50,741 nucleotides of DNA from Methylotenera sp. (GTDB lineage Bacteria > Pseudomonadota > Gammaproteobacteria > Burkholderiales > Methylophilaceae). Location of the stretch: the NCBI GenBank assembly GCA_017880905.1, contig JADGRO010000039.1:1-50741 (forward strand), written 5' to 3'. Positions 1 to 50,741 of this stretch are shown one piece after another. Position 1 is the stretch's first letter, and every line of letters begins with the position of its first letter. A program made the translations under genes and the position numbers. The notes under the pieces were generated by a model. It was not told the origin of the DNA and made no database searches. It was given only the letters and a program-made list of their open reading frames with translations.

Positions 1-464
1 CCGAGTAATGTTTGGTCGTTCAAGATAGCATCTTGACCGAATAAACCTAAATCTTTACCGATTTTGATAGAACCCCATGATTTGTCGCCAAATGTCATGA
101 ATGCTTGACGGAACTCAGAAGCAGAACCACCTGATAATGCGTGTTTTGAAGAAGCGCCTGGTTGGAAGCTGGTAGTCCATGAAACGTCTAAATCATTTTC
201 ACGGGTTTTAGCACTGATACCTAACCATGATGGCAAAAGACCAGTATTGATTGAAGATGCACTGCTACCTTGTACGCCTTTTGTATTGGCTAAACCACCG
301 GCAATTACATTGCTGTCGCTGCTGTTATTGTGGATGTAGTAAGCATTTACGTTACCGCCAATGTCTACTGTCCAATCGCCAGCTGGAATTGTGATCCCAG
401 CGTTAGCGCTTGAAGCTACAGCTAATAACGCTGACGCTACTGCTAAACTTAATTTCGTTTTCAT
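1..464 (-). CDS. Outer-membrane porin, N-terminal part (truncated by window edge)
   Basis: An open frame runs off the left edge from an ATG at 464. The first 22 or so residues form a typical Sec signal peptide (MKTKLSLAVASALLAV, then SSANA before the mature start). The mature part begins GITIPAGDWTVDIGGNVNAY and goes on with alternating polar/hydrophobic stretches such as FRQAFMTFGDKSWGSIKIGK, in the style of the first beta-strands of betaproteobacterial trimeric porins that admit small solutes across the outer membrane. A good ribosome-binding site (CTGGAGA, about 6 bases before the ATG) fixes the start. About 154 codons are visible, so roughly half or less of a porin; substrate preference cannot be read. 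It is divergently separated from nothing: dgt lies upstream on the same strand, 278 bases away, so the porin probably has its own promoter. Confidence 0.8.
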   Translation of the reverse strand, partial: MKTKLSLAVASALLAVASSANAGITIPAGDWTVDIGGNVNAYYIHNNSSDSNVIAGGLANTKGVQGSSASSINTGLLPSWLGISAKTRENDLDVSWTTSFQPGASSKHALSGGSASEFRQAFMTFGDKSWGSIKIGKDLGLFGQDAILNDQTLL

Positions 465-742
465 ATAAATCTCCAGTTTTTTTGTTTCTATAAAGTTTAC
501 TGCTATTTACTACTAAAGTACCCTCATTCTTGAAACCTTATTATCGCTAATCTAGTACCAAAAACGAGAAAGTTCGCGAACTCTCCCAATAAGACAAATT
601 TACATTTATTTACTAAGAAGGTAGGACAAGTATGCCAAAAGATAGCTTTTAAGGGCAAGTTATTTGTAGCTTTTTGCGACAGATTTAAGTGAATGTTGTA
701 ATAACGCAACATAATAACAACGTAATAATTTAGAATAAAGCC
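465..742. promoter_or_regulatory. AT-rich porin upstream region with a perfect 12-base palindrome
   Basis: This gap separates the end of dgt from the porin start, both on the minus strand. It holds a perfect palindrome AGTTCGCGAACT at 571-582, about 107-118 bases upstream of the porin ATG, and short AT-rich direct repeats near 690-730. The position suits an operator or activator site for porin expression, but no known regulator motif was recognised. A 62-codon open frame at 524-712 has no ribosome-binding site or recognisable product and is not taken as a gene. Confidence 0.35.
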
Positions 743-1861
743 TTATAAGTACTCTTCTACCGCAAACAGCCTGCGATGCTCACGAATAGCAAATCTATCT
801 GTCATGCCAGCAATATAATCCGCCACGGCGCGAGCTTTGTCATCTTTGGCATATTGTTGAAATTCTTGCGGCATTAAACCGATATCTGCCAAAAATACGG
901 CGAATAATTCGCGAATAATGCGCTCGGCCTTAGCACTCATACGGTTAACTTTATAATGCTGATATAAATTTTTGCGGAGAAATTGTTTGAGCGCGTGGTT
1001 TTTAGCGGTCATATCCTCGCTGAAGCTCACCAAATAAGGCGCTTGGCGAATATCTTGACTGTTTTTTGGGTTGATTTTTGCAATGTTTTTTGCGCTTTGT
1101 GTGCATAAATCGACCACCAGCACATTAATCATGCGGCGTATGGTTTCGTGAATGAGCCGTTTTTGCTCAAGTTTTGGGTATTTTGTCTTAACCAAATCGA
1201 GCTGCGAGGCAAATAATTCAACGCTTTGCAGCTGTTCGATAGTAATTAAACCTGAACGCAAACCATCATCAACATCATGATTGTTATAGGCAATTTCGTC
1301 GGCAAAGTTGGTCACTTGCGCCTCTAAACTTGGGTTGGTTTTATTAATAAAACGCAAACCAACATCGCCCAACTGCTTGGCGTTCTTAATCGAGCAATGC
1401 TTCAAAATGCCTTCGCGCAGCTCAAAAGTAAGGTTTAAGCCATCAAATTCCGCATAGCGCTGCTCAAGCTTATCTACCACGCGTAGCGATTGCAAATTAT
1501 GCTCAAAACCACCGTAATCGCGCATGCAGGAGTTCAAAGCATCTTGTCCAGCATGGCCAAATGGCGTATGGCCGAGGTCGTGTGCCAGCGCGATAGCTTC
1601 AGTTAAATCTTCATGCAGATAAAGCGTGCGGGCGATGCCGCGTGCGAGTTGCGCGACTTCTAAGCTGTGGGTTAAGCGGGTACGGAATAAATCACCCTCG
1701 TGATTCACAAATACTTGCGTTTTATATTCCAAACGGCGAAAGGCGGTAGAGTGAATAATACGATCGCGATCGCGTTGAAAAGCATTGCGGAAAGGCGAGG
1801 CAGGCTCATCAAAGTGGCGTCCTAGCGTGTTCTCAGGATTTGCGGCATAACTAGCTAGCAT
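743..1861 (-). CDS. dgt: Deoxyguanosinetriphosphate triphosphohydrolase-like protein (HD superfamily)
   Basis: The protein (372 residues) belongs to the dGTPase-like HD phosphohydrolases, which cleave dNTPs to deoxynucleosides and tripolyphosphate in the cytoplasm. The HD metal site is visible: His65 in THSLEV, then His94-Asp95 in [13 protein letters not shown], and a later Asp in the NFADEIAY segment. The amino-terminal GRHFDEP and [20 protein letters not shown] segments are typical of this subfamily, and the length is normal for the shorter type 2 members. It is the last gene of the minus-strand run pilM-N-O-P-Q-aroK-aroB-dgt, with 3 bases between it and aroB, so cotranscription is likely. 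The substrate preference among dNTPs cannot be deduced from sequence. Confidence 0.95.
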
Positions 1862-1864
1862 TGG

Positions 1865-2947
1865 CTAAGCAATCGCCTCAAGGGTTTGTTTTAGCTTGTC
1901 TGCATCATAATCACTAGTAATTAACGCGTTGCCTATACCTTGCTGCAACACGAGCCTAATTTTGCCGTCAATCACTTTTTTATCTAAGCCCATTAAATCA
2001 AGGTATTTTTCTACGCCCAGTTTTGGCGCATCGAGTGGCAAGTTGGCTGCAGTAAACACTGCGTAGATACGCTGAATATCTGCACTTGTTAGCCACCCCA
2101 TGCGTTGCGATAAATCTGCGGCCAGCATAGTACCCGCGGCCACTGCCTCACCATGCAGCCACACGCCATATCCCATGGCGTTTTCTATTGCGTGGGCGAA
2201 AGTATGGCCCAGATTAAGCAGAGCACGTTCGCCCACTTCGTGTTCATCGGCTGCAACTACCTCAGCTTTATTTTTGCACGAGCGGTAAATCGCATAAGTA
2301 GTCACCGCTTCATCTAGCGCCATGAGTTTGCTCATATTGATTTCTAGCCAATCAAAAAAATCTGCATCGCGGATAAGACCATATTTAATGACTTCTGCCA
2401 CACCTGCAGAGAGCTCACGCTGTGGCAAGGTTTGGAGTGTATCAATATCAGCCAACACAACTTTAGGCTGATAAAACGCACCAATCATGTTTTTGCCTAA
2501 AGGATGATTGATGCCGGTTTTACCGCCAACACTTGAATCTACTTGCGCAAGCAGCGTGGTGGGAATTTGGATAAACGGGACGCCACGCAAATATGTTGCT
2601 GCAGCGTAACCTGTTAAATCGCCAATAACCCCGCCGCCAAGTGCAATTATTGTAGTGCTACGCTCACAGCGATTTTCAAGTAAAGCATCATAAATTTGGT
2701 TTAGCGTTTCACTATTTTTACATGCTTCGCCGTCAGGTAAAATAATTTCAATCACGCTGAAGCCCGCATCGCGCAAAGGCTGAGCGAGATTTTCAAGGTA
2801 CAAGGGTGCTACGGTAGTGTTAGTAATAATTGCTACCTGTTTGCGCTTTAAGTGCGGCAAAATTAAATTGGTCTGGCTAATCAAACCACTGCCAATGTGT
2901 ATTGGGTAGGCGCGGTCACCAAGTGCGACTTGTAGAGTTTGTATCAT
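1865..2947 (-). CDS. aroB: 3-dehydroquinate synthase
   Basis: AroB converts DAHP to 3-dehydroquinate, the second step of the shikimate pathway, using NAD and a divalent metal. At 360 residues it has the usual family length. The NAD-binding segment [14 protein letters not shown] lies at about 103-117, followed by [18 protein letters not shown]. The metal ligands are Glu185 (VAEVIKYG), His248 ([10 protein letters not shown]) and His265 (LHGEAVAAG). The start overlaps the aroK stop by 4 bases (ATGA), so the two are translationally coupled; the chorismate they help make feeds the trp operon located further along the window. Confidence 0.98.
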
Positions 2948-3477
2948 AATTCGGCTAACGATTTTTCTATTTGGTCGAGTATATTGGCTACAGATTGATT
3001 GCCAGTATCAAAGATTAGCGTAGCGGTTTCTGTGTAGAGCGGGTTACGCTCAGCATAAAGCTGCTCTAGTTTTGCGCGAATATCCACGTTTTGCAGTAAA
3101 GGCCGGTGCTTATCATTGCGCGTTCTATGCCATAACTCATTCACATTAGCGCGCAGATAAATCACCGTGCCATTTGCCTGTAACAATTTCCTATTTTCTT
3201 CAGTAATCACTGCACCGCCACCAGTAGCCATTACAATATTTTTTAGCCTGGTGAGGTCTTGAACGACTGCCGTTTCACGTTTGCGAAAACCACTTTCACC
3301 TTCAAGATCGAAAATGACCGGTATTTTAACACCTGTGCGTTTTTCAATCTCGTGATCGGTATCATAAAATGTTTTGCCCAGCTGTTTGGCTAATATTTTT
3401 CCAATAGTGGTTTTACCAGCGCCCATCAAGCCAATAAAATAAATGTTATTTTTGCCATTTGTCATATTTTTGGCCAC
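2944..3477 (-). CDS. aroK: Shikimate kinase
   Basis: AroK phosphorylates shikimate at the 3-OH with ATP. The P-loop GLMGAGKTT is at 16-24, the shikimate-binding [11 protein letters not shown] at 39-49, the second glycine-rich loop ATGGGAV at 84-90, and the lid segment NDKHRPLL near 118-125. The longest frame begins with GTG at 3477; an ATG 12 bases further in (3465) gives a protein of 173 residues and is equally plausible, since neither has a convincing ribosome-binding site. The start lies immediately after a hairpin plus T-run that resembles a terminator for the pilus operon, so how aroK is transcribed (read-through or its own promoter) is open. Confidence 0.97.
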
Positions 3478-3480
3478 AAT

Positions 3481-3515
3481 AAAAAATGCCTACCATGGTT
3501 AATGATAGGCATTTT
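3481..3515 (-). terminator. Hairpin with T-run between pilQ and aroK
   Basis: In the minus direction a perfect 10-base stem (AAAATGCCTA with TAGGCATTTT, 3506-3515 and 3483-3492) encloses a 13-base loop and is followed by a run of six T (3481-3486). This is the form of a Rho-independent terminator at the end of pilMNOPQ. The T-run ends only 4 bases before the GTG start of aroK, so a transcript that stops here would exclude aroK, and any aroK message must read through or begin just upstream. The stem is AT-rich apart from a GCC/GGC core, so termination may be partial. Confidence 0.55.
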
Positions 3516-3552
3516 AACGTAAAAGGTAAAGCGAGCGTTCTGTCAGAACGAA

Positions 3553-5691
3553 TTAACGCAATTCTAAACTTTCATCCATAATTTTTGGTGTAATAAAGAT
3601 GAGTAGTTCAGTTTTATCGTCTTGTTTGGTTCTATGCTTAAACACATTTCCAATAATGGGTAAGTCACCGAAGAAAGGCACTTTGTCTACATCATTACGC
3701 TCAGTTTGCTCGTAGATACCTCCAAGTACGGCGGTTTCACCATTTGTTACTAACACTTGTGTGTTTACACTCTGCGTATTAATCGCAGGCCCGGCTGGAG
3801 TAAGTACACCCTGGCTATCTTTCCTCACCTCTAAATCCATAATGATTTTTTCATCTGGGGTAATTTGTGGTGTTACTTCAAGACTTAGCTCTGCCTTTTT
3901 GAAAGCAACGTTAGCCGCACCACTACTAGAAGCTTGCAGATAAGGAATTTCGACGCCTTGTGCAATCCTCGCTTTTTGCTGATTGGCCGTGGTTACGCGT
4001 GGACTAGATACAATTTTGCCACGTTTATCACTTTCAAGTGCGGTAAGTTCTAAATTGAGTAACAACCCAGCAGGCAGCCTAAACAAACTAAAAGCAACAG
4101 TACCAAATGCATTAGCCACGGGTAAATTTGAGTTTAGGCCGCCTGTATTACCTAACGCTGAAGCGATTGTAGTTGAACCTGTAGCGCTACCTGTATTGTT
4201 TAACGTACCCCCAATACTAAGGGCATTATTCCCGCCATCGCTTTTTGCCGCATGTTGCACACCAAATCTAGCACCCAATTCTTTTGCAAACTTATCGTCC
4301 GCAATTACTATACGTGATTCGATCATCACTTGTTTCACAGGCACATCTGTTTTATTAATAATATCTTGAATTTCCTCTAGTTTTTTTGCCGTATCTTGAA
4401 TAAATAGCGTATTGGTGCGAGGATCCCACACAGCACTACCACGTTTCGAGAGGATGCTCTTGTTTTGGCCACTGCCGCTAGAATTTGTGCCTGTAATAAT
4501 ATCTTTAAATGCCTCTGCTTTTTGATATTTCAGCGTAAATACTTCTGTTCGTAATGGCTCCAAATCTTGAATTGCGCTAGAAGCTTCTAGTTGGGCTTTT
4601 TCTTTGGCTGCAACTTCTTCTGCCGGAGCAACGGTAATTACATTACCAACTTTGCGCATGGCAAGCCCTTTATTTTGCATGATGATATCCATGGCCTGAT
4701 CCCAAGGTACATCTTTTAATCTTAAGGTCAGGCTACCAGTAACCGTATCACTAGCAATGATATTTAGTCCTGTAAAGTCTGCAATCACTTGCAAAACAGA
4801 ACGAACTTCAATGTTTTGGAAATTGAGTGATAATTTTTCGCCCGAATAACCTGGTTTTGAACCTTTAACTAGCTTATTAGGATCTTCAATTACTTGGCGC
4901 ACATCGATAATAAATTTATTATCTGCCTGATAAGCAGACTGCTCCCACTCACCCTTAGGCTCAATCACCATGCGTCCATTTTTGCCTTGTTTCATTGTAT
5001 CCACATATAAAACCGGCGTATTAAAATTTATCACATTTAGACGACGTTGCAATTCAGTTGGCACATCGGTATTCACAAAGTCAACGACTATGAGCTTGCC
5101 TTTTTGTTTAATATTAATACCAGTATTTGGGTCTGATAAATCAACAATGATGCGGCCTTCGCCATTTTTACCACGTGCAAAATCAACATTAGAAATTGAG
5201 TGCTCTTGATTGCTGCTAGCTGTGGATTCCGCAAATCGGGTTTCGTTAAGTGTGTTAGCGGTTGTTTCACTTCCTTGTAAGGTAATAATCACGTCATTTC
5301 CGTTCAAAACGGCGTTATAATTCACGTTTCTGGTCAAATTCAACACCATCCTTGTACGGCCTTTAGCTTGGGCCAAGGAAACACTTTTCAACGCGCCTTG
5401 CCCACTTGGAATGTTACTTTTCGCTAGGCCGTTTGCCGTTTGAGGGAAATCTAAAGCAATTCTTGCAGGATTATTAAGTGTAAAGCCTGCAGGAGGATTA
5501 GTAAGTGCCTCCGTCAAGTGAACTCGAATGCTGACACGTCCTCCCGGAAGTGCAGAAAAATCGATATTCTCAATTTTATTGCTCAACAAATCTTCGTCTG
5601 CCGCATAAGCATTACCAAATAGGCCTATACAGATTAGCAGCATCGTTGCAAATAGTTTAGTTATCATTTTAATCATATCCGTTCCCATCAT
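3553..5691 (-). CDS. pilQ: Type IV pilus secretin PilQ
   Basis: PilQ forms the outer-membrane ring through which type IV pili leave the cell. The 712-residue protein has a signal peptide (MIKMITKLFATMLLICIG, then NAYA before the mature start), two AMIN peptidoglycan-binding domains (about 37-140 and 165-265), an STN/N0 domain (about 285-360, with SLNFQNIEVRSVLQVIADFT), an N1 domain (about 380-460) and the C-terminal secretin domain. The family signature VPFFGDLPIIGNVFKHRT followed by TELLIFITPKIM is near the end. The frame begins MMGTDMIKM; the Met-Ile-Lys start at codon 6 would give a more compact signal peptide. It begins directly after the pilP stop and is the last gene of the pilMNOPQ operon. 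Confidence 0.97.
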   Translation of the reverse strand: MMGTDMIKMITKLFATMLLICIGLFGNAYAADEDLLSNKIENIDFSALPGGRVSIRVHLTEALTNPPAGFTLNNPARIALDFPQTANGLAKSNIPSGQGALKSVSLAQAKGRTRMVLNLTRNVNYNAVLNGNDVIITLQGSETTANTLNETRFAESTASSNQEHSISNVDFARGKNGEGRIIVDLSDPNTGINIKQKGKLIVVDFVNTDVPTELQRRLNVINFNTPVLYVDTMKQGKNGRMVIEPKGEWEQSAYQADNKFIIDVRQVIEDPNKLVKGSKPGYSGEKLSLNFQNIEVRSVLQVIADFTGLNIIASDTVTGSLTLRLKDVPWDQAMDIIMQNKGLAMRKVGNVITVAPAEEVAAKEKAQLEASSAIQDLEPLRTEVFTLKYQKAEAFKDIITGTNSSGSGQNKSILSKRGSAVWDPRTNTLFIQDTAKKLEEIQDIINKTDVPVKQVMIESRIVIADDKFAKELGARFGVQHAAKSDGGNNALSIGGTLNNTGSATGSTTIASALGNTGGLNSNLPVANAFGTVAFSLFRLPAGLLLNLELTALESDKRGKIVSSPRVTTANQQKARIAQGVEIPYLQASSSGAANVAFKKAELSLEVTPQITPDEKIIMDLEVRKDSQGVLTPAGPAINTQSVNTQVLVTNGETAVLGGIYEQTERNDVDKVPFFGDLPIIGNVFKHRTKQDDKTELLIFITPKIMDESLELR

Positions 5692-6231
5692 TTATTCTTG
5701 CAGATTAATACTAGCAGTACGTTCTACCCAATCGCCGGATAGGTCATCTTGAATAATTTCTTTAAGTGATATTGCAGTTTCGTTAATTTGTGTCACTAGA
5801 CCAAAATTAGGACCCATATAGTTTCCCACTTTCACTTGCTGCAAAGTGTTATCTGGCGTTTTAACTAAGGCATAAGTGAACTTATTTTTGCTCAGCAACC
5901 CAACATATTTCAAACTTTCTAGCGGATAAGCCTCTAGTGCTTCTTTAGGGCGGTTTGTATTGGGTTGCATGGCACTCGATTTACCAGTCGCCTTGCGTGC
6001 TTTGAAAGGATCCGACAAGGTGCCGTCGGCATTATATTGCATTGGGGTATATGGTAACACCTCTGGCAATGGCTCAACGCCTTTACTCATATCATTAGCT
6101 GCAGTAGCCATGAATTTATCCAGATCATCACCTTTATCACCACTGCAAGCCCCCAGCAAGCTACCTGTTAAGATAACAAGTACTAAGTTCAAAAAGGTGC
6201 GCGGTACTAATGTTATGTTTTTACGCATCAT
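5692..6231 (-). CDS. pilP: Type IV pilus assembly lipoprotein PilP
   Basis: PilP is the inner-membrane lipoprotein that connects the PilN-PilO dimer to the PilQ secretin across the periplasm. The 179-residue sequence starts with a lipoprotein signal ending in LLGAC, lipid-acceptor Cys29. The C-terminal part (PLESLKYVGLL...TYALVKTPDNTLQQVKVGNYMG...GLVTQINETAISLKEII) is the compact beta-sandwich (HR) domain typical of PilP. It overlaps pilO by 4 bases and is flush with pilQ, so the order pilM-N-O-P-Q is tightly coupled. Confidence 0.95.
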   Translation of the reverse strand: MMRKNITLVPRTFLNLVLVILTGSLLGACSGDKGDDLDKFMATAANDMSKGVEPLPEVLPYTPMQYNADGTLSDPFKARKATGKSSAMQPNTNRPKEALEAYPLESLKYVGLLSKNKFTYALVKTPDNTLQQVKVGNYMGPNFGLVTQINETAISLKEIIQDDLSGDWVERTASINLQE

Positions 6232-6854
6232 TTTTTAACTGTGGCCGCTTTTTTGGCCGCAACCTCAGAAGAATCTAAATAACGATAAGTTTTTGCCACC
6301 GCTTCCATTGTCAACACACTATCTTTGGCGTCCCTGTTTAAAGGAGCGATTGATAAATCGTTTAATGTAACAATTCTTGATAATTTAGAAATATCGGTCG
6401 CAAACGCCCCAATATCATGGTATGTACCTTTGATTTTGATCGAAATGGGCATCTCGGCATAAAAAGCCGCAACGGTTTCTTGGCCTGGTTTAAATAAATC
6501 AAACTCTAACCCTCGACCTAGGCCTGCCTGATTTATGTCGGTTAATAAACCATCCATCTGAGATTTATCTGGCAATTGTTTCAACAAAGCACCGAAGGTT
6601 TTTTCGATATCAACCATTTGTTGCCTATATGCATCTATTTTGATAGCTTGCGCTTTTTTGGTTAAAAACACTTTGCGCAATTCCTCCTCTTTAGCCTTTG
6701 CCTGATCAATCTCAGCAATTTGGTCACTCCATAAAAACCAATAACCAAGGCCAATCAAAATTATAAATAAAACACTAAGCAACACCAGCTTAGCGGGCAC
6801 TGGCATATCACCTGCATTTTTGAAATTAATATTATTAAAATCTTCTAATTTCAT
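6228..6854 (-). CDS. pilO: Type IV pilus inner-membrane protein PilO
   Basis: PilO pairs with PilN in the inner-membrane alignment subcomplex of the pilus machine. The 208-residue protein has a short cytoplasmic start, one membrane helix (LVLLSVLFIILIGLGYWFLW, about 23-42), a periplasmic coiled coil (AEIDQAKAKEEELRKVFLTKKAQ onwards, about 48-90) and the ferredoxin-like periplasmic domain with PISIKIKGTYHDIGAFATDIS, the most conserved PilO segment. It overlaps pilN by one base and pilP by four. Family length is normal. Confidence 0.95.
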   Translation of the reverse strand: MKLEDFNNINFKNAGDMPVPAKLVLLSVLFIILIGLGYWFLWSDQIAEIDQAKAKEEELRKVFLTKKAQAIKIDAYRQQMVDIEKTFGALLKQLPDKSQMDGLLTDINQAGLGRGLEFDLFKPGQETVAAFYAEMPISIKIKGTYHDIGAFATDISKLSRIVTLNDLSIAPLNRDAKDSVLTMEAVAKTYRYLDSSEVAAKKAATVKK

Positions 6855-7432
6855 TATTTTGCTCCCATCTTCTTGGGTGCTTCTTCTACTTTTTGTGCTT
6901 TTAAACTTACAATTAAAGTAAAATTATTCTGCTTAATGTTATTCACTGTAGCTGATTGAATTTCAATCAAATTAGGTGATTCCAGCCAATTGGAAACACT
7001 CAAATTTCTCACCAGTGTTGCAACACGCGCATTGGTGTCGGCCACGCCTTGCAAAGTAATCTGATTACCAACCTGTTTAATACTTTTTAGATACAAGCCT
7101 TCTGGCAATTGACGTGTCAACTCGTCTAATATCACCACTGCTTGACTGCGATTTGTTTGTAAATTCTCAACAACATGCTTACGTTCTAACACGTTATTAA
7201 TTTGATCTTTTAGATTTTTAATATCTGCAATTTCTTTATCTAAACTGGTAATTGCTTTCTCTAATCGACCGTTTCTTTCCAGTTGCGAACTTTTTTGCGC
7301 TCCGAGAAATGTCCATCCAGAAAACACCACCGCGCCTGCCGCCACTGCTGCCATAAGTGCCATAAGACCAAATTGGCGTTGGCGTTCAGCACGCTTTATT
7401 TGACGATGTGGAAGTAAATTAATACGCATCAT
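6854..7432 (-). CDS. pilN: Type IV pilus inner-membrane protein PilN
   Basis: PilN has a conserved cytoplasmic tail, here MMRINLLPHRQIKRAERQRQ, that docks into the groove of PilM. A single membrane helix follows (about 24-45), then a coiled coil (about 50-90, ITSLDKEIADIKNLKDQINNV) and a periplasmic fold with LTRQLPEGLYLKSIKQVGNQ. The protein is 192 residues, normal for the family. It starts one base after the pilM stop and overlaps pilO by one base. Confidence 0.95.
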   Translation of the reverse strand: MMRINLLPHRQIKRAERQRQFGLMALMAAVAAGAVVFSGWTFLGAQKSSQLERNGRLEKAITSLDKEIADIKNLKDQINNVLERKHVVENLQTNRSQAVVILDELTRQLPEGLYLKSIKQVGNQITLQGVADTNARVATLVRNLSVSNWLESPNLIEIQSATVNNIKQNNFTLIVSLKAQKVEEAPKKMGAK

Positions 7433-7433
7433 G

Positions 7434-8522
7434 CTAAGTCACCCCGCGCATCGCAAGGCCGCAAGCAATTAGCAGCGCCGGCGCATCAATTGCAATCTGT
7501 TGCTGCTTCAGTTTTGAACCTGATGACATTGATTGAAACGGATTAGCTACTATGGTATTGACTTGTGTGCGATCTTGCACCATCACGTCAATGGCCGGAA
7601 TCGCGGCACAGCCTCCTGCCAACACGATATGGTCAACACGGTTATATTGCGTGGAGCTGGTAAAAAACTGTAATGCACGTGCCACTTCTGTCGATAGTGA
7701 TTGCATGAAAGGCTGTAAAACTTCGTTCTCGTAACTCTCAGGCAAGCCACCTTTACGTTTTGCAATTTCCGCTTCTTCAACCGACAAGCCAAAACGACGC
7801 TGAATTTCTTGTGTTAATTGTGATCCCCCAAAAGCCTGTTCGCGTGTATATACTGATACGTTGTTGTGCAACACATTGATATGCATCATCACAGCACCAA
7901 TATCCACAATCATCACGGTTTGATCTTTACCAGCATTGGGCAATTGATTCGCCACTAAGCTATAAGCGGCCTCCGTGGCGTAGGTGTCAACATCCATTAC
8001 CGTTACTTTAAGACCTGCATCTTCTGCTGCTGCAACGCGGTCTTCAATTTTCTCTTTACGCGCTGCTGCAATCAACACTTCAACCTCTTCGGAATTGTTA
8101 GGTGCTGGACCAATCACCTGAAAATCGATATTTACCTCCTCTAACGGGAAAGGAATGTATTGATTGGCTTCGGCTTCGACTTGTGCTTCCATATCCGCTT
8201 CACGCAACTCGGACGACATCAATACCTTTTTTGTAATCACCGCTGCAGAAGGTAAAGCAAGTGCAGTGCGCTTTTCACGAGAACCCAATAATTTCCATGC
8301 CAACTTAACGGCATCGGATACCTGCTCCAGCCCAGAAACATTACCATCTACAATGGCATCTTTAGGAATCGCAGCGATTGAATAACCCTCAAGACGATAC
8401 GTCCCCTTGCCAGAAGCCGACAGCTCTACCATTTTGACTGCTGAAGTACTAATATCAACCCCAATAAGAGGTAACGTACTTTCATTAAAAAAATCGAATT
8501 TCAAATTAAAATTCTCTTTCAA
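7434..8522 (-). CDS. pilM: Type IV pilus assembly protein PilM (actin-like)
   Basis: PilM is the cytoplasmic actin/FtsA-like protein that binds the PilN tail. Characteristic segments are IGVDISTSAVKMVELS near the start (phosphate-1 loop), VMIVDIGAVMMHINVLHNN (phosphate-2) and VDHIVLAGGCAAIPAIDVMV (adenosine region). No ATG is available at the 5-prime end: the frame opens with TTG at 8522, and a second TTG at 8504 (giving a start on MKFDFFNES) has a better-placed AGAG sequence 9-12 bases upstream, so 8504 may be the real start. Either way this first gene of the pilus operon seems to have a weak initiation site. The mrcA gene is divergent, 267 bases away. Confidence 0.95.
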   Translation of the reverse strand: MKENFNLKFDFFNESTLPLIGVDISTSAVKMVELSASGKGTYRLEGYSIAAIPKDAIVDGNVSGLEQVSDAVKLAWKLLGSREKRTALALPSAAVITKKVLMSSELREADMEAQVEAEANQYIPFPLEEVNIDFQVIGPAPNNSEEVEVLIAAARKEKIEDRVAAAEDAGLKVTVMDVDTYATEAAYSLVANQLPNAGKDQTVMIVDIGAVMMHINVLHNNVSVYTREQAFGGSQLTQEIQRRFGLSVEEAEIAKRKGGLPESYENEVLQPFMQSLSTEVARALQFFTSSTQYNRVDHIVLAGGCAAIPAIDVMVQDRTQVNTIVANPFQSMSSGSKLKQQQIAIDAPALLIACGLAMRGVT

Positions 8523-8789
8523 TATTCGTTAGTTATGCACAATAGTGATAATTTACATTAAATCCTAGCAACAACTTTAAGGCCTGTAAAGCAATTTTTT
8601 ATTTTAAATTTATTAAAAAGCTACATTTATCGCATATGTACCATTTTTAACACAGTCTATATAACTAATATAAATTTTTATTAAATTCTATATAATTATA
8701 TTATATTCTTTGTTTTGGCTAATTAGTATTGGCTGATATTCTGTTAGAATAGTAGTGTCTGGCATGATCCAATCCGTTAAAGCTTCTTT
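8523..8789. promoter_or_regulatory. Divergent AT-rich promoter region between pilM and mrcA
   Basis: This 267-base region is very AT-rich, especially 8590-8710, and must hold the promoters of the pilus operon (minus) and of PBP1A (plus). A candidate sigma-70 pair for mrcA is TTGGCT at 8715-8720 with TATTCT 16 bases later, leaving a leader of about 40 bases; the match is modest. The adjacency of pilMNOPQ and ponA/mrcA in opposite directions is a well-known conserved arrangement. No RNA gene or open frame of note is seen. Confidence 0.35.
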
Positions 8790-11288
8790 ATGACTCCAAA
8801 AAAGTGGTGGCACTTTCTCATAGCGTTTGTCATTGTTGGCTGTCTTACAGTAGCTGCACTGTCGGCGCTTGCCATCACACTTATTTACCCTACATTGCCG
8901 TCTTTAGAGGCACTCACTAACTATCAGCCTAAACTTCCCTTACGCATTTATTCGGCTGATGGCTATTTAATTAGCGAATTTGGTGAAGAGAGACGTGCGT
9001 TTATCAAAATCAATAAAGTACCAATTACTTTAAAGTATGCGGTTTTGGCAATTGAGGATAGGCGTTTTTATGAGCACCATGGCGTGGACATTACCGGTGT
9101 ATTACGCGCCATTAAGACCAATCTTCTAGGAAAAGGCCACGAAGGTGCGAGCACGATTACTATGCAAGTGGCTAAAAACTTTTTCTCCGTTCCCGGCGGG
9201 AAGCGTACGTTTGTAACCAAAATTAAAGAAGCCTTACTGGCGATTAAGATTGAAAAAGCACTCAGTAAAGATCAAATATTTGAGCTTTATTTGAATCAAA
9301 TTTATCTGGGTCAGCGCGCATATGGCTTTGCAGCTGCTTCGCAAGTATATTACGGCAAACCCATAGACAAGCTTACACTAGCGGAGTCAGCGCTTCTCGC
9401 TGGTTTGCCAAAGGCGCCTTCTGGCTACAATCCGTATATTAACCCTAAGCGTGCCATTGAGAGGCAACACGCTGTATTGTTCGACATGCATCGCTATAGA
9501 ATGATTAGTGATGCTTATTATAAAGAAGCCTTACAACAAAAACTAATATTTAAAACCTCTAAACAATCACAGGACTTTGCCGCCGATTATGTTGCTGAAA
9601 TTGTGCGTCAAATGCTATATGAGCGCTATCAAGATGCCATATACAGTAGCGGCTTAAAAGTGTATACCTCCATTAAAAAAACCAATCAAGAAGCTGCTAA
9701 CAACGCAATCTTACAGGGTATTTTAGAATACCAACGCCGCCAAGGTTATCAAAAGCCTGAGAAAACCGTTGATTTGAACCAGCTGCAATCCACAAATCTT
9801 GAAGAAGGTATGCTGTTGGCCTTAGACGATATTGAGGAATACAACGGATTCGTGCCTGCGATTGTTACCAATGTTTCGCCAAAGCAAGTCAAAGTATTTA
9901 CTAAAAATGGCGAAAGCCTTGAAATTAGTGGCATGGGCTTAAGTTTATTACAAAAAAACTTGGCCGATAAAGATCCTAAAAATCATAAAATTAAACCTGG
10001 TTCAGTCGTACGTGTGATTAAAATCCAAGACGAATGGAACATTGTACAGTTGCCGCAAGTTGAAGCTGCCCTAGTTGCGCTTAACCCTGAAGATGGTGCC
10101 GTTACTGCATTGGTAGGCGGTTTTGACTATACTAAAAACAAATTTAACCATGTCACACAAGCTTGGCGACAACCTGGTTCTAGCTTCAAACCTTTTGTAT
10201 ATTCGGCAGCATTAGAAAAAGGCTTTACACCTGCCACCATTGTAGAAGATGAGCCGCTCAGTATGACAGCCAGCGAATTGGGCGGTAAAAAAGATTGGGA
10301 GCCAAAAAATTTCGACAACCAGTATGACGGGCCGATTCGCTTACGTACAGCACTTACTAAATCCAAAAATATGGTGTCAATTCGCGTATTACAAAGAATT
10401 GGTCCGAGTTATGCACAAGATTACATCACCAAATTTGGCTTTTCTCGCAAAGATCACCCCGCCTATCTAACAATGGCGTTGGGAGCGGGTGCCGTCACGC
10501 CGTGGGGCATGGCAGGTGCTTATGCCGTATTTGCCAATGGCGGCTATCGCATCACGCCACATATTATTAGCAAAATTACAGATAGCGATGGCAAGGTGAT
10601 TGAAGAAATGCGTTACCCTAAGGCGCGGGAAGGCGCACCTAGAGTGATTGATGGTCGCAACGCCTTTTTGATGACTTCCATCATGCAGGATGTTGTGACG
10701 AAAGGGACTGCCACCAAAGCAAAAGTACTGGGTCGCCAAGATCTGGCAGGTAAAACCGGCACTACCAATGATCTAGACGACGCTTGGTTTGCGGGCTTTA
10801 ACCCAAAACAAGTGGCAATTGCGTGGATAGGCTATGACCAACCGCGTACGCTGGGCAAACTTGAAACCGGCGGCACTGCCGCCTTACCGATTTGGATTCG
10901 CTATATGGCAACTGCATTAAAAGGTGTGCCCGATGTGCCTTACAGCATGCCAGATGGTGTAATGCAAGTGAAAATTGACGCTTTATTAGGCACGCTTACG
11001 AATGAAGATGAAGATGGTATATATGAATACTTTTATCAGGAAAACCCACCTCCCACGGTAGAAACCATACTGCCACCAATGCAAGAACCTACCGAAGCAG
11101 ATTTTCCTGATAGTATGATTGATAATCCGCTACAACCCAGGCATGAACAACCGGAGAACAACCCATCTGCCGAAAGAAAAGAAGAGCGCTCTAAGCCAGC
11201 CAATCCAAGCGCGAATAGTACGAGCGGAAACAAAAATGAAAAAAATAGCGACACTAGCAGTCGCATGTTGAACCCATCTGGATTTTAA
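8790..11288 (+). CDS. mrcA: Penicillin-binding protein 1A (bifunctional transglycosylase/transpeptidase)
   Basis: This class A PBP polymerises and cross-links peptidoglycan. The 832-residue protein has an N-terminal cytoplasmic stub and membrane helix (about 8-33), a GT51 glycosyltransferase domain with catalytic Glu89 in IEDRRFYEHHGVD and GASTITMQVAKNFF, an OB-like insert (about 325-420) typical of PBP1A, and a transpeptidase domain with SSFK (Ser464), SKN (525-527) and KTGTT (655-659). The last 80 or so residues are low-complexity (rich in Pro, Glu, Asn, Ser) and likely disordered. It is divergent from pilM, the usual location for ponA in proteobacteria. The start has little ribosome-binding sequence. 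Confidence 0.97.
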   Translation: MTPKKWWHFLIAFVIVGCLTVAALSALAITLIYPTLPSLEALTNYQPKLPLRIYSADGYLISEFGEERRAFIKINKVPITLKYAVLAIEDRRFYEHHGVDITGVLRAIKTNLLGKGHEGASTITMQVAKNFFSVPGGKRTFVTKIKEALLAIKIEKALSKDQIFELYLNQIYLGQRAYGFAAASQVYYGKPIDKLTLAESALLAGLPKAPSGYNPYINPKRAIERQHAVLFDMHRYRMISDAYYKEALQQKLIFKTSKQSQDFAADYVAEIVRQMLYERYQDAIYSSGLKVYTSIKKTNQEAANNAILQGILEYQRRQGYQKPEKTVDLNQLQSTNLEEGMLLALDDIEEYNGFVPAIVTNVSPKQVKVFTKNGESLEISGMGLSLLQKNLADKDPKNHKIKPGSVVRVIKIQDEWNIVQLPQVEAALVALNPEDGAVTALVGGFDYTKNKFNHVTQAWRQPGSSFKPFVYSAALEKGFTPATIVEDEPLSMTASELGGKKDWEPKNFDNQYDGPIRLRTALTKSKNMVSIRVLQRIGPSYAQDYITKFGFSRKDHPAYLTMALGAGAVTPWGMAGAYAVFANGGYRITPHIISKITDSDGKVIEEMRYPKAREGAPRVIDGRNAFLMTSIMQDVVTKGTATKAKVLGRQDLAGKTGTTNDLDDAWFAGFNPKQVAIAWIGYDQPRTLGKLETGGTAALPIWIRYMATALKGVPDVPYSMPDGVMQVKIDALLGTLTNEDEDGIYEYFYQENPPPTVETILPPMQEPTEADFPDSMIDNPLQPRHEQPENNPSAERKEERSKPANPSANSTSGNKNEKNSDTSSRMLNPSGF

Positions 11289-11316
11289 TTACTCTTTTTC
11301 TTGTTTTTACTGCATC

Positions 11317-11940
11317 ATGACACGTGAAAATTTAGATCATATTCGGCAACTCGTCGCCCAACAAGCCGCGCGCATGATGGCCGAGGACGGCGTGCACGAT
11401 TTTGCTTATGCCAAAAAGAAAGCAGGACGCCAGTTGGGCGTTACCGAACAAAGCGTGCTACCGACCAATGCAGAGATTGAAGACGAAATCAGGTTGTATC
11501 ACGAAATTTTTAATGCCGACGAGCAACCGCTTGAATTGGCAAAACTTAGAAAAACCGCGCTTATCACCATGCAATTGTTCGAGCGGTTTAACCCGCACCT
11601 CACCGGCAGCGTTCTTGATGGCACAGCAGGCAAATTCTCACAAACAGATATTCACTTATTTGCCGATAGCGCGAAAGACGTGGAAATGTTTCTGCTCAAT
11701 CTGCAAATTCCGTTTGAAAGTAGCGAAAAATCGTATCGAATATCCGATAAACCCAGCAAAGACAAAAAAGAAAAAGTCCGCAAAACCGTGCCTGTGTTTA
11801 AGCTGGAAACCGAATACGGCATACAAAAAATCAGCGTGTTCGATGTCGATGATATGCGCGTCACAACCAAAAAACCTAGCGATGGCAGCAATGCAGAACG
11901 CGCAGATATTAGCGATTTACAAGCAATTTTAAATTTATAA
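11317..11940 (+). CDS. Conserved hypothetical protein with nucleotidyltransferase-like motif
   Basis: The 207-residue protein is probably cytoplasmic (no signal or membrane helix). Its N-terminal third (RENLDHIRQLVAQQAARMMAEDGVHDFAYAKKKAGRQLG) is helical. At 97-114 the segment GSVLDGTAGKFSQTDIHL has the layout of the polymerase-beta-like nucleotidyltransferase active-site turn (G-S, then D-x-D), except that the second Asp of the usual D-x-D is His113. A Lys-rich stretch (147-158) follows. It lies 28 bases after mrcA on the same strand and could be cotranscribed. What it modifies, if anything, is unknown; with the missing Asp it may not be an active transferase. Confidence 0.75.
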   Translation: MTRENLDHIRQLVAQQAARMMAEDGVHDFAYAKKKAGRQLGVTEQSVLPTNAEIEDEIRLYHEIFNADEQPLELAKLRKTALITMQLFERFNPHLTGSVLDGTAGKFSQTDIHLFADSAKDVEMFLLNLQIPFESSEKSYRISDKPSKDKKEKVRKTVPVFKLETEYGIQKISVFDVDDMRVTTKKPSDGSNAERADISDLQAILNL

Positions 11941-11959
11941 ATAGATGCTCTGGAAGGCG

Positions 11960-12213
11960 CATGGATATTGGTCTGTAGGGCAGCTATTTTATAGCGAAAT
12001 TCGTATGGTTTTGACTTTAAATCCCCTTTGCCGCGCCTTTGGCTTGAGCGGCAGATGGAAAGCGGCGAGGACTGTTTGAGTGCTGAAAGCACGAGTTCCG
12101 CAGCCGCCCAGATGCGGCGCTAAGACCGAAGGAGAAAAGCGGCAGCGGGGTGCTCTTTTATTTGGTTACTTTCTTCTGAGCAAGCAAAAGTAAAGTAACT
12201 CGCCTAGGGGCGA
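11960..12213. repeat. Structured non-coding dispersed-repeat-like element
   Basis: The stretch has no credible gene but several hairpins: GTGCT-gaa-AGCAC (12080-12092), GCCGC/GCGGC (12103-12118), GTTACTTT/AAAGTAAC (12165-12172 and 12192-12199) and CGCC-tagg-GGCG (12201-12212). Its composition is more GC-rich than the neighbouring intergenic DNA. The end, with TTTGGTTACTTTCTTCTG, GCAAGCAAAAGTAAAGTAAC and CGCC...GGCG, matches from memory the 3-prime end of a repeat found between genes in many beta- and gammaproteobacteria and often mis-annotated as short proteins. Only one copy lies in this window. It sits between two convergent genes, immediately after the stop of the orphan gene on the minus strand. 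Function unknown. Confidence 0.55.
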
Positions 12214-12218
12214 AAAGC

Positions 12219-12797
12219 TCAAAAAAACTTCACCGCCAATCCTGCTAAAGCAAATAAAATTCCAATAAACCACACCCAAAACTTGTTTTTATCGTACCAA
12301 CTTTCATGCCAAGCTTTAGGTTTCCACATAGCCCGCTCTGCCTCTATATGTACCTTAATAAAATCAATCATGTTGGTGAGCTCAGAGTCAATAGACCGTA
12401 ATACCAGCCTTTCAGGATACCCTCCGCCTCTAAGCCTTCTATCAACATCAGCCATAGAAGCAAATACTTTTCTGCATAGTGAGACCAAAAGACCTTCTAA
12501 CTCTGATAATACTGATAAAGCATCTATTTGACGTTTTTGGCATGTCTCAATCACAAAAGCTAATTCTTTGAGAATTTCGTCTTCTAAAAATGGCTCAACG
12601 TAGCGACTCCAAAACACATCTTGAGGGGAACCTTCAAAAGCCAAACCTTCGTAAGCTATTTCACGCCCATCAAATCTTTTGATTCTAAAAGGTTTGCCTG
12701 ATGTCATAAAAACCCACGGAATAACCTGAGAATTTATTATGGCTTGCATATTATCTGAGATACGTTTTTCAAGTAAAGGAAATAGTGGTGTACTCAT
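12219..12797 (-). CDS. Unrecognised protein with C-terminal membrane anchor
   Basis: The 192-residue product matches no family I recognise. It has a soluble N-terminal part (SQVIPWVFMTSGKPFRIKRF, then GREIAYEGLAFEGSPQDVFW), a predicted helical middle (about 73-150) and a single hydrophobic helix at the very end (WVWFIGILFALAGLAVKFF, about 173-191), so a tail-anchored inner-membrane protein is likely. It starts 9 bases after the hemB stop, so it may ride on that transcript, but codon use (frequent ATA, AGA, TCA) differs from hemB and suggests acquired DNA. The structured repeat begins directly after its stop. A role in haem synthesis is not supported by anything in the sequence. Confidence 0.7.
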   Translation of the reverse strand: MSTPLFPLLEKRISDNMQAIINSQVIPWVFMTSGKPFRIKRFDGREIAYEGLAFEGSPQDVFWSRYVEPFLEDEILKELAFVIETCQKRQIDALSVLSELEGLLVSLCRKVFASMADVDRRLRGGGYPERLVLRSIDSELTNMIDFIKVHIEAERAMWKPKAWHESWYDKNKFWVWFIGILFALAGLAVKFF

Positions 12798-12806
12798 TAC
12801 TTAAAA

Positions 12807-13808
<1,002 letters not shown>

Positions 13809-13816
13809 TTAATCCT

Positions 13817-14605
13817 TTAGGCAAAAACTTTAGCTAATTCTAAACCTGGATCATCTTGGCGCATAAACGCTTCGCCCACCAAGAACGTATGCACATGGTT
13901 TTTGCGCATCAGCGCCACGTCATCGCGCGTAAAAATTCCACTCTCTGTGACTATAATTTTATCTTTTGCAATACGCGGCAGTAAATCCAGCGTGGTTTGC
14001 AGCGTGACATCAAACGTGCGCAAATTGCGGTTGTTAATACCCAAGAGTGGCGTTTTAAGTTGCAAAGCCAAGTCCAATTCCTCGCCATTATGCACCTCTA
14101 CCAGTACCGCCATGCCTAGCTCGTGCGCAATGCTTTCCAAACTGTTCATCATCTCCAAATCAATCGCCGCGGCAATCAGCAAAATACAATCTGCCTCCAT
14201 GGCACGTGCTTCATACACTTGATAAGCGTCGATCATAAAGTCTTTGCGCAGCACAGGCAGGTTACACGCTGCACGCGCTTGCTTGAGATATTCGGCTGAG
14301 CCCTGAAAATATTCTAAGTCAGTGAGTACTGACAAACACGCCGCACCACCAGCCTCATAGCTCTTGGCGATTTCTGCAGGTTTAAAATCCGCACGAATTA
14401 TTCCCTTTGAAGGGCTGGCTTTTTTAATTTCGGCAATCACCGCGGCTTGACCAGCAGCAATTTTTTTGCGAATCGCACTTACAAAATTGCGTGCGCTGGG
14501 CTGATTGTTTGCGAGCAACTTCATTTCATCCAAGTTAAGCTTAGCCTTAGCCGCAGCCACCTCGTCGCGCTTGCTTGCTAAAATTTTAGTTAAAATGTCA
14601 TCCAT
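13817..14605 (-). CDS. trpC: Indole-3-glycerol-phosphate synthase
   Basis: TrpC closes CdRP to indole-3-glycerol phosphate in tryptophan synthesis. The 262-residue TIM barrel shows the N-terminal [20 protein letters not shown], the catalytic [13 protein letters not shown] (about 56-68), [31 protein letters not shown] and the phosphate-binding IIVTESGI. It is a monofunctional enzyme; no TrpF domain is fused. It lies in the trp cluster after two unrelated genes and 2 bases from the DUF3465 gene, so the transcript is continuous. Confidence 0.98.
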
Positions 14606-14607
14606 AC

Positions 14608-15042
14608 TTACTCATAAGTTTTGCCGTTATGTTTTATCCAGCCCGCCACATGCTCACCACTTGGATCGCGGTGCGTCCAGTGAATCACCCCACCTTTGGG
14701 GTTAAAGATGTATTCACCCTTAAAGTCTAGCGTGTCACCAATTTTAAGATCGTTCACTCGCGGCGCCAAATCTATATTATGCGTAAAAAGCAATGTTTTT
14801 CCGCTAGCGATTTTTATCAAAAATCTTTGGTGACGTGAGCCCAGATTATCGTCCGCAAAAATTTTCACCACATCGCCATGACCTTCTACAGTGACATGCG
14901 AAGCATGCTTTTCATACACAGTATCAATGCTCGATTTGGCATTAACAGTTGGTTGCGATACCCAATTGGCAATATTTGTCGAACTGCTGCAAGCCGTTCC
15001 CAGCAAAGCGACCAACAGAATTAAAATTTTACTTAGCGCCAT
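14608..15042 (-). CDS. DUF3465 lipoprotein
   Basis: The product is a small DUF3465 family protein of unknown function. The start at the ATG at 15042 ([18 protein letters not shown]) gives a clean lipoprotein signal with lipobox LGTAC and acceptor Cys18; the frame extends 10 codons further upstream but that would disrupt the signal. The mature part contains [60 protein letters not shown] and ends in [20 protein letters not shown], the segments that define the family (OB-like beta-rich fold expected). It overlaps the upstream Cys-cluster gene by 14 bases, so the two are coupled. Why it sits inside the trp operon is not evident. Confidence 0.88.
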
Positions 15043-15640
15043 TGGTTGCACCTCCCTGCGGAAAAAAGTCACGAATATCAGCCATAATCGGCTCTACATT
15101 GCTAATAGTCATATGATACGCGTCAATCAATGGCTGGATAGTAGGGCGCGGAATTTCCGCCTCTGGCTTCTGCCAATTTTCGTGCAAGCACCAATAATTG
15201 TCCACGTCAAAATTCATGTGCATGCGGCAAGTGAGCGGCCTGTATTCATAAATCGAGCACTCACTATTCACTAAAAATGGACATGGCGTGTGGGTGGAAA
15301 ACTCGCTTAGTTCATGCTTAATGCTTTGTTTAAGCTCTACTGGCTTGATGTTTAAATTGTCCCCCATGAAGCGCGCTTCGAATTGCGTAATCGGCACCGA
15401 AACATGGCAACAATGCCCACAACCTCTTGCACAGGCGGCAAATTTGCCGGCATGATCAAAAATCTGATCAGCGGTATTGAGCACTTCTTTTAGTCTAATC
15501 ACTGGCCGCGCACTAATGTTGCTGATGCGCTTGGGTAACGAAACCACATGCGCTTTCAATTCAGGCGTAACGCTATTAAAAAATTCATCTAGCTTGATGT
15601 TGGCATATTGCCGTGTTTGCTCGGGCGTGCGATCAGCCAT
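15029..15640 (-). CDS. YkgJ-family cysteine-cluster protein
   Basis: The 203-residue protein belongs to the YkgJ/Fe-S oxidoreductase-like family (CxxCxxCC), thought to bind zinc or iron-sulphur but of unproven function. The cluster is Cys70, Cys74, Cys77, Cys78 (CARGCGHCC), with Cys120, Cys128, Cys138 and Cys151 in CPFLVNSECSIYEYRPLTCR and the following YWCLHE. Nearly all these positions are characteristic of the family. It lies 3 bases after trpD and overlaps the next lipoprotein gene, inside the trp operon. No signal peptide; cytoplasmic. Confidence 0.9.
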   Translation of the reverse strand: MADRTPEQTRQYANIKLDEFFNSVTPELKAHVVSLPKRISNISARPVIRLKEVLNTADQIFDHAGKFAACARGCGHCCHVSVPITQFEARFMGDNLNIKPVELKQSIKHELSEFSTHTPCPFLVNSECSIYEYRPLTCRMHMNFDVDNYWCLHENWQKPEAEIPRPTIQPLIDAYHMTISNVEPIMADIRDFFPQGGATNGAK

Positions 15641-15643
15641 TAC

Positions 15644-16666
15644 CTACCCTAAGCTTTTAGATAATTGAACAAGTTGATTCAGTCTTTCCCTTGCAGTGCC
15701 ATTGTCTATCGCCTCAGATGCCATGTGGATACCAGCTTGCAAGCTTGTCGCCACACCAGCCACATAAATCGCTGCACCAGCGTTGAGCAACACGATGTCG
15801 CGCGTTGCGCTTTTTATTCCATTTAACACATTCAAAATCATGGTTTTCGATTGCTCGGCGTTTTCTACGCGTATGCTTTTTAAATCATACAAAGGCAAAC
15901 CAAACTGCGTGGGGTTGAGCATATATTCGCTGATTTTTCCCTCTTTTAATTCCGCTACAAAAGTATCGCCCGTGAACGAAATTTCATCCATACCGTCCGC
16001 GCCGTGCACCACCAACACATGCTCAGCTCCCAAGTTTTGCAGCACTTTTGTAAGTTTTAATGTTAAGTCTTTACTGAATACACCCATCACCTGCCGCTTT
16101 GCATTGGCGGGGTTAGTCAGTGGGCCAAGCAGATTAAAAATTGTGCGCACACCAAGCTCGCGACGCACAGGTGCGGCGTATTTCATCGCACTGTGATGGT
16201 TAGGTGCAAACATAAAACCTATGCCGATTTCGTTGATACATTTGGCCACTTGTTCGGACGTTAAATTTACATTTACGCCCAATGCTTCAAGCACGTCTGC
16301 GCTGCCGCAAGTGGATGACACCGAACGTCCGCCATGCTTGGCAACTTTTGCGCCAGCTGCTGACGCAACAAATGCCGAAACGGTAGACACATTAAAGGTT
16401 TGTACGCCATCACCCCCTGTGCCGCAGGTATCGATTAAATGTGTTTTATCTGCAATTTCTACTTTGGTAGAAAGCTGGCGCATCACTGTTGCTGCAGCGG
16501 TAATTTCATCGACACTCTCACCTTTTTGCCGCAATGCAATCACAAATGCGGCAATTTGTGCAGGTGAGAGTTCGCCGCCCATCACTTGTTGCATGAGCGC
16601 CAGCATATCGGCATGGCTTAAATCTTGGCCAGCCAAAACCTGCTCAAGCGCTTGTTTAAATAACAT
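15644..16666 (-). CDS. trpD: Anthranilate phosphoribosyltransferase
   Basis: TrpD joins anthranilate to PRPP. The 340-residue protein shows the PRPP loop DTCGTGGDG (79-87), NVSTVSAFVASAAGAKVAKH, the KHGGRSVSSTCGSAD segment (110-124) and GPLTNPANAKRQVMGVF. Length and domain order are normal. Its start overlaps the trpG stop by one base, giving translational coupling. Monofunctional: glutaminase is separate (trpG). Confidence 0.98.
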   Translation of the reverse strand: MLFKQALEQVLAGQDLSHADMLALMQQVMGGELSPAQIAAFVIALRQKGESVDEITAAATVMRQLSTKVEIADKTHLIDTCGTGGDGVQTFNVSTVSAFVASAAGAKVAKHGGRSVSSTCGSADVLEALGVNVNLTSEQVAKCINEIGIGFMFAPNHHSAMKYAAPVRRELGVRTIFNLLGPLTNPANAKRQVMGVFSKDLTLKLTKVLQNLGAEHVLVVHGADGMDEISFTGDTFVAELKEGKISEYMLNPTQFGLPLYDLKSIRVENAEQSKTMILNVLNGIKSATRDIVLLNAGAAIYVAGVATSLQAGIHMASEAIDNGTARERLNQLVQLSKSLG

Positions 16667-17232
16667 TAATAAGCCTTGAGAAAGTTGTTCAGTAAGTCGT
16701 GCCCATGCTCAGTGAGAATGGATTCAGGATGAAACTGCACACCTTCTACTGCTAAGGTTTTATGCTTAACGCCCATAATCTCGCCATCATCTGTCCACGC
16801 AGTAATCTCCAAACAATCAGGAATCGTTTCGCGCTCTATCACCAATGAGTGATAACGCGTTGCGGTGTAAGGATTAGGCAAATCTTTGAACACGCCGATA
16901 TTTTTATGGTGAATCAGCGAAGTCTTGCCGTGCATGAGTTGTTTGGCGTGAACAATCTTGCCGCCAAACGCTTGGCCTATGCTTTGGTGCCCCAAACAGA
17001 CGCCCAGTAGCGGGATTTTACCCGCAAACTCATGAATCAAGGGCACGCTAATACCCGCCTCATTCGGCGTACAAGGACCTGGTGAAATCACTATATGACG
17101 TGGGTTTATTGATTTGATTTTAGCCAAATCAATTTCATCGTTACGATACACCACAACCTCTTGCCCCAACTCACCGAAATATTGCACAAGGTTATAGGTA
17201 AAAGAATCGTAATTATCTATCATAAGTAACAT
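16666..17232 (-). CDS. trpG: Anthranilate synthase component II (glutamine amidotransferase)
   Basis: TrpG supplies ammonia to TrpE from glutamine; in many proteobacteria the same subunit also serves aminodeoxychorismate synthase (PabA). The class I glutaminase triad is Cys79 (GVCLGHQ), His168 and Glu170 (QFHPES). The 188-residue length is typical. It is located between trpE (1 base gap) and trpD (1 base overlap). Confidence 0.98.
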
Positions 17233-17233
17233 T

Positions 17234-18739
17234 TTATTGCCCTCCTTTACTGCCTAAGCCATTAGTATCAAGACCTGCCTGCACCAATTCTGCTGCGTGG
17301 AGCACCGCTTTCGCTTTATTCTGTGTCTCAATCCATTCGTTTTGTGGAACAGAATCAGCCACAATGCCTGCCCCTGCTTGCACGTAGAGCATATTATCTT
17401 TTATTACGCCCGTTCTAATCGCAATTGCCACATCCATATCACCATTAAATCCTAAATAACCTACCGCACCAGCGTAAATACCGCGTTTGCTAGGTTCTAG
17501 TTCGTCGATAATCTCCATCGCGCGCACTTTAGCAGCACCAGAAACTGTGCCTGCCGGGAATGTCGCTTTGAGCACATCTATTGCATCCAAGCCAGGTTTC
17601 AGTTTACCTTCTACATTGCTCACAATGTGCATAACATGCGAATAACGCTCAATAATCATCTTATCAGTGACAGTGACGGTACTTTTTACCGCGACACGTC
17701 CCACGTCATTGCGCCCCAAATCAATCAGCATCACGTGTTCGGCGCATTCTTTCGGGTCGGCTAATAATTCTGTGGCCAAGGCCAAATCTTGTTCACGTGT
17801 TTTGCCACGCGGCCGCGTGCCCGCAATGGGGCGCGAAGTTACTATACCATCATCTAACCGCACTAAAATCTCGGGCGATGCGCCAACCACGTGGTGATCG
17901 CCCATGTCGTAATAAAACATATAAGGCGATGGATTGAGGCTACGAAGCGCGCGGTATAAGGACAATGGCGATGCGGAAAACTCTTGTGACATGCGCTGTG
18001 AAAGCACGACCTGCATGATATCGCCATCAAAAATGTAGCGTTTGGCTTTTTCTACAGCAACCTTGAAGTTGGCTTCGCCGAACTCAGAGCTCGCTTGCGT
18101 TTTTGCTGTAGGCACCGATTCTGGTATCGCCACTGTTTTGCGTAATAGTTCCACCAAATTATTCAGGCGACGATGTGCATTTTCATAAGCATTCGCATCA
18201 CTTGGATTCGCGTAAACAATGAAATACAACTTACCACTTAGGTTATCTACTACTGCAATTTCTTCTGATACCATAAGTAACACATCTGGCGTACCTATTG
18301 CGTCAGGCTTTTGTGATTTGGCAAGACGCTTTTCAATATAGCGTATGGTTTCATAACCAAAATAACCGGCTAAACCGCCGGTAAAGCGCGGCAGCCCTTC
18401 ATGCGGCGGCGTTTTATAGCGTGCTTGAAATTGCTTGATAAAATCTAGTGGATTGATATTTTCGCGTGTTTCAACGACAGCATTGTCTTGTAACACTTGC
18501 ACGGTAAAACCATGTGCGACAATGCGCGTTTTGGCGGGCAAACCAATAATGGAATAGCGCCCGAAACGTTCGCCACCTTGCACGCTTTCAAGCAAATACG
18601 AAAATGGCTGATTGGCGAGTTTAAGGTAAAGTGAAAGTGGCGTATCAAGATCTGCAAACGTCTCTAACACCAGCGGAATGCGGTTGTAGCCAAGGACTGC
18701 CAGCGCATCAAACTCAGTTTGGTTAATTGTAGTAAACAT
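17234..18739 (-). CDS. trpE: Anthranilate synthase component I
   Basis: TrpE makes anthranilate from chorismate. The 501-residue protein has the N-terminal regulatory segment with the [16 protein letters not shown] motif (about 51-66; LLESxxxG-type tryptophan-feedback pocket), [12 protein letters not shown], and the C-terminal chorismate-binding domain with [38 protein letters not shown] and [20 protein letters not shown]. The start ATG at 18739 follows a structured 175-base leader with no tryptophan-codon leader peptide. First gene of the minus-strand trp cluster. Confidence 0.98.
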
Positions 18740-18778
18740 GATGTAAAAATATTCTTCCTAATAATTTTCTAATAAATT

Positions 18779-18847
18779 GCGGCCAATTTTTTAATTGCCG
18801 CCAGTATCGGCCCGCCTTACAGAGGCAAGCATGGTCTTAGCTTCGCC
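18779..18847 (-). promoter_or_regulatory. Structured trpE leader with mutually exclusive hairpins
   Basis: In the minus direction the leader can form hairpin A (GGC-g-AAGC with GCTTGCC, 18824-18847), the competing stem GCCT-ctgta-AGGC (18814-18826), and a promoter-proximal-to-trpE hairpin GCGGCAATT with AATTGGCCGC (18779-18801) followed by AATTTATTAG. A and the competing stem share 18824-18826, so they exclude each other. This resembles attenuation architecture, but the last stem has only a weak T-rich tail and the only small frame (18817-18864, 15 codons) has no Trp codon and no ribosome-binding site. A candidate -10 element TATGAT lies at 18886-18891 (minus). Confidence 0.35.
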
Positions 18848-18914
18848 AAGAACGACGCCAACATAGAAAGTTATTATTTAGAAAAATCATATGTTTACTT
18901 AAAAATTAAAATAC

Positions 18915-19598
18915 TTAAATTAATATATTTGTTAACTCGGTTAAATCATTAATCGTTGCATCTACTAAGGCGATATCTATCGGCCTGCCTTGATTGTAGC
19001 CATAAGGCACGGTCACAATAAAGCAACCGGCCGCTTGCGCGGCCGCAATATCGGTTGCAGAATCGCCCACCAACATCGCCTCGTACTCGGGCACATCGAA
19101 TTTTGCACAAATGTGCTGCAATTGTATAGGGTCTGGCTTCTTTTTATGTAGGGTATCGCCAGAAACCACAATTTCAAAAAAATCCGCCAACCCGCTTTTT
19201 TGCAATAACGGTAACGTAAATTGCTCTGGCTTATTTGTCACACAAGCAAGCCTGAAGCCCTTATTGTATATGGATTGCAGGCCATCTATTACACCATCAT
19301 AGGGCTTACTTTCTGCCGCAATTTGAGCATAGTGTGCAAAAAATAAAGCTTCCGCTTGCACAAACAACGCGTTATCTGGTTCTACATTTAATTGTCCAGT
19401 TAAACAGCGCTTAATCAATACAATCGCACCTTCGCCAATGTAACTCTCAACTTGGCTGTAAGGTAAAACTGGCAAATTTAATTCTGCCAACATCAAATTG
19501 GCTGCTGCTGCGATTTCTGGCGCGGTATGCACCAGCGTACCGTCAAGATCAATCATGACGGCTTTAACTTTAAATTTTAAGTCGTCAAATTGGCTCAA
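18915..19598 (-). CDS. gph: Phosphoglycolate phosphatase (HAD family)
   Basis: Gph removes phosphate from 2-phosphoglycolate, produced in DNA repair and by oxygenase side reactions. The 227-residue HAD protein shows motif I MIDLDGTLVHTAPE (nucleophile Asp16 or so), motif II VTNKPEQ, motif III Lys in KKPDP, and motif IV VGDSATDIAAAQAAG. A helical cap lies between motifs I and II. It is 17 bases after rpe on the same strand, the usual rpe-gph-trpE order of beta- and gammaproteobacteria. Confidence 0.93.
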   Translation of the reverse strand: MSQFDDLKFKVKAVMIDLDGTLVHTAPEIAAAANLMLAELNLPVLPYSQVESYIGEGAIVLIKRCLTGQLNVEPDNALFVQAEALFFAHYAQIAAESKPYDGVIDGLQSIYNKGFRLACVTNKPEQFTLPLLQKSGLADFFEIVVSGDTLHKKKPDPIQLQHICAKFDVPEYEAMLVGDSATDIAAAQAAGCFIVTVPYGYNQGRPIDIALVDATINDLTELTNILI

Positions 19599-19615
19599 TT
19601 ACTTTGACTATATAA

Positions 19616-20323
19616 TTAAACGCTAGCTAATGAAGCGCGCAATTCAGAGACAATAGAATTATAACGATTTTTATCAGTATCCTTACCCTGCGTAAATATC
19701 GCATTGCCCGCTACAAATGTATCCGCGCCTGCTTTGGCGATTTCTGCAATATTTTGTGTATTTACGCCACCATCTACCTCAAGCCAAATTTCGCGGCCAG
19801 TTGCTTTCATATAGGCATCAATTTTTGCGCGCGCGAGTTTAAGTTTATTTAAGGTTTCTGGAATGAATTTTTGCCCGCCAAATCCTGGGTTCACGCTCAT
19901 TAACAGCACCATGTCCACTTTATCCATCACGTGGTCTAAATAGCTTAGAGAGGTGGCTGGGTTAAACACCAAGCCAGATTTACAACCCAAATCGCGCACC
20001 ATGGCCAGGCTGCGGTCGATATGCTCAGAAGCCTCTGGGTGAAAGGTAATAATATTCGCGCCGGCCTTGGCAAAATCAGGAATGATGCGATCCACTGGCT
20101 TTACCATCAAATGCACGTCGATAATTCCACCCACGCGCTTGGCAGTTTCCTTAATGGCTTCGCACACCAAAGGGCCAATCGTTAGATTCGGCACATAGTG
20201 GTTATCCATCACGTCAAAATGCACCAGATCGGTTCCAGATGAAATCACATCATCAATCTCTTGGCCAAGCTTGGCAAAGTTGGCCGATAAAATGCTGGGG
20301 GCGATTCTATAAGTTTTACTCAT
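19616..20323 (-). CDS. rpe: Ribulose-phosphate 3-epimerase
   Basis: Rpe interconverts ribulose 5-phosphate and xylulose 5-phosphate in the pentose-phosphate and, in methylotrophs, the ribulose monophosphate cycle. The 235-residue TIM barrel has [14 protein letters not shown], metal-binding [41 protein letters not shown] and [12 protein letters not shown], all family signatures. Start ATG at 20323 is divergent from hemA, 110 bases away. Confidence 0.98.
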
Positions 20324-20433
20324 GGCTATATTCCAATTCCGTCATATATATTAATAGCACTGTTTTAAGGTTACCAGGCGTTATTTTAACGCTATTTCTT
20401 GCTTAAGATAAGCCGATACATCAAAATTACACT
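20324..20433. promoter_or_regulatory. Divergent region between rpe and hemA
   Basis: The 110 bases hold promoters for both genes. A small hairpin GCGTT-attttt-like-AACGC is at 20378-20392 and a weak -10 candidate TAAGAT at 20404-20409 could serve hemA with a leader of about 18 bases. The hemA start has no Shine-Dalgarno sequence. Weak assignments. Confidence 0.25.
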
Positions 20434-21678
20434 ATGCAACTTTATACGATTGGTGTAAATCACACCACTGCGCCAATTTCTATACGCGAACACATAGCAT
20501 TTAGCGACGACAATTTGCGTCATGCACTCAGCGATTTAACCGCTCGAAATGCCGCTGAAGCGGCCATTTTATCCACATGTAATCGCACCGAGATTTATGT
20601 GCAATCGCAGCAACCAGAGCCTATTGTGCATTGGCTAGCCGATTATCATAAGTTGGATATTGGCAATGTTCAACCTTACACCTACACGCTTACCAATCAA
20701 GATGCGGTGAAACATGCTTTCCGCGTGGCTTCTGGCTTGGATAGCATGGTGCTGGGCGAGCCGCAAATTTTGGGGCAATTTAAGCAATCTGTCAAAATCG
20801 CGCAAGATGCAGGCACGCTGGGAACCTTATTGCATAAGCTTTTCCAACGTACTTTTGAAGTCGCCAAAGAAGTCCGCACCAATACTGACATTGGGGCAAA
20901 CTCAATCTCAATGGCAGCCGCTGCAATTAAGTTAGCGCAGCGTATTTTTGGCAACATTAGTGAGCAAAAAGTATTGTTTATAGGCGCGGGCGAAATGATA
21001 GAACTGTGCGCCAACCATTTTGCGGCGCAAAAACCAAAATCAATGACGGTAGCCAACCGCACCATCGAACGCGGTGCCGATTTAGCCGAAAAAATCGGCG
21101 GGCAAGCTATTTTACTTAACGATTTAGCTTTTAGATTAAGTGAATTTGATATTGTGATTACCAGTACCGCCAGCCAGTTACCGATTGTCGGCTTAGGCAT
21201 GGTAGAACGCGCCATTAAAGCACGTCGCCACCGCCCCATGTTTATGGTCGATTTAGCTGTTCCACGTGATATTGAGCCAGAAGTCGCGCAATTGGATGAT
21301 GTATTTTTATACACGGTGGATGACCTTGCCCAAGTAGTGAACGATGGCATGGTGAACCGCCAAGAGGCCGCGATTAATGCGGAAATGATAGTCGCTGCGC
21401 GTGCCGAAAGCTTTATGCATTGGTTGAAAAAGCGTGACGCAGTGCCAACTATTAAGGCGCTACGCGACCAAGCGGAGGCTATGCGTCAAACTGAATTAGA
21501 AAAAGCACTCAAGCTCATTCAAAAAGGTGAAAGCCCAGAAAAAGCGCTGGAAGCCATGAGCCTTGCCCTTACCAACAAGTTTTTACACGCTCCCAGCCAT
21601 GCACTCAACCTTGCACACGGCGACGAGCACGCAAAATTAGAAATTATCCTAAAACAGCTTTATCAGATTAAAAACTAA
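20434..21678 (+). CDS. hemA: Glutamyl-tRNA reductase
   Basis: HemA reduces glutamyl-tRNA(Glu) to glutamate-1-semialdehyde, the committed step of C5-pathway haem synthesis. The 414-residue protein has catalytic Cys49 in [28 protein letters not shown], the NADPH-binding region VLFIGAGEM and [16 protein letters not shown], plus the C-terminal dimerisation helix. It is followed directly, without spacing, by prfA; the hemA-prfA-prmC order is widely conserved. Confidence 0.98.
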
Positions 21679-22761
21679 ATGAAACCCAGCATGATAAAAA
21701 AACTCGCCACCTTAAGCGAGCGCTTAGAAGAATTGAATCGCTTAATGAGTAGCGAAAACGCCACAAATGACATGAATGCTTACCGTAAACTTACGCAAGA
21801 GCATGCTGAAATTACGCCTATAGTCGAGCAATATCACGTGTTTGAGCAGGTTGAGGCCGACATGAATGAAGCACAAAAAATGTTAAGCGACCCCGACATG
21901 AAAGAATTTGCACAGGAAGAGATTGAAACTGGGAAAGCCAAACTAGAAGCCGTTGAGCTTGAGTTACAAAGACTTTTACTGCCCAAAGACCCGAACGACG
22001 ACAAGAACATTTTTTTAGAGATTCGCGCCGGTACTGGCGGAGATGAATCTGGCTTATTTGCAGGCGATTTATTTCGCATGTATTCGCGCTATGCAGAACG
22101 CCAAAAATGGAAAGTTGAAATCGTCTCCGCCAATGAATCTGAAATGGGTGGCTACAAGGAAATCATCGCCAAAATTGAAGGTTATGGCGCATATTCCAAA
22201 CTCAAATTCGAATCTGGCGGCCATCGCGTGCAACGTGTGCCCGATACCGAAACGCAAGGCCGCATTCACACTAGCGCCTGTACTGTGGCGGTGTTGCCAG
22301 AGGCAGATGAAGTAAGTGATGTCACCATTAACCCCGCTGAAATCCGCATTGATACTTATCGTGCTAGCGGCGCAGGCGGCCAGCACATTAACAAAACCGA
22401 TTCTGCTGTGCGCATTACACATTTACCCACGGGCATTGTCGTGGAATGTCAGGATGATCGCAGCCAGCACAAAAACAAAGCACAGGCCATGGGCGTGCTA
22501 GCCGCGCGCATTAAGGCCGCACAAGTGAATGAGCAACAATCTAAAATCGCCAGCGAGCGTAAAAGCCTGATTGGCTCTGGCGACCGCAGTGAGCGCATCC
22601 GCACCTACAACTACCCACAAGGCCGAATCACCGATCACCGCATTAACCTGACGCTGTATAAAATTGATGCGATTACCGAAGGTGATATGGACGAACTCAT
22701 CGGCGCACTATCGGCTGAGCATCAGGCGGATTTACTGGCGAGTTTAGGTGAAGATAACTAA
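21679..22761 (+). CDS. prfA: Peptide chain release factor 1
   Basis: RF1 ends translation at UAA and UAG. The 360-residue protein has the peptidyl-tRNA hydrolysis motif GGQ at 233-235 ([16 protein letters not shown]) and the stop-codon reading tripeptide in the P-x-T position, here PDT at 188-190 ([15 protein letters not shown]), where E. coli has PAT. The start is the ATG immediately after the hemA stop. The glutamine of GGQ is the substrate of the PrmC methylase encoded 2 bases downstream. Confidence 0.98.
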
Positions 22762-22763
22762 AC

Positions 22764-23609
22764 ATGAATATTCATGCGGTGTTGCATGAAGCACAAACTG
22801 CACTTGCTGAATTCCTAAGTCCTAGCGAAGCAAAACTTGAAGCGCAACTGCTTTTGCAACATGTGCTTAAAGTTAATCGTGCATGGTTAATTTCACATAA
22901 AGATGATTCTTTACAACCCAATATCTATAAGGCGTTTCAGGCATTTATTAATAGAAGACAGACTGGCGAGCCGATTGCTTATATTTTGGGTCATCGCGAA
23001 TTTTATGGGCTCAATTTAAAAGTTACACCTGATACGTTGATTCCGCGACCTGATACTGAAACGTTAGTAGATGCGGCTTTAGCAAAAATTCCACAAAATC
23101 AACCGCGCAAAATTTTAGACCTCGGCACAGGCACAGGTGCGATTGCGCTGGCGATTGCCAAACATCGCCCGCAAGCCATTGTTACCGCGACAGATGCCTC
23201 GCAAGCCGCTTTGGATATAGCGATTGAGAATGCAAAAAATTTAGAAATACCCAATGTACGCTTTGTGCTTAGTGATTGGTTTAGTGCTTTAAGTAATGAA
23301 AAATTTGATGTGATTGTCAGCAATCCACCTTATATCGAGCAAAATGACACGCATTTAAAGCAAGGTGACTTGCGCTTTGAACCAGTATTTGCGCTTGCCT
23401 CTGGCAAGGATGGCTTAAGGGATATTTGCAAAATAGTTGCTCAAGCACCACAACACCTAAACCCACATGGATGGCTGATGCTGGAGCATGGTTATAATCA
23501 AGCTGAAAATGCTGCAACCTTATTGAAGCAAGCAGGTTTTAGCGAAATTAGCCACGAGCAAGATTTAGCGGGCATTAACAGAGTAACACTAGGGAAAAGC
23601 TGTAGCTAA
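22764..23609 (+). CDS. prmC: Peptide chain release factor N5-glutamine methyltransferase
   Basis: PrmC methylates the glutamine of the GGQ motif in RF1 and RF2. The 281-residue protein has an N-terminal helical domain, a SAM-binding loop ILDLGTGTGAIALAIA (117-132) and the catalytic NPPY at 187-190 (VSNPPYIEQ). It lies 2 bases after prfA and ends 5 bases from the convergent TIR gene, with no obvious terminator between. Confidence 0.97.
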   Translation: MNIHAVLHEAQTALAEFLSPSEAKLEAQLLLQHVLKVNRAWLISHKDDSLQPNIYKAFQAFINRRQTGEPIAYILGHREFYGLNLKVTPDTLIPRPDTETLVDAALAKIPQNQPRKILDLGTGTGAIALAIAKHRPQAIVTATDASQAALDIAIENAKNLEIPNVRFVLSDWFSALSNEKFDVIVSNPPYIEQNDTHLKQGDLRFEPVFALASGKDGLRDICKIVAQAPQHLNPHGWLMLEHGYNQAENAATLLKQAGFSEISHEQDLAGINRVTLGKSCS

Positions 23610-23614
23610 ATTTT

Positions 23615-24538
23615 CTAGTTACCCTTATCCATATAAAAATGTAATGCTAAATCCGCAAGGCCTTCTGCGCCATAATTCGCATCTCGTCGTCTATTCACCC
23701 ATCCACTAACTTCATTACCTAACAATTCAAACGTAAATACTTCTGAGTGCATTTTGTGTGGTTCTTCATAAAACATTAGCCCTGGGAATGGGGGATGCCC
23801 TTTCCAAATTTCGATATCAAGATGCGCACCCTCAAGCGAGTTTGCGTAACAATATGTCCATTGAATTCGCAAACCTCTCTTCAAGCCCAAAACAATAGCA
23901 ACTCTAGGCTGCCTTTTAATCACAAGTTTAATACCCGTTTCAGCAATTTCAACCACTTTAGTTTCTAGGGCATTGACCATAGCATCAAATGATTCATTAG
24001 ATAAGCTAACACCTTGTTGACTTCCTAAAAAGTCTTTAATCCTTTGCTCAAAATCAAGGACTCGTTTCAACCTCGCGGCTCGGTCTACTGGGGTCTCTAT
24101 CCTTGTTACTGCTCCTAATTCAGCTAAACGTGCCTCAATTATTGACGCTGCTCCTTTAGCGCCAAAACGCAAGGCGTTAATCCATAGCTGAATTTTTGGA
24201 AGATATTTTGGTGCTGTCTGTTTTTCATCAAGAGGAATAAATTTTACAAAATCGTAACCCTCTTCATATGCCCTACCACGTATAGCTTCTTCTTCCATTC
24301 GTGTCCACGGTGTTTCGCCCCAACCATTTCGATAAAGCACGACAACAAAGCGAGCTTCTTCAGCAAATACTGCCTTAAATCTTAGCTCACCATCAGTACC
24401 CGCAACTTCCTTTTGTTTTTCAGAATAAAGAAAAGTTTGATATCTATTGCAAAGCAAATCATTAATTTCACCTGCCAAACCTTCGTCTTGAGAAAGAAGC
24501 GAGAAAGCTACATCGTATTTAAACTTCTTAATTTCCAT
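23615..24538 (-). CDS. TIR-domain protein with unrecognised C-terminal region
   Basis: Residues about 6-105 look like a bacterial TIR domain: the beta-A start KYDVAFSLLSQDEGLAGEIN, the BB-loop region QTFLYSEKQKEVAGTDGE, ARFVVVLYRNGWGETPWTRM and a helix beginning EEEAIRGRA. Glu82 occupies the place of the catalytic glutamate of NAD-cleaving TIRs; this alignment is by eye. Residues 110-200 are helical, and 200-307 form an unfamiliar region with Trp-rich segments (IQWTYCYANS, IEIWKGHPPFPG). The gene stands alone on the minus strand between prmC and metX, no CBASS, Thoeris or Argonaute partner adjoining, and its codon style (AGA, ATA, TTC mixtures) differs somewhat from the neighbours. A defence role is an inference; signalling or other roles are possible. 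Confidence 0.7.
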   Translation of the reverse strand: MEIKKFKYDVAFSLLSQDEGLAGEINDLLCNRYQTFLYSEKQKEVAGTDGELRFKAVFAEEARFVVVLYRNGWGETPWTRMEEEAIRGRAYEEGYDFVKFIPLDEKQTAPKYLPKIQLWINALRFGAKGAASIIEARLAELGAVTRIETPVDRAARLKRVLDFEQRIKDFLGSQQGVSLSNESFDAMVNALETKVVEIAETGIKLVIKRQPRVAIVLGLKRGLRIQWTYCYANSLEGAHLDIEIWKGHPPFPGLMFYEEPHKMHSEVFTFELLGNEVSGWVNRRRDANYGAEGLADLALHFYMDKGN

Positions 24539-24596
24539 TATTAACTTATCACCTTAATAGTTAATTAAATATCTAAATATTTATTCTTTAACTTCA

Positions 24597-24619
24597 CATG
24601 ACCTTCAACTAAGGTCATG
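24597..24619. promoter_or_regulatory. Perfect 9-base inverted repeat upstream of metX (candidate operator)
   Basis: CATGACCTT (24597-24605) and AAGGTCATG (24611-24619) flank a 5-base centre. The centre is about 68 bases before the metX ATG, which is also its likely transcription start, so the site is where an activator would bind; it is equally upstream of the TIR gene start (24538) on the other strand. No T-run follows, so it is not a terminator. The regulator is unknown; it does not match the MetJ box and only loosely resembles a MetR site. Confidence 0.45.
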
Positions 24620-24641
24620 AAATACGCAATTCTTGTTTCGA

Positions 24642-24669
24642 TTTAGATTTTTACAACACATAGTATAAT
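24642..24669 (+). promoter_or_regulatory. Sigma-70-like promoter of metX, implying a leaderless transcript
   Basis: A perfect -10 hexamer TATAAT is at 24664-24669, with TTTAGA at 24642-24647 as a 16-base-spaced -35 candidate. Transcription would begin about 7 bases after the -10, at the metX ATG (24676). No ribosome-binding sequence is present (the bases before ATG read CTCACT), which agrees with leaderless translation. Confidence 0.5.
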
Positions 24670-24675
24670 CTCACT

Positions 24676-25812
24676 ATGTCTGAAAATAATTCTATTGGCA
24701 TTGTCGCCCCACAAACTGCGCATTTTAGCGAAGCACTTACGCTTAAAAGTGGCGAAGTGTTGCCGCAATTTGACTTGGTTTACGAGACTTATGGCACGTT
24801 AAACGCCGCGAAAAATAACGCGGTGCTAATTTGCCACGCACTTTCGGGTAATCACCACGTGGCGGGGAAATACAGCGCAGATGACAAATATCCCGGCTGG
24901 TGGGATAACTTAATTGGCCCCAATAAACCGTTGGATACCAATAAATTTTTTGTAATTGGGCTCAACAATTTGGGTGGTTGCCACGGCTCCAGCGGACCCA
25001 GCAGCATTAAACCGAAAAGCAAAAAACCTTATGGCGCCAGCTTTCCGCTAGTGACAGTGGAAGATTGGGTCAATTCGCAAGCGCGTTTGTTACACTATTT
25101 AGGTATTGAGTCGCTCACCGCGGTGATTGGCGGTAGCTTGGGCGGTATGCAAGCTTTGCAATGGACAATTGCCTTTCCAGAAAGAGTAAAACACGCGCTG
25201 ATTATCGCTGCTGCACCCAACCTAACCGCACAGAATATGGCGTTTAATGAGGTGGCACGCCAAGCGATTATTACCGACCCGGAGTTTTACGATGGCGACT
25301 ACTACGCGCACAAAACAGTGCCACGCAGAGGTTTGCGTATCGCGCGTATGCTAGGCCACATCACCTATTTAAGTGACGACGCGATGGGTGAAAAATTTGG
25401 CCGCAAGCTAAAAGACACCATCAAATATAGCTTTGATGTGGAATTTGAAATGGAATCGTACCTGCGCTACCAAGGCGATAAATTCGCAGGTGAATTCGAT
25501 GCCAACACTTACTTGCGCATGACGCGCGCGCTGGATTACTACGACCCTGCATTAAATTTTGGTGGCGATTTAAGTAAGGCGCTAAGCCAAGTAAAAGCTC
25601 AATTTTTAGTGGTTTCGTTCACCAGCGATTGGCGCTTTTCGCCCGAGCGCTCGCGTGAGATTGTAAAAGCCTTGCTGGATAACGAGCTAACTGTGAGCTA
25701 CGCCGAAGTCACCGCTTTGCATGGCCACGATGCATTCTTAATGCCAGACACGCATTATCACAATATTTTGCGCAATTATTTACAAAAAATCGAGTTCAGT
25801 GATGACAAATAA
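24676..25812 (+). CDS. metX: Homoserine O-acyltransferase MetX (probably succinyl type)
   Basis: MetX activates the hydroxyl of homoserine with acyl-CoA in methionine synthesis. The 378-residue alpha/beta-hydrolase shows the nucleophile elbow GGSLGGMQ with Ser154, Asp318 (FTSDWRF) and His351 (LHGHDAFL). The oxyanion-side segment [14 protein letters not shown], rather than the N-x-I/LGGCxGTTGP seen in acetyl-type enzymes, suggests that succinyl-CoA is the donor, as in many betaproteobacterial MetX (METXS), but this should be regarded as likely, not certain. It overlaps metW by 11-14 bases, the usual pairing. Confidence 0.95.
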
Positions 25813-26419
25813 TGTAAATATTACAAATTTAAACTATAAATTTCGTCAAGATTTTGCGATTATCGCAGGTTGGGTAGGTTTTGGCTCAAAAGTACTCGAT
25901 TTAGGTTGTGGCGATGGTGAATTGCTCACCTATTTGCGCGACTCACTCGAAGTAAAAGGTTACGGTGTTGAAAAAGACGATGTCAATTGGCTGGCGTGTT
26001 TGAAAAATGGTACTAATGTTATCCAAATGGACTTAGAAGACGGTTTATCTGGCTTTGAGGATCAGTCTTTTGATACCGTAATCCTATCCCAAACCCTGCA
26101 AGCCATGCACAAAACCGAAGAAATTGTGCAAGAAATGCTGCGTGTGGGGCGCGAAATTATTGTCACTTTCCCCAATTTTGGCTATTGGCGCAATCGCATA
26201 CAAATCACTGCTGGGCGCATGCCAGTATCAAAAACCTTACCGTATCAATGGTACGACACGCCAAACGTGCACCTCTGTACCATTAATGATTTTGACAAAT
26301 TTTGTAAAAATCACAAAATTTCTGTAATCGAACGCAAAGTCATTACCGATGGTAATGAAGTAAGTTTTATGCCGAATTTATTAGGCAATTTAGCGATGTA
26401 TCGCTTAAAAGCCAAATAG
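25802..26419 (+). CDS. metW: Methionine biosynthesis protein MetW (SAM-dependent methyltransferase fold)
   Basis: MetW accompanies MetX in many proteobacteria; it has a methyltransferase fold and is thought to act with MetX in homoserine acylation. The 205-residue protein has the SAM-type glycine loop [16 protein letters not shown] at about 30-45, LSQTLQAMH and the family segment [20 protein letters not shown]. The ATG at 25802 is preferred; a GTG one codon earlier extends it by one residue. It overlaps the metX end and its stop codon overlaps the ampG start by one base. Confidence 0.95.
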
Positions 26420-27669
26420 TGAGCGCACCCTCTATTTGGCAATCACTCTTGAGCAAAAAAATGCTCATCTGCATTTTCACCGGCTTTAGTTCTGGTTTGC
26501 CGCTCTACATCCTCATTAGTCTGCTACCCGCTTGGTTACGCTCTGAGGGCGTTAATCTTAAGGCCATCGGCTTATTCGCTTTAATTAATCTGCCGTTTAC
26601 TTGGAAGTTTTTGTGGGCGCCGTTATTCGATCGCTACACGCCGCCGTTAGGTCGCAGACGTGGCTGGTTGCTGATTTCGCAGCTTTTATTGTTGGTTTCT
26701 ATCCCTATTTTTGGTGCGTTTAACCCCAAGTTAGACATTTGGACGATTGCATATTTAGCTACGGTAGTGGCATTTTTTAGCGCATGCCAAGATGTTGTGT
26801 TAGACGCGTATCGGCGCGAATTGCTGATAGATAGCGAATTAGGCTTGGGCAACGCGGTGCATGTGAATGCCTATAAAATTGCGGGCTTGGTGCCAGGTTC
26901 GCTTTCGTTAATATTGGCCGACCACATGGCGTGGAGCAGCGTGTTTACCATCACCGCGTTGTTTATGTTGCCGGGCATATTGATGACGATTTTTGTAGCA
27001 GAACCCGCGCTAAAAAATGGTACACCAAAAACGCTGAAAGCCGCCGTGCTAGAACCTTTCAAAGAGTTTATTTCTCGTCACGGTTTGCAAAGTGCGCTCA
27101 CCGTTTTGGCGTTTATTTTCTTTTATAAATTGGGCGACAGCATGGCCACCGCGTTAGCAACACCATTTTACCTCGACATGGGGTTTAGCAAAACCGAAAT
27201 TGGCTTAATCGCTAAAAACGCTGGCTTGTGGCCCAGCGTGATAGGTGGTCTATTAGGTGGTGTTTGGATGTTCAAGCTCGGCATTAACCGTGCGCTATGG
27301 ATATTTGGCACAGTGCAAATGATTGCAATTTTAGGTTTTGCATGGCTGGCCACCCTCGGGCACAGCCTGTTGTGGCTAGGCATTGTTATAGGCGTGGAAG
27401 CATTTGGCGTAGGCCTTGGAACAACGGCCTTTGTGGCCTATATCGCACATACCACACACCCACTTTACACCGCCACCCAATTTGCTTTATTTACCAGTTT
27501 AGCTGCTGTGCCAAGAACCTTTGCCAATGCGGCGACTGGTTTTATGGTAGAAAATTTAGGCTGGTTTAAATTCTTTATTTTGTGTTTTATTCTGGCGATT
27601 CCGGGCATGTTATTGCTATTTAAAGCAGCACCTTGGAATATTGTTAAAGAAAACGAAAAAACTTTGTAA
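26419..27669 (+). CDS. ampG: AmpG-like muropeptide MFS transporter
   Basis: AmpG imports anhydro-muropeptides for cell-wall recycling. The 416-residue MFS protein has the family start FTGFSSGLPLYI, WLRSEGVNLKAIGLFALI, FLWAPLFDRYTPPLGRRRGW and around 12 hydrophobic helices. It starts at a GTG whose G is the last base of the metW TAG stop. Its neighbours here are not cell-wall genes, so substrate is taken from sequence resemblance. Confidence 0.88.
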   Translation: MSAPSIWQSLLSKKMLICIFTGFSSGLPLYILISLLPAWLRSEGVNLKAIGLFALINLPFTWKFLWAPLFDRYTPPLGRRRGWLLISQLLLLVSIPIFGAFNPKLDIWTIAYLATVVAFFSACQDVVLDAYRRELLIDSELGLGNAVHVNAYKIAGLVPGSLSLILADHMAWSSVFTITALFMLPGILMTIFVAEPALKNGTPKTLKAAVLEPFKEFISRHGLQSALTVLAFIFFYKLGDSMATALATPFYLDMGFSKTEIGLIAKNAGLWPSVIGGLLGGVWMFKLGINRALWIFGTVQMIAILGFAWLATLGHSLLWLGIVIGVEAFGVGLGTTAFVAYIAHTTHPLYTATQFALFTSLAAVPRTFANAATGFMVENLGWFKFFILCFILAIPGMLLLFKAAPWNIVKENEKTL

Positions 27670-27718
27670 GGCTTATGTAATTTGGGCGACTAACTTCTGG
27701 TCTTTAAGGAGGAATGTC

Positions 27719-28504
27719 ATGATGTCTGCTCGCAAACTTTTAATCACATTCAGCTTAATTAATCTCGTCGCACAACCCGCAATTGCTGCCGAGTGCAGCG
27801 CCAAGAGCGGCGCACAAACCGTTCCATTACTCGAGCTTTACACCTCCGAAGGTTGTAGCAGCTGTCCACCAGCAGATAAATGGTTAAGCGAATTAAAGCC
27901 TGACCCAAGCAAAGTGATTCCGCTGGCTTTTCATGTAGATTATTGGGATTACATCGGCTGGAAAGACAAATTCTCCAAATCGGAATACTCGGACCGCCAA
28001 CGCAAAACTGCGGCTTTTGAAGGCGCTAGTTATGTTTATACACCACAGTTTGTGTTAAATGGCCGAGACTTCAGGGACGCTGACGATTCGCGCTTAAATC
28101 AAGCAATATCCAGCAACCAAAAATTCGCCTCGCGCGCCAATTTAAGTTTAAATGCTGTAACCGAAACCAATGGTACATTCACGCTCAAAACCAACGCACA
28201 AGCGGTGAAGCCAATCGACGCTAAAAATAGCGATGTGTTTGTGGCGATTTATGAAAACAAATTAGTGAGTCAAGTGAAGGCGGGCGAAAACAGTGGGCGC
28301 GAACTAAAACATGATTATGTGGTGCGCGAGTTTTTTGGCGCTTACCAAATGAATAGCCAAATCAATAATCAAAATGAATTTAGCAAGAACTTTACGCTAA
28401 GCCCGGAGTGGAAAAAACGCAATGCGGGTGCAGTAATTTTTGTGCAAGACAGCCAAACCGGTGAGATTTTACAAAGCTTGGCGCTAAAGTTTTGCGACTC
28501 TTAA
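27719..28504 (+). CDS. DUF1223 secreted thioredoxin-like protein
   Basis: The 261-residue product has a signal peptide (KLLITFSLINLVAQPAIAA, cleavage after AIAA or nearby) and the DUF1223 thioredoxin-like start LLELYTSEGCSSCPPADKWL with Cys46 and Cys49. The motif suggests a periplasmic thiol-disulphide or metal-handling protein; function is unproven. The start is fixed by a strong ribosome-binding site AAGGAGGA (27706-27713) 5-6 bases before ATG 27719; the frame can be read further upstream into ampG but that is not supported. It converges on and overlaps the end of the bufferin operon by 4 bases. Confidence 0.9.
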   Translation: MMSARKLLITFSLINLVAQPAIAAECSAKSGAQTVPLLELYTSEGCSSCPPADKWLSELKPDPSKVIPLAFHVDYWDYIGWKDKFSKSEYSDRQRKTAAFEGASYVYTPQFVLNGRDFRDADDSRLNQAISSNQKFASRANLSLNAVTETNGTFTLKTNAQAVKPIDAKNSDVFVAIYENKLVSQVKAGENSGRELKHDYVVREFFGAYQMNSQINNQNEFSKNFTLSPEWKKRNAGAVIFVQDSQTGEILQSLALKFCDS

Positions 28505-29268
28505 ATCTTGGTAATTAGGCCTTCATTTAGCCAACTTGATAAGTATTGTGCGGCTTGCATGGTGGCGGCTTCTTCAGTGGTATTTTTTTGCAATTTTTCG
28601 CAAATCACGCCAAAATTGACGCCAGAAATGGCTAATTGAATAGCCGTATATTCTGTCGCTTCTAATGAGCGAAAATGTGAATTCATGTCACGTCGCCAAA
28701 TAAGGTAAGGCTCAGAATTTTGCGCTACACCCGGCGGCGTTTCTTCATTGTTCAAAGCATGCCAAATTTGAAGCACATTCCACTCCAATGGCAATAATTG
28801 CACTGAGGGGTGAAACACAAACTTCAAATCAGCCCAAGTTTCTGGCGAAACCTCAGCTAAATCTTGTAAAGTGAGTATCGGCGCATCTTCTGCGTCAAAG
28901 GCCAAGCTTAGCGTCCACTCAAAAACCGCGAGCTCGGCAGCGATTGGGTGTTGTGGTAACATTTTAAGTAAATGTGTTTGCATCTTATCGCCAACCCAGC
29001 GCATATTGCGATAAGTCGAAGGATATTGGTCGATATAGCTACGCGCTGTGCTTTCAAACAGATCATCGCCCAACATACTATGTAGTTTAGGATACGCCGT
29101 TGCCAGCGCCTCAATGATGCGAAAACGATAAGCATCATAGTAGATTCCAAGGCGTTTATTTACACCTACTTTTATGTCATCAATAATGCGATTTTTAAAC
29201 GCAACACCTTTGATATCATCGATTAAATACGCCTGAAAATCAGCCTGTAATTGCGCCAAATGACTCAT
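28501..29268 (-). CDS. bufC: DUF2063 / BufC-like RiPP maturation partner
   Basis: The 255-residue protein has the DUF2063 layout: an N-terminal helical segment LAQLQADFQAYLI, the conserved GVNKRLGIYYDAYRFRIIEALATAYPKLHSMLGDDLFESTARSYI (split here across about 36-80) and a variable C-terminal half. This family pairs with DUF692 enzymes and is thought to recognise the precursor peptide (as HvfC/MbnC-like partners). It overlaps the upstream bufB by 4 bases. No DoxX-like fourth gene follows; the next gene is the convergent DUF1223. Confidence 0.88.
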   Translation of the reverse strand: MSHLAQLQADFQAYLIDDIKGVAFKNRIIDDIKVGVNKRLGIYYDAYRFRIIEALATAYPKLHSMLGDDLFESTARSYIDQYPSTYRNMRWVGDKMQTHLLKMLPQHPIAAELAVFEWTLSLAFDAEDAPILTLQDLAEVSPETWADLKFVFHPSVQLLPLEWNVLQIWHALNNEETPPGVAQNSEPYLIWRRDMNSHFRSLEATEYTAIQLAISGVNFGVICEKLQKNTTEEAATMQAAQYLSSWLNEGLITKI

Positions 29269-30143
29269 GCCGCGGCCTTTAATATTTTGCCTGCGATATC
29301 GCGAGCAATTTGTAATTCTTGTACAAGCTCTTTTAACGGCGGAATATGATCATCGCGCTCAATCATAGTGGAAACCGCGCCAACCCGCGACAGTGTATAT
29401 GCATACAAATCCCACACCGGATTGATGATTGGCGCATCGTGCGTATCGATAATGTAATCACCATGATTATGATGACCAGCTAAATGAATTTGCTGAATAC
29501 GATTTTTTGGCACGCCGTCAATAAAGGCTTTGGCATCGAATTGATGGTTATAACTACTGACGTAAATATTGTTCACATCCAGTAGCAGTAAACAATCTGC
29601 TTTTTCGCTGATTAGCGAAATAAATTCCCACTCAGTCATGGTCGAATCCACATAACTGGCGTAGCTAGACACGTTTTCCAGCAATATACGACGCCCTAAA
29701 TAATCTTGCACTTGCACCACGCGCTCAGCGACGTGTTTAGCAGTTTCTTCGGTATAGGGCAGTGGCAATAAATCGTGTATGTTTTGGCCATGCACGCCTG
29801 TCCAACATAAGTGGTCAGAAATCCAAGCAGGTTGTACCCGGTCTGCTAATTGTCGTAAATCACGCAAATAACCTTTATCTATTGGGCTTGCAGAGCCAAT
29901 AGATAAAGACACTCCATGCATCGCAACAGGGTAATTTTCGCAAATTTTATCCAAAAAATGCAGCGGTTTACCACCTGGCACCATATAGTTTTCCGATAAT
30001 ACCTCAAACCAATCAATATTCGGTTTGGACTCTAGGATGTCGAGGTAATGATCTGTACGTAAACCAAGACCAAAGCCTAAACTAGGTAATTTCAATTTAG
30101 TCAGAGTGTGTTTAGACTTATCTATTAAATTCATAAAAAGCAT
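29265..30143 (-). CDS. bufB: DUF692 multinuclear-iron RiPP maturase (BufB-like)
   Basis: DUF692 enzymes are iron-dependent TIM barrels (as MbnB and TglH) that oxidise cysteines of precursor peptides. The 292-residue protein starts LGFGLGLRTDHYLDIL and shows VLSENYM (Glu51), MHGVSLSIGS (His76), LLENVSSYA (Glu156), LLLDVNNIYVSS (Asp189, Asn191) and IHLAGHHNHGDY (His220, His224), the family metal ligands. The ATG at 30143 lies inside a stem-loop; an ATG at 30134 (MNLIDKSK) is the alternative. Two precursor genes precede it. Product is probably a thiooxazole-bearing, copper-binding bufferin. Confidence 0.93.
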   Translation of the reverse strand: MLFMNLIDKSKHTLTKLKLPSLGFGLGLRTDHYLDILESKPNIDWFEVLSENYMVPGGKPLHFLDKICENYPVAMHGVSLSIGSASPIDKGYLRDLRQLADRVQPAWISDHLCWTGVHGQNIHDLLPLPYTEETAKHVAERVVQVQDYLGRRILLENVSSYASYVDSTMTEWEFISLISEKADCLLLLDVNNIYVSSYNHQFDAKAFIDGVPKNRIQQIHLAGHHNHGDYIIDTHDAPIINPVWDLYAYTLSRVGAVSTMIERDDHIPPLKELVQELQIARDIAGKILKAAA

Positions 30144-30176
30144 ACCATCTCACAGTTTAATTGAGAGACAGTATGC
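30140..30176 (-). promoter_or_regulatory. Stem-loop burying the bufB start and ribosome-binding region
   Basis: In the minus direction GCATAC (30171-30176) pairs with GTATGC (30140-30145), and inside it TCTCA/TGAGA (30062-type inner arms at 30162-30166 and 30148-30152) pair around a 9-base loop. The structure is followed by TTTTT (30135-30139). The GAGATGG ribosome-binding sequence (30145-30151) and the bufB ATG at 30143 are in the 3-prime arm, so folding would hide them. The signal could also act as a partial terminator. Confidence 0.5.
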
Positions 30177-30187
30177 CATTTATTCTA

Positions 30188-30451
30188 CTACATAACTTTG
30201 CCACCTTTAGCACTACACTCAGCCGCAGTCAATGATAAAAAACCATGGCCTTTGCACACATTTTGGCCTTTGCAAGCATTTTCCGCAGTTTTACAGTCAC
30301 TAGTACCCTTGCATGAATTAACACCCGTACAGTGTACTTTAGCCTCTGTAGAATTATCAGCCGCGACTACAAAACCGGACTGAATAAGTGCTGCAGCACT
30401 AAGTGCGATCATTGCGCCTGTACGCATTTTATTTTGAATACCTGTCATCAT
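30188..30451 (-). CDS. bufA: Bufferin-type precursor peptide with Sec signal
   Basis: The 87-residue peptide begins with a Sec signal (MRTGAMIALSAAALIQSGFVVA, then ADN) and carries six cysteines at 41, 47, 53, 60, 66 and 79 in the repeating pattern VNSCKGTSDCKTAENACKGQ, NVCKGHGF and ECSAKGG. This is the layout of the 6-Cys BufA2-like periplasmic bufferin precursors, which are modified at Cys by DUF692 enzymes and bind copper. A clear AAAGGA ribosome-binding site lies 9 bases before ATG 30451. It is the second of two paralogues; the Cys-rich core is nearly identical in DNA to that of the upstream copy (37 of 38 bases at 30276-30313 against 30611-30648). Confidence 0.9.
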   Translation of the reverse strand: MMTGIQNKMRTGAMIALSAAALIQSGFVVAADNSTEAKVHCTGVNSCKGTSDCKTAENACKGQNVCKGHGFLSLTAAECSAKGGKVM

Positions 30452-30493
30452 GACAATTTTCCTTTACAATTAAATTGACTTTCATGTGAAATA

Positions 30494-30510
30494 GGCATGA
30501 CGCGCATGCC
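30494..30510 (-). promoter_or_regulatory. Intercistronic hairpin between the two bufferin precursors
   Basis: GGCATG (30494-30499) and CATGCC (30505-30510) form a 6-base stem with loop ACGCG, flanked by A/T tracts on both sides (TATTT after it in the minus direction). It could trim or partly end transcripts between the precursor genes, or protect the upstream message. It is too short and its tail too weak to be called a firm terminator. Confidence 0.4.
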
Positions 30511-30522
30511 TTTTATTTTTTA

Positions 30523-30792
30523 CTAGATAATAGTGCCATTTTTAGCACTGCAATCCGAAGTGGACAGGCTTAAGAAGCCATGACCTTTGCATGCGTTTTG
30601 ACCTTTACACGCATTTTCCGCAGTTTTACAATCACTAGTACCCTTGCACGAATTTACATCAGCGCAATGTACCATTTCTCTGCTTGAGGCACTTTTATTG
30701 ATTGTTCCAGCACAGCCCGACAAAATAAGTGCTGCTGCTCCAACTGCCAACAATGCGCCTTTACCCATTTTAGATGATGTTTCAATGGACAT
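30523..30792 (-). CDS. Bufferin-type precursor peptide with lipoprotein signal
   Basis: The 89-residue peptide has the same six-cysteine core as its neighbour (Cys43, 49, 55, 62, 68, 81; DVNSCKGTSDCKTAENACKG), but its signal ends in ALILSGCAGT, a lipobox with acceptor Cys27, so the mature product is likely lipid-anchored rather than free in the periplasm. A good ribosome-binding site (GAGAGGA, about 7 bases before ATG) is present. First gene of the operon; BufB/BufC maturase genes are downstream. A lipoprotein form of such a precursor is not something I recognise as standard. Confidence 0.88.
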   Translation of the reverse strand: MSIETSSKMGKGALLAVGAAALILSGCAGTINKSASSREMVHCADVNSCKGTSDCKTAENACKGQNACKGHGFLSLSTSDCSAKNGTII

Positions 30793-30845
30793 TATAATTC
30801 CTCTCGATAATTTGATTTTAAATTAACAAACCTGCCAACCTGTCG

Positions 30846-30875
30846 CTAAAGTAAAAAATCAACCCTTTACTTTAG
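30846..30875 (-). promoter_or_regulatory. Perfect 10-base inverted repeat upstream of the bufferin operon
   Basis: CTAAAGTAAA (30846-30855) and TTTACTTTAG (30866-30875) are exact inverted repeats 10 bases apart, 54-83 bases before the first bufferin gene. The place and symmetry suit an operator for a dimeric regulator, or an RNA hairpin in the leader. It does not match the CueR/CopR or the ECF (GTAAC/CG-type) sites I know from bufferin or copper regulons, although GGTAAC occurs just outside. Confidence 0.4.
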
Positions 30876-30963
30876 TTACCAGTGTTAGTCGTGATGAATT
30901 AAAAAGCCTTACATATATTGCAAAAAATATCGTGATTATCGAGCCTAAGCCCAAAATAAGCAC

Positions 30964-31938
30964 TTATTGAGTAGGCGCTATTTGGGCAGACTCCACATTA
31001 GCAGCGTGCTTATTTACTTCAGCGGGCACGCCCTCTTCTTCGGCCATGGAATCGGCAGCAGCTTTATCAGTCGAGTCTTCTGCAAAGACTAAATCTGCAT
31101 CCTCAAGCGGCAATATCGCCAAGGTTTCTTCCTCAACCATTTTTTGTAACTGGTTATCACTGGTTTGCAAATCTTCTGTCCAACCATTTTGGCTGGTTTC
31201 ATCAAATTGCAAAATACAAGCGACTGAATACATCTCCCAATCTTGATGATTCATCAAATTAAGTGCAATTTCGTCTGATTCAGCCAATTGGCTGGGTTTC
31301 ATTTTCGCCATAGCCACCTCAGAGCCCAGCATAGAAGTGGCAGTTGACGCTGCACTAGTAAGCAAGGTGGTGGCAGTTGTGGCCTGCGTAGCCGCTGACG
31401 AGGCGCCAATAATACCAGCGGCTGGGAACAATACCGCTGCTAAAGCTGAGATGATTAGTTTAGTGGAAGTATTTTTTACATGATGCTTGCCAATAACATG
31501 CCCCATCTCACGCGCCAAAATAAAACCTAGCGCATCATCTGTAAGTTCCATTTGTTGCAGACCGCGAAGAACTAAAATCTTTCCAGCGCCATTTGATGCA
31601 GTACCAGGATTTTTTTTATCGATCACGCTAAAAGAAAATTGCGGCACACGTTTTTTTAGCGTTGGATACAATGTATATGCAGTTGTAGATAATTGTGCGC
31701 CTAGCTGTTGTACGCGCGCATCAAATTCCTGATTAAAGCTACAATTTTCTGCTACACATGGCGCTGCATTTGGCTTAGCGGCAAGCCGCACGCGCATATC
31801 TACATCTGAGTATATGTCACTGATGCTATCAGGCACAATTTCGGGCGCAGGAGCGGCTTCATCTTCACCAGCATGTGCCACGGACACATTGAGCAATTGC
31901 GCAACAACGAGTATAGAAATGAGTTTTTTAATTGGCAA
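30964..31938 (-). CDS. M48-like secreted protein with altered HExxH site
   Basis: The 324-residue protein has a signal peptide (LISILVVAQLLNVSVAHAG) and a region (about 70-235) that aligns with M48 metallopeptidases: DDALGFILAREMGHVIGKHH at 134-153 and the later AESDEIALNLM (219-229). In active M48 enzymes the sequence at 143-147 is HExxH; here it is REMGH, the first zinc ligand His being replaced by Arg143. It also carries hydrophobic stretch 161-205 and a low-complexity acidic C-terminus. So either it is a pseudo-enzyme (chaperone or scaffold) or zinc is bound differently. It precedes the bufferin genes on the same strand, 171 bases away. Confidence 0.75.
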   Translation of the reverse strand: MPIKKLISILVVAQLLNVSVAHAGEDEAAPAPEIVPDSISDIYSDVDMRVRLAAKPNAAPCVAENCSFNQEFDARVQQLGAQLSTTAYTLYPTLKKRVPQFSFSVIDKKNPGTASNGAGKILVLRGLQQMELTDDALGFILAREMGHVIGKHHVKNTSTKLIISALAAVLFPAAGIIGASSAATQATTATTLLTSAASTATSMLGSEVAMAKMKPSQLAESDEIALNLMNHQDWEMYSVACILQFDETSQNGWTEDLQTSDNQLQKMVEEETLAILPLEDADLVFAEDSTDKAAADSMAEEEGVPAEVNKHAANVESAQIAPTQ

Positions 31939-31980
31939 AATAAATTCTAAATTTAAGGAAAGATTATATTAGTCAACACG

Positions 31981-32751
31981 CTAATAATAATCAACAATTA
32001 GAGGTGCGTGATCACTAAAACGTTCATCCTTGTAAATAGTTGACCGAAAAGCTTTTTTTGCCAATTCTGGCGTGGCAATCTGGTAATCAATACGCCACCC
32101 CACATTTTTTTCGTAGGCCGCGCCACGATTGCTCCACCAGGTATAACATTCATCCGTGGCGGTAGAGTGTAACTTGCGGTACACATCCACCCAACCCACA
32201 CGGTTAAGCAAATCGCCCAACCAAGCACGTTCTTCCGGCAAAAAACCTGAGTTTTTACGGTTACCCTTGTAATTTTTCAAATCAATTTCTTGATGCGCGA
32301 TATTCCAATCGCCACAAATCACCACGTCGCGACCATTCTGTGCCAATGCCTCCAAATGCGGCATAATGCGGGACATCACACTAAACTTAAATACTTGTCG
32401 CTCTTCGCCACTCGAACCGGACGGCAAATAAAGTGAAACAACACTTAAATTACCAAATTGAACCTCAATATAACGACCTTCAAGGTCAATATCTGTAATG
32501 CCAAACCCTTCAATTACTGCATCTGGTTTAGTCTTGCAATATATACCAACACCGCTGTAACCTTTTTTTTCTGCATAATGAAAATAGCCATAATAACCTG
32601 CTGGTGCCAGCATCTCTGCCGTCATATCAGCTGCTTGCGCCTTAATCTCCTGCAAGCAAATTACATCCGCCTGCGTGTTTTGTAACCAAGCAAAAAAGCC
32701 CTTGTTAGCAGCAGAGCGTATTCCGTTCAAATTCGCAGTTATAATGCGCAT
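31981..32751 (-). CDS. xthA: Exodeoxyribonuclease III (AP endonuclease)
   Basis: The 256-residue Exo III family enzyme repairs abasic sites and removes 3-prime blocks. It shows MRIITANLNGIRSAANKGFF, LQEIKAQ (metal-binding Glu about 36), CGDWNIAHQEIDLKN and SDHAPLIVDYY at the C-terminus, all signatures. The start ATG at 32751 is only 23 bases from the ATG of divergent pyrE, so their promoters must lie within each other's coding sequence. Confidence 0.95.
   Translation of the reverse strand: MRIITANLNGIRSAANKGFFAWLQNTQADVICLQEIKAQAADMTAEMLAPAGYYGYFHYAEKKGYSGVGIYCKTKPDAVIEGFGITDIDLEGRYIEVQFGNLSVVSLYLPSGSSGEERQVFKFSVMSRIMPHLEALAQNGRDVVICGDWNIAHQEIDLKNYKGNRKNSGFLPEERAWLGDLLNRVGWVDVYRKLHSTATDECYTWWSNRGAAYEKNVGWRIDYQIATPELAKKAFRSTIYKDERFSDHAPLIVDYY
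32740..32745 (+). promoter_or_regulatory. Candidate -10 box of pyrE inside xthA
   Basis: A perfect TATAAT occurs at 32740-32745, inside the first codons of xthA on the opposite strand, 30 bases before the pyrE ATG. The matching -35 (CGTATT at 32717-32722, 17-base spacing) is poor. A start about 32752 would leave a 23-base leader with no ribosome-binding sequence. Confidence 0.3.
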
Positions 32752-32774
32752 TATTGACCTTCGATCGATTCATT

Positions 32775-33416
32775 ATGACTAACTTAAGCCAAGAGTTTAT
32801 CGCGTTTGCCATTAAAAAACAGGTATTAAAATTTGGCGAATTCAAAACTAAAGCGGGTCGCTCAAGCCCGTATTTCTTTAATGCTGGCCTGTTTAACGAT
32901 GGGATTAGCTTATTAAAGCTAGGCGAATTCTACGCCAAAAGTATCGAAAAATCAGAAATTCAGTTCGACATGCTATTTGGCCCTGCATACAAAGGCATTA
33001 CATTAGTGGCAAGTATTGCCATCGCACTTGCCAAAAATGGTCACAATGTGCCCTACGCGTACAATCGCAAAGAGGTCAAAGATCATGGCGAAGGTGGTGT
33101 CATTGTGGGTGCACCATTGCAGGGTCGGGTGCTTATCATTGATGACGTAATTTCGGCAGGCACTTCGGTGCGCGAATCGATCGACTTAATTCGGCAACAT
33201 GGCGCCAAGCCTTGCGGTGTAGCCATTGCACTGGATAGGCAAGAAAAAGGTCAGGACAAACTCTCGGCCGTACAAGAAGTCCAGACAATGCATCATTTGC
33301 CTGTGTGCACCATCGCTAATTTAAGTGATTTACTCGAGTTTGTCACGACTCAACCTGGAATGGCACAGCATTTGCTTAACATTCAATCGTATCGTCAACA
33401 ATATGGCGTAATTTGA
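32775..33416 (+). CDS. pyrE: Orotate phosphoribosyltransferase
   Basis: PyrE joins orotate and PRPP in pyrimidine synthesis. The 213-residue protein shows FKTKAGRSSPYFFNAGLFND, GPAYKGITLVA, YNRKEVKDHGEGG and the PRPP loop VLIIDDVISAGTSVRES. The ATG at 32775 is chosen; the frame can extend to a TTG seven codons earlier, which seems unlikely. The pairing xthA/pyrE divergent is common in betaproteobacteria. Confidence 0.97.
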   Translation: MTNLSQEFIAFAIKKQVLKFGEFKTKAGRSSPYFFNAGLFNDGISLLKLGEFYAKSIEKSEIQFDMLFGPAYKGITLVASIAIALAKNGHNVPYAYNRKEVKDHGEGGVIVGAPLQGRVLIIDDVISAGTSVRESIDLIRQHGAKPCGVAIALDRQEKGQDKLSAVQEVQTMHHLPVCTIANLSDLLEFVTTQPGMAQHLLNIQSYRQQYGVI

Positions 33417-33433
33417 TTGAATGGTTAAGTTAA

Positions 33434-34102
33434 ATGCAAAAAATTACTTTTATTTTAGCGGCAATAATATTTGCTTTATCTAGCACTGCTTACGCTGATG
33501 GCAATAAAATCGTCAAATGGGTTGATAGCAGCGGTGTAACACATTACGGCGACAAATTGCCGGCGCAAGAGGCTGGACGCAGCAACGCAGAAATGAATAC
33601 ACAAGGCATGGTGTTGAAACGAAACAATTTAGCCGACAAGAAAAGTGGGGCTTTAGACCAACAAGTACTTGACCAGCAGCGCAAAGATAACATCTTATTG
33701 GCTTCCTACACCAAGGCGGAAGAAATTGATTTGGCCCGCGATCGTAATTTGCAAATGGACCAAGCCTCTTTGCAAGCGCTAACTCAACAAAAAGAAAATT
33801 TAGCTGGCAGAACAGCACGCAATAACAACACTGCAGAAGGTTTTCATGCCCGCAACAAACCCGTTCCACCTTATCTAAGCGATGAACTGAAGCAATCGCA
33901 GGCAGAATCCAGCAGAATTGACAAACAAATTGCTGAACGCAAACTGAGCATTGAAGGCACTCGCAAGCGCTTTGCAGAAGAAAAGGCGCGCTTTATCGCA
34001 TTAAAGCAACCAACTCAGGTTAATTCTGCAGCTGGCTCTTTTGAGGCTACACTTACTACTGCACCAACCGCTGCTGGCGCAACATCGCAAGCCAAGTACT
34101 AA
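33434..34102 (+). CDS. DUF4124 periplasmic protein
   Basis: The 222-residue product has a signal peptide (FILAAIIFALSSTAYA) and the DUF4124 motif KIVKWVDSSGVTHYGDKLPA right after it. The rest is helical, with a likely coiled coil (about 75-175, KADRN, KAEEIDLAR, KQIAERKLSIEGTRKRFAEE). Function unknown; such proteins are common in betaproteobacteria. It is 17 bases downstream of pyrE and converges with gatB, 12 bases apart. Confidence 0.88.
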   Translation: MQKITFILAAIIFALSSTAYADGNKIVKWVDSSGVTHYGDKLPAQEAGRSNAEMNTQGMVLKRNNLADKKSGALDQQVLDQQRKDNILLASYTKAEEIDLARDRNLQMDQASLQALTQQKENLAGRTARNNNTAEGFHARNKPVPPYLSDELKQSQAESSRIDKQIAERKLSIEGTRKRFAEEKARFIALKQPTQVNSAAGSFEATLTTAPTAAGATSQAKY

Positions 34103-34114
34103 AAAATAAGCCAG

Positions 34115-35638
34115 TTAATTAGCAAGCTTTTTCTTTAAGATTTCATTCACCTGTGCAGGGTTGGCTTTGCCTTTACTGGCTTTCATGCACTGACCTACCA
34201 GACCGTTGAAAGCTTTTTCCTTGCCAGATTTATATTCCGCCACCATGGCGGCGTTAGCGGCAAGCACTTCGTCAATAATCACTTCTATCGCGCCGCTGTC
34301 TGAAACTTGTTTTAAGCCTGCCTTTTCGATAAGTTTGTCCACTGAAAATTCTTGCTTTTCTTCAGGTATGTCTTGACCTTTGAGATGAGCTTCTCGTTTA
34401 GCATCTGCAACGGCGAGCATTCCTGGCCATATGGCTTTAGCCCCGCTACGCGAGATAGTCCCATCTAGTATTCGTATCAATAGACTAGCAAGCCATTTCG
34501 CGGATAAACCAAATTTAAGAATAGGAATATCACGTGAGTTAAGTGCAGTCGAAAATTCACCACTAATCCAACTATTAGCAATTTTTGCGCAATCTTTTGC
34601 GGAGTAATCTGAAGAATTACAAAGTTCATATAGCTCATCAGCTACCTCCTTGAAATATATAGCTTTAGCAATACTATTAGTCAAAGTTGATGAGTCGTAG
34701 CTTGACAAACCATATCTCTGCTCTAGCTCGGTTTTCATAGCTTCTGGCAACTGAGGCATGCCAGTCTTCACATTCGCAATGTAAGACTCAGTAATTTCCA
34801 GCGGCAGAAGGTCAGGGTCAGGGAAGTAACGATAGTCGTTCGCTTCTTCTTTACTACGCATGGCTTTTGTTTCGCCTGTGTCCGGGTTGAACAGCACGGT
34901 GGCTTGTTCGATTTTGCCGCCGTCTTCCAGTGTTTCAATTTGCCAGCGCGTTTCGTATTCAATCGCCTGTGTCATAAATTTAAACGAGTTGAGGTTCTTG
35001 ATCTCGCGGCGCGTGCCCAGTTTTTCACTGCCTTTTGGACGCACGGAAACATTCACGTCGCAGCGGAAGCTGCCTTCCTGCATATTGCCATCGCAAATGT
35101 CTATCCACTGCACCAGCTCATGCAGTTTTTTGGCATAAGCCACCGCTTCGGCGGCAGAACGCATATCTGGCTCGGTGACGATTTCCAGCAACGGTGTACC
35201 AGCGCGGTTTAAATCAATACCGCTCATACCCTCAATAGCGCCATGTACAGATTTGCCTGCGTCTTCTTCCAAATGCGCACGGGTGATGTTGATGGTTTTT
35301 TCTTGCTCACCGATTTGTATCGTCAATTTGCCTTTGCCAACAATGGGCAACTCATACTGGCTAATTTGATAACCTTTAGGCAAATCGGGGTAAAAATAAT
35401 TTTTACGGGCAAATACCGAACGTGGCGGGATTTCCGCATTAATCGCCAGCCCAAATTTAATCGCACACTCCACTGCTTTTTTGTTGAGCACAGGCAACAC
35501 ACCGGGCAAGGCAATGCTCACCTCATCGGCTTGGGTATTGGGTTCTGCTCCGTATTTAATTGACGCCCCACTAAAGATTTTAGTGTTAGTTTTTAATTGG
35601 GTGTGAGTTTCTAACCCAATCACGACTTCCCATTCCAT
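34115..35638 (-). CDS. gatB: Asp-tRNA(Asn)/Glu-tRNA(Gln) amidotransferase subunit B
   Basis: GatB activates the misacylated tRNA for transamidation. The start is ATG 35638 ([15 protein letters not shown]), overlapping the gatA stop by one base; 16 further upstream codons would run into gatA and are not supported. The kinase-like cradle shows [47 protein letters not shown] and [12 protein letters not shown], and the tail YqeY-like domain is at about 430-507. Length is 507, about 25 residues longer than usual. A central block (about 34320-34760) uses ATA, CGA, CTA and GGG codons that are rare in the rest of the gene and has an unusual protein sequence ([19 protein letters not shown]). Confidence 0.96.
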
Positions 35639-37122
35639 TATGCAGCCACCTCTGGGATTTTTAGTTCTGGCATTCTCACATGCCAATCTGTCACTTGTTG
35701 ATAGGCATGCGCTATATCTAACATGCGTGCTTCATCAAAATAATTACCCATGAGCTGCAGGCCAACAGGCAAGCCATTACTAAACCCCGCTGGAATACTC
35801 ATGCCCGGCAAACCCGCCAAATTAGTGGCAATGGTGTAAACATCTTGCAAATACATGGCGACAGGGTCATCGGCTTTTTCGCCCGCTTTAAACGCGGTGC
35901 TTGGCGCAGTTGGCCCCATAATAATGTCGCATTTTTTAAACGCTTGAACGAAGTCATCTGCTATCAAACGCCGTATTTGCTGAGCTTTGAGATAGTAGGC
36001 ATCGTAATAACCTGCGCTAAGTACATAGGTGCCAATTAAAATGCGGCGTTTCACTTCCGCGCCGAAACCTTCAGCGCGGCTCTTGCAATACATGTCCATT
36101 AAGTCTGTATATTTTTCGGCACGATGTCCATAGCGCACACCGTCATAGCGCGACAGGTTAGAGCTAGCCTCCGCCGGCGCAAGCACGTAATAAACGGGGA
36201 TGGATAGCTTAGAATTAGGCAGTGAAATATCGATAATTTCTGCGCCTAATTTTTTATATTCGGCAATTGCGTCTTGCACTACTTTTGCTACGCCCGCATC
36301 CAGTCCCTCGGCAAAGTATTCTTTGGGCAAGCCAATGCGCAAGCCTTTCAGCGGCTTATCACCTTGCATACTCACCAGACCGCGTGTGTAGTCCTCTTTG
36401 GGTCGATTCAAACTGGTGGAATCACGCTCATCAAACCCCGCCATCACGTTGAGCATCATGGAGCAATCTTCGGCAGATTTAGCCATTGGCCCTGCTTGGT
36501 CGAGTGAAGACGCAAACGCAATCATGCCATAGCGCGAAACCAAACCATAAGTAGGTTTTAGGCCAGTAAAACCGCACAAACTAGCTGGTTGACGAATAGA
36601 ACCGCCAGTGTCAGTGCCTGTAGCCGCCGCACACAGTCTAGCAGCCACTGCCGCCGCACTGCCGCCACTACTGCCCCCCGGCACACGCTCAAAATCCCAC
36701 GGATTTTTCACGCCGCCAAAATAACTGGTCTCATTCGACGAGCCCATGGCGAATTCATCCATATTGGTTTTGCCCAAATTCACCGCGCCTGCCGCGTCAA
36801 ACTGGCTAATCACATGCGCATCGTAAGGCGCAATAAAGTTAGCCAACATTTTAGAGCCACAAGTGGTTTGCCAACCTTTGGCGCAAAATATATCTTTTTG
36901 CGCGAATGGGATGCCTGTTAGAGCTTCTGCCTTACCAGCCGCGATGCGCACGTCGGCTGCTTTGGCTTGCGTCAGTGTTTTAGCTTCGTCTAAAGTAATA
37001 AAAGCATTGATGCTAGGATTAAATTGATTGATGCGACTTAAAAAAGTTTGCGTTAGCTCAACACTAGAAATCTCTTTTTTAGCCAGCATTTGGCTGAGCT
37101 GTTTTAAGCTACTGTTGATCAT
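35638..37122 (-). CDS. gatA: Asp-tRNA(Asn)/Glu-tRNA(Gln) amidotransferase subunit A
   Basis: GatA frees ammonia from glutamine. The 494-residue amidase shows the Ser-cisSer-Lys triad: Lys76 ([10 protein letters not shown]), Ser151 ([13 protein letters not shown]) and Ser175 ([11 protein letters not shown]). Its stop overlaps the gatB start (TAATG). With gatC just upstream, it forms the gatCAB operon, which implies that the bacterium makes Asn-tRNA and/or Gln-tRNA indirectly. Confidence 0.98.
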
Positions 37123-37128
37123 TATTAA

Positions 37129-37443
37129 TTACTCAATGACCTGTGGCACAAGGTATAAGCCATCTTGTACAGCTGGTAAGCCCGAGCCATTACCAAGAAT
37201 CGGCGCAATTTTCTGAAACTCTTCGCGCTGATTGGTTTGCGTTACCACATCTTCTCTAAGTCGTTGTACCACATTTTGTGAATGTGACATGGGCGTAATA
37301 TCTTTGGTATCGACCGCTTGCATCTGTTCGATTAAGCCTAAAATACCAGAAAGTTTGGTGAGTGTTGTAGCGGCTTCTTGCTCGTTAATTTCTATGCGCG
37401 CAAGGTGCGCAATGCTTTTAATATCAGTTATATTGAGTGCCAT
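37129..37443 (-). CDS. gatC: Asp-tRNA(Asn)/Glu-tRNA(Gln) amidotransferase subunit C
   Basis: GatC stabilises the GatA-GatB complex. The 104-residue protein shows SIAHLARIEINEQEAATTLTKLSGIL and DTKDITPMSHSQNVV(Q)RLREDV, the segments shared by the family. It begins the minus-strand gatCAB operon, 6 bases before gatA, and is divergent from mreB, 189 bases apart. Confidence 0.96.
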   Translation of the reverse strand: MALNITDIKSIAHLARIEINEQEAATTLTKLSGILGLIEQMQAVDTKDITPMSHSQNVVQRLREDVVTQTNQREEFQKIAPILGNGSGLPAVQDGLYLVPQVIE

Positions 37444-37527
37444 GGCGAATTTTCAATTTTAATTTTTTAAGACTATTAAATTTGCTTTGTAACAATGTGC
37501 TTTTTTTGTAACATTATGTAAGCGCGA

Positions 37528-37557
37528 CTTAAATTTAAGCGCAATATACGTTATTAT
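37528..37557 (+). promoter_or_regulatory. Palindrome and candidate mreB promoter
   Basis: A perfect 12-base palindrome CTTAAATTTAAG lies at 37528-37539 and overlaps a possible -35 (TTAAAT 37529-37534); TATTAT at 37552-37557 is a -10 candidate at 17-base spacing. The resulting leader of about 70 bases contains a stem-loop GCATG(c)CCT with AGG-a-CATGC (37572-37579 and 37593-37601) before the AGGA ribosome-binding site. gatC is divergent from here. Confidence 0.4.
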
Positions 37558-37626
37558 ACCTTGATTTTAAAGCATGCCTTTACTCGCTGGTTAGGACATG
37601 CAACGTTTGCACAAAGCATAGGATAA

Positions 37627-38676
<1,050 letters not shown>

Positions 38677-38714
38677 GTGCCAATTACTCAGTCAATCTAA
38701 TCAATCGCGTTGGC

Positions 38715-39677
38715 ATGCTTAAAGGTGTTCATCAAAAGCTAGAAGCACAACAAACCCCAGCTTTCTTCGTTCGCGGCCCCAGCCTGTTTTCTCGTATGGT
38801 ATTGTTTTGTGCACTTTCTATCAGCATTATGGCGATAGATGCGCGCTTAAATTACCTTTCGCAAGTACGCCAAGCGTTCATTGCTGCATTGCATCCATTA
38901 GAAATCGTTGCAAACGCGCCCGGCGAGTGGTATCGCGATATAAAAAAGTATTTTTCAGTGCACAATCAATTGGTGCAAGAAAATTACGCGCTGAAACAAC
39001 AAGCATTTGAACACCAAGTGATGCTACAGCGTTTAAGCACCATTCAAGCCGAAAATGAACATCTTCGTAGTTTATTAAATGGCAATATCCCCATTCAGCC
39101 CAAAGCGGTTTTAGGTGAAATTTCACATATGGGGCGCGACCCATTTACACATACAGTTGTGGTCAATCGTGGCAGTCAGCACAACATTAAAGCTGGGCAA
39201 GCTGTGGTTGATTCTAAAGGAGTTATCGGGCAAGTAACACGGGTGTATCCTTTCACCAGCGAAGTCACTCTTATCACCGATAAAGAGCTCTCCATTCCAA
39301 TTCAAATCGAGCGCAACCAATTACGTGCAATCGCCTTTGGCGAGGGCAACAACACGTTAGATATTCCCTATTTACCTACCAATGTTGATATTAAAGTGGG
39401 CGATAAATTGGTAACTTCTGGTATCGATGGCGTCTACCCCGCTGGCTTGGCAGTTGCAACTGTTACAAAAATACAGCAAAACCCTGAATCCCCTTTTGCA
39501 AAAATCGTCAGTACCCCAATTGCTGAAGTCACCAATCATTTACAACTTTTATTGCTGAGACTACCCGATGCTAAAGAGAGTGTCGCCCCACAGCCGCAAC
39601 CCGAGGCGATACCCGACCATAAAAAGGACTTTGTAAGCACCAAAAAACCTAAGGCTAAAACCAATGCGTCACACTAG
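38715..39677 (+). CDS. mreC: Rod-shape determining protein MreC
   Basis: MreC is the bitopic scaffold that links MreB to PBP2. The 320-residue protein shows a short cytoplasmic part, a membrane helix (about 26-44), a coiled coil (about 75-115) and the beta-barrel core with RDPFTHTVVVNRGSQHNIKAGQAVV, VIGQVTRVYPFTSEVTLITD and GDKLVTSGIDGVYPAGL. The C-terminal 40 residues are Pro/Lys-rich and likely disordered. It overlaps mreD by 14 bases. Confidence 0.96.
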   Translation: MLKGVHQKLEAQQTPAFFVRGPSLFSRMVLFCALSISIMAIDARLNYLSQVRQAFIAALHPLEIVANAPGEWYRDIKKYFSVHNQLVQENYALKQQAFEHQVMLQRLSTIQAENEHLRSLLNGNIPIQPKAVLGEISHMGRDPFTHTVVVNRGSQHNIKAGQAVVDSKGVIGQVTRVYPFTSEVTLITDKELSIPIQIERNQLRAIAFGEGNNTLDIPYLPTNVDIKVGDKLVTSGIDGVYPAGLAVATVTKIQQNPESPFAKIVSTPIAEVTNHLQLLLLRLPDAKESVAPQPQPEAIPDHKKDFVSTKKPKAKTNASH

Positions 39678-40140
39678 CCTAGTTAGCGTTTATCTCTCGT
39701 TATTGCTTGCATTGTTATGCCAACTTTTTCCTTGGGTTGGACAAGGCATTATTTTTCGCCCAGACTTTATGCTAGTGGTCATACTGTATTGGCTTCTGCG
39801 TGCCCCCAGCCTCTGCAATGTAGGTACCGCTTGGTTTGCAGGCTTATTGGTGGATTTAGCGACTGGCAGTTTACTTGGCCAACATGCTTTAAGTTTTACC
39901 GTCACCGCATTTGTAGCCTTGAGCTATCAGCGCAGATTAGTATTGTTTAACACTTGGCAGCTCGCAGGCTACGTGTTTGTTTTACTGGTAATAGAACGTG
40001 TTGTGATATTGTTGCTTAAATTATTTGAAGGCAACGATAACCCTGGTTGGCATTACTTTTGGCCAATTTTGGCCAGTTTATTATTGTGGCAATTCATGAT
40101 ATTGATGTTTGGCGGACTAACGCGTCCAAAAACCAAGTAG
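39664..40140 (+). CDS. mreD: Rod-shape determining protein MreD
   Basis: MreD is a small polytopic membrane protein of the elongasome. The 158-residue sequence has 5 or so hydrophobic helices and the family segment GIIFRPDFMLVVILYWLLRAP and GTAWFAGLLVDLATGSLLGQHAL. It overlaps mreC by 14 bases and is followed 22 bases later by mrdA. Confidence 0.94.
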   Translation: MRHTSLVSVYLSLLLALLCQLFPWVGQGIIFRPDFMLVVILYWLLRAPSLCNVGTAWFAGLLVDLATGSLLGQHALSFTVTAFVALSYQRRLVLFNTWQLAGYVFVLLVIERVVILLLKLFEGNDNPGWHYFWPILASLLLWQFMILMFGGLTRPKTK

Positions 40141-40162
40141 CGCCATACAATCTTAAATAATA

Positions 40163-42127
40163 ATGAAATCTAGCCGCGAACTTAAAAACTACCAAAACGA
40201 GCAGCACAACTTTAAATTAAGGCTAGGTGTACTTGGTTTATCAGTACTAATTGCGTTTAGTTTGTTGACCATTCGTTTTTATTATCTGCAAATTAAGCGC
40301 TACGATTACTATCAAACACTTGCAGAAAATAATCGCATCTCCATTGTGCCTATTACGCCTAATCGCGGCCTTATTTCAGATAGAAATGGTGTGGTGTTAG
40401 CACATAATTTTTTTGTGTATACGCTAGAAATTACACCTTCTAAGATAGAAAATTTAGATGCGACTATTGCGGAAATTGCAAAACTGGTAGAGGTAAGCCC
40501 CACCGACCTTAAGCGCTTTAACAAACAAATGGTTGAAAGCCATAACTTCGAGAGTATTCCGCTTCGCACACATTTAAATGAGACTGAAGCAGCAAAGTTT
40601 GCGGTAAATCGTTACCGTTTTCCTGGTGCTGAGCTAAAATCGCGCTTGTTCCGGCATTATCCCTTGGGTAAGCTGGGCTCACACATGGTGGGTTATATCG
40701 GTCGCATCAACGATAATGATATTGAAAATTTAGATAATGCTGATGTACTTTCAAACTACAAGGGGTCAGACCACATCGGTAAAAGTGGTATAGAACAATC
40801 CTATGAAGAGCAGTTACACGGTACCACAGGCTTTCAGCAGGTAGAAATTGATGCGGATGGCAGAGCCGTACGCGTACTTTCAAGTCAGGCGCCCACTTCG
40901 GGCAATAATCTCATTTTATCTGTAGATAGTAAGTTGCAAGAGATTGCCGAAACCGCTTTTGGCGAGCATCGCGGTGCATTAGTAGCCATTAAACCGAGCA
41001 CTGGAGAAGTATTGGCCTTTGTTAGCATGCCAACTTTTGACCCAAATTTATTCGTCGATGGTATTGATTTTGATAGCTGGAATTCACTTAATAATTCACT
41101 AGATAAACCACTTATTAACCGTCCCTTGCGCGGTATTTATCCGCCTGGTTCCACATTTAAACCTTTTTCTGCGTTGGCAGGGCTTGAAGCTGGTATACGC
41201 AAACCTCCATTTAGCATCTATGATAATGGCTACTTTACGTTGCCAAATAGCACGCACCATTACCGCGATTGGAAGCCTGGTGGTCATGGCAATGTCGATA
41301 TGCGTCGCGCCATCACTATTTCATGTGATACTTTTTTTTATGGCTTAGCCATGGAATTAGGTATCGAAAGACTCACCAATTTTGTGCGCCATTTTGGCTT
41401 TGGTCAAAAAAGTGGGGTGGATATTGCAGGCGAAATTCCTGGGTTGTTACCCACGCCAGAATGGAAAATGCGCCGCTACAAACAGCCTTGGTATATAGGT
41501 GAAACCGTGATTGCAGGCATCGGCCAAGGTTATACCTTAGTCACCCCTATGCAGTTAGCACAGGCTACTGCCATCTTGGCCAATAATGGCGTGGCGATGC
41601 GCCCACGATTAGTGACAGCCATTACCGATGCTAAAACAGGTGCGACTAGCCTCACCAAGGAAATTGTGAATGAAAAAATCCCCTTGGACGAAAAAAATCT
41701 AGAAATAGTGAGACTTGGCATGATTGATGTCACCTTGCCTGGTGGTACTGCTGCTAGTGTGGGTGCCAATGCGGGTTACAATATTGCAGCTAAAACTGGC
41801 ACCGCGCAAGTAGTAGGCCTTAAACAAAATGAAAAATACAACGCTGACTTGATTGATGAACGCCACCGAGACCATGCTTTGTTTATCGCTTATGCGCCGG
41901 CTGAAGAACCTAAAATTGCATTAGCGGTCATTGTAGAAAATGGCGGCCATGGTGGCTCTGCTGCTGGGCCGATTGCACGTAAAGTGATGGATTATTATTT
42001 ACTTCGTAAATTACCAGAAATTGAAGTGCCCAAAGGACCAGAAAAAGTTACCAAACCCAATGCAAATACGCCGATTGCACCAGCTAAGCCCATTAAAATT
42101 GCACCTGAGGAAGAGCATTATGACTAA
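40163..42127 (+). CDS. mrdA: Penicillin-binding protein 2
   Basis: PBP2 is the elongation transpeptidase partner of RodA. The 654-residue protein has one N-terminal membrane helix (about 20-43), the PBP dimerisation/pedestal domain and a transpeptidase domain with STFK (Ser330), SCD (387-389) as the second motif and KTGTA (544-548). The C-terminal 30 residues are Pro/Lys-rich. Length is normal. No Shine-Dalgarno sequence precedes ATG 40163. The location with mreBCD and rodA supports the PBP2 assignment over PBP3. Confidence 0.97.
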   Translation: MKSSRELKNYQNEQHNFKLRLGVLGLSVLIAFSLLTIRFYYLQIKRYDYYQTLAENNRISIVPITPNRGLISDRNGVVLAHNFFVYTLEITPSKIENLDATIAEIAKLVEVSPTDLKRFNKQMVESHNFESIPLRTHLNETEAAKFAVNRYRFPGAELKSRLFRHYPLGKLGSHMVGYIGRINDNDIENLDNADVLSNYKGSDHIGKSGIEQSYEEQLHGTTGFQQVEIDADGRAVRVLSSQAPTSGNNLILSVDSKLQEIAETAFGEHRGALVAIKPSTGEVLAFVSMPTFDPNLFVDGIDFDSWNSLNNSLDKPLINRPLRGIYPPGSTFKPFSALAGLEAGIRKPPFSIYDNGYFTLPNSTHHYRDWKPGGHGNVDMRRAITISCDTFFYGLAMELGIERLTNFVRHFGFGQKSGVDIAGEIPGLLPTPEWKMRRYKQPWYIGETVIAGIGQGYTLVTPMQLAQATAILANNGVAMRPRLVTAITDAKTGATSLTKEIVNEKIPLDEKNLEIVRLGMIDVTLPGGTAASVGANAGYNIAAKTGTAQVVGLKQNEKYNADLIDERHRDHALFIAYAPAEEPKIALAVIVENGGHGGSAAGPIARKVMDYYLLRKLPEIEVPKGPEKVTKPNANTPIAPAKPIKIAPEEEHYD

Positions 42128-42150
42128 TTGCACTAGGTCAGTAACCCGCC

Positions 42151-43248
42151 ATGTTTAGCCAACTTTTACAAAGATTTTTCAGGCATATCGACTCATTTTT
42201 AATGGGCTGTTTGTTATTTACTATGCTGGTTGGCCTGTTTATATTATATAGCGCCTCAGGGCACAATTTTGAAAGAGTGAGTTCACAATTGATCAATATC
42301 GCGGTGGCGCTAGTCGTTATGTGGTTAGTAGCCAATATTCAGCCGCAACAACTTGAAGGCATTGCTGTACCTGCTTATATTTTTGGTGTTATATTGTTGA
42401 TTGGCGTGTTCTTGTTTGGTGACGTAAGCCATGGCGCAAAACGCTGGCTAAATCTGGGTATTACCAAAATTCAGCCTTCTGAGATTATGCGCATTGCAGT
42501 GCCCATGATGCTCGCTTGGTTTTTTGCCAAACGTGAATCCAGCCCACGGATTACTGATTTTTCTGTTGCCGCGTTGTTGCTAATAATACCCGTAGGTTTA
42601 GTCGCCAAACAACCCGATTTAGGCACAGCATTATTGATTAGCGCATCGGGCTTTTTTGTGATCTTTTTAGCTGGCTTAAGTTGGCGCTTTTTGATTGGCG
42701 GTGCGGTCATCACTGGCGCACTCATGCCTGTCTTCTGGTCTATGATGCACGATTACCAAAGAAAAAGAATCGAAATCATGCTAGACCCTTCGCAAGATCC
42801 TTTAGGTGCAGGCTACCACACCATTCAAGCAACCATCGCTTTGGGTTCAGGCGGTATGACAGGCAAAGGCTGGCTCAATGGCACGCAGGCACAGTTAGAT
42901 TTTCTGCCCGAGCGCACAACTGATTTCATTTTTGCTGTATTTGGTGAAGAATTTGGCATGGCTGGCAATTTAATATTACTAGTACTATTTAGCTTGATAA
43001 TCGCCCGAGGCCTAGTCATTGCAGTGCAAGCCAAAAGTACTTTTTCACGATTGCTTGCAGGTAGTATTACCCTCACATTTTTTACTTATGCTTTTGTAAA
43101 TATGGGTATGGTCAGTGGCATACTACCGGTAGTTGGCGTTCCCCTGCCACTAATTAGCTATGGCGGTACGTCTATGGTAACCTTGTTGTTAGGTTTTGGT
43201 ATTCTGATGAGCATTCAAACTCACAAAAAATTAGTGGCCTCGGGTTAG
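42151..43248 (+). CDS. rodA: Rod-shape protein RodA (SEDS glycosyltransferase)
   Basis: RodA is the SEDS polymerase that extends glycan chains with PBP2. The 365-residue polytopic protein shows VGLFILYSASGHNFERV, HGAKRWLNLGITKIQPSEIMRIA, AKQPDLGTALLISASG, AGYHTIQATIALGSGGMTGKG, FLPERTTDFIFAVFGEEFGM and GVPLPLISYGGTSMV, all signature stretches. It starts 23 bases after mrdA. Confidence 0.97.
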   Translation: MFSQLLQRFFRHIDSFLMGCLLFTMLVGLFILYSASGHNFERVSSQLINIAVALVVMWLVANIQPQQLEGIAVPAYIFGVILLIGVFLFGDVSHGAKRWLNLGITKIQPSEIMRIAVPMMLAWFFAKRESSPRITDFSVAALLLIIPVGLVAKQPDLGTALLISASGFFVIFLAGLSWRFLIGGAVITGALMPVFWSMMHDYQRKRIEIMLDPSQDPLGAGYHTIQATIALGSGGMTGKGWLNGTQAQLDFLPERTTDFIFAVFGEEFGMAGNLILLVLFSLIIARGLVIAVQAKSTFSRLLAGSITLTFFTYAFVNMGMVSGILPVVGVPLPLISYGGTSMVTLLLGFGILMSIQTHKKLVASG

Positions 43249-43273
43249 AAAACCTCAAAATGAAAATGATGAA

Positions 43274-44263
43274 ATGAAAAAACAACATTTATTGATTTTG
43301 TTTTGCAGTATTGTCTTGGTAGCATGTGGTGGTGGAAGATCGGTTAAACCTACACCACCAGCAGCAGCCAACAAGCCAGCCCCAACGCAAGCGCCGTCAA
43401 CAACTACTACAAAATCAGGTGGTTATTATCTTGACGATGGTCCTGGCAACAACCCACCTCAGGATATTGATAGTATCCCCAGCGCCATACCAAAAAAAGA
43501 ACCTTTATTAGAGCGTGCCAATAAACCTTATAAAGCGCTTGGAGCAACTTATACACCCATGACCAGTTATCAGCCATATAAAGAGCGCGGCACCGCCTCT
43601 TGGTATGGCAAACGCTACCATGGCAAAAACACTTCTAGTGGCGAAGTCTACGATATGTATAGTATGTCGGCAGCTCACCCCATATTGCCATTGCCTAGCT
43701 ATGTCAAAGTCACCAACCCTGCTAATAGCCGTTGGGTAATTGTACGTGTAAATGATAGAGGACCTTTCAAAAGTAGTCGCATTATTGATTTATCTTACGC
43801 GGCAGCCTATAAATTGCGCTTTTCAGCACAAGGGAGCAGCTTGGTGGAAGTAGAAGCAATTGATCCCAATAACATTCCTAGCTATGCACTGCAAGAGGCA
43901 CCAATTAATGTGCCAGAAGCAACATCAATACCAGAAGCGTCTACTCCCACTACGCCGCCCGCAGCGACTCCTGTGGCAACTACAAAATCAATCAGCCCCC
44001 CCATACAAAATAGCAATCCCAATCCAGCCATCTCACAATTTTTTGTTCAAGTGGGCGCGTTTAAAAGTGAGGCTAATGCCGACTTGCTCGTTAAAAAAAT
44101 TCAAGGTTTAGAATTGGCTCCAGATGCCGGAGTTAACAACGTGTATAATGGCGGCTTGTACCGTTTAAAACTTGGCCCTTACGATAATAAGCAAGAGGCT
44201 GATATAGCCGCAACCAACATTCGCAAAAAACTTAACCTCTCTACTATTATCACTAATCAATAA
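43274..44263 (+). CDS. rlpA: Septal-ring lytic transglycosylase RlpA (lipoprotein with SPOR domain)
   Basis: RlpA cleaves or binds denuded glycan. The 329-residue protein has a lipoprotein signal ending in VLVACGGG (acceptor Cys18), a Pro/Thr-rich linker (about 24-60), the double-psi barrel (about 105-195: RGTASWYGKRYHGKNTSSGE, VIVRVNDRGPF with the catalytic Asp, RIIDLSYAAAYKL), a second Pro/Thr-rich linker (about 200-250) and a C-terminal SPOR domain (about 255-329, QFFVQVGAFKSEANADLLV). The SPOR domain should take it to the septum. In the elongasome cluster between rodA and dacA, as usual. Confidence 0.94.
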   Translation: MKKQHLLILFCSIVLVACGGGRSVKPTPPAAANKPAPTQAPSTTTTKSGGYYLDDGPGNNPPQDIDSIPSAIPKKEPLLERANKPYKALGATYTPMTSYQPYKERGTASWYGKRYHGKNTSSGEVYDMYSMSAAHPILPLPSYVKVTNPANSRWVIVRVNDRGPFKSSRIIDLSYAAAYKLRFSAQGSSLVEVEAIDPNNIPSYALQEAPINVPEATSIPEASTPTTPPAATPVATTKSISPPIQNSNPNPAISQFFVQVGAFKSEANADLLVKKIQGLELAPDAGVNNVYNGGLYRLKLGPYDNKQEADIAATNIRKKLNLSTIITNQ

Positions 44264-44271
44264 TTATTCAC

Positions 44272-45414
44272 ATGCGCTTAACTTTTAGTTCCCCATTGTT
44301 TTTTTGTTTGCTTTTACTACCCTTTTTTGCCGTTGCAGCACAAATACCACCGTCGCCCGCATTGGCCGTGAAAGCCTATGTATTAGAGGACTTTAATAGT
44401 GGAAATATCATTGCTTCTTACAATAAAGATGAGCACATTGAGCCAGCATCACTTACTAAAATTATGACGGCTTATGTCACCTTCGATGCGCTTCATCACG
44501 GACATTTAAAACTAGACCAGGTCTTGCCAGTGAGTGAAAAAGCTTGGAGAACAGAAGGGTCTAAAATGTTTATCGACCCAAAAACGCCAGTCACAGTAGA
44601 TGAGCTTTTGCATGGCATGATTATTCAATCGGGCAACGATGCCTCGATTACACTCGCCATTGGCGTTGCTGGCAGTGAAGAGCAATTTGCCGATATGATG
44701 AACAAGCAAGCTGCCAAGTTAGGTATGACAAGCACACATTTTATAAATGCGACTGGCTTACCTGACTCAAACCATTACACTACAGCAAATGATTTGGCTA
44801 TATTAGCGAGTGCTTTGATACGCGACTTTCCGCAGGAATACAAGCGGCTCTATTCGGTAAAAGAATACACTTACAACAAAATTACGCAACCTAATCGTAA
44901 TCGGCTATTGTGGCTTGACGCTGCTGTGGACGGCATGAAAACAGGGCACACGGACATTGCAGGTTATTGCTTAATCGCTTCTTCGAAACGTGATAATTTG
45001 CGTTTTGTTTCTGTAGTGTTAGGCGCAGCGACAGAAGCGATGCGCATCTCGGAGAGCCAAAAGTTGCTCAATTATGGTTTTCAATTTTACGAATCCACCT
45101 TGGTGTATAAGCAATCGCAAACAGTCAATACACTACGCATTTATAAAGGCCAAGATAAAACAGTGGCAGCTATACTAAACAATGATTTTTATTTAACCTT
45201 ACCCAAAGGTGACTACGCGCGCGTTAAGGCCAACATGACCAGCCAGCAGCCACTGATTGCGCCAATAAAGGCTGGGCAAGAGATTGGAAAAATTAGCTTT
45301 GCATTGGACGGGAAAACAATCAACGAGCAAAAACTGTTAGCTGCCAAAACCATTCAACAAGCAGGATTTTTTGGCAGAGTACTCGATAGTATTAGGCTAC
45401 TGCTCAATAAATGA
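44272..45414 (+). CDS. dacA: D-alanyl-D-alanine carboxypeptidase (PBP5/6 type)
   Basis: This low-molecular-weight PBP trims the terminal D-Ala of pentapeptides. The 380-residue protein has a signal peptide (SSPLFFCLLLLPFFAVAA), the penicillin-fold motifs SLTK (Ser60), SGN (120-122) and KTG (223-225), then a beta-rich PBP5-like C-terminal domain and an amphipathic tail ([18 protein letters not shown]) that may bind the membrane. Which of DacA/C/D it corresponds to cannot be told. It overlaps ybeD by 4 bases. Confidence 0.95.
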   Translation: MRLTFSSPLFFCLLLLPFFAVAAQIPPSPALAVKAYVLEDFNSGNIIASYNKDEHIEPASLTKIMTAYVTFDALHHGHLKLDQVLPVSEKAWRTEGSKMFIDPKTPVTVDELLHGMIIQSGNDASITLAIGVAGSEEQFADMMNKQAAKLGMTSTHFINATGLPDSNHYTTANDLAILASALIRDFPQEYKRLYSVKEYTYNKITQPNRNRLLWLDAAVDGMKTGHTDIAGYCLIASSKRDNLRFVSVVLGAATEAMRISESQKLLNYGFQFYESTLVYKQSQTVNTLRIYKGQDKTVAAILNNDFYLTLPKGDYARVKANMTSQQPLIAPIKAGQEIGKISFALDGKTINEQKLLAAKTIQQAGFFGRVLDSIRLLLNK

Positions 45415-45704
45415 TTACAAAAAAACCTTCAAAAAACGATTTTCCTCAGGAAACCCTAATCGAGTTTCCTTGTGATTTCCCGATTAAAGCCATGGGCGAA
45501 TTGCGCGATGATTTCAGTGCAGAGATTATCAAAACCATTCAGACAATTATCCCAAATTTTGACGCAAGCCGAATTGAAATGCGCGGCAGCTCAGGCGGCA
45601 AATATATCAGCCTCACTTGTACTGTACACGTCACATCTAAGCCTCAACTGGACGATATTTATCGCGCGCTCTCTGGCCACAAAATGGTAAAAGTAGTGCT
45701 TTAA
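45411..45704 (+). CDS. ybeD: YbeD / DUF493 family regulatory-like protein
   Basis: The 97-residue protein has the DUF493 fold, with [20 protein letters not shown] and the [30 protein letters not shown] motif typical of YbeD, an ACT-like protein that lies next to lipB in many proteobacteria. Function is not established. It overlaps the dacA end by 4 bases. Confidence 0.92.
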
Positions 45705-45714
45705 TATATTGTTT

Positions 45715-46320
45715 ATGGCAATTATTAGCCGAGATTTAGGTCACTCCGATTACAGCGCTACATTGCAAGCAATGCAGCAATTTACTGCAAATCGAGCCGC
45801 CGAAACTCCTGATGAAATTTGGCTTACAGAGCATGATGCTGTTTATACGCTTGGCTTAAATCGCAAAAATGTACGCATGCCTTACAATGGTATTCCAGTC
45901 ATTTTGGTGGATAGAGGAGGTAAAATCACCTATCACGGTTTGGGGCAAGTAATTATATATTTACTCCTCGACTTAAAACGTCGCAATTTAAATGTGCGGC
46001 AACTCGTTAACATAATAGAAGCGAGTATCATTGGATTGCTAGCCCATCACAAAGTTAACGCTGTAGCAAAAAATGGTGCACCGGGCGTTTATGTTGACGA
46101 AAAAAAAATCGCATCGCTTGGTTTGCGCTTAAAAAATAATTGCTGTTATCATGGTTTAAGTTTGAATGTGGATATGGATTTATCTCCCTTTGAAACCATT
46201 GATCCTTGCGGCTATGTAGGTTTAGAAGTGACTCAAGCCAAAGACTTGGGCATTACATGCTCACCTCAGGAAATAGGTGGACAATTATTGCAAACATTAT
46301 TAAAAAATTTTAACAAATGA
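45715..46320 (+). CDS. lipB: Octanoyl-[acyl-carrier-protein]:protein N-octanoyltransferase
   Basis: LipB moves octanoate from ACP to lipoyl domains. The ATG at 45715 is chosen over a TTG two codons earlier. The 201-residue protein shows the family motifs [20 protein letters not shown], catalytic Lys131 ([10 protein letters not shown]) and Cys165 ([12 protein letters not shown]). It is 11 bases after ybeD, and the lipA start overlaps its stop by 4 bases. No Shine-Dalgarno sequence is seen. Confidence 0.96.
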
Positions 46321-47282
46321 TTGATTTAACTCCTACTAATCCACCTTTAAAAAAAGTTGCTGGGCAAAAGCAGATTGGTGCCGAAAAAATATCGCGCATC
46401 CCCATTAAAATCGTCCCACAACCCATGCTGCGTAAGCCAGAGTGGATACGCATGAAAGTGCCAGATTCTGCGCGCTTTCAAGAGATTAAGCATGTTTTAC
46501 GTGCAAACAATTTGCATACCGTTTGTGAAGAAGCCTCGTGCCCCAACATAGGCGAGTGCTTTAGTAGTGGCACAGCAACATTCATGATTTTGGGCGATAT
46601 TTGCACTCGTCGTTGCCCGTTTTGTGATGTCGCACATGGCAAACCATTACCACCCGATGCCAATGAGCCTACTAACTTAGCGCGTACAATTGCACAAATG
46701 CAGCTTAAATACGTGGTGATTACCAGCGTTGATCGCGATGACCTGAAAGACGGCGGCGCGCAACATTTTGTTGATTGTATTCATGCGATTAGAGAGGCTT
46801 CTCCCAACATTAAAATTGAAATTTTAGTTCCCGATTTTCGAGGTCGCCTAGAAGTAGCTTTGGCTATATTAAACAAGGCTCCACCAGATGTCATAAATCA
46901 TAATCTGGAGACCGTACCGCGCTTATATAAGCAAGCACGGCCAGGTTCAGATTATCAAAACTCACTTAATTTACTTAAAATCTTCAGCGAAATGTATCCG
47001 CATATCCCCACAAAGTCTGGCCTCATGCTTGGTTTGGGCGAAACCGATGATGAGATTTTACAAGTCATGCAAGATTTACGCTCGCATCATGTCAGCATGC
47101 TTACGCTAGGACAATATTTACAGCCAAGTGTGCATCATTTGCCCGTGATGCGTTATGTAGAACCTGAGATTTTTGGGGATTTCAAACAAAAAGCTGATGC
47201 AATGGGCTTTAATAATGTGACCAGTGGCCCCATGGTGAGAAGTAGCTACCACGCTGACGCGCAAGCGCGACTGGTTGTATAG
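46317..47282 (+). CDS. lipA: Lipoyl synthase (radical SAM)
   Basis: LipA inserts two sulphurs into the octanoyl chain. The 321-residue protein carries the auxiliary cluster cysteines Cys70, Cys75, Cys81 ([12 protein letters not shown]) and the radical SAM set Cys96, Cys100, Cys103 (CTRRCPFC). The rest matches the family, with [16 protein letters not shown] and [13 protein letters not shown], and the final Ser of [10 protein letters not shown] that ligates the auxiliary cluster. Completes the lipB-lipA pair. Confidence 0.98.
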
Positions 47283-47317
47283 CCTTACAGACAAATCATA
47301 TTGTTTAGGAATATTTA

Positions 47318-48613
47318 ATGGTTCCACACTTAACCACCGCACTTAATGGCCCCTTATTAAGCCTAGAAAAGCGCATGCTTAGCGACATGCCGAAAATAGA
47401 GCATTGGTTTCGTAGCCAGTGGTTAGAATACGCGTCACCATTTTATGCATCGGTAGATTTACGTAACTCTGGTTTTAAACTTGCACCTGTCGATACCAAT
47501 TTGTTTCCTGGTGGTTTTAACAACCTAAACCCTGAATTTATAAGCTTAGGCGTACAAGCCGCACAAATGGCCGTCGAAAAAATCTGCCCAGAGGCGCATC
47601 GCCTCATGATCATCCCAGAAAATCACACACGCAATACCTACTATTTGCGCAATGTGGTAGAGCTAGTCACCATCATGAAAGCCGCTGGCTTAGATGTGCG
47701 TGTTGGCAGCATTTCACCTGAAATCACTCAGCCAACCCGCCTTGAAACACACGATGGGAAAAGTTTACTGCTTGAACCCGTAGTGCGCACTGGCAATCGC
47801 ATTAAACTCGTAAATAAAGAATTAGGTGACTTTGATAGCTGTGCCATTCTTTTGAACAATGATTTATCTGGTGGCATTCCAGATATACTCAAAAATCTGG
47901 AGCAAAACCTAATGCCTCCACTACATGCGGGCTGGCATGTTAGAAGAAAATCGAAGCATTTTACTGCTTATAACCGCGTTATTGATGATTTTTCACAACT
48001 TTTAAACATAGACCCGTGGTTACTAAATCCTTATTTTGAAACCTGCGGTGAAATTGATTTTCATGCTCGTTCAGGTGAAGAATGTCTGGCTGCAAAAGTT
48101 GAAATATTACTAAACAAAATAAAACTAAAATATGCAGAATACGGCATTACACAAGATCCATTCGTGATTGTAAAAGCCGATGCCGGCACCTACGGCATGG
48201 GTATTATGACGGTAAAATCGCCAGATGACGTGCGCGATTTAAACAGCAAAGCACGCAACAAAATGTCGGTAGTGAAAGAGGGCTTGCAAGTATCAGAAGT
48301 GATTATTCAAGAAGGCGTGTATACATTTGAGAGCATAAACGACGCAGTGGCTGAGCCGGTGGTGTATATGATGGATCACTTTGTCATCGGCGGCTTTTAT
48401 CGTGTGCATACTGGGCGCGACGTGGATGAAAACTTAAACGCGCCAGGCTCACATTTTGTGCCATTGGCGTTTGAAAAGCCTTGTACCTTACCAGATTGCA
48501 CAGACTTACCAGATACTGTGCCAAATCGCTTTTATGCTTATGGTGTAGTCGCTCGTTTAGCCTTGCTTGCCGCGGCGATTGAGCTACAGGAAAATGACCC
48601 GCTTAATCAATAA
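47318..48613 (+). CDS. gshA: Glutamate-cysteine ligase (proteobacterial GshA family)
   Basis: GshA makes gamma-glutamylcysteine. The 431-residue protein is of the type found in betaproteobacteria and acidithiobacilli, unrelated in sequence to the E. coli enzyme: APFYASVDLRNSGFKLAPVDTN, FPGGFNNLNPEF, IPENHTRNTYYL, VKADAGTYGMGIMTV and GGFYRVHTG are its signature stretches. A ribosome-binding site AGGAA lies about 7 bases before ATG 47318. It is followed 9 bases later by gshB, so the two steps are in one operon. Confidence 0.94.
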   Translation: MVPHLTTALNGPLLSLEKRMLSDMPKIEHWFRSQWLEYASPFYASVDLRNSGFKLAPVDTNLFPGGFNNLNPEFISLGVQAAQMAVEKICPEAHRLMIIPENHTRNTYYLRNVVELVTIMKAAGLDVRVGSISPEITQPTRLETHDGKSLLLEPVVRTGNRIKLVNKELGDFDSCAILLNNDLSGGIPDILKNLEQNLMPPLHAGWHVRRKSKHFTAYNRVIDDFSQLLNIDPWLLNPYFETCGEIDFHARSGEECLAAKVEILLNKIKLKYAEYGITQDPFVIVKADAGTYGMGIMTVKSPDDVRDLNSKARNKMSVVKEGLQVSEVIIQEGVYTFESINDAVAEPVVYMMDHFVIGGFYRVHTGRDVDENLNAPGSHFVPLAFEKPCTLPDCTDLPDTVPNRFYAYGVVARLALLAAAIELQENDPLNQ

Positions 48614-48622
48614 CCCAAAGCT

Positions 48623-49558
48623 ATGAAACTACTTTTTATTTTAGATCCGTTAGATAGCTTAAAAAGCTATAAAGATACTAGCCTGGCTATTATGCGTGAG
48701 GCCGTCGCGCGCGGACATACTTTGTTTATGTGCGAACAACATAATGTGTTTTTACGTAATGAGATAGTAAGAATTAAAGTGGCTTCCTTTGATTTTAATG
48801 AAGGCGCAAATTGGTACGCTCTTGGCGAAAGCAAAGAGGAGTTACCTAGAGACTTCGATGCCATTTTGATGCGTAAAGATCCACCGTTTGATAAAGAATA
48901 CTTGTACAGTACCTATTTGCTTGAGTTAGCCGTTAATCAAGGCGCTCGAGTAATCAACAACCCGAGCTCGGTGCGTAGCTGGAATGAAAAATTATCAATC
49001 GCTAAATTTCCACAATTTGCCCCTGAATTTTTAGTCACAAACAATAATGATTTAATACGCGAATTTTTGATTACGCACCATGATATTGTTATTAAACCGT
49101 TAGATGGTATGGGCGGGAGCGGCATTTTTCGAATTACAGAATCCGATCCCAATATTGGTGTTATTTTAGAAACTGCCACCAATTTTGGCGCACAAACCAT
49201 CATGGCACAACGCTATTTGCCGCAAATTCTGCAAGGCGATAAACGTATTATTGTAATCAATGGCGAGCCGCTATCCTTTGCACTCGCGCGCATCCCCAAA
49301 GCTGGTGAAACGCGTGGCAACTTAGCCGCAGGCGGCACTGGCGTTGCACAACCGTTGACTCAGCGCGATTTAGAAATCGCAACCACAATTGGCAAAACGC
49401 TTAAGCAAGAGGGCTTATTTTTAGTAGGCCTTGATGTGATTGGTGAATATTTAACCGAAATCAATGTCACTAGCCCAACGGGCATGGTAGAAATTGCTGC
49501 TCAAACGCCATGCAAACCCGCGCAAGTTTTTTCCAAAGCTCTAGAAGAAATTCGCTAG
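48623..49558 (+). CDS. gshB: Glutathione synthetase
   Basis: GshB joins glycine to gamma-glutamylcysteine. The 311-residue ATP-grasp protein shows LFILDPLDSLKSYKDTSLAIM, AILMRKDPPFDKEY, VINNPSSVRSWNEKL, VIKPLDGMGGSGIF (ATP loop) and INVTSPTGMVEI (near the C-terminus). Length and order are normal for proteobacterial GshB. It lies 9 bases after gshA. Confidence 0.97.
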   Translation: MKLLFILDPLDSLKSYKDTSLAIMREAVARGHTLFMCEQHNVFLRNEIVRIKVASFDFNEGANWYALGESKEELPRDFDAILMRKDPPFDKEYLYSTYLLELAVNQGARVINNPSSVRSWNEKLSIAKFPQFAPEFLVTNNNDLIREFLITHHDIVIKPLDGMGGSGIFRITESDPNIGVILETATNFGAQTIMAQRYLPQILQGDKRIIVINGEPLSFALARIPKAGETRGNLAAGGTGVAQPLTQRDLEIATTIGKTLKQEGLFLVGLDVIGEYLTEINVTSPTGMVEIAAQTPCKPAQVFSKALEEIR

Positions 49559-49591
49559 AAGGAAGCTCTAACTAGCGCTATAGTAGCGCCT

Positions 49592-50635
49592 ATGCGCCTA
49601 TTTCTCTTATTTGTCCTTAGTGTTTTTTTGGTTAGCTGCACTAAACCAGAACCGCTCTACAACACGCAAAGCTATGTCTTTGGCACTCTGGTAGATATTA
49701 CGATTTATGGAGAACCAGAGACGCGAGCACAACAAATCTCTAACCAGATTATTCGCGAATTTCAAGAGCTGCATAATCGGCTACACGCCTGGCGCCCTAG
49801 TGAACTTAAGACAATAAACCACGCTTTTTCGCAAGGCAAAACAGCTGTCGCCATTCAGCCAGATGTTGCGGCGATGATTTCTGATGCTACCAAGCTATCA
49901 CTCCAATCTAAAGGTGCCTTCAACCCCGCGATTGGCGGACTTATTGAGGCATGGGGGTTTCATCACGATGAGTTTAAACCCATAAAAGTGGATGAAAATA
50001 AAATAAGAAATTTAGTGCAAGCCAACCCACAAATGACGGATATCGTCATTCAAAATGACAAAGTTTTTAGCAATAATCCAGCAGTACAACTGGATTTTGG
50101 TGGCTATGCTAAAGGCTATGCGCTTGATGTAGCGCTGGCTTATTTGCGTAAACAAGGCGTTAAAAACGCGCTCATCAATATTGGCGGTAATATTATTGCG
50201 TTAGGAAAGCATGGCGAAAAACCTTGGCGCGTGGGTATACAACATCCGCGCAAGCCCAATGCAATTGCCACGCTTGATTTAGAAAGCGGCTGGGCAATTG
50301 GCACATCGGGCGATTATCAGCGCTATTTTGAATTGGATGGCAAACGTTATTGTCACATTATTGACCCCGCCACAGGCTACCCGGCACAAGGTGTGCAAGC
50401 GGTGACCGTTTTAATCCCGCCACAAATTAATGCCGGAACTTTGTCTGATGTGGCTTCTAAGCCAATTTTTATAGCCAAACCAGAAGCGCGTACGGGAGCT
50501 GCTAAAGCAATGGGAGTTGAAAATTTTCTTGTTATAGGATCAGCAGATAAAATTTTTGTGAGTGCGGCAATGACCAAACATATTACTTGGTTAGACAAAG
50601 ATGCTGCAAAACATGTTGTTCAAATTCAACCATAA
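49592..50635 (+). CDS. apbE: FAD:protein FMN transferase ApbE (lipoprotein)
   Basis: ApbE attaches FMN covalently to Thr of periplasmic or membrane flavoproteins (such as NqrB/C, RnfD/G). The 347-residue protein begins with a lipoprotein signal (LFVLSVFLVSC, acceptor Cys16) and shows FGTLVDITIYGE, AFNPAIGGLIEAWGF, QLDFGGYAKGYALDVA, NIGGNIIALG and HIIDPATGYPA, the family signatures including Mg-binding parts. It overlaps the next frame by 23 bases. Target flavoproteins are not in the window. Confidence 0.96.
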   Translation: MRLFLLFVLSVFLVSCTKPEPLYNTQSYVFGTLVDITIYGEPETRAQQISNQIIREFQELHNRLHAWRPSELKTINHAFSQGKTAVAIQPDVAAMISDATKLSLQSKGAFNPAIGGLIEAWGFHHDEFKPIKVDENKIRNLVQANPQMTDIVIQNDKVFSNNPAVQLDFGGYAKGYALDVALAYLRKQGVKNALINIGGNIIALGKHGEKPWRVGIQHPRKPNAIATLDLESGWAIGTSGDYQRYFELDGKRYCHIIDPATGYPAQGVQAVTVLIPPQINAGTLSDVASKPIFIAKPEARTGAAKAMGVENFLVIGSADKIFVSAAMTKHITWLDKDAAKHVVQIQP

Positions 50636-50741
50636 TCCTAAGCCGTTAATTGGTGATTGGCTTGTTATCATTGCCAGCTTCGCACTGGTTATTTTGATGT
50701 TCCAAAATTTTTGGAGTTTTGAACAAGCGAGCAAACTCAAA
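50613..50741 (+). CDS. NusG domain II-type membrane protein, N-terminal part (truncated by window edge)
   Basis: An open frame from ATG 50613 runs to the right edge (43 codons): MLFKFNHNPKPLIGDWLVII, then a hydrophobic helix through ASFALVILMFQNFW and FEQASKLK. The RPGDW-like start (here KPLIGDW) followed by one membrane helix is the form of the short NusG_II proteins that commonly lie next to apbE. It overlaps the end of apbE by 23 bases. The diagnostic domain lies beyond the window, so the call is tentative. Confidence 0.6.
   Translation, partial: MLFKFNHNPKPLIGDWLVIIASFALVILMFQNFWSFEQASKLK

Follow-up and report, generated by a model that had tools for sequence, protein, structure and literature searches.

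We find that a 50,741-nt stretch of DNA (hereafter the window), drawn from a 1.93 Mb, 92%-complete assembly, carries a bufferin operon (28501-30792, minus strand) in which open reading frames and profile matches place two BufA2 precursor genes ahead of a BufB maturase and a DUF2063 partner (Table 1). We read it as a Buf2-type operon of a Methylotenera-like methylotroph that would supply one anchored and one free copper buffer as an ECF-driven stress module, with old paralogues as its two precursors, and we give this reading a probability of about 0.7.

Table 1. Features of the bufferin operon and its surroundings, in window coordinates.
Feature	Position	Strand	Basis or remark
Promoter motif TGTAAGG-N15-CGACTAA	30885..30913	-	exact-site search; ends 92 nt before first precursor
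bufA2-A, upstream precursor	30523..30792	-	89 aa; predicted lipoprotein; 6-Cys BufA2 core plus lipobox Cys
Lipobox LSGC (Cys27), +2 residue Ala, in bufA2-A	30712..30723	-	sequence and PROSITE-type pattern
Near-identical core tract, bufA2-A copy	30611..30648	-	read in sequence, probe search
Weak hairpin between precursors	30493..30511	-	whole 86-nt stretch z -1.78
bufA2-B, downstream precursor	30188..30451	-	87 aa; predicted signal-peptidase-I substrate; 6-Cys BufA2 core
QSGF at lipobox position (Phe27) in bufA2-B	30371..30382	-	sequence
Near-identical core tract, bufA2-B copy (37/38)	30276..30313	-	read in sequence, probe search
Strong intercistronic hairpin, bufA2-B/bufB, reaching bufB start	30133..30183	-	-22.2 kcal/mol, z -6.25
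bufB, MNIO (DUF692) maturase	29265..30143	-	NF050167, 387 bits
bufC, DUF2063 partner protein	28501..29268	-	PF09836, 61.5 bits
DUF1223 gene, convergent	27719..28504	+	PF06764, 210 bits
Second exact motif copy	27665..27693	+	exact-site search; ends 25 nt before DUF1223 start

Both precursors exceed the 60-bit cut-off of the BufA2 profile NF050166, scoring 100.5 and 97 bits, and each has six core cysteines in translation, so that by sequence both belong to the BufA2 family; no Pfam family scores above its cut-off for either. The score of bufB against the BufB profile exceeds the cut-off of 310 bits, and its score against PF05114 (DUF692/MNIO) is 373 bits. Aligned to the solved DUF692 protein 3bww, bufB shares the motifs HG, SDHL, EN, LDVNN, H-AGH, DTH and ERD, which we take to hold the metal ligands. 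After ERD, bufB has Asp264 where 3bww has Phe, and this is presumably the site at which Phe is replaced by Asp in the Cys-Lys (Buf2) MNIOs (PMC13097082). An alternative ATG for bufB lies at 30134. The partner gene bufC passes the PF09836 cut-off of 27.2 bits and, at 46.6 bits, falls below the 142-bit cut-off of the HvfC equivalog NF050145. This order of two six-Cys precursors followed by DUF692 and DUF2063 genes is the one given by the first-pass annotation, which also correctly reported that the operon has no DoxX gene. The next gene is instead the convergent DUF1223 gene, whose 3' end overlaps bufC by 4 bases; by eye its product has a leader and a CSSC motif. Its ATG is preceded by AGGAGG and the promoter motif, and we infer that it is co-regulated with the operon. 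Two DoxX genes elsewhere in the assembly lack the promoter motif at up to 3 mismatches and score 34 bits or nothing against the HvfX profile (cut-off 80). In three relatives (G168, G162 and G173), an HvfX-family DoxX gene lies behind the same motif, unlinked to the operon. A megablast search of a plasmid collection with 28400-31000 as query gave no near match.

The two precursors differ in their signal peptides. The leader of bufA2-A ends in ILSGC (by eye K8, K11 and LSGC27), and bufA2-B has Phe at the residue number of the lipobox Cys, no lipobox by pattern and, by eye, cleavage near Ala30-Ala31. Signal types were assigned by the lipobox pattern together with residue reading; the first Lys of bufA2-A is residue 8, which comes late for the PROSITE lipoprotein rule. 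At the +2 position, 41 of 59 lipobox precursors have Ala and none has Asp. The lipobox and its replaced Cys can be read in the sequence as first annotated, and the accompanying proposal of an anchored and a free bufferin from a single maturation pathway is upheld as a prediction: behind a predicted lipoprotein and a predicted soluble periplasmic protein stands an MNIO gene, and the assembly yielded no other.

The further claim of a new arrangement does not hold for its elements, which are published, and earlier description of lipobox bufferins is one of the findings that the first-pass annotation had itself named as refuting it. Buf2 bufferins as described in PMC12452194 have, like the window operon, a six-Cys precursor, an MNIO and a DUF2063 protein; about 16% of them (BufA2, Buf_6/12Cys) are predicted lipoproteins, and clusters with tandem precursors are known (Antoine et al. 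2025, PMC12452194). Tandem precursor clusters or lipidated bufferins also appear in a preprint (PMC12636315) on the lipidated MNIO RiPPs DybA and NedA, whose MNIO-modified, lipobox-bearing precursors resemble the predicted lipoprotein bufA2-A. There, triacylation of NedA was shown with NedBC in E. coli and bufferins with SPII signals were noted; unlike the window precursors, NedA is an EGKCG oxazolin and DybA a ChrA-like peptide, and the available text of the preprint does not describe an anchored/free pair (PMC12636315). Survey loci came from window-centred searches of 187 genomes at family level, 399 at order level, 369 at class level and 398 at phylum level, with the best 80 of 152 named loci taken and a subset of matches fetched. 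For lipoboxes, 295 loci were examined, 313 matches kept and 26 under 45 bits dropped, a floor that removes pairs of the DUF2282 type (Buf1) as well as the L179 pair, in which the second precursor match is short and scores 32 bits; locus L041 begins within its signal peptide and was scored non-lipobox though LILAGC is visible. In this window-centred sample, which is no census, 59 of 274 distinct precursors have a lipobox. Mixed lipobox/non-lipobox pairs recur in nine surveyed genomes, the window's included, with seven genus codes, and four of the nine fall in one related group. A selective excess of mixed pairs was considered and rejected (9/20 seen versus about 7/20 under random pairing at 59/274). 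The anchored/free pair therefore varies a peptide family already described, and other genomes have it too; the available text on Buf2 bufferins and lipidated MNIO RiPPs does not mention such a mixed pair (PMC12452194, PMC12636315).

We also find that the two precursor types are probably old paralogues that were homogenised locally in this genome. The first-pass annotation had pointed to a recent tandem duplication in this lineage as the source of a new anchored/free pair, citing 37 of 38 identical bases between the cores. That count is correct, though it describes the best tract only: with as many as 3 mismatches allowed, a 35-base probe from it hits the window at these two places only (shuffles expect none), and third positions are shared in 11 of its 12 codons versus 9 of 22 elsewhere in the core. 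The p-value of 0.009 for this excess is too small, as the tract was chosen after it had been seen. Over 102 bases from the first core Cys the copies share only 82, with 20 of 34 third positions, and the two longer repeat blocks, one of 155 nt and one of 62 nt, both match at 77%. Orthologues are as close or closer (88/102 for window A and G127 A; 85/102 for window B and G168 B), which counts against recent duplication, as does the presence of the same mixed pair in three other MAGs. The four B copies group in a 22-precursor tree (93/90, not starred), in which holding window A and B as a clade is rejected (p = 4e-7). In the core-only tree the A+B clade is rejected weakly (p = 0.034); the B clade is unrecovered, yet not rejected (p = 0.17). 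The MNIO tree leaves the four tandem operons ungrouped, and forcing them together is weakly rejected (p = 0.038). Recent duplication is largely refuted by these results, and we consider it very improbable; an identity excess confined to one tract is the pattern that gene conversion would give.

The promoter motif ahead of the operon and the DUF1223 gene has only these two exact sites in the assembly (reversed-pattern control, 0). Upstream regions of 19 lipobox precursors were compared, and 15 hold the exact motif and the other four near forms. Across the genus, 31 exact sites occur in 13 of 15 genomes (reversed control, 1). The 30 sites with a locus were classed by the longest ORF starting at most 300 nt downstream: bufA2 (8), DUF1223 (7), MsrP (4), a short MsrP-like ORF (1), HvfX/DoxX (3), glyoxalase-like (3), zinc-finger anti-sigma (2) and other (2). 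With up to 2 mismatches, sites in the window's own genome are no commoner than for the control (13 versus 23), so for two of its five 1-mismatch sites, those at msrBA and msrA, the case is made by position and function. One 1-mismatch site (L324) has no ORF of at least 70 aa nearby, and at another (L326) a longer ORF lies 197 nt away. A third (L325) lies, by eye, inside an ECF sigma coding sequence and was read as chance. An exact site stands before an anti-sigma gene in relatives L350 and L367, possibly within the sigma genes there too.

The window site differs from the Neisseria sigmaE motif (-35 GTMAGBWTT, 12-13 nt, -10 CGTCTAAH; PMC2893595) by one mismatch in each element, with a spacer of 12. 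Eight Sigma70_r2 proteins are found in the assembly, and one ECF/anti-sigma pair (C32) consists of an ECF protein (Sigma70_r2 and r4_2) adjoining a zf-HC2 anti-sigma protein with Cys4, His30, Cys34 and Cys37, the residues of MseR (PMC2893595). Based on the motif and this pair, a candidate ECF sigma factor resembling sigmaE/MseR probably drives expression. Sigma70-type promoters were set aside, since the operon region has 9 where 6.5 would be expected, a number close to chance.

A counterpart of the proposed regulation occurs in Neisseria meningitidis, in which the peptide of the regulated cluster is an oxazolin. The Haemophilus cluster peptide is also an oxazolin (PMC12452194). Both N. meningitidis sigmaE/MseR and Haemophilus influenzae RpoE2/HrsE pair an ECF sigma factor with a small anti-sigma protein, as C32 does, and their regulons comprise msrA/msrB and a DoxX-COG3220-DUF2063 cluster (PMC2893595, PMC3240639, PMC7907618). 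Those clusters include DoxX, whereas the window has Buf2 precursors and DUF1223, with MsrP in relatives. In ECF16 regulons, namely Caulobacter sigmaF/NrsF (PMC3511200) and Sinorhizobium RpoE7 (PMC6180224), an ECF promoter likewise precedes DUF692-DUF2063 operons. The Caulobacter system (promoter GTAACC-N16-CGAA, with YedY (MsrP) in the regulon) differs from the window in its DUF2282 (Buf1) precursors, NrsF anti-sigma factor and -10 element (PMC3511200); sigmaF/NrsF was dropped as the window genome's own regulator because NrsF was not found there. In the available text of PMC12452194, sigma genes are placed in Buf1 and not Buf2 clusters, whereas here an ECF-type motif precedes a Buf2 operon.

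Hairpins are a recurrent feature of the precursor junction. A hairpin of z <= -2 is present at 146 of 214 surveyed junctions, each belonging to a distinct precursor that an MNIO frame follows closely; the first members of tandem pairs were counted as well. Controls reach this level in 4/214 and 10/214 cases within genes and at 7 of 59 other same-strand gene junctions, the latter taken from the window and 80 named loci only, where gene calling simply took the longest ORF. A T-rich tail is found in only 54 of 207 local junction hairpins; most are therefore unlike classic terminators. The weak stem between the window precursors is terminator-like on the plus strand only.

Our best reading, drawn from sequence, is a module for copper and oxidant stress that has an anchored buffer and a free one, and two other accounts were weighed against it. 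The anchored copy might serve export, for example in outer-membrane vesicles, or act on another metal or on oxidants, and not buffer copper in place. Vesicle release has been proposed for a lipidated oxazolin (PMC12636315), and MsrP behind the same motif in relatives fits oxidant stress; we regard this account as unlikely. Somewhat less probable still is that BufBC has a single true substrate, the other precursor being unmodified or a decoy. This idea has been raised where a genome has more than one precursor but a single MNIO (PMC12452194), and relatives G169, G163 and G167 have a single precursor match, of the lipobox type. Against it, six Cys and four Cys-Lys motifs are kept in both cores in four Methylotenera-type genomes, the 62-nt block is common to both window leaders, and preliminary evidence makes the signal peptide part of BufBC recognition in Buf1 (PMC12452194).

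For the anchored/free copper module, we propose that BufB and BufC would modify Cys residues of both precursors in the cytoplasm (thiooxazole-type, by analogy with Buf1) and that Sec would export both. The upstream product would receive its lipid at Cys27 and, having Ala at +2, travel to the outer membrane via Lol; the downstream product would be cut by signal peptidase I and stay soluble in the periplasm, and the two would capture excess copper at both sites, membrane and periplasm. The ECF sigma factor probably drives the operon together with the gene for the DUF1223 thiol protein, and enzymes that repair methionine sulfoxide may be part of the same set. Owing to the hairpin in front of bufB, precursor mRNA is probably more abundant than enzyme mRNA. 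A broader and more speculative version, which we hold only tentatively, is a two-compartment metal buffer: a single MNIO/DUF2063 pair would produce two bufferins, one anchored in the outer membrane and one free in the periplasm, and an MseR-type ECF sigma factor would co-induce them with the DUF1223 thiol protein and methionine-sulfoxide repair, uniting copper buffering and envelope oxidant repair in one regulon. In this version the anchored/free split would have arisen repeatedly in Pseudomonadota.

These natural side-by-side pairs offer a way to ask what the anchoring of some bufferins is for, and whether a single MNIO complex can act on two precursors with a common leader. A means by which precursor and enzyme could be held at different levels is suggested by the hairpin that recurs before bufB. 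The promoter motif, being shared, links Buf2 bufferins with envelope-stress sigma systems of a known type, singles out DUF1223 as a candidate partner and locates, in three relatives, the DoxX/HvfX gene missing from the operon.

The minus strand of the window carries two small precursor genes followed by genes for a DUF692/MNIO protein and a DUF2063 protein. Open reading frames and NCBIfam/Pfam families bear out this operon as described in the first-pass annotation: both precursors are assigned to BufA2 and the enzyme to BufB, with every NCBIfam score above its cut-off. Judged from its sequence, the locus is a real, well-formed Buf2 operon. No second MNIO turned up in the assembly (1.93 Mb, 92% complete), and the closest BufA2 precursors, among the best 80 of 152 named loci, belong to Methylotenera MAGs. 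The annotated difference in signals (LSGC lipobox upstream, Phe downstream) also holds: the leader of the upstream precursor (copy A) closes with ILSGC, its lipobox cysteine being Cys27, and residue 27 of the downstream precursor (copy B) is Phe27, with cleavage placed by eye near Ala30-Ala31.

The lipobox itself is not new, since lipoprotein Buf2 and SPII bufferins are already published. According to PMC12452194, lipoprotein signal peptides are predicted for about 16% of Buf2 bufferins, a prior description of the kind that the first-pass annotation had named as refuting its reading; tandem precursor genes occur in some BGCs, and the discussion asks whether several precursors are modified by one MNIO pair. 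PMC12636315 describes SPII signals in a subset of bufferins and oxazolins and a triacylated NedA. Using a PROSITE-type pattern, we classed 59 of 274 distinct BufA2 precursors as lipobox type in a survey centred on the window, which is not a census. Of the 187 genomes in the window's family, 23 give a BufA2 match above cut-off, and a lipobox copy is present in 19 of them; one copy (G131) is truncated by the contig start with LILAGC still visible, and G034, G037 and G038 have non-lipobox copies (L043, L044, L040). The 20 distinct tandem pairs comprise 9 non-lipobox/non-lipobox, 7 lipobox followed by non-lipobox, 2 in the reverse order and 2 lipobox/lipobox. Mixed pairs therefore number nine, in nine genomes (the window's, G168, G149, G127, G697, G872, G914, G657 and G925) representing seven genus and six family codes. 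No MNIO was seen on the G872 fragment, where the contig ends. Full-text literature searches returned no statement on mixed pairs in the text they exposed. In family relatives (L045-L052), additional Cys-Lys repeats enlarge lipobox BufA2 cores to ten Cys; PMC12452194 gives 6 Cys for 90% and 12 Cys for the others. Two of the tandem precursors at L265 and L264 have strongly enlarged cores, one with a His-rich linker behind its lipobox.

Recent tandem duplication, the origin first proposed for the pair, is not supported. In a tree of 22 precursors, the lipobox and non-lipobox copies of four Methylotenera-type operons separate, and a tree constrained to unite the window's A and B is rejected (p = 4e-7), the core by itself rejecting it weakly (p = 0.034); the B clade is absent from the core-only tree, and the four tandem operons do not form a group in the MNIO tree. 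G168 and G169 are sisters in the A tree (99/96), and G169 lacks a B copy; B was therefore lost there or acquired separately. Within the near-identical tract of the window's pair, 11/12 third positions are identical versus 9/22 elsewhere, a contrast absent from the other three pairs. Local gene conversion is the likely source of this tract, which was picked post hoc. The pairing of an anchored with a free precursor is a sound prediction; it is old, not recent, and other genomes have it too.

The 61 nt before and into the bufB start fold strongly (-22.2 kcal/mol, z -6.25). Hairpins with z<=-2 occur at 146/214 surveyed precursor junctions, compared to 4/214 within precursors, 10/214 within MNIO genes and 7/59 at other same-strand gene junctions. 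T-rich tails follow just 54/207 local junction hairpins, and the hairpin between the window's two precursors is weak (z -1.78). The hairpin may act in partial termination or in protecting the 3' end of the precursor mRNA. The control scan also gave a very strong hairpin (z -6.5) at another window junction.

Features and sites by sequence
Sequence	Feature	Position	Strand
Window	bufA2-A	30523-30792	-
Window	bufA2-B	30188-30451	-
Window	exact motif before bufA2-A	30885-30913	-
Window	exact motif before DUF1223 gene	27665-27693	+
Window	DUF1223 gene, CSSC motif	27719-28504	+
Window	control-scan junction (2944-5691)	2944-3477 / 3553-5691	-
L325 (window's genome)	region with one-mismatch site inside ECF sigma coding sequence	1428-1982	-
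L265	tandem precursors	2083-3259	
L264	tandem precursors	2775-3164	
G163	convergent bufA2/DUF1223		
G165 contig 9	convergent bufA2/DUF1223		
G167 contig 23	convergent bufA2/DUF1223		
G169 contig 115	convergent bufA2/DUF1223		

Upstream of the lipobox gene, the ECF-type promoter motif TGTAAGG-N15-CGACTAA is exact in 15 of 19 regions compared, at variable distance; L037, L038, L045 and L062 have near forms instead. The whole assembly has two exact sites, one ahead of bufA2 and the other ahead of the convergent DUF1223 gene; five genus genomes, the window's included, share this arrangement with both motifs. A scan of 15 genus genomes gives 31 exact sites, spread over 13 of them, versus 1 for the reversed pattern. 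At <=2 mismatches in the window's genome, the motif is not commoner than the control (13 vs 23); of the five one-mismatch sites there, one precedes an msrA gene and another an msrB-msrA pair whose products carry secretion leaders as judged by eye. In relatives, the motif precedes MsrP (L342 by NF003767 at 453 bits, and three further proteins similar to L342) and HvfX-family DoxX proteins (134, 127 and 132 bits, cut-off 80), the two sites lying <2 kb apart in G162 and G173. Leader-bearing glyoxalase-fold proteins lie immediately 3' of the motif in three relatives (L344 by Pfam; L349 and L357 by similarity). Motif sites also lie directly 5' of an anti-sigma gene in two relatives (L350, L367), and the corresponding one-mismatch site in the window's genome falls within ECF sigma coding sequence (L325); these sites may reflect chance or an internal promoter.

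A looser motif lies 5' of 94/274 surveyed precursors versus 10/274 on the opposite strand. In Sphingomonas and Caulobacter it takes the form TGTAAC-N-CGAA at many loci, in agreement with the sigmaF and ECF16 motifs of PMC3511200 and PMC6180224, whereas the Methylotenera form is nearer the Neisseria sigmaE consensus of PMC2893595. The window's genome encodes a sigma/anti-sigma pair bearing the Cys4, His30, Cys34 and Cys37 of MseR, its sigma being one of eight Sigma70_r2 proteins in the assembly. The most useful new lead is this ECF-type promoter motif, common to bufA2 and DUF1223 and, in relatives, to MsrP and HvfX.
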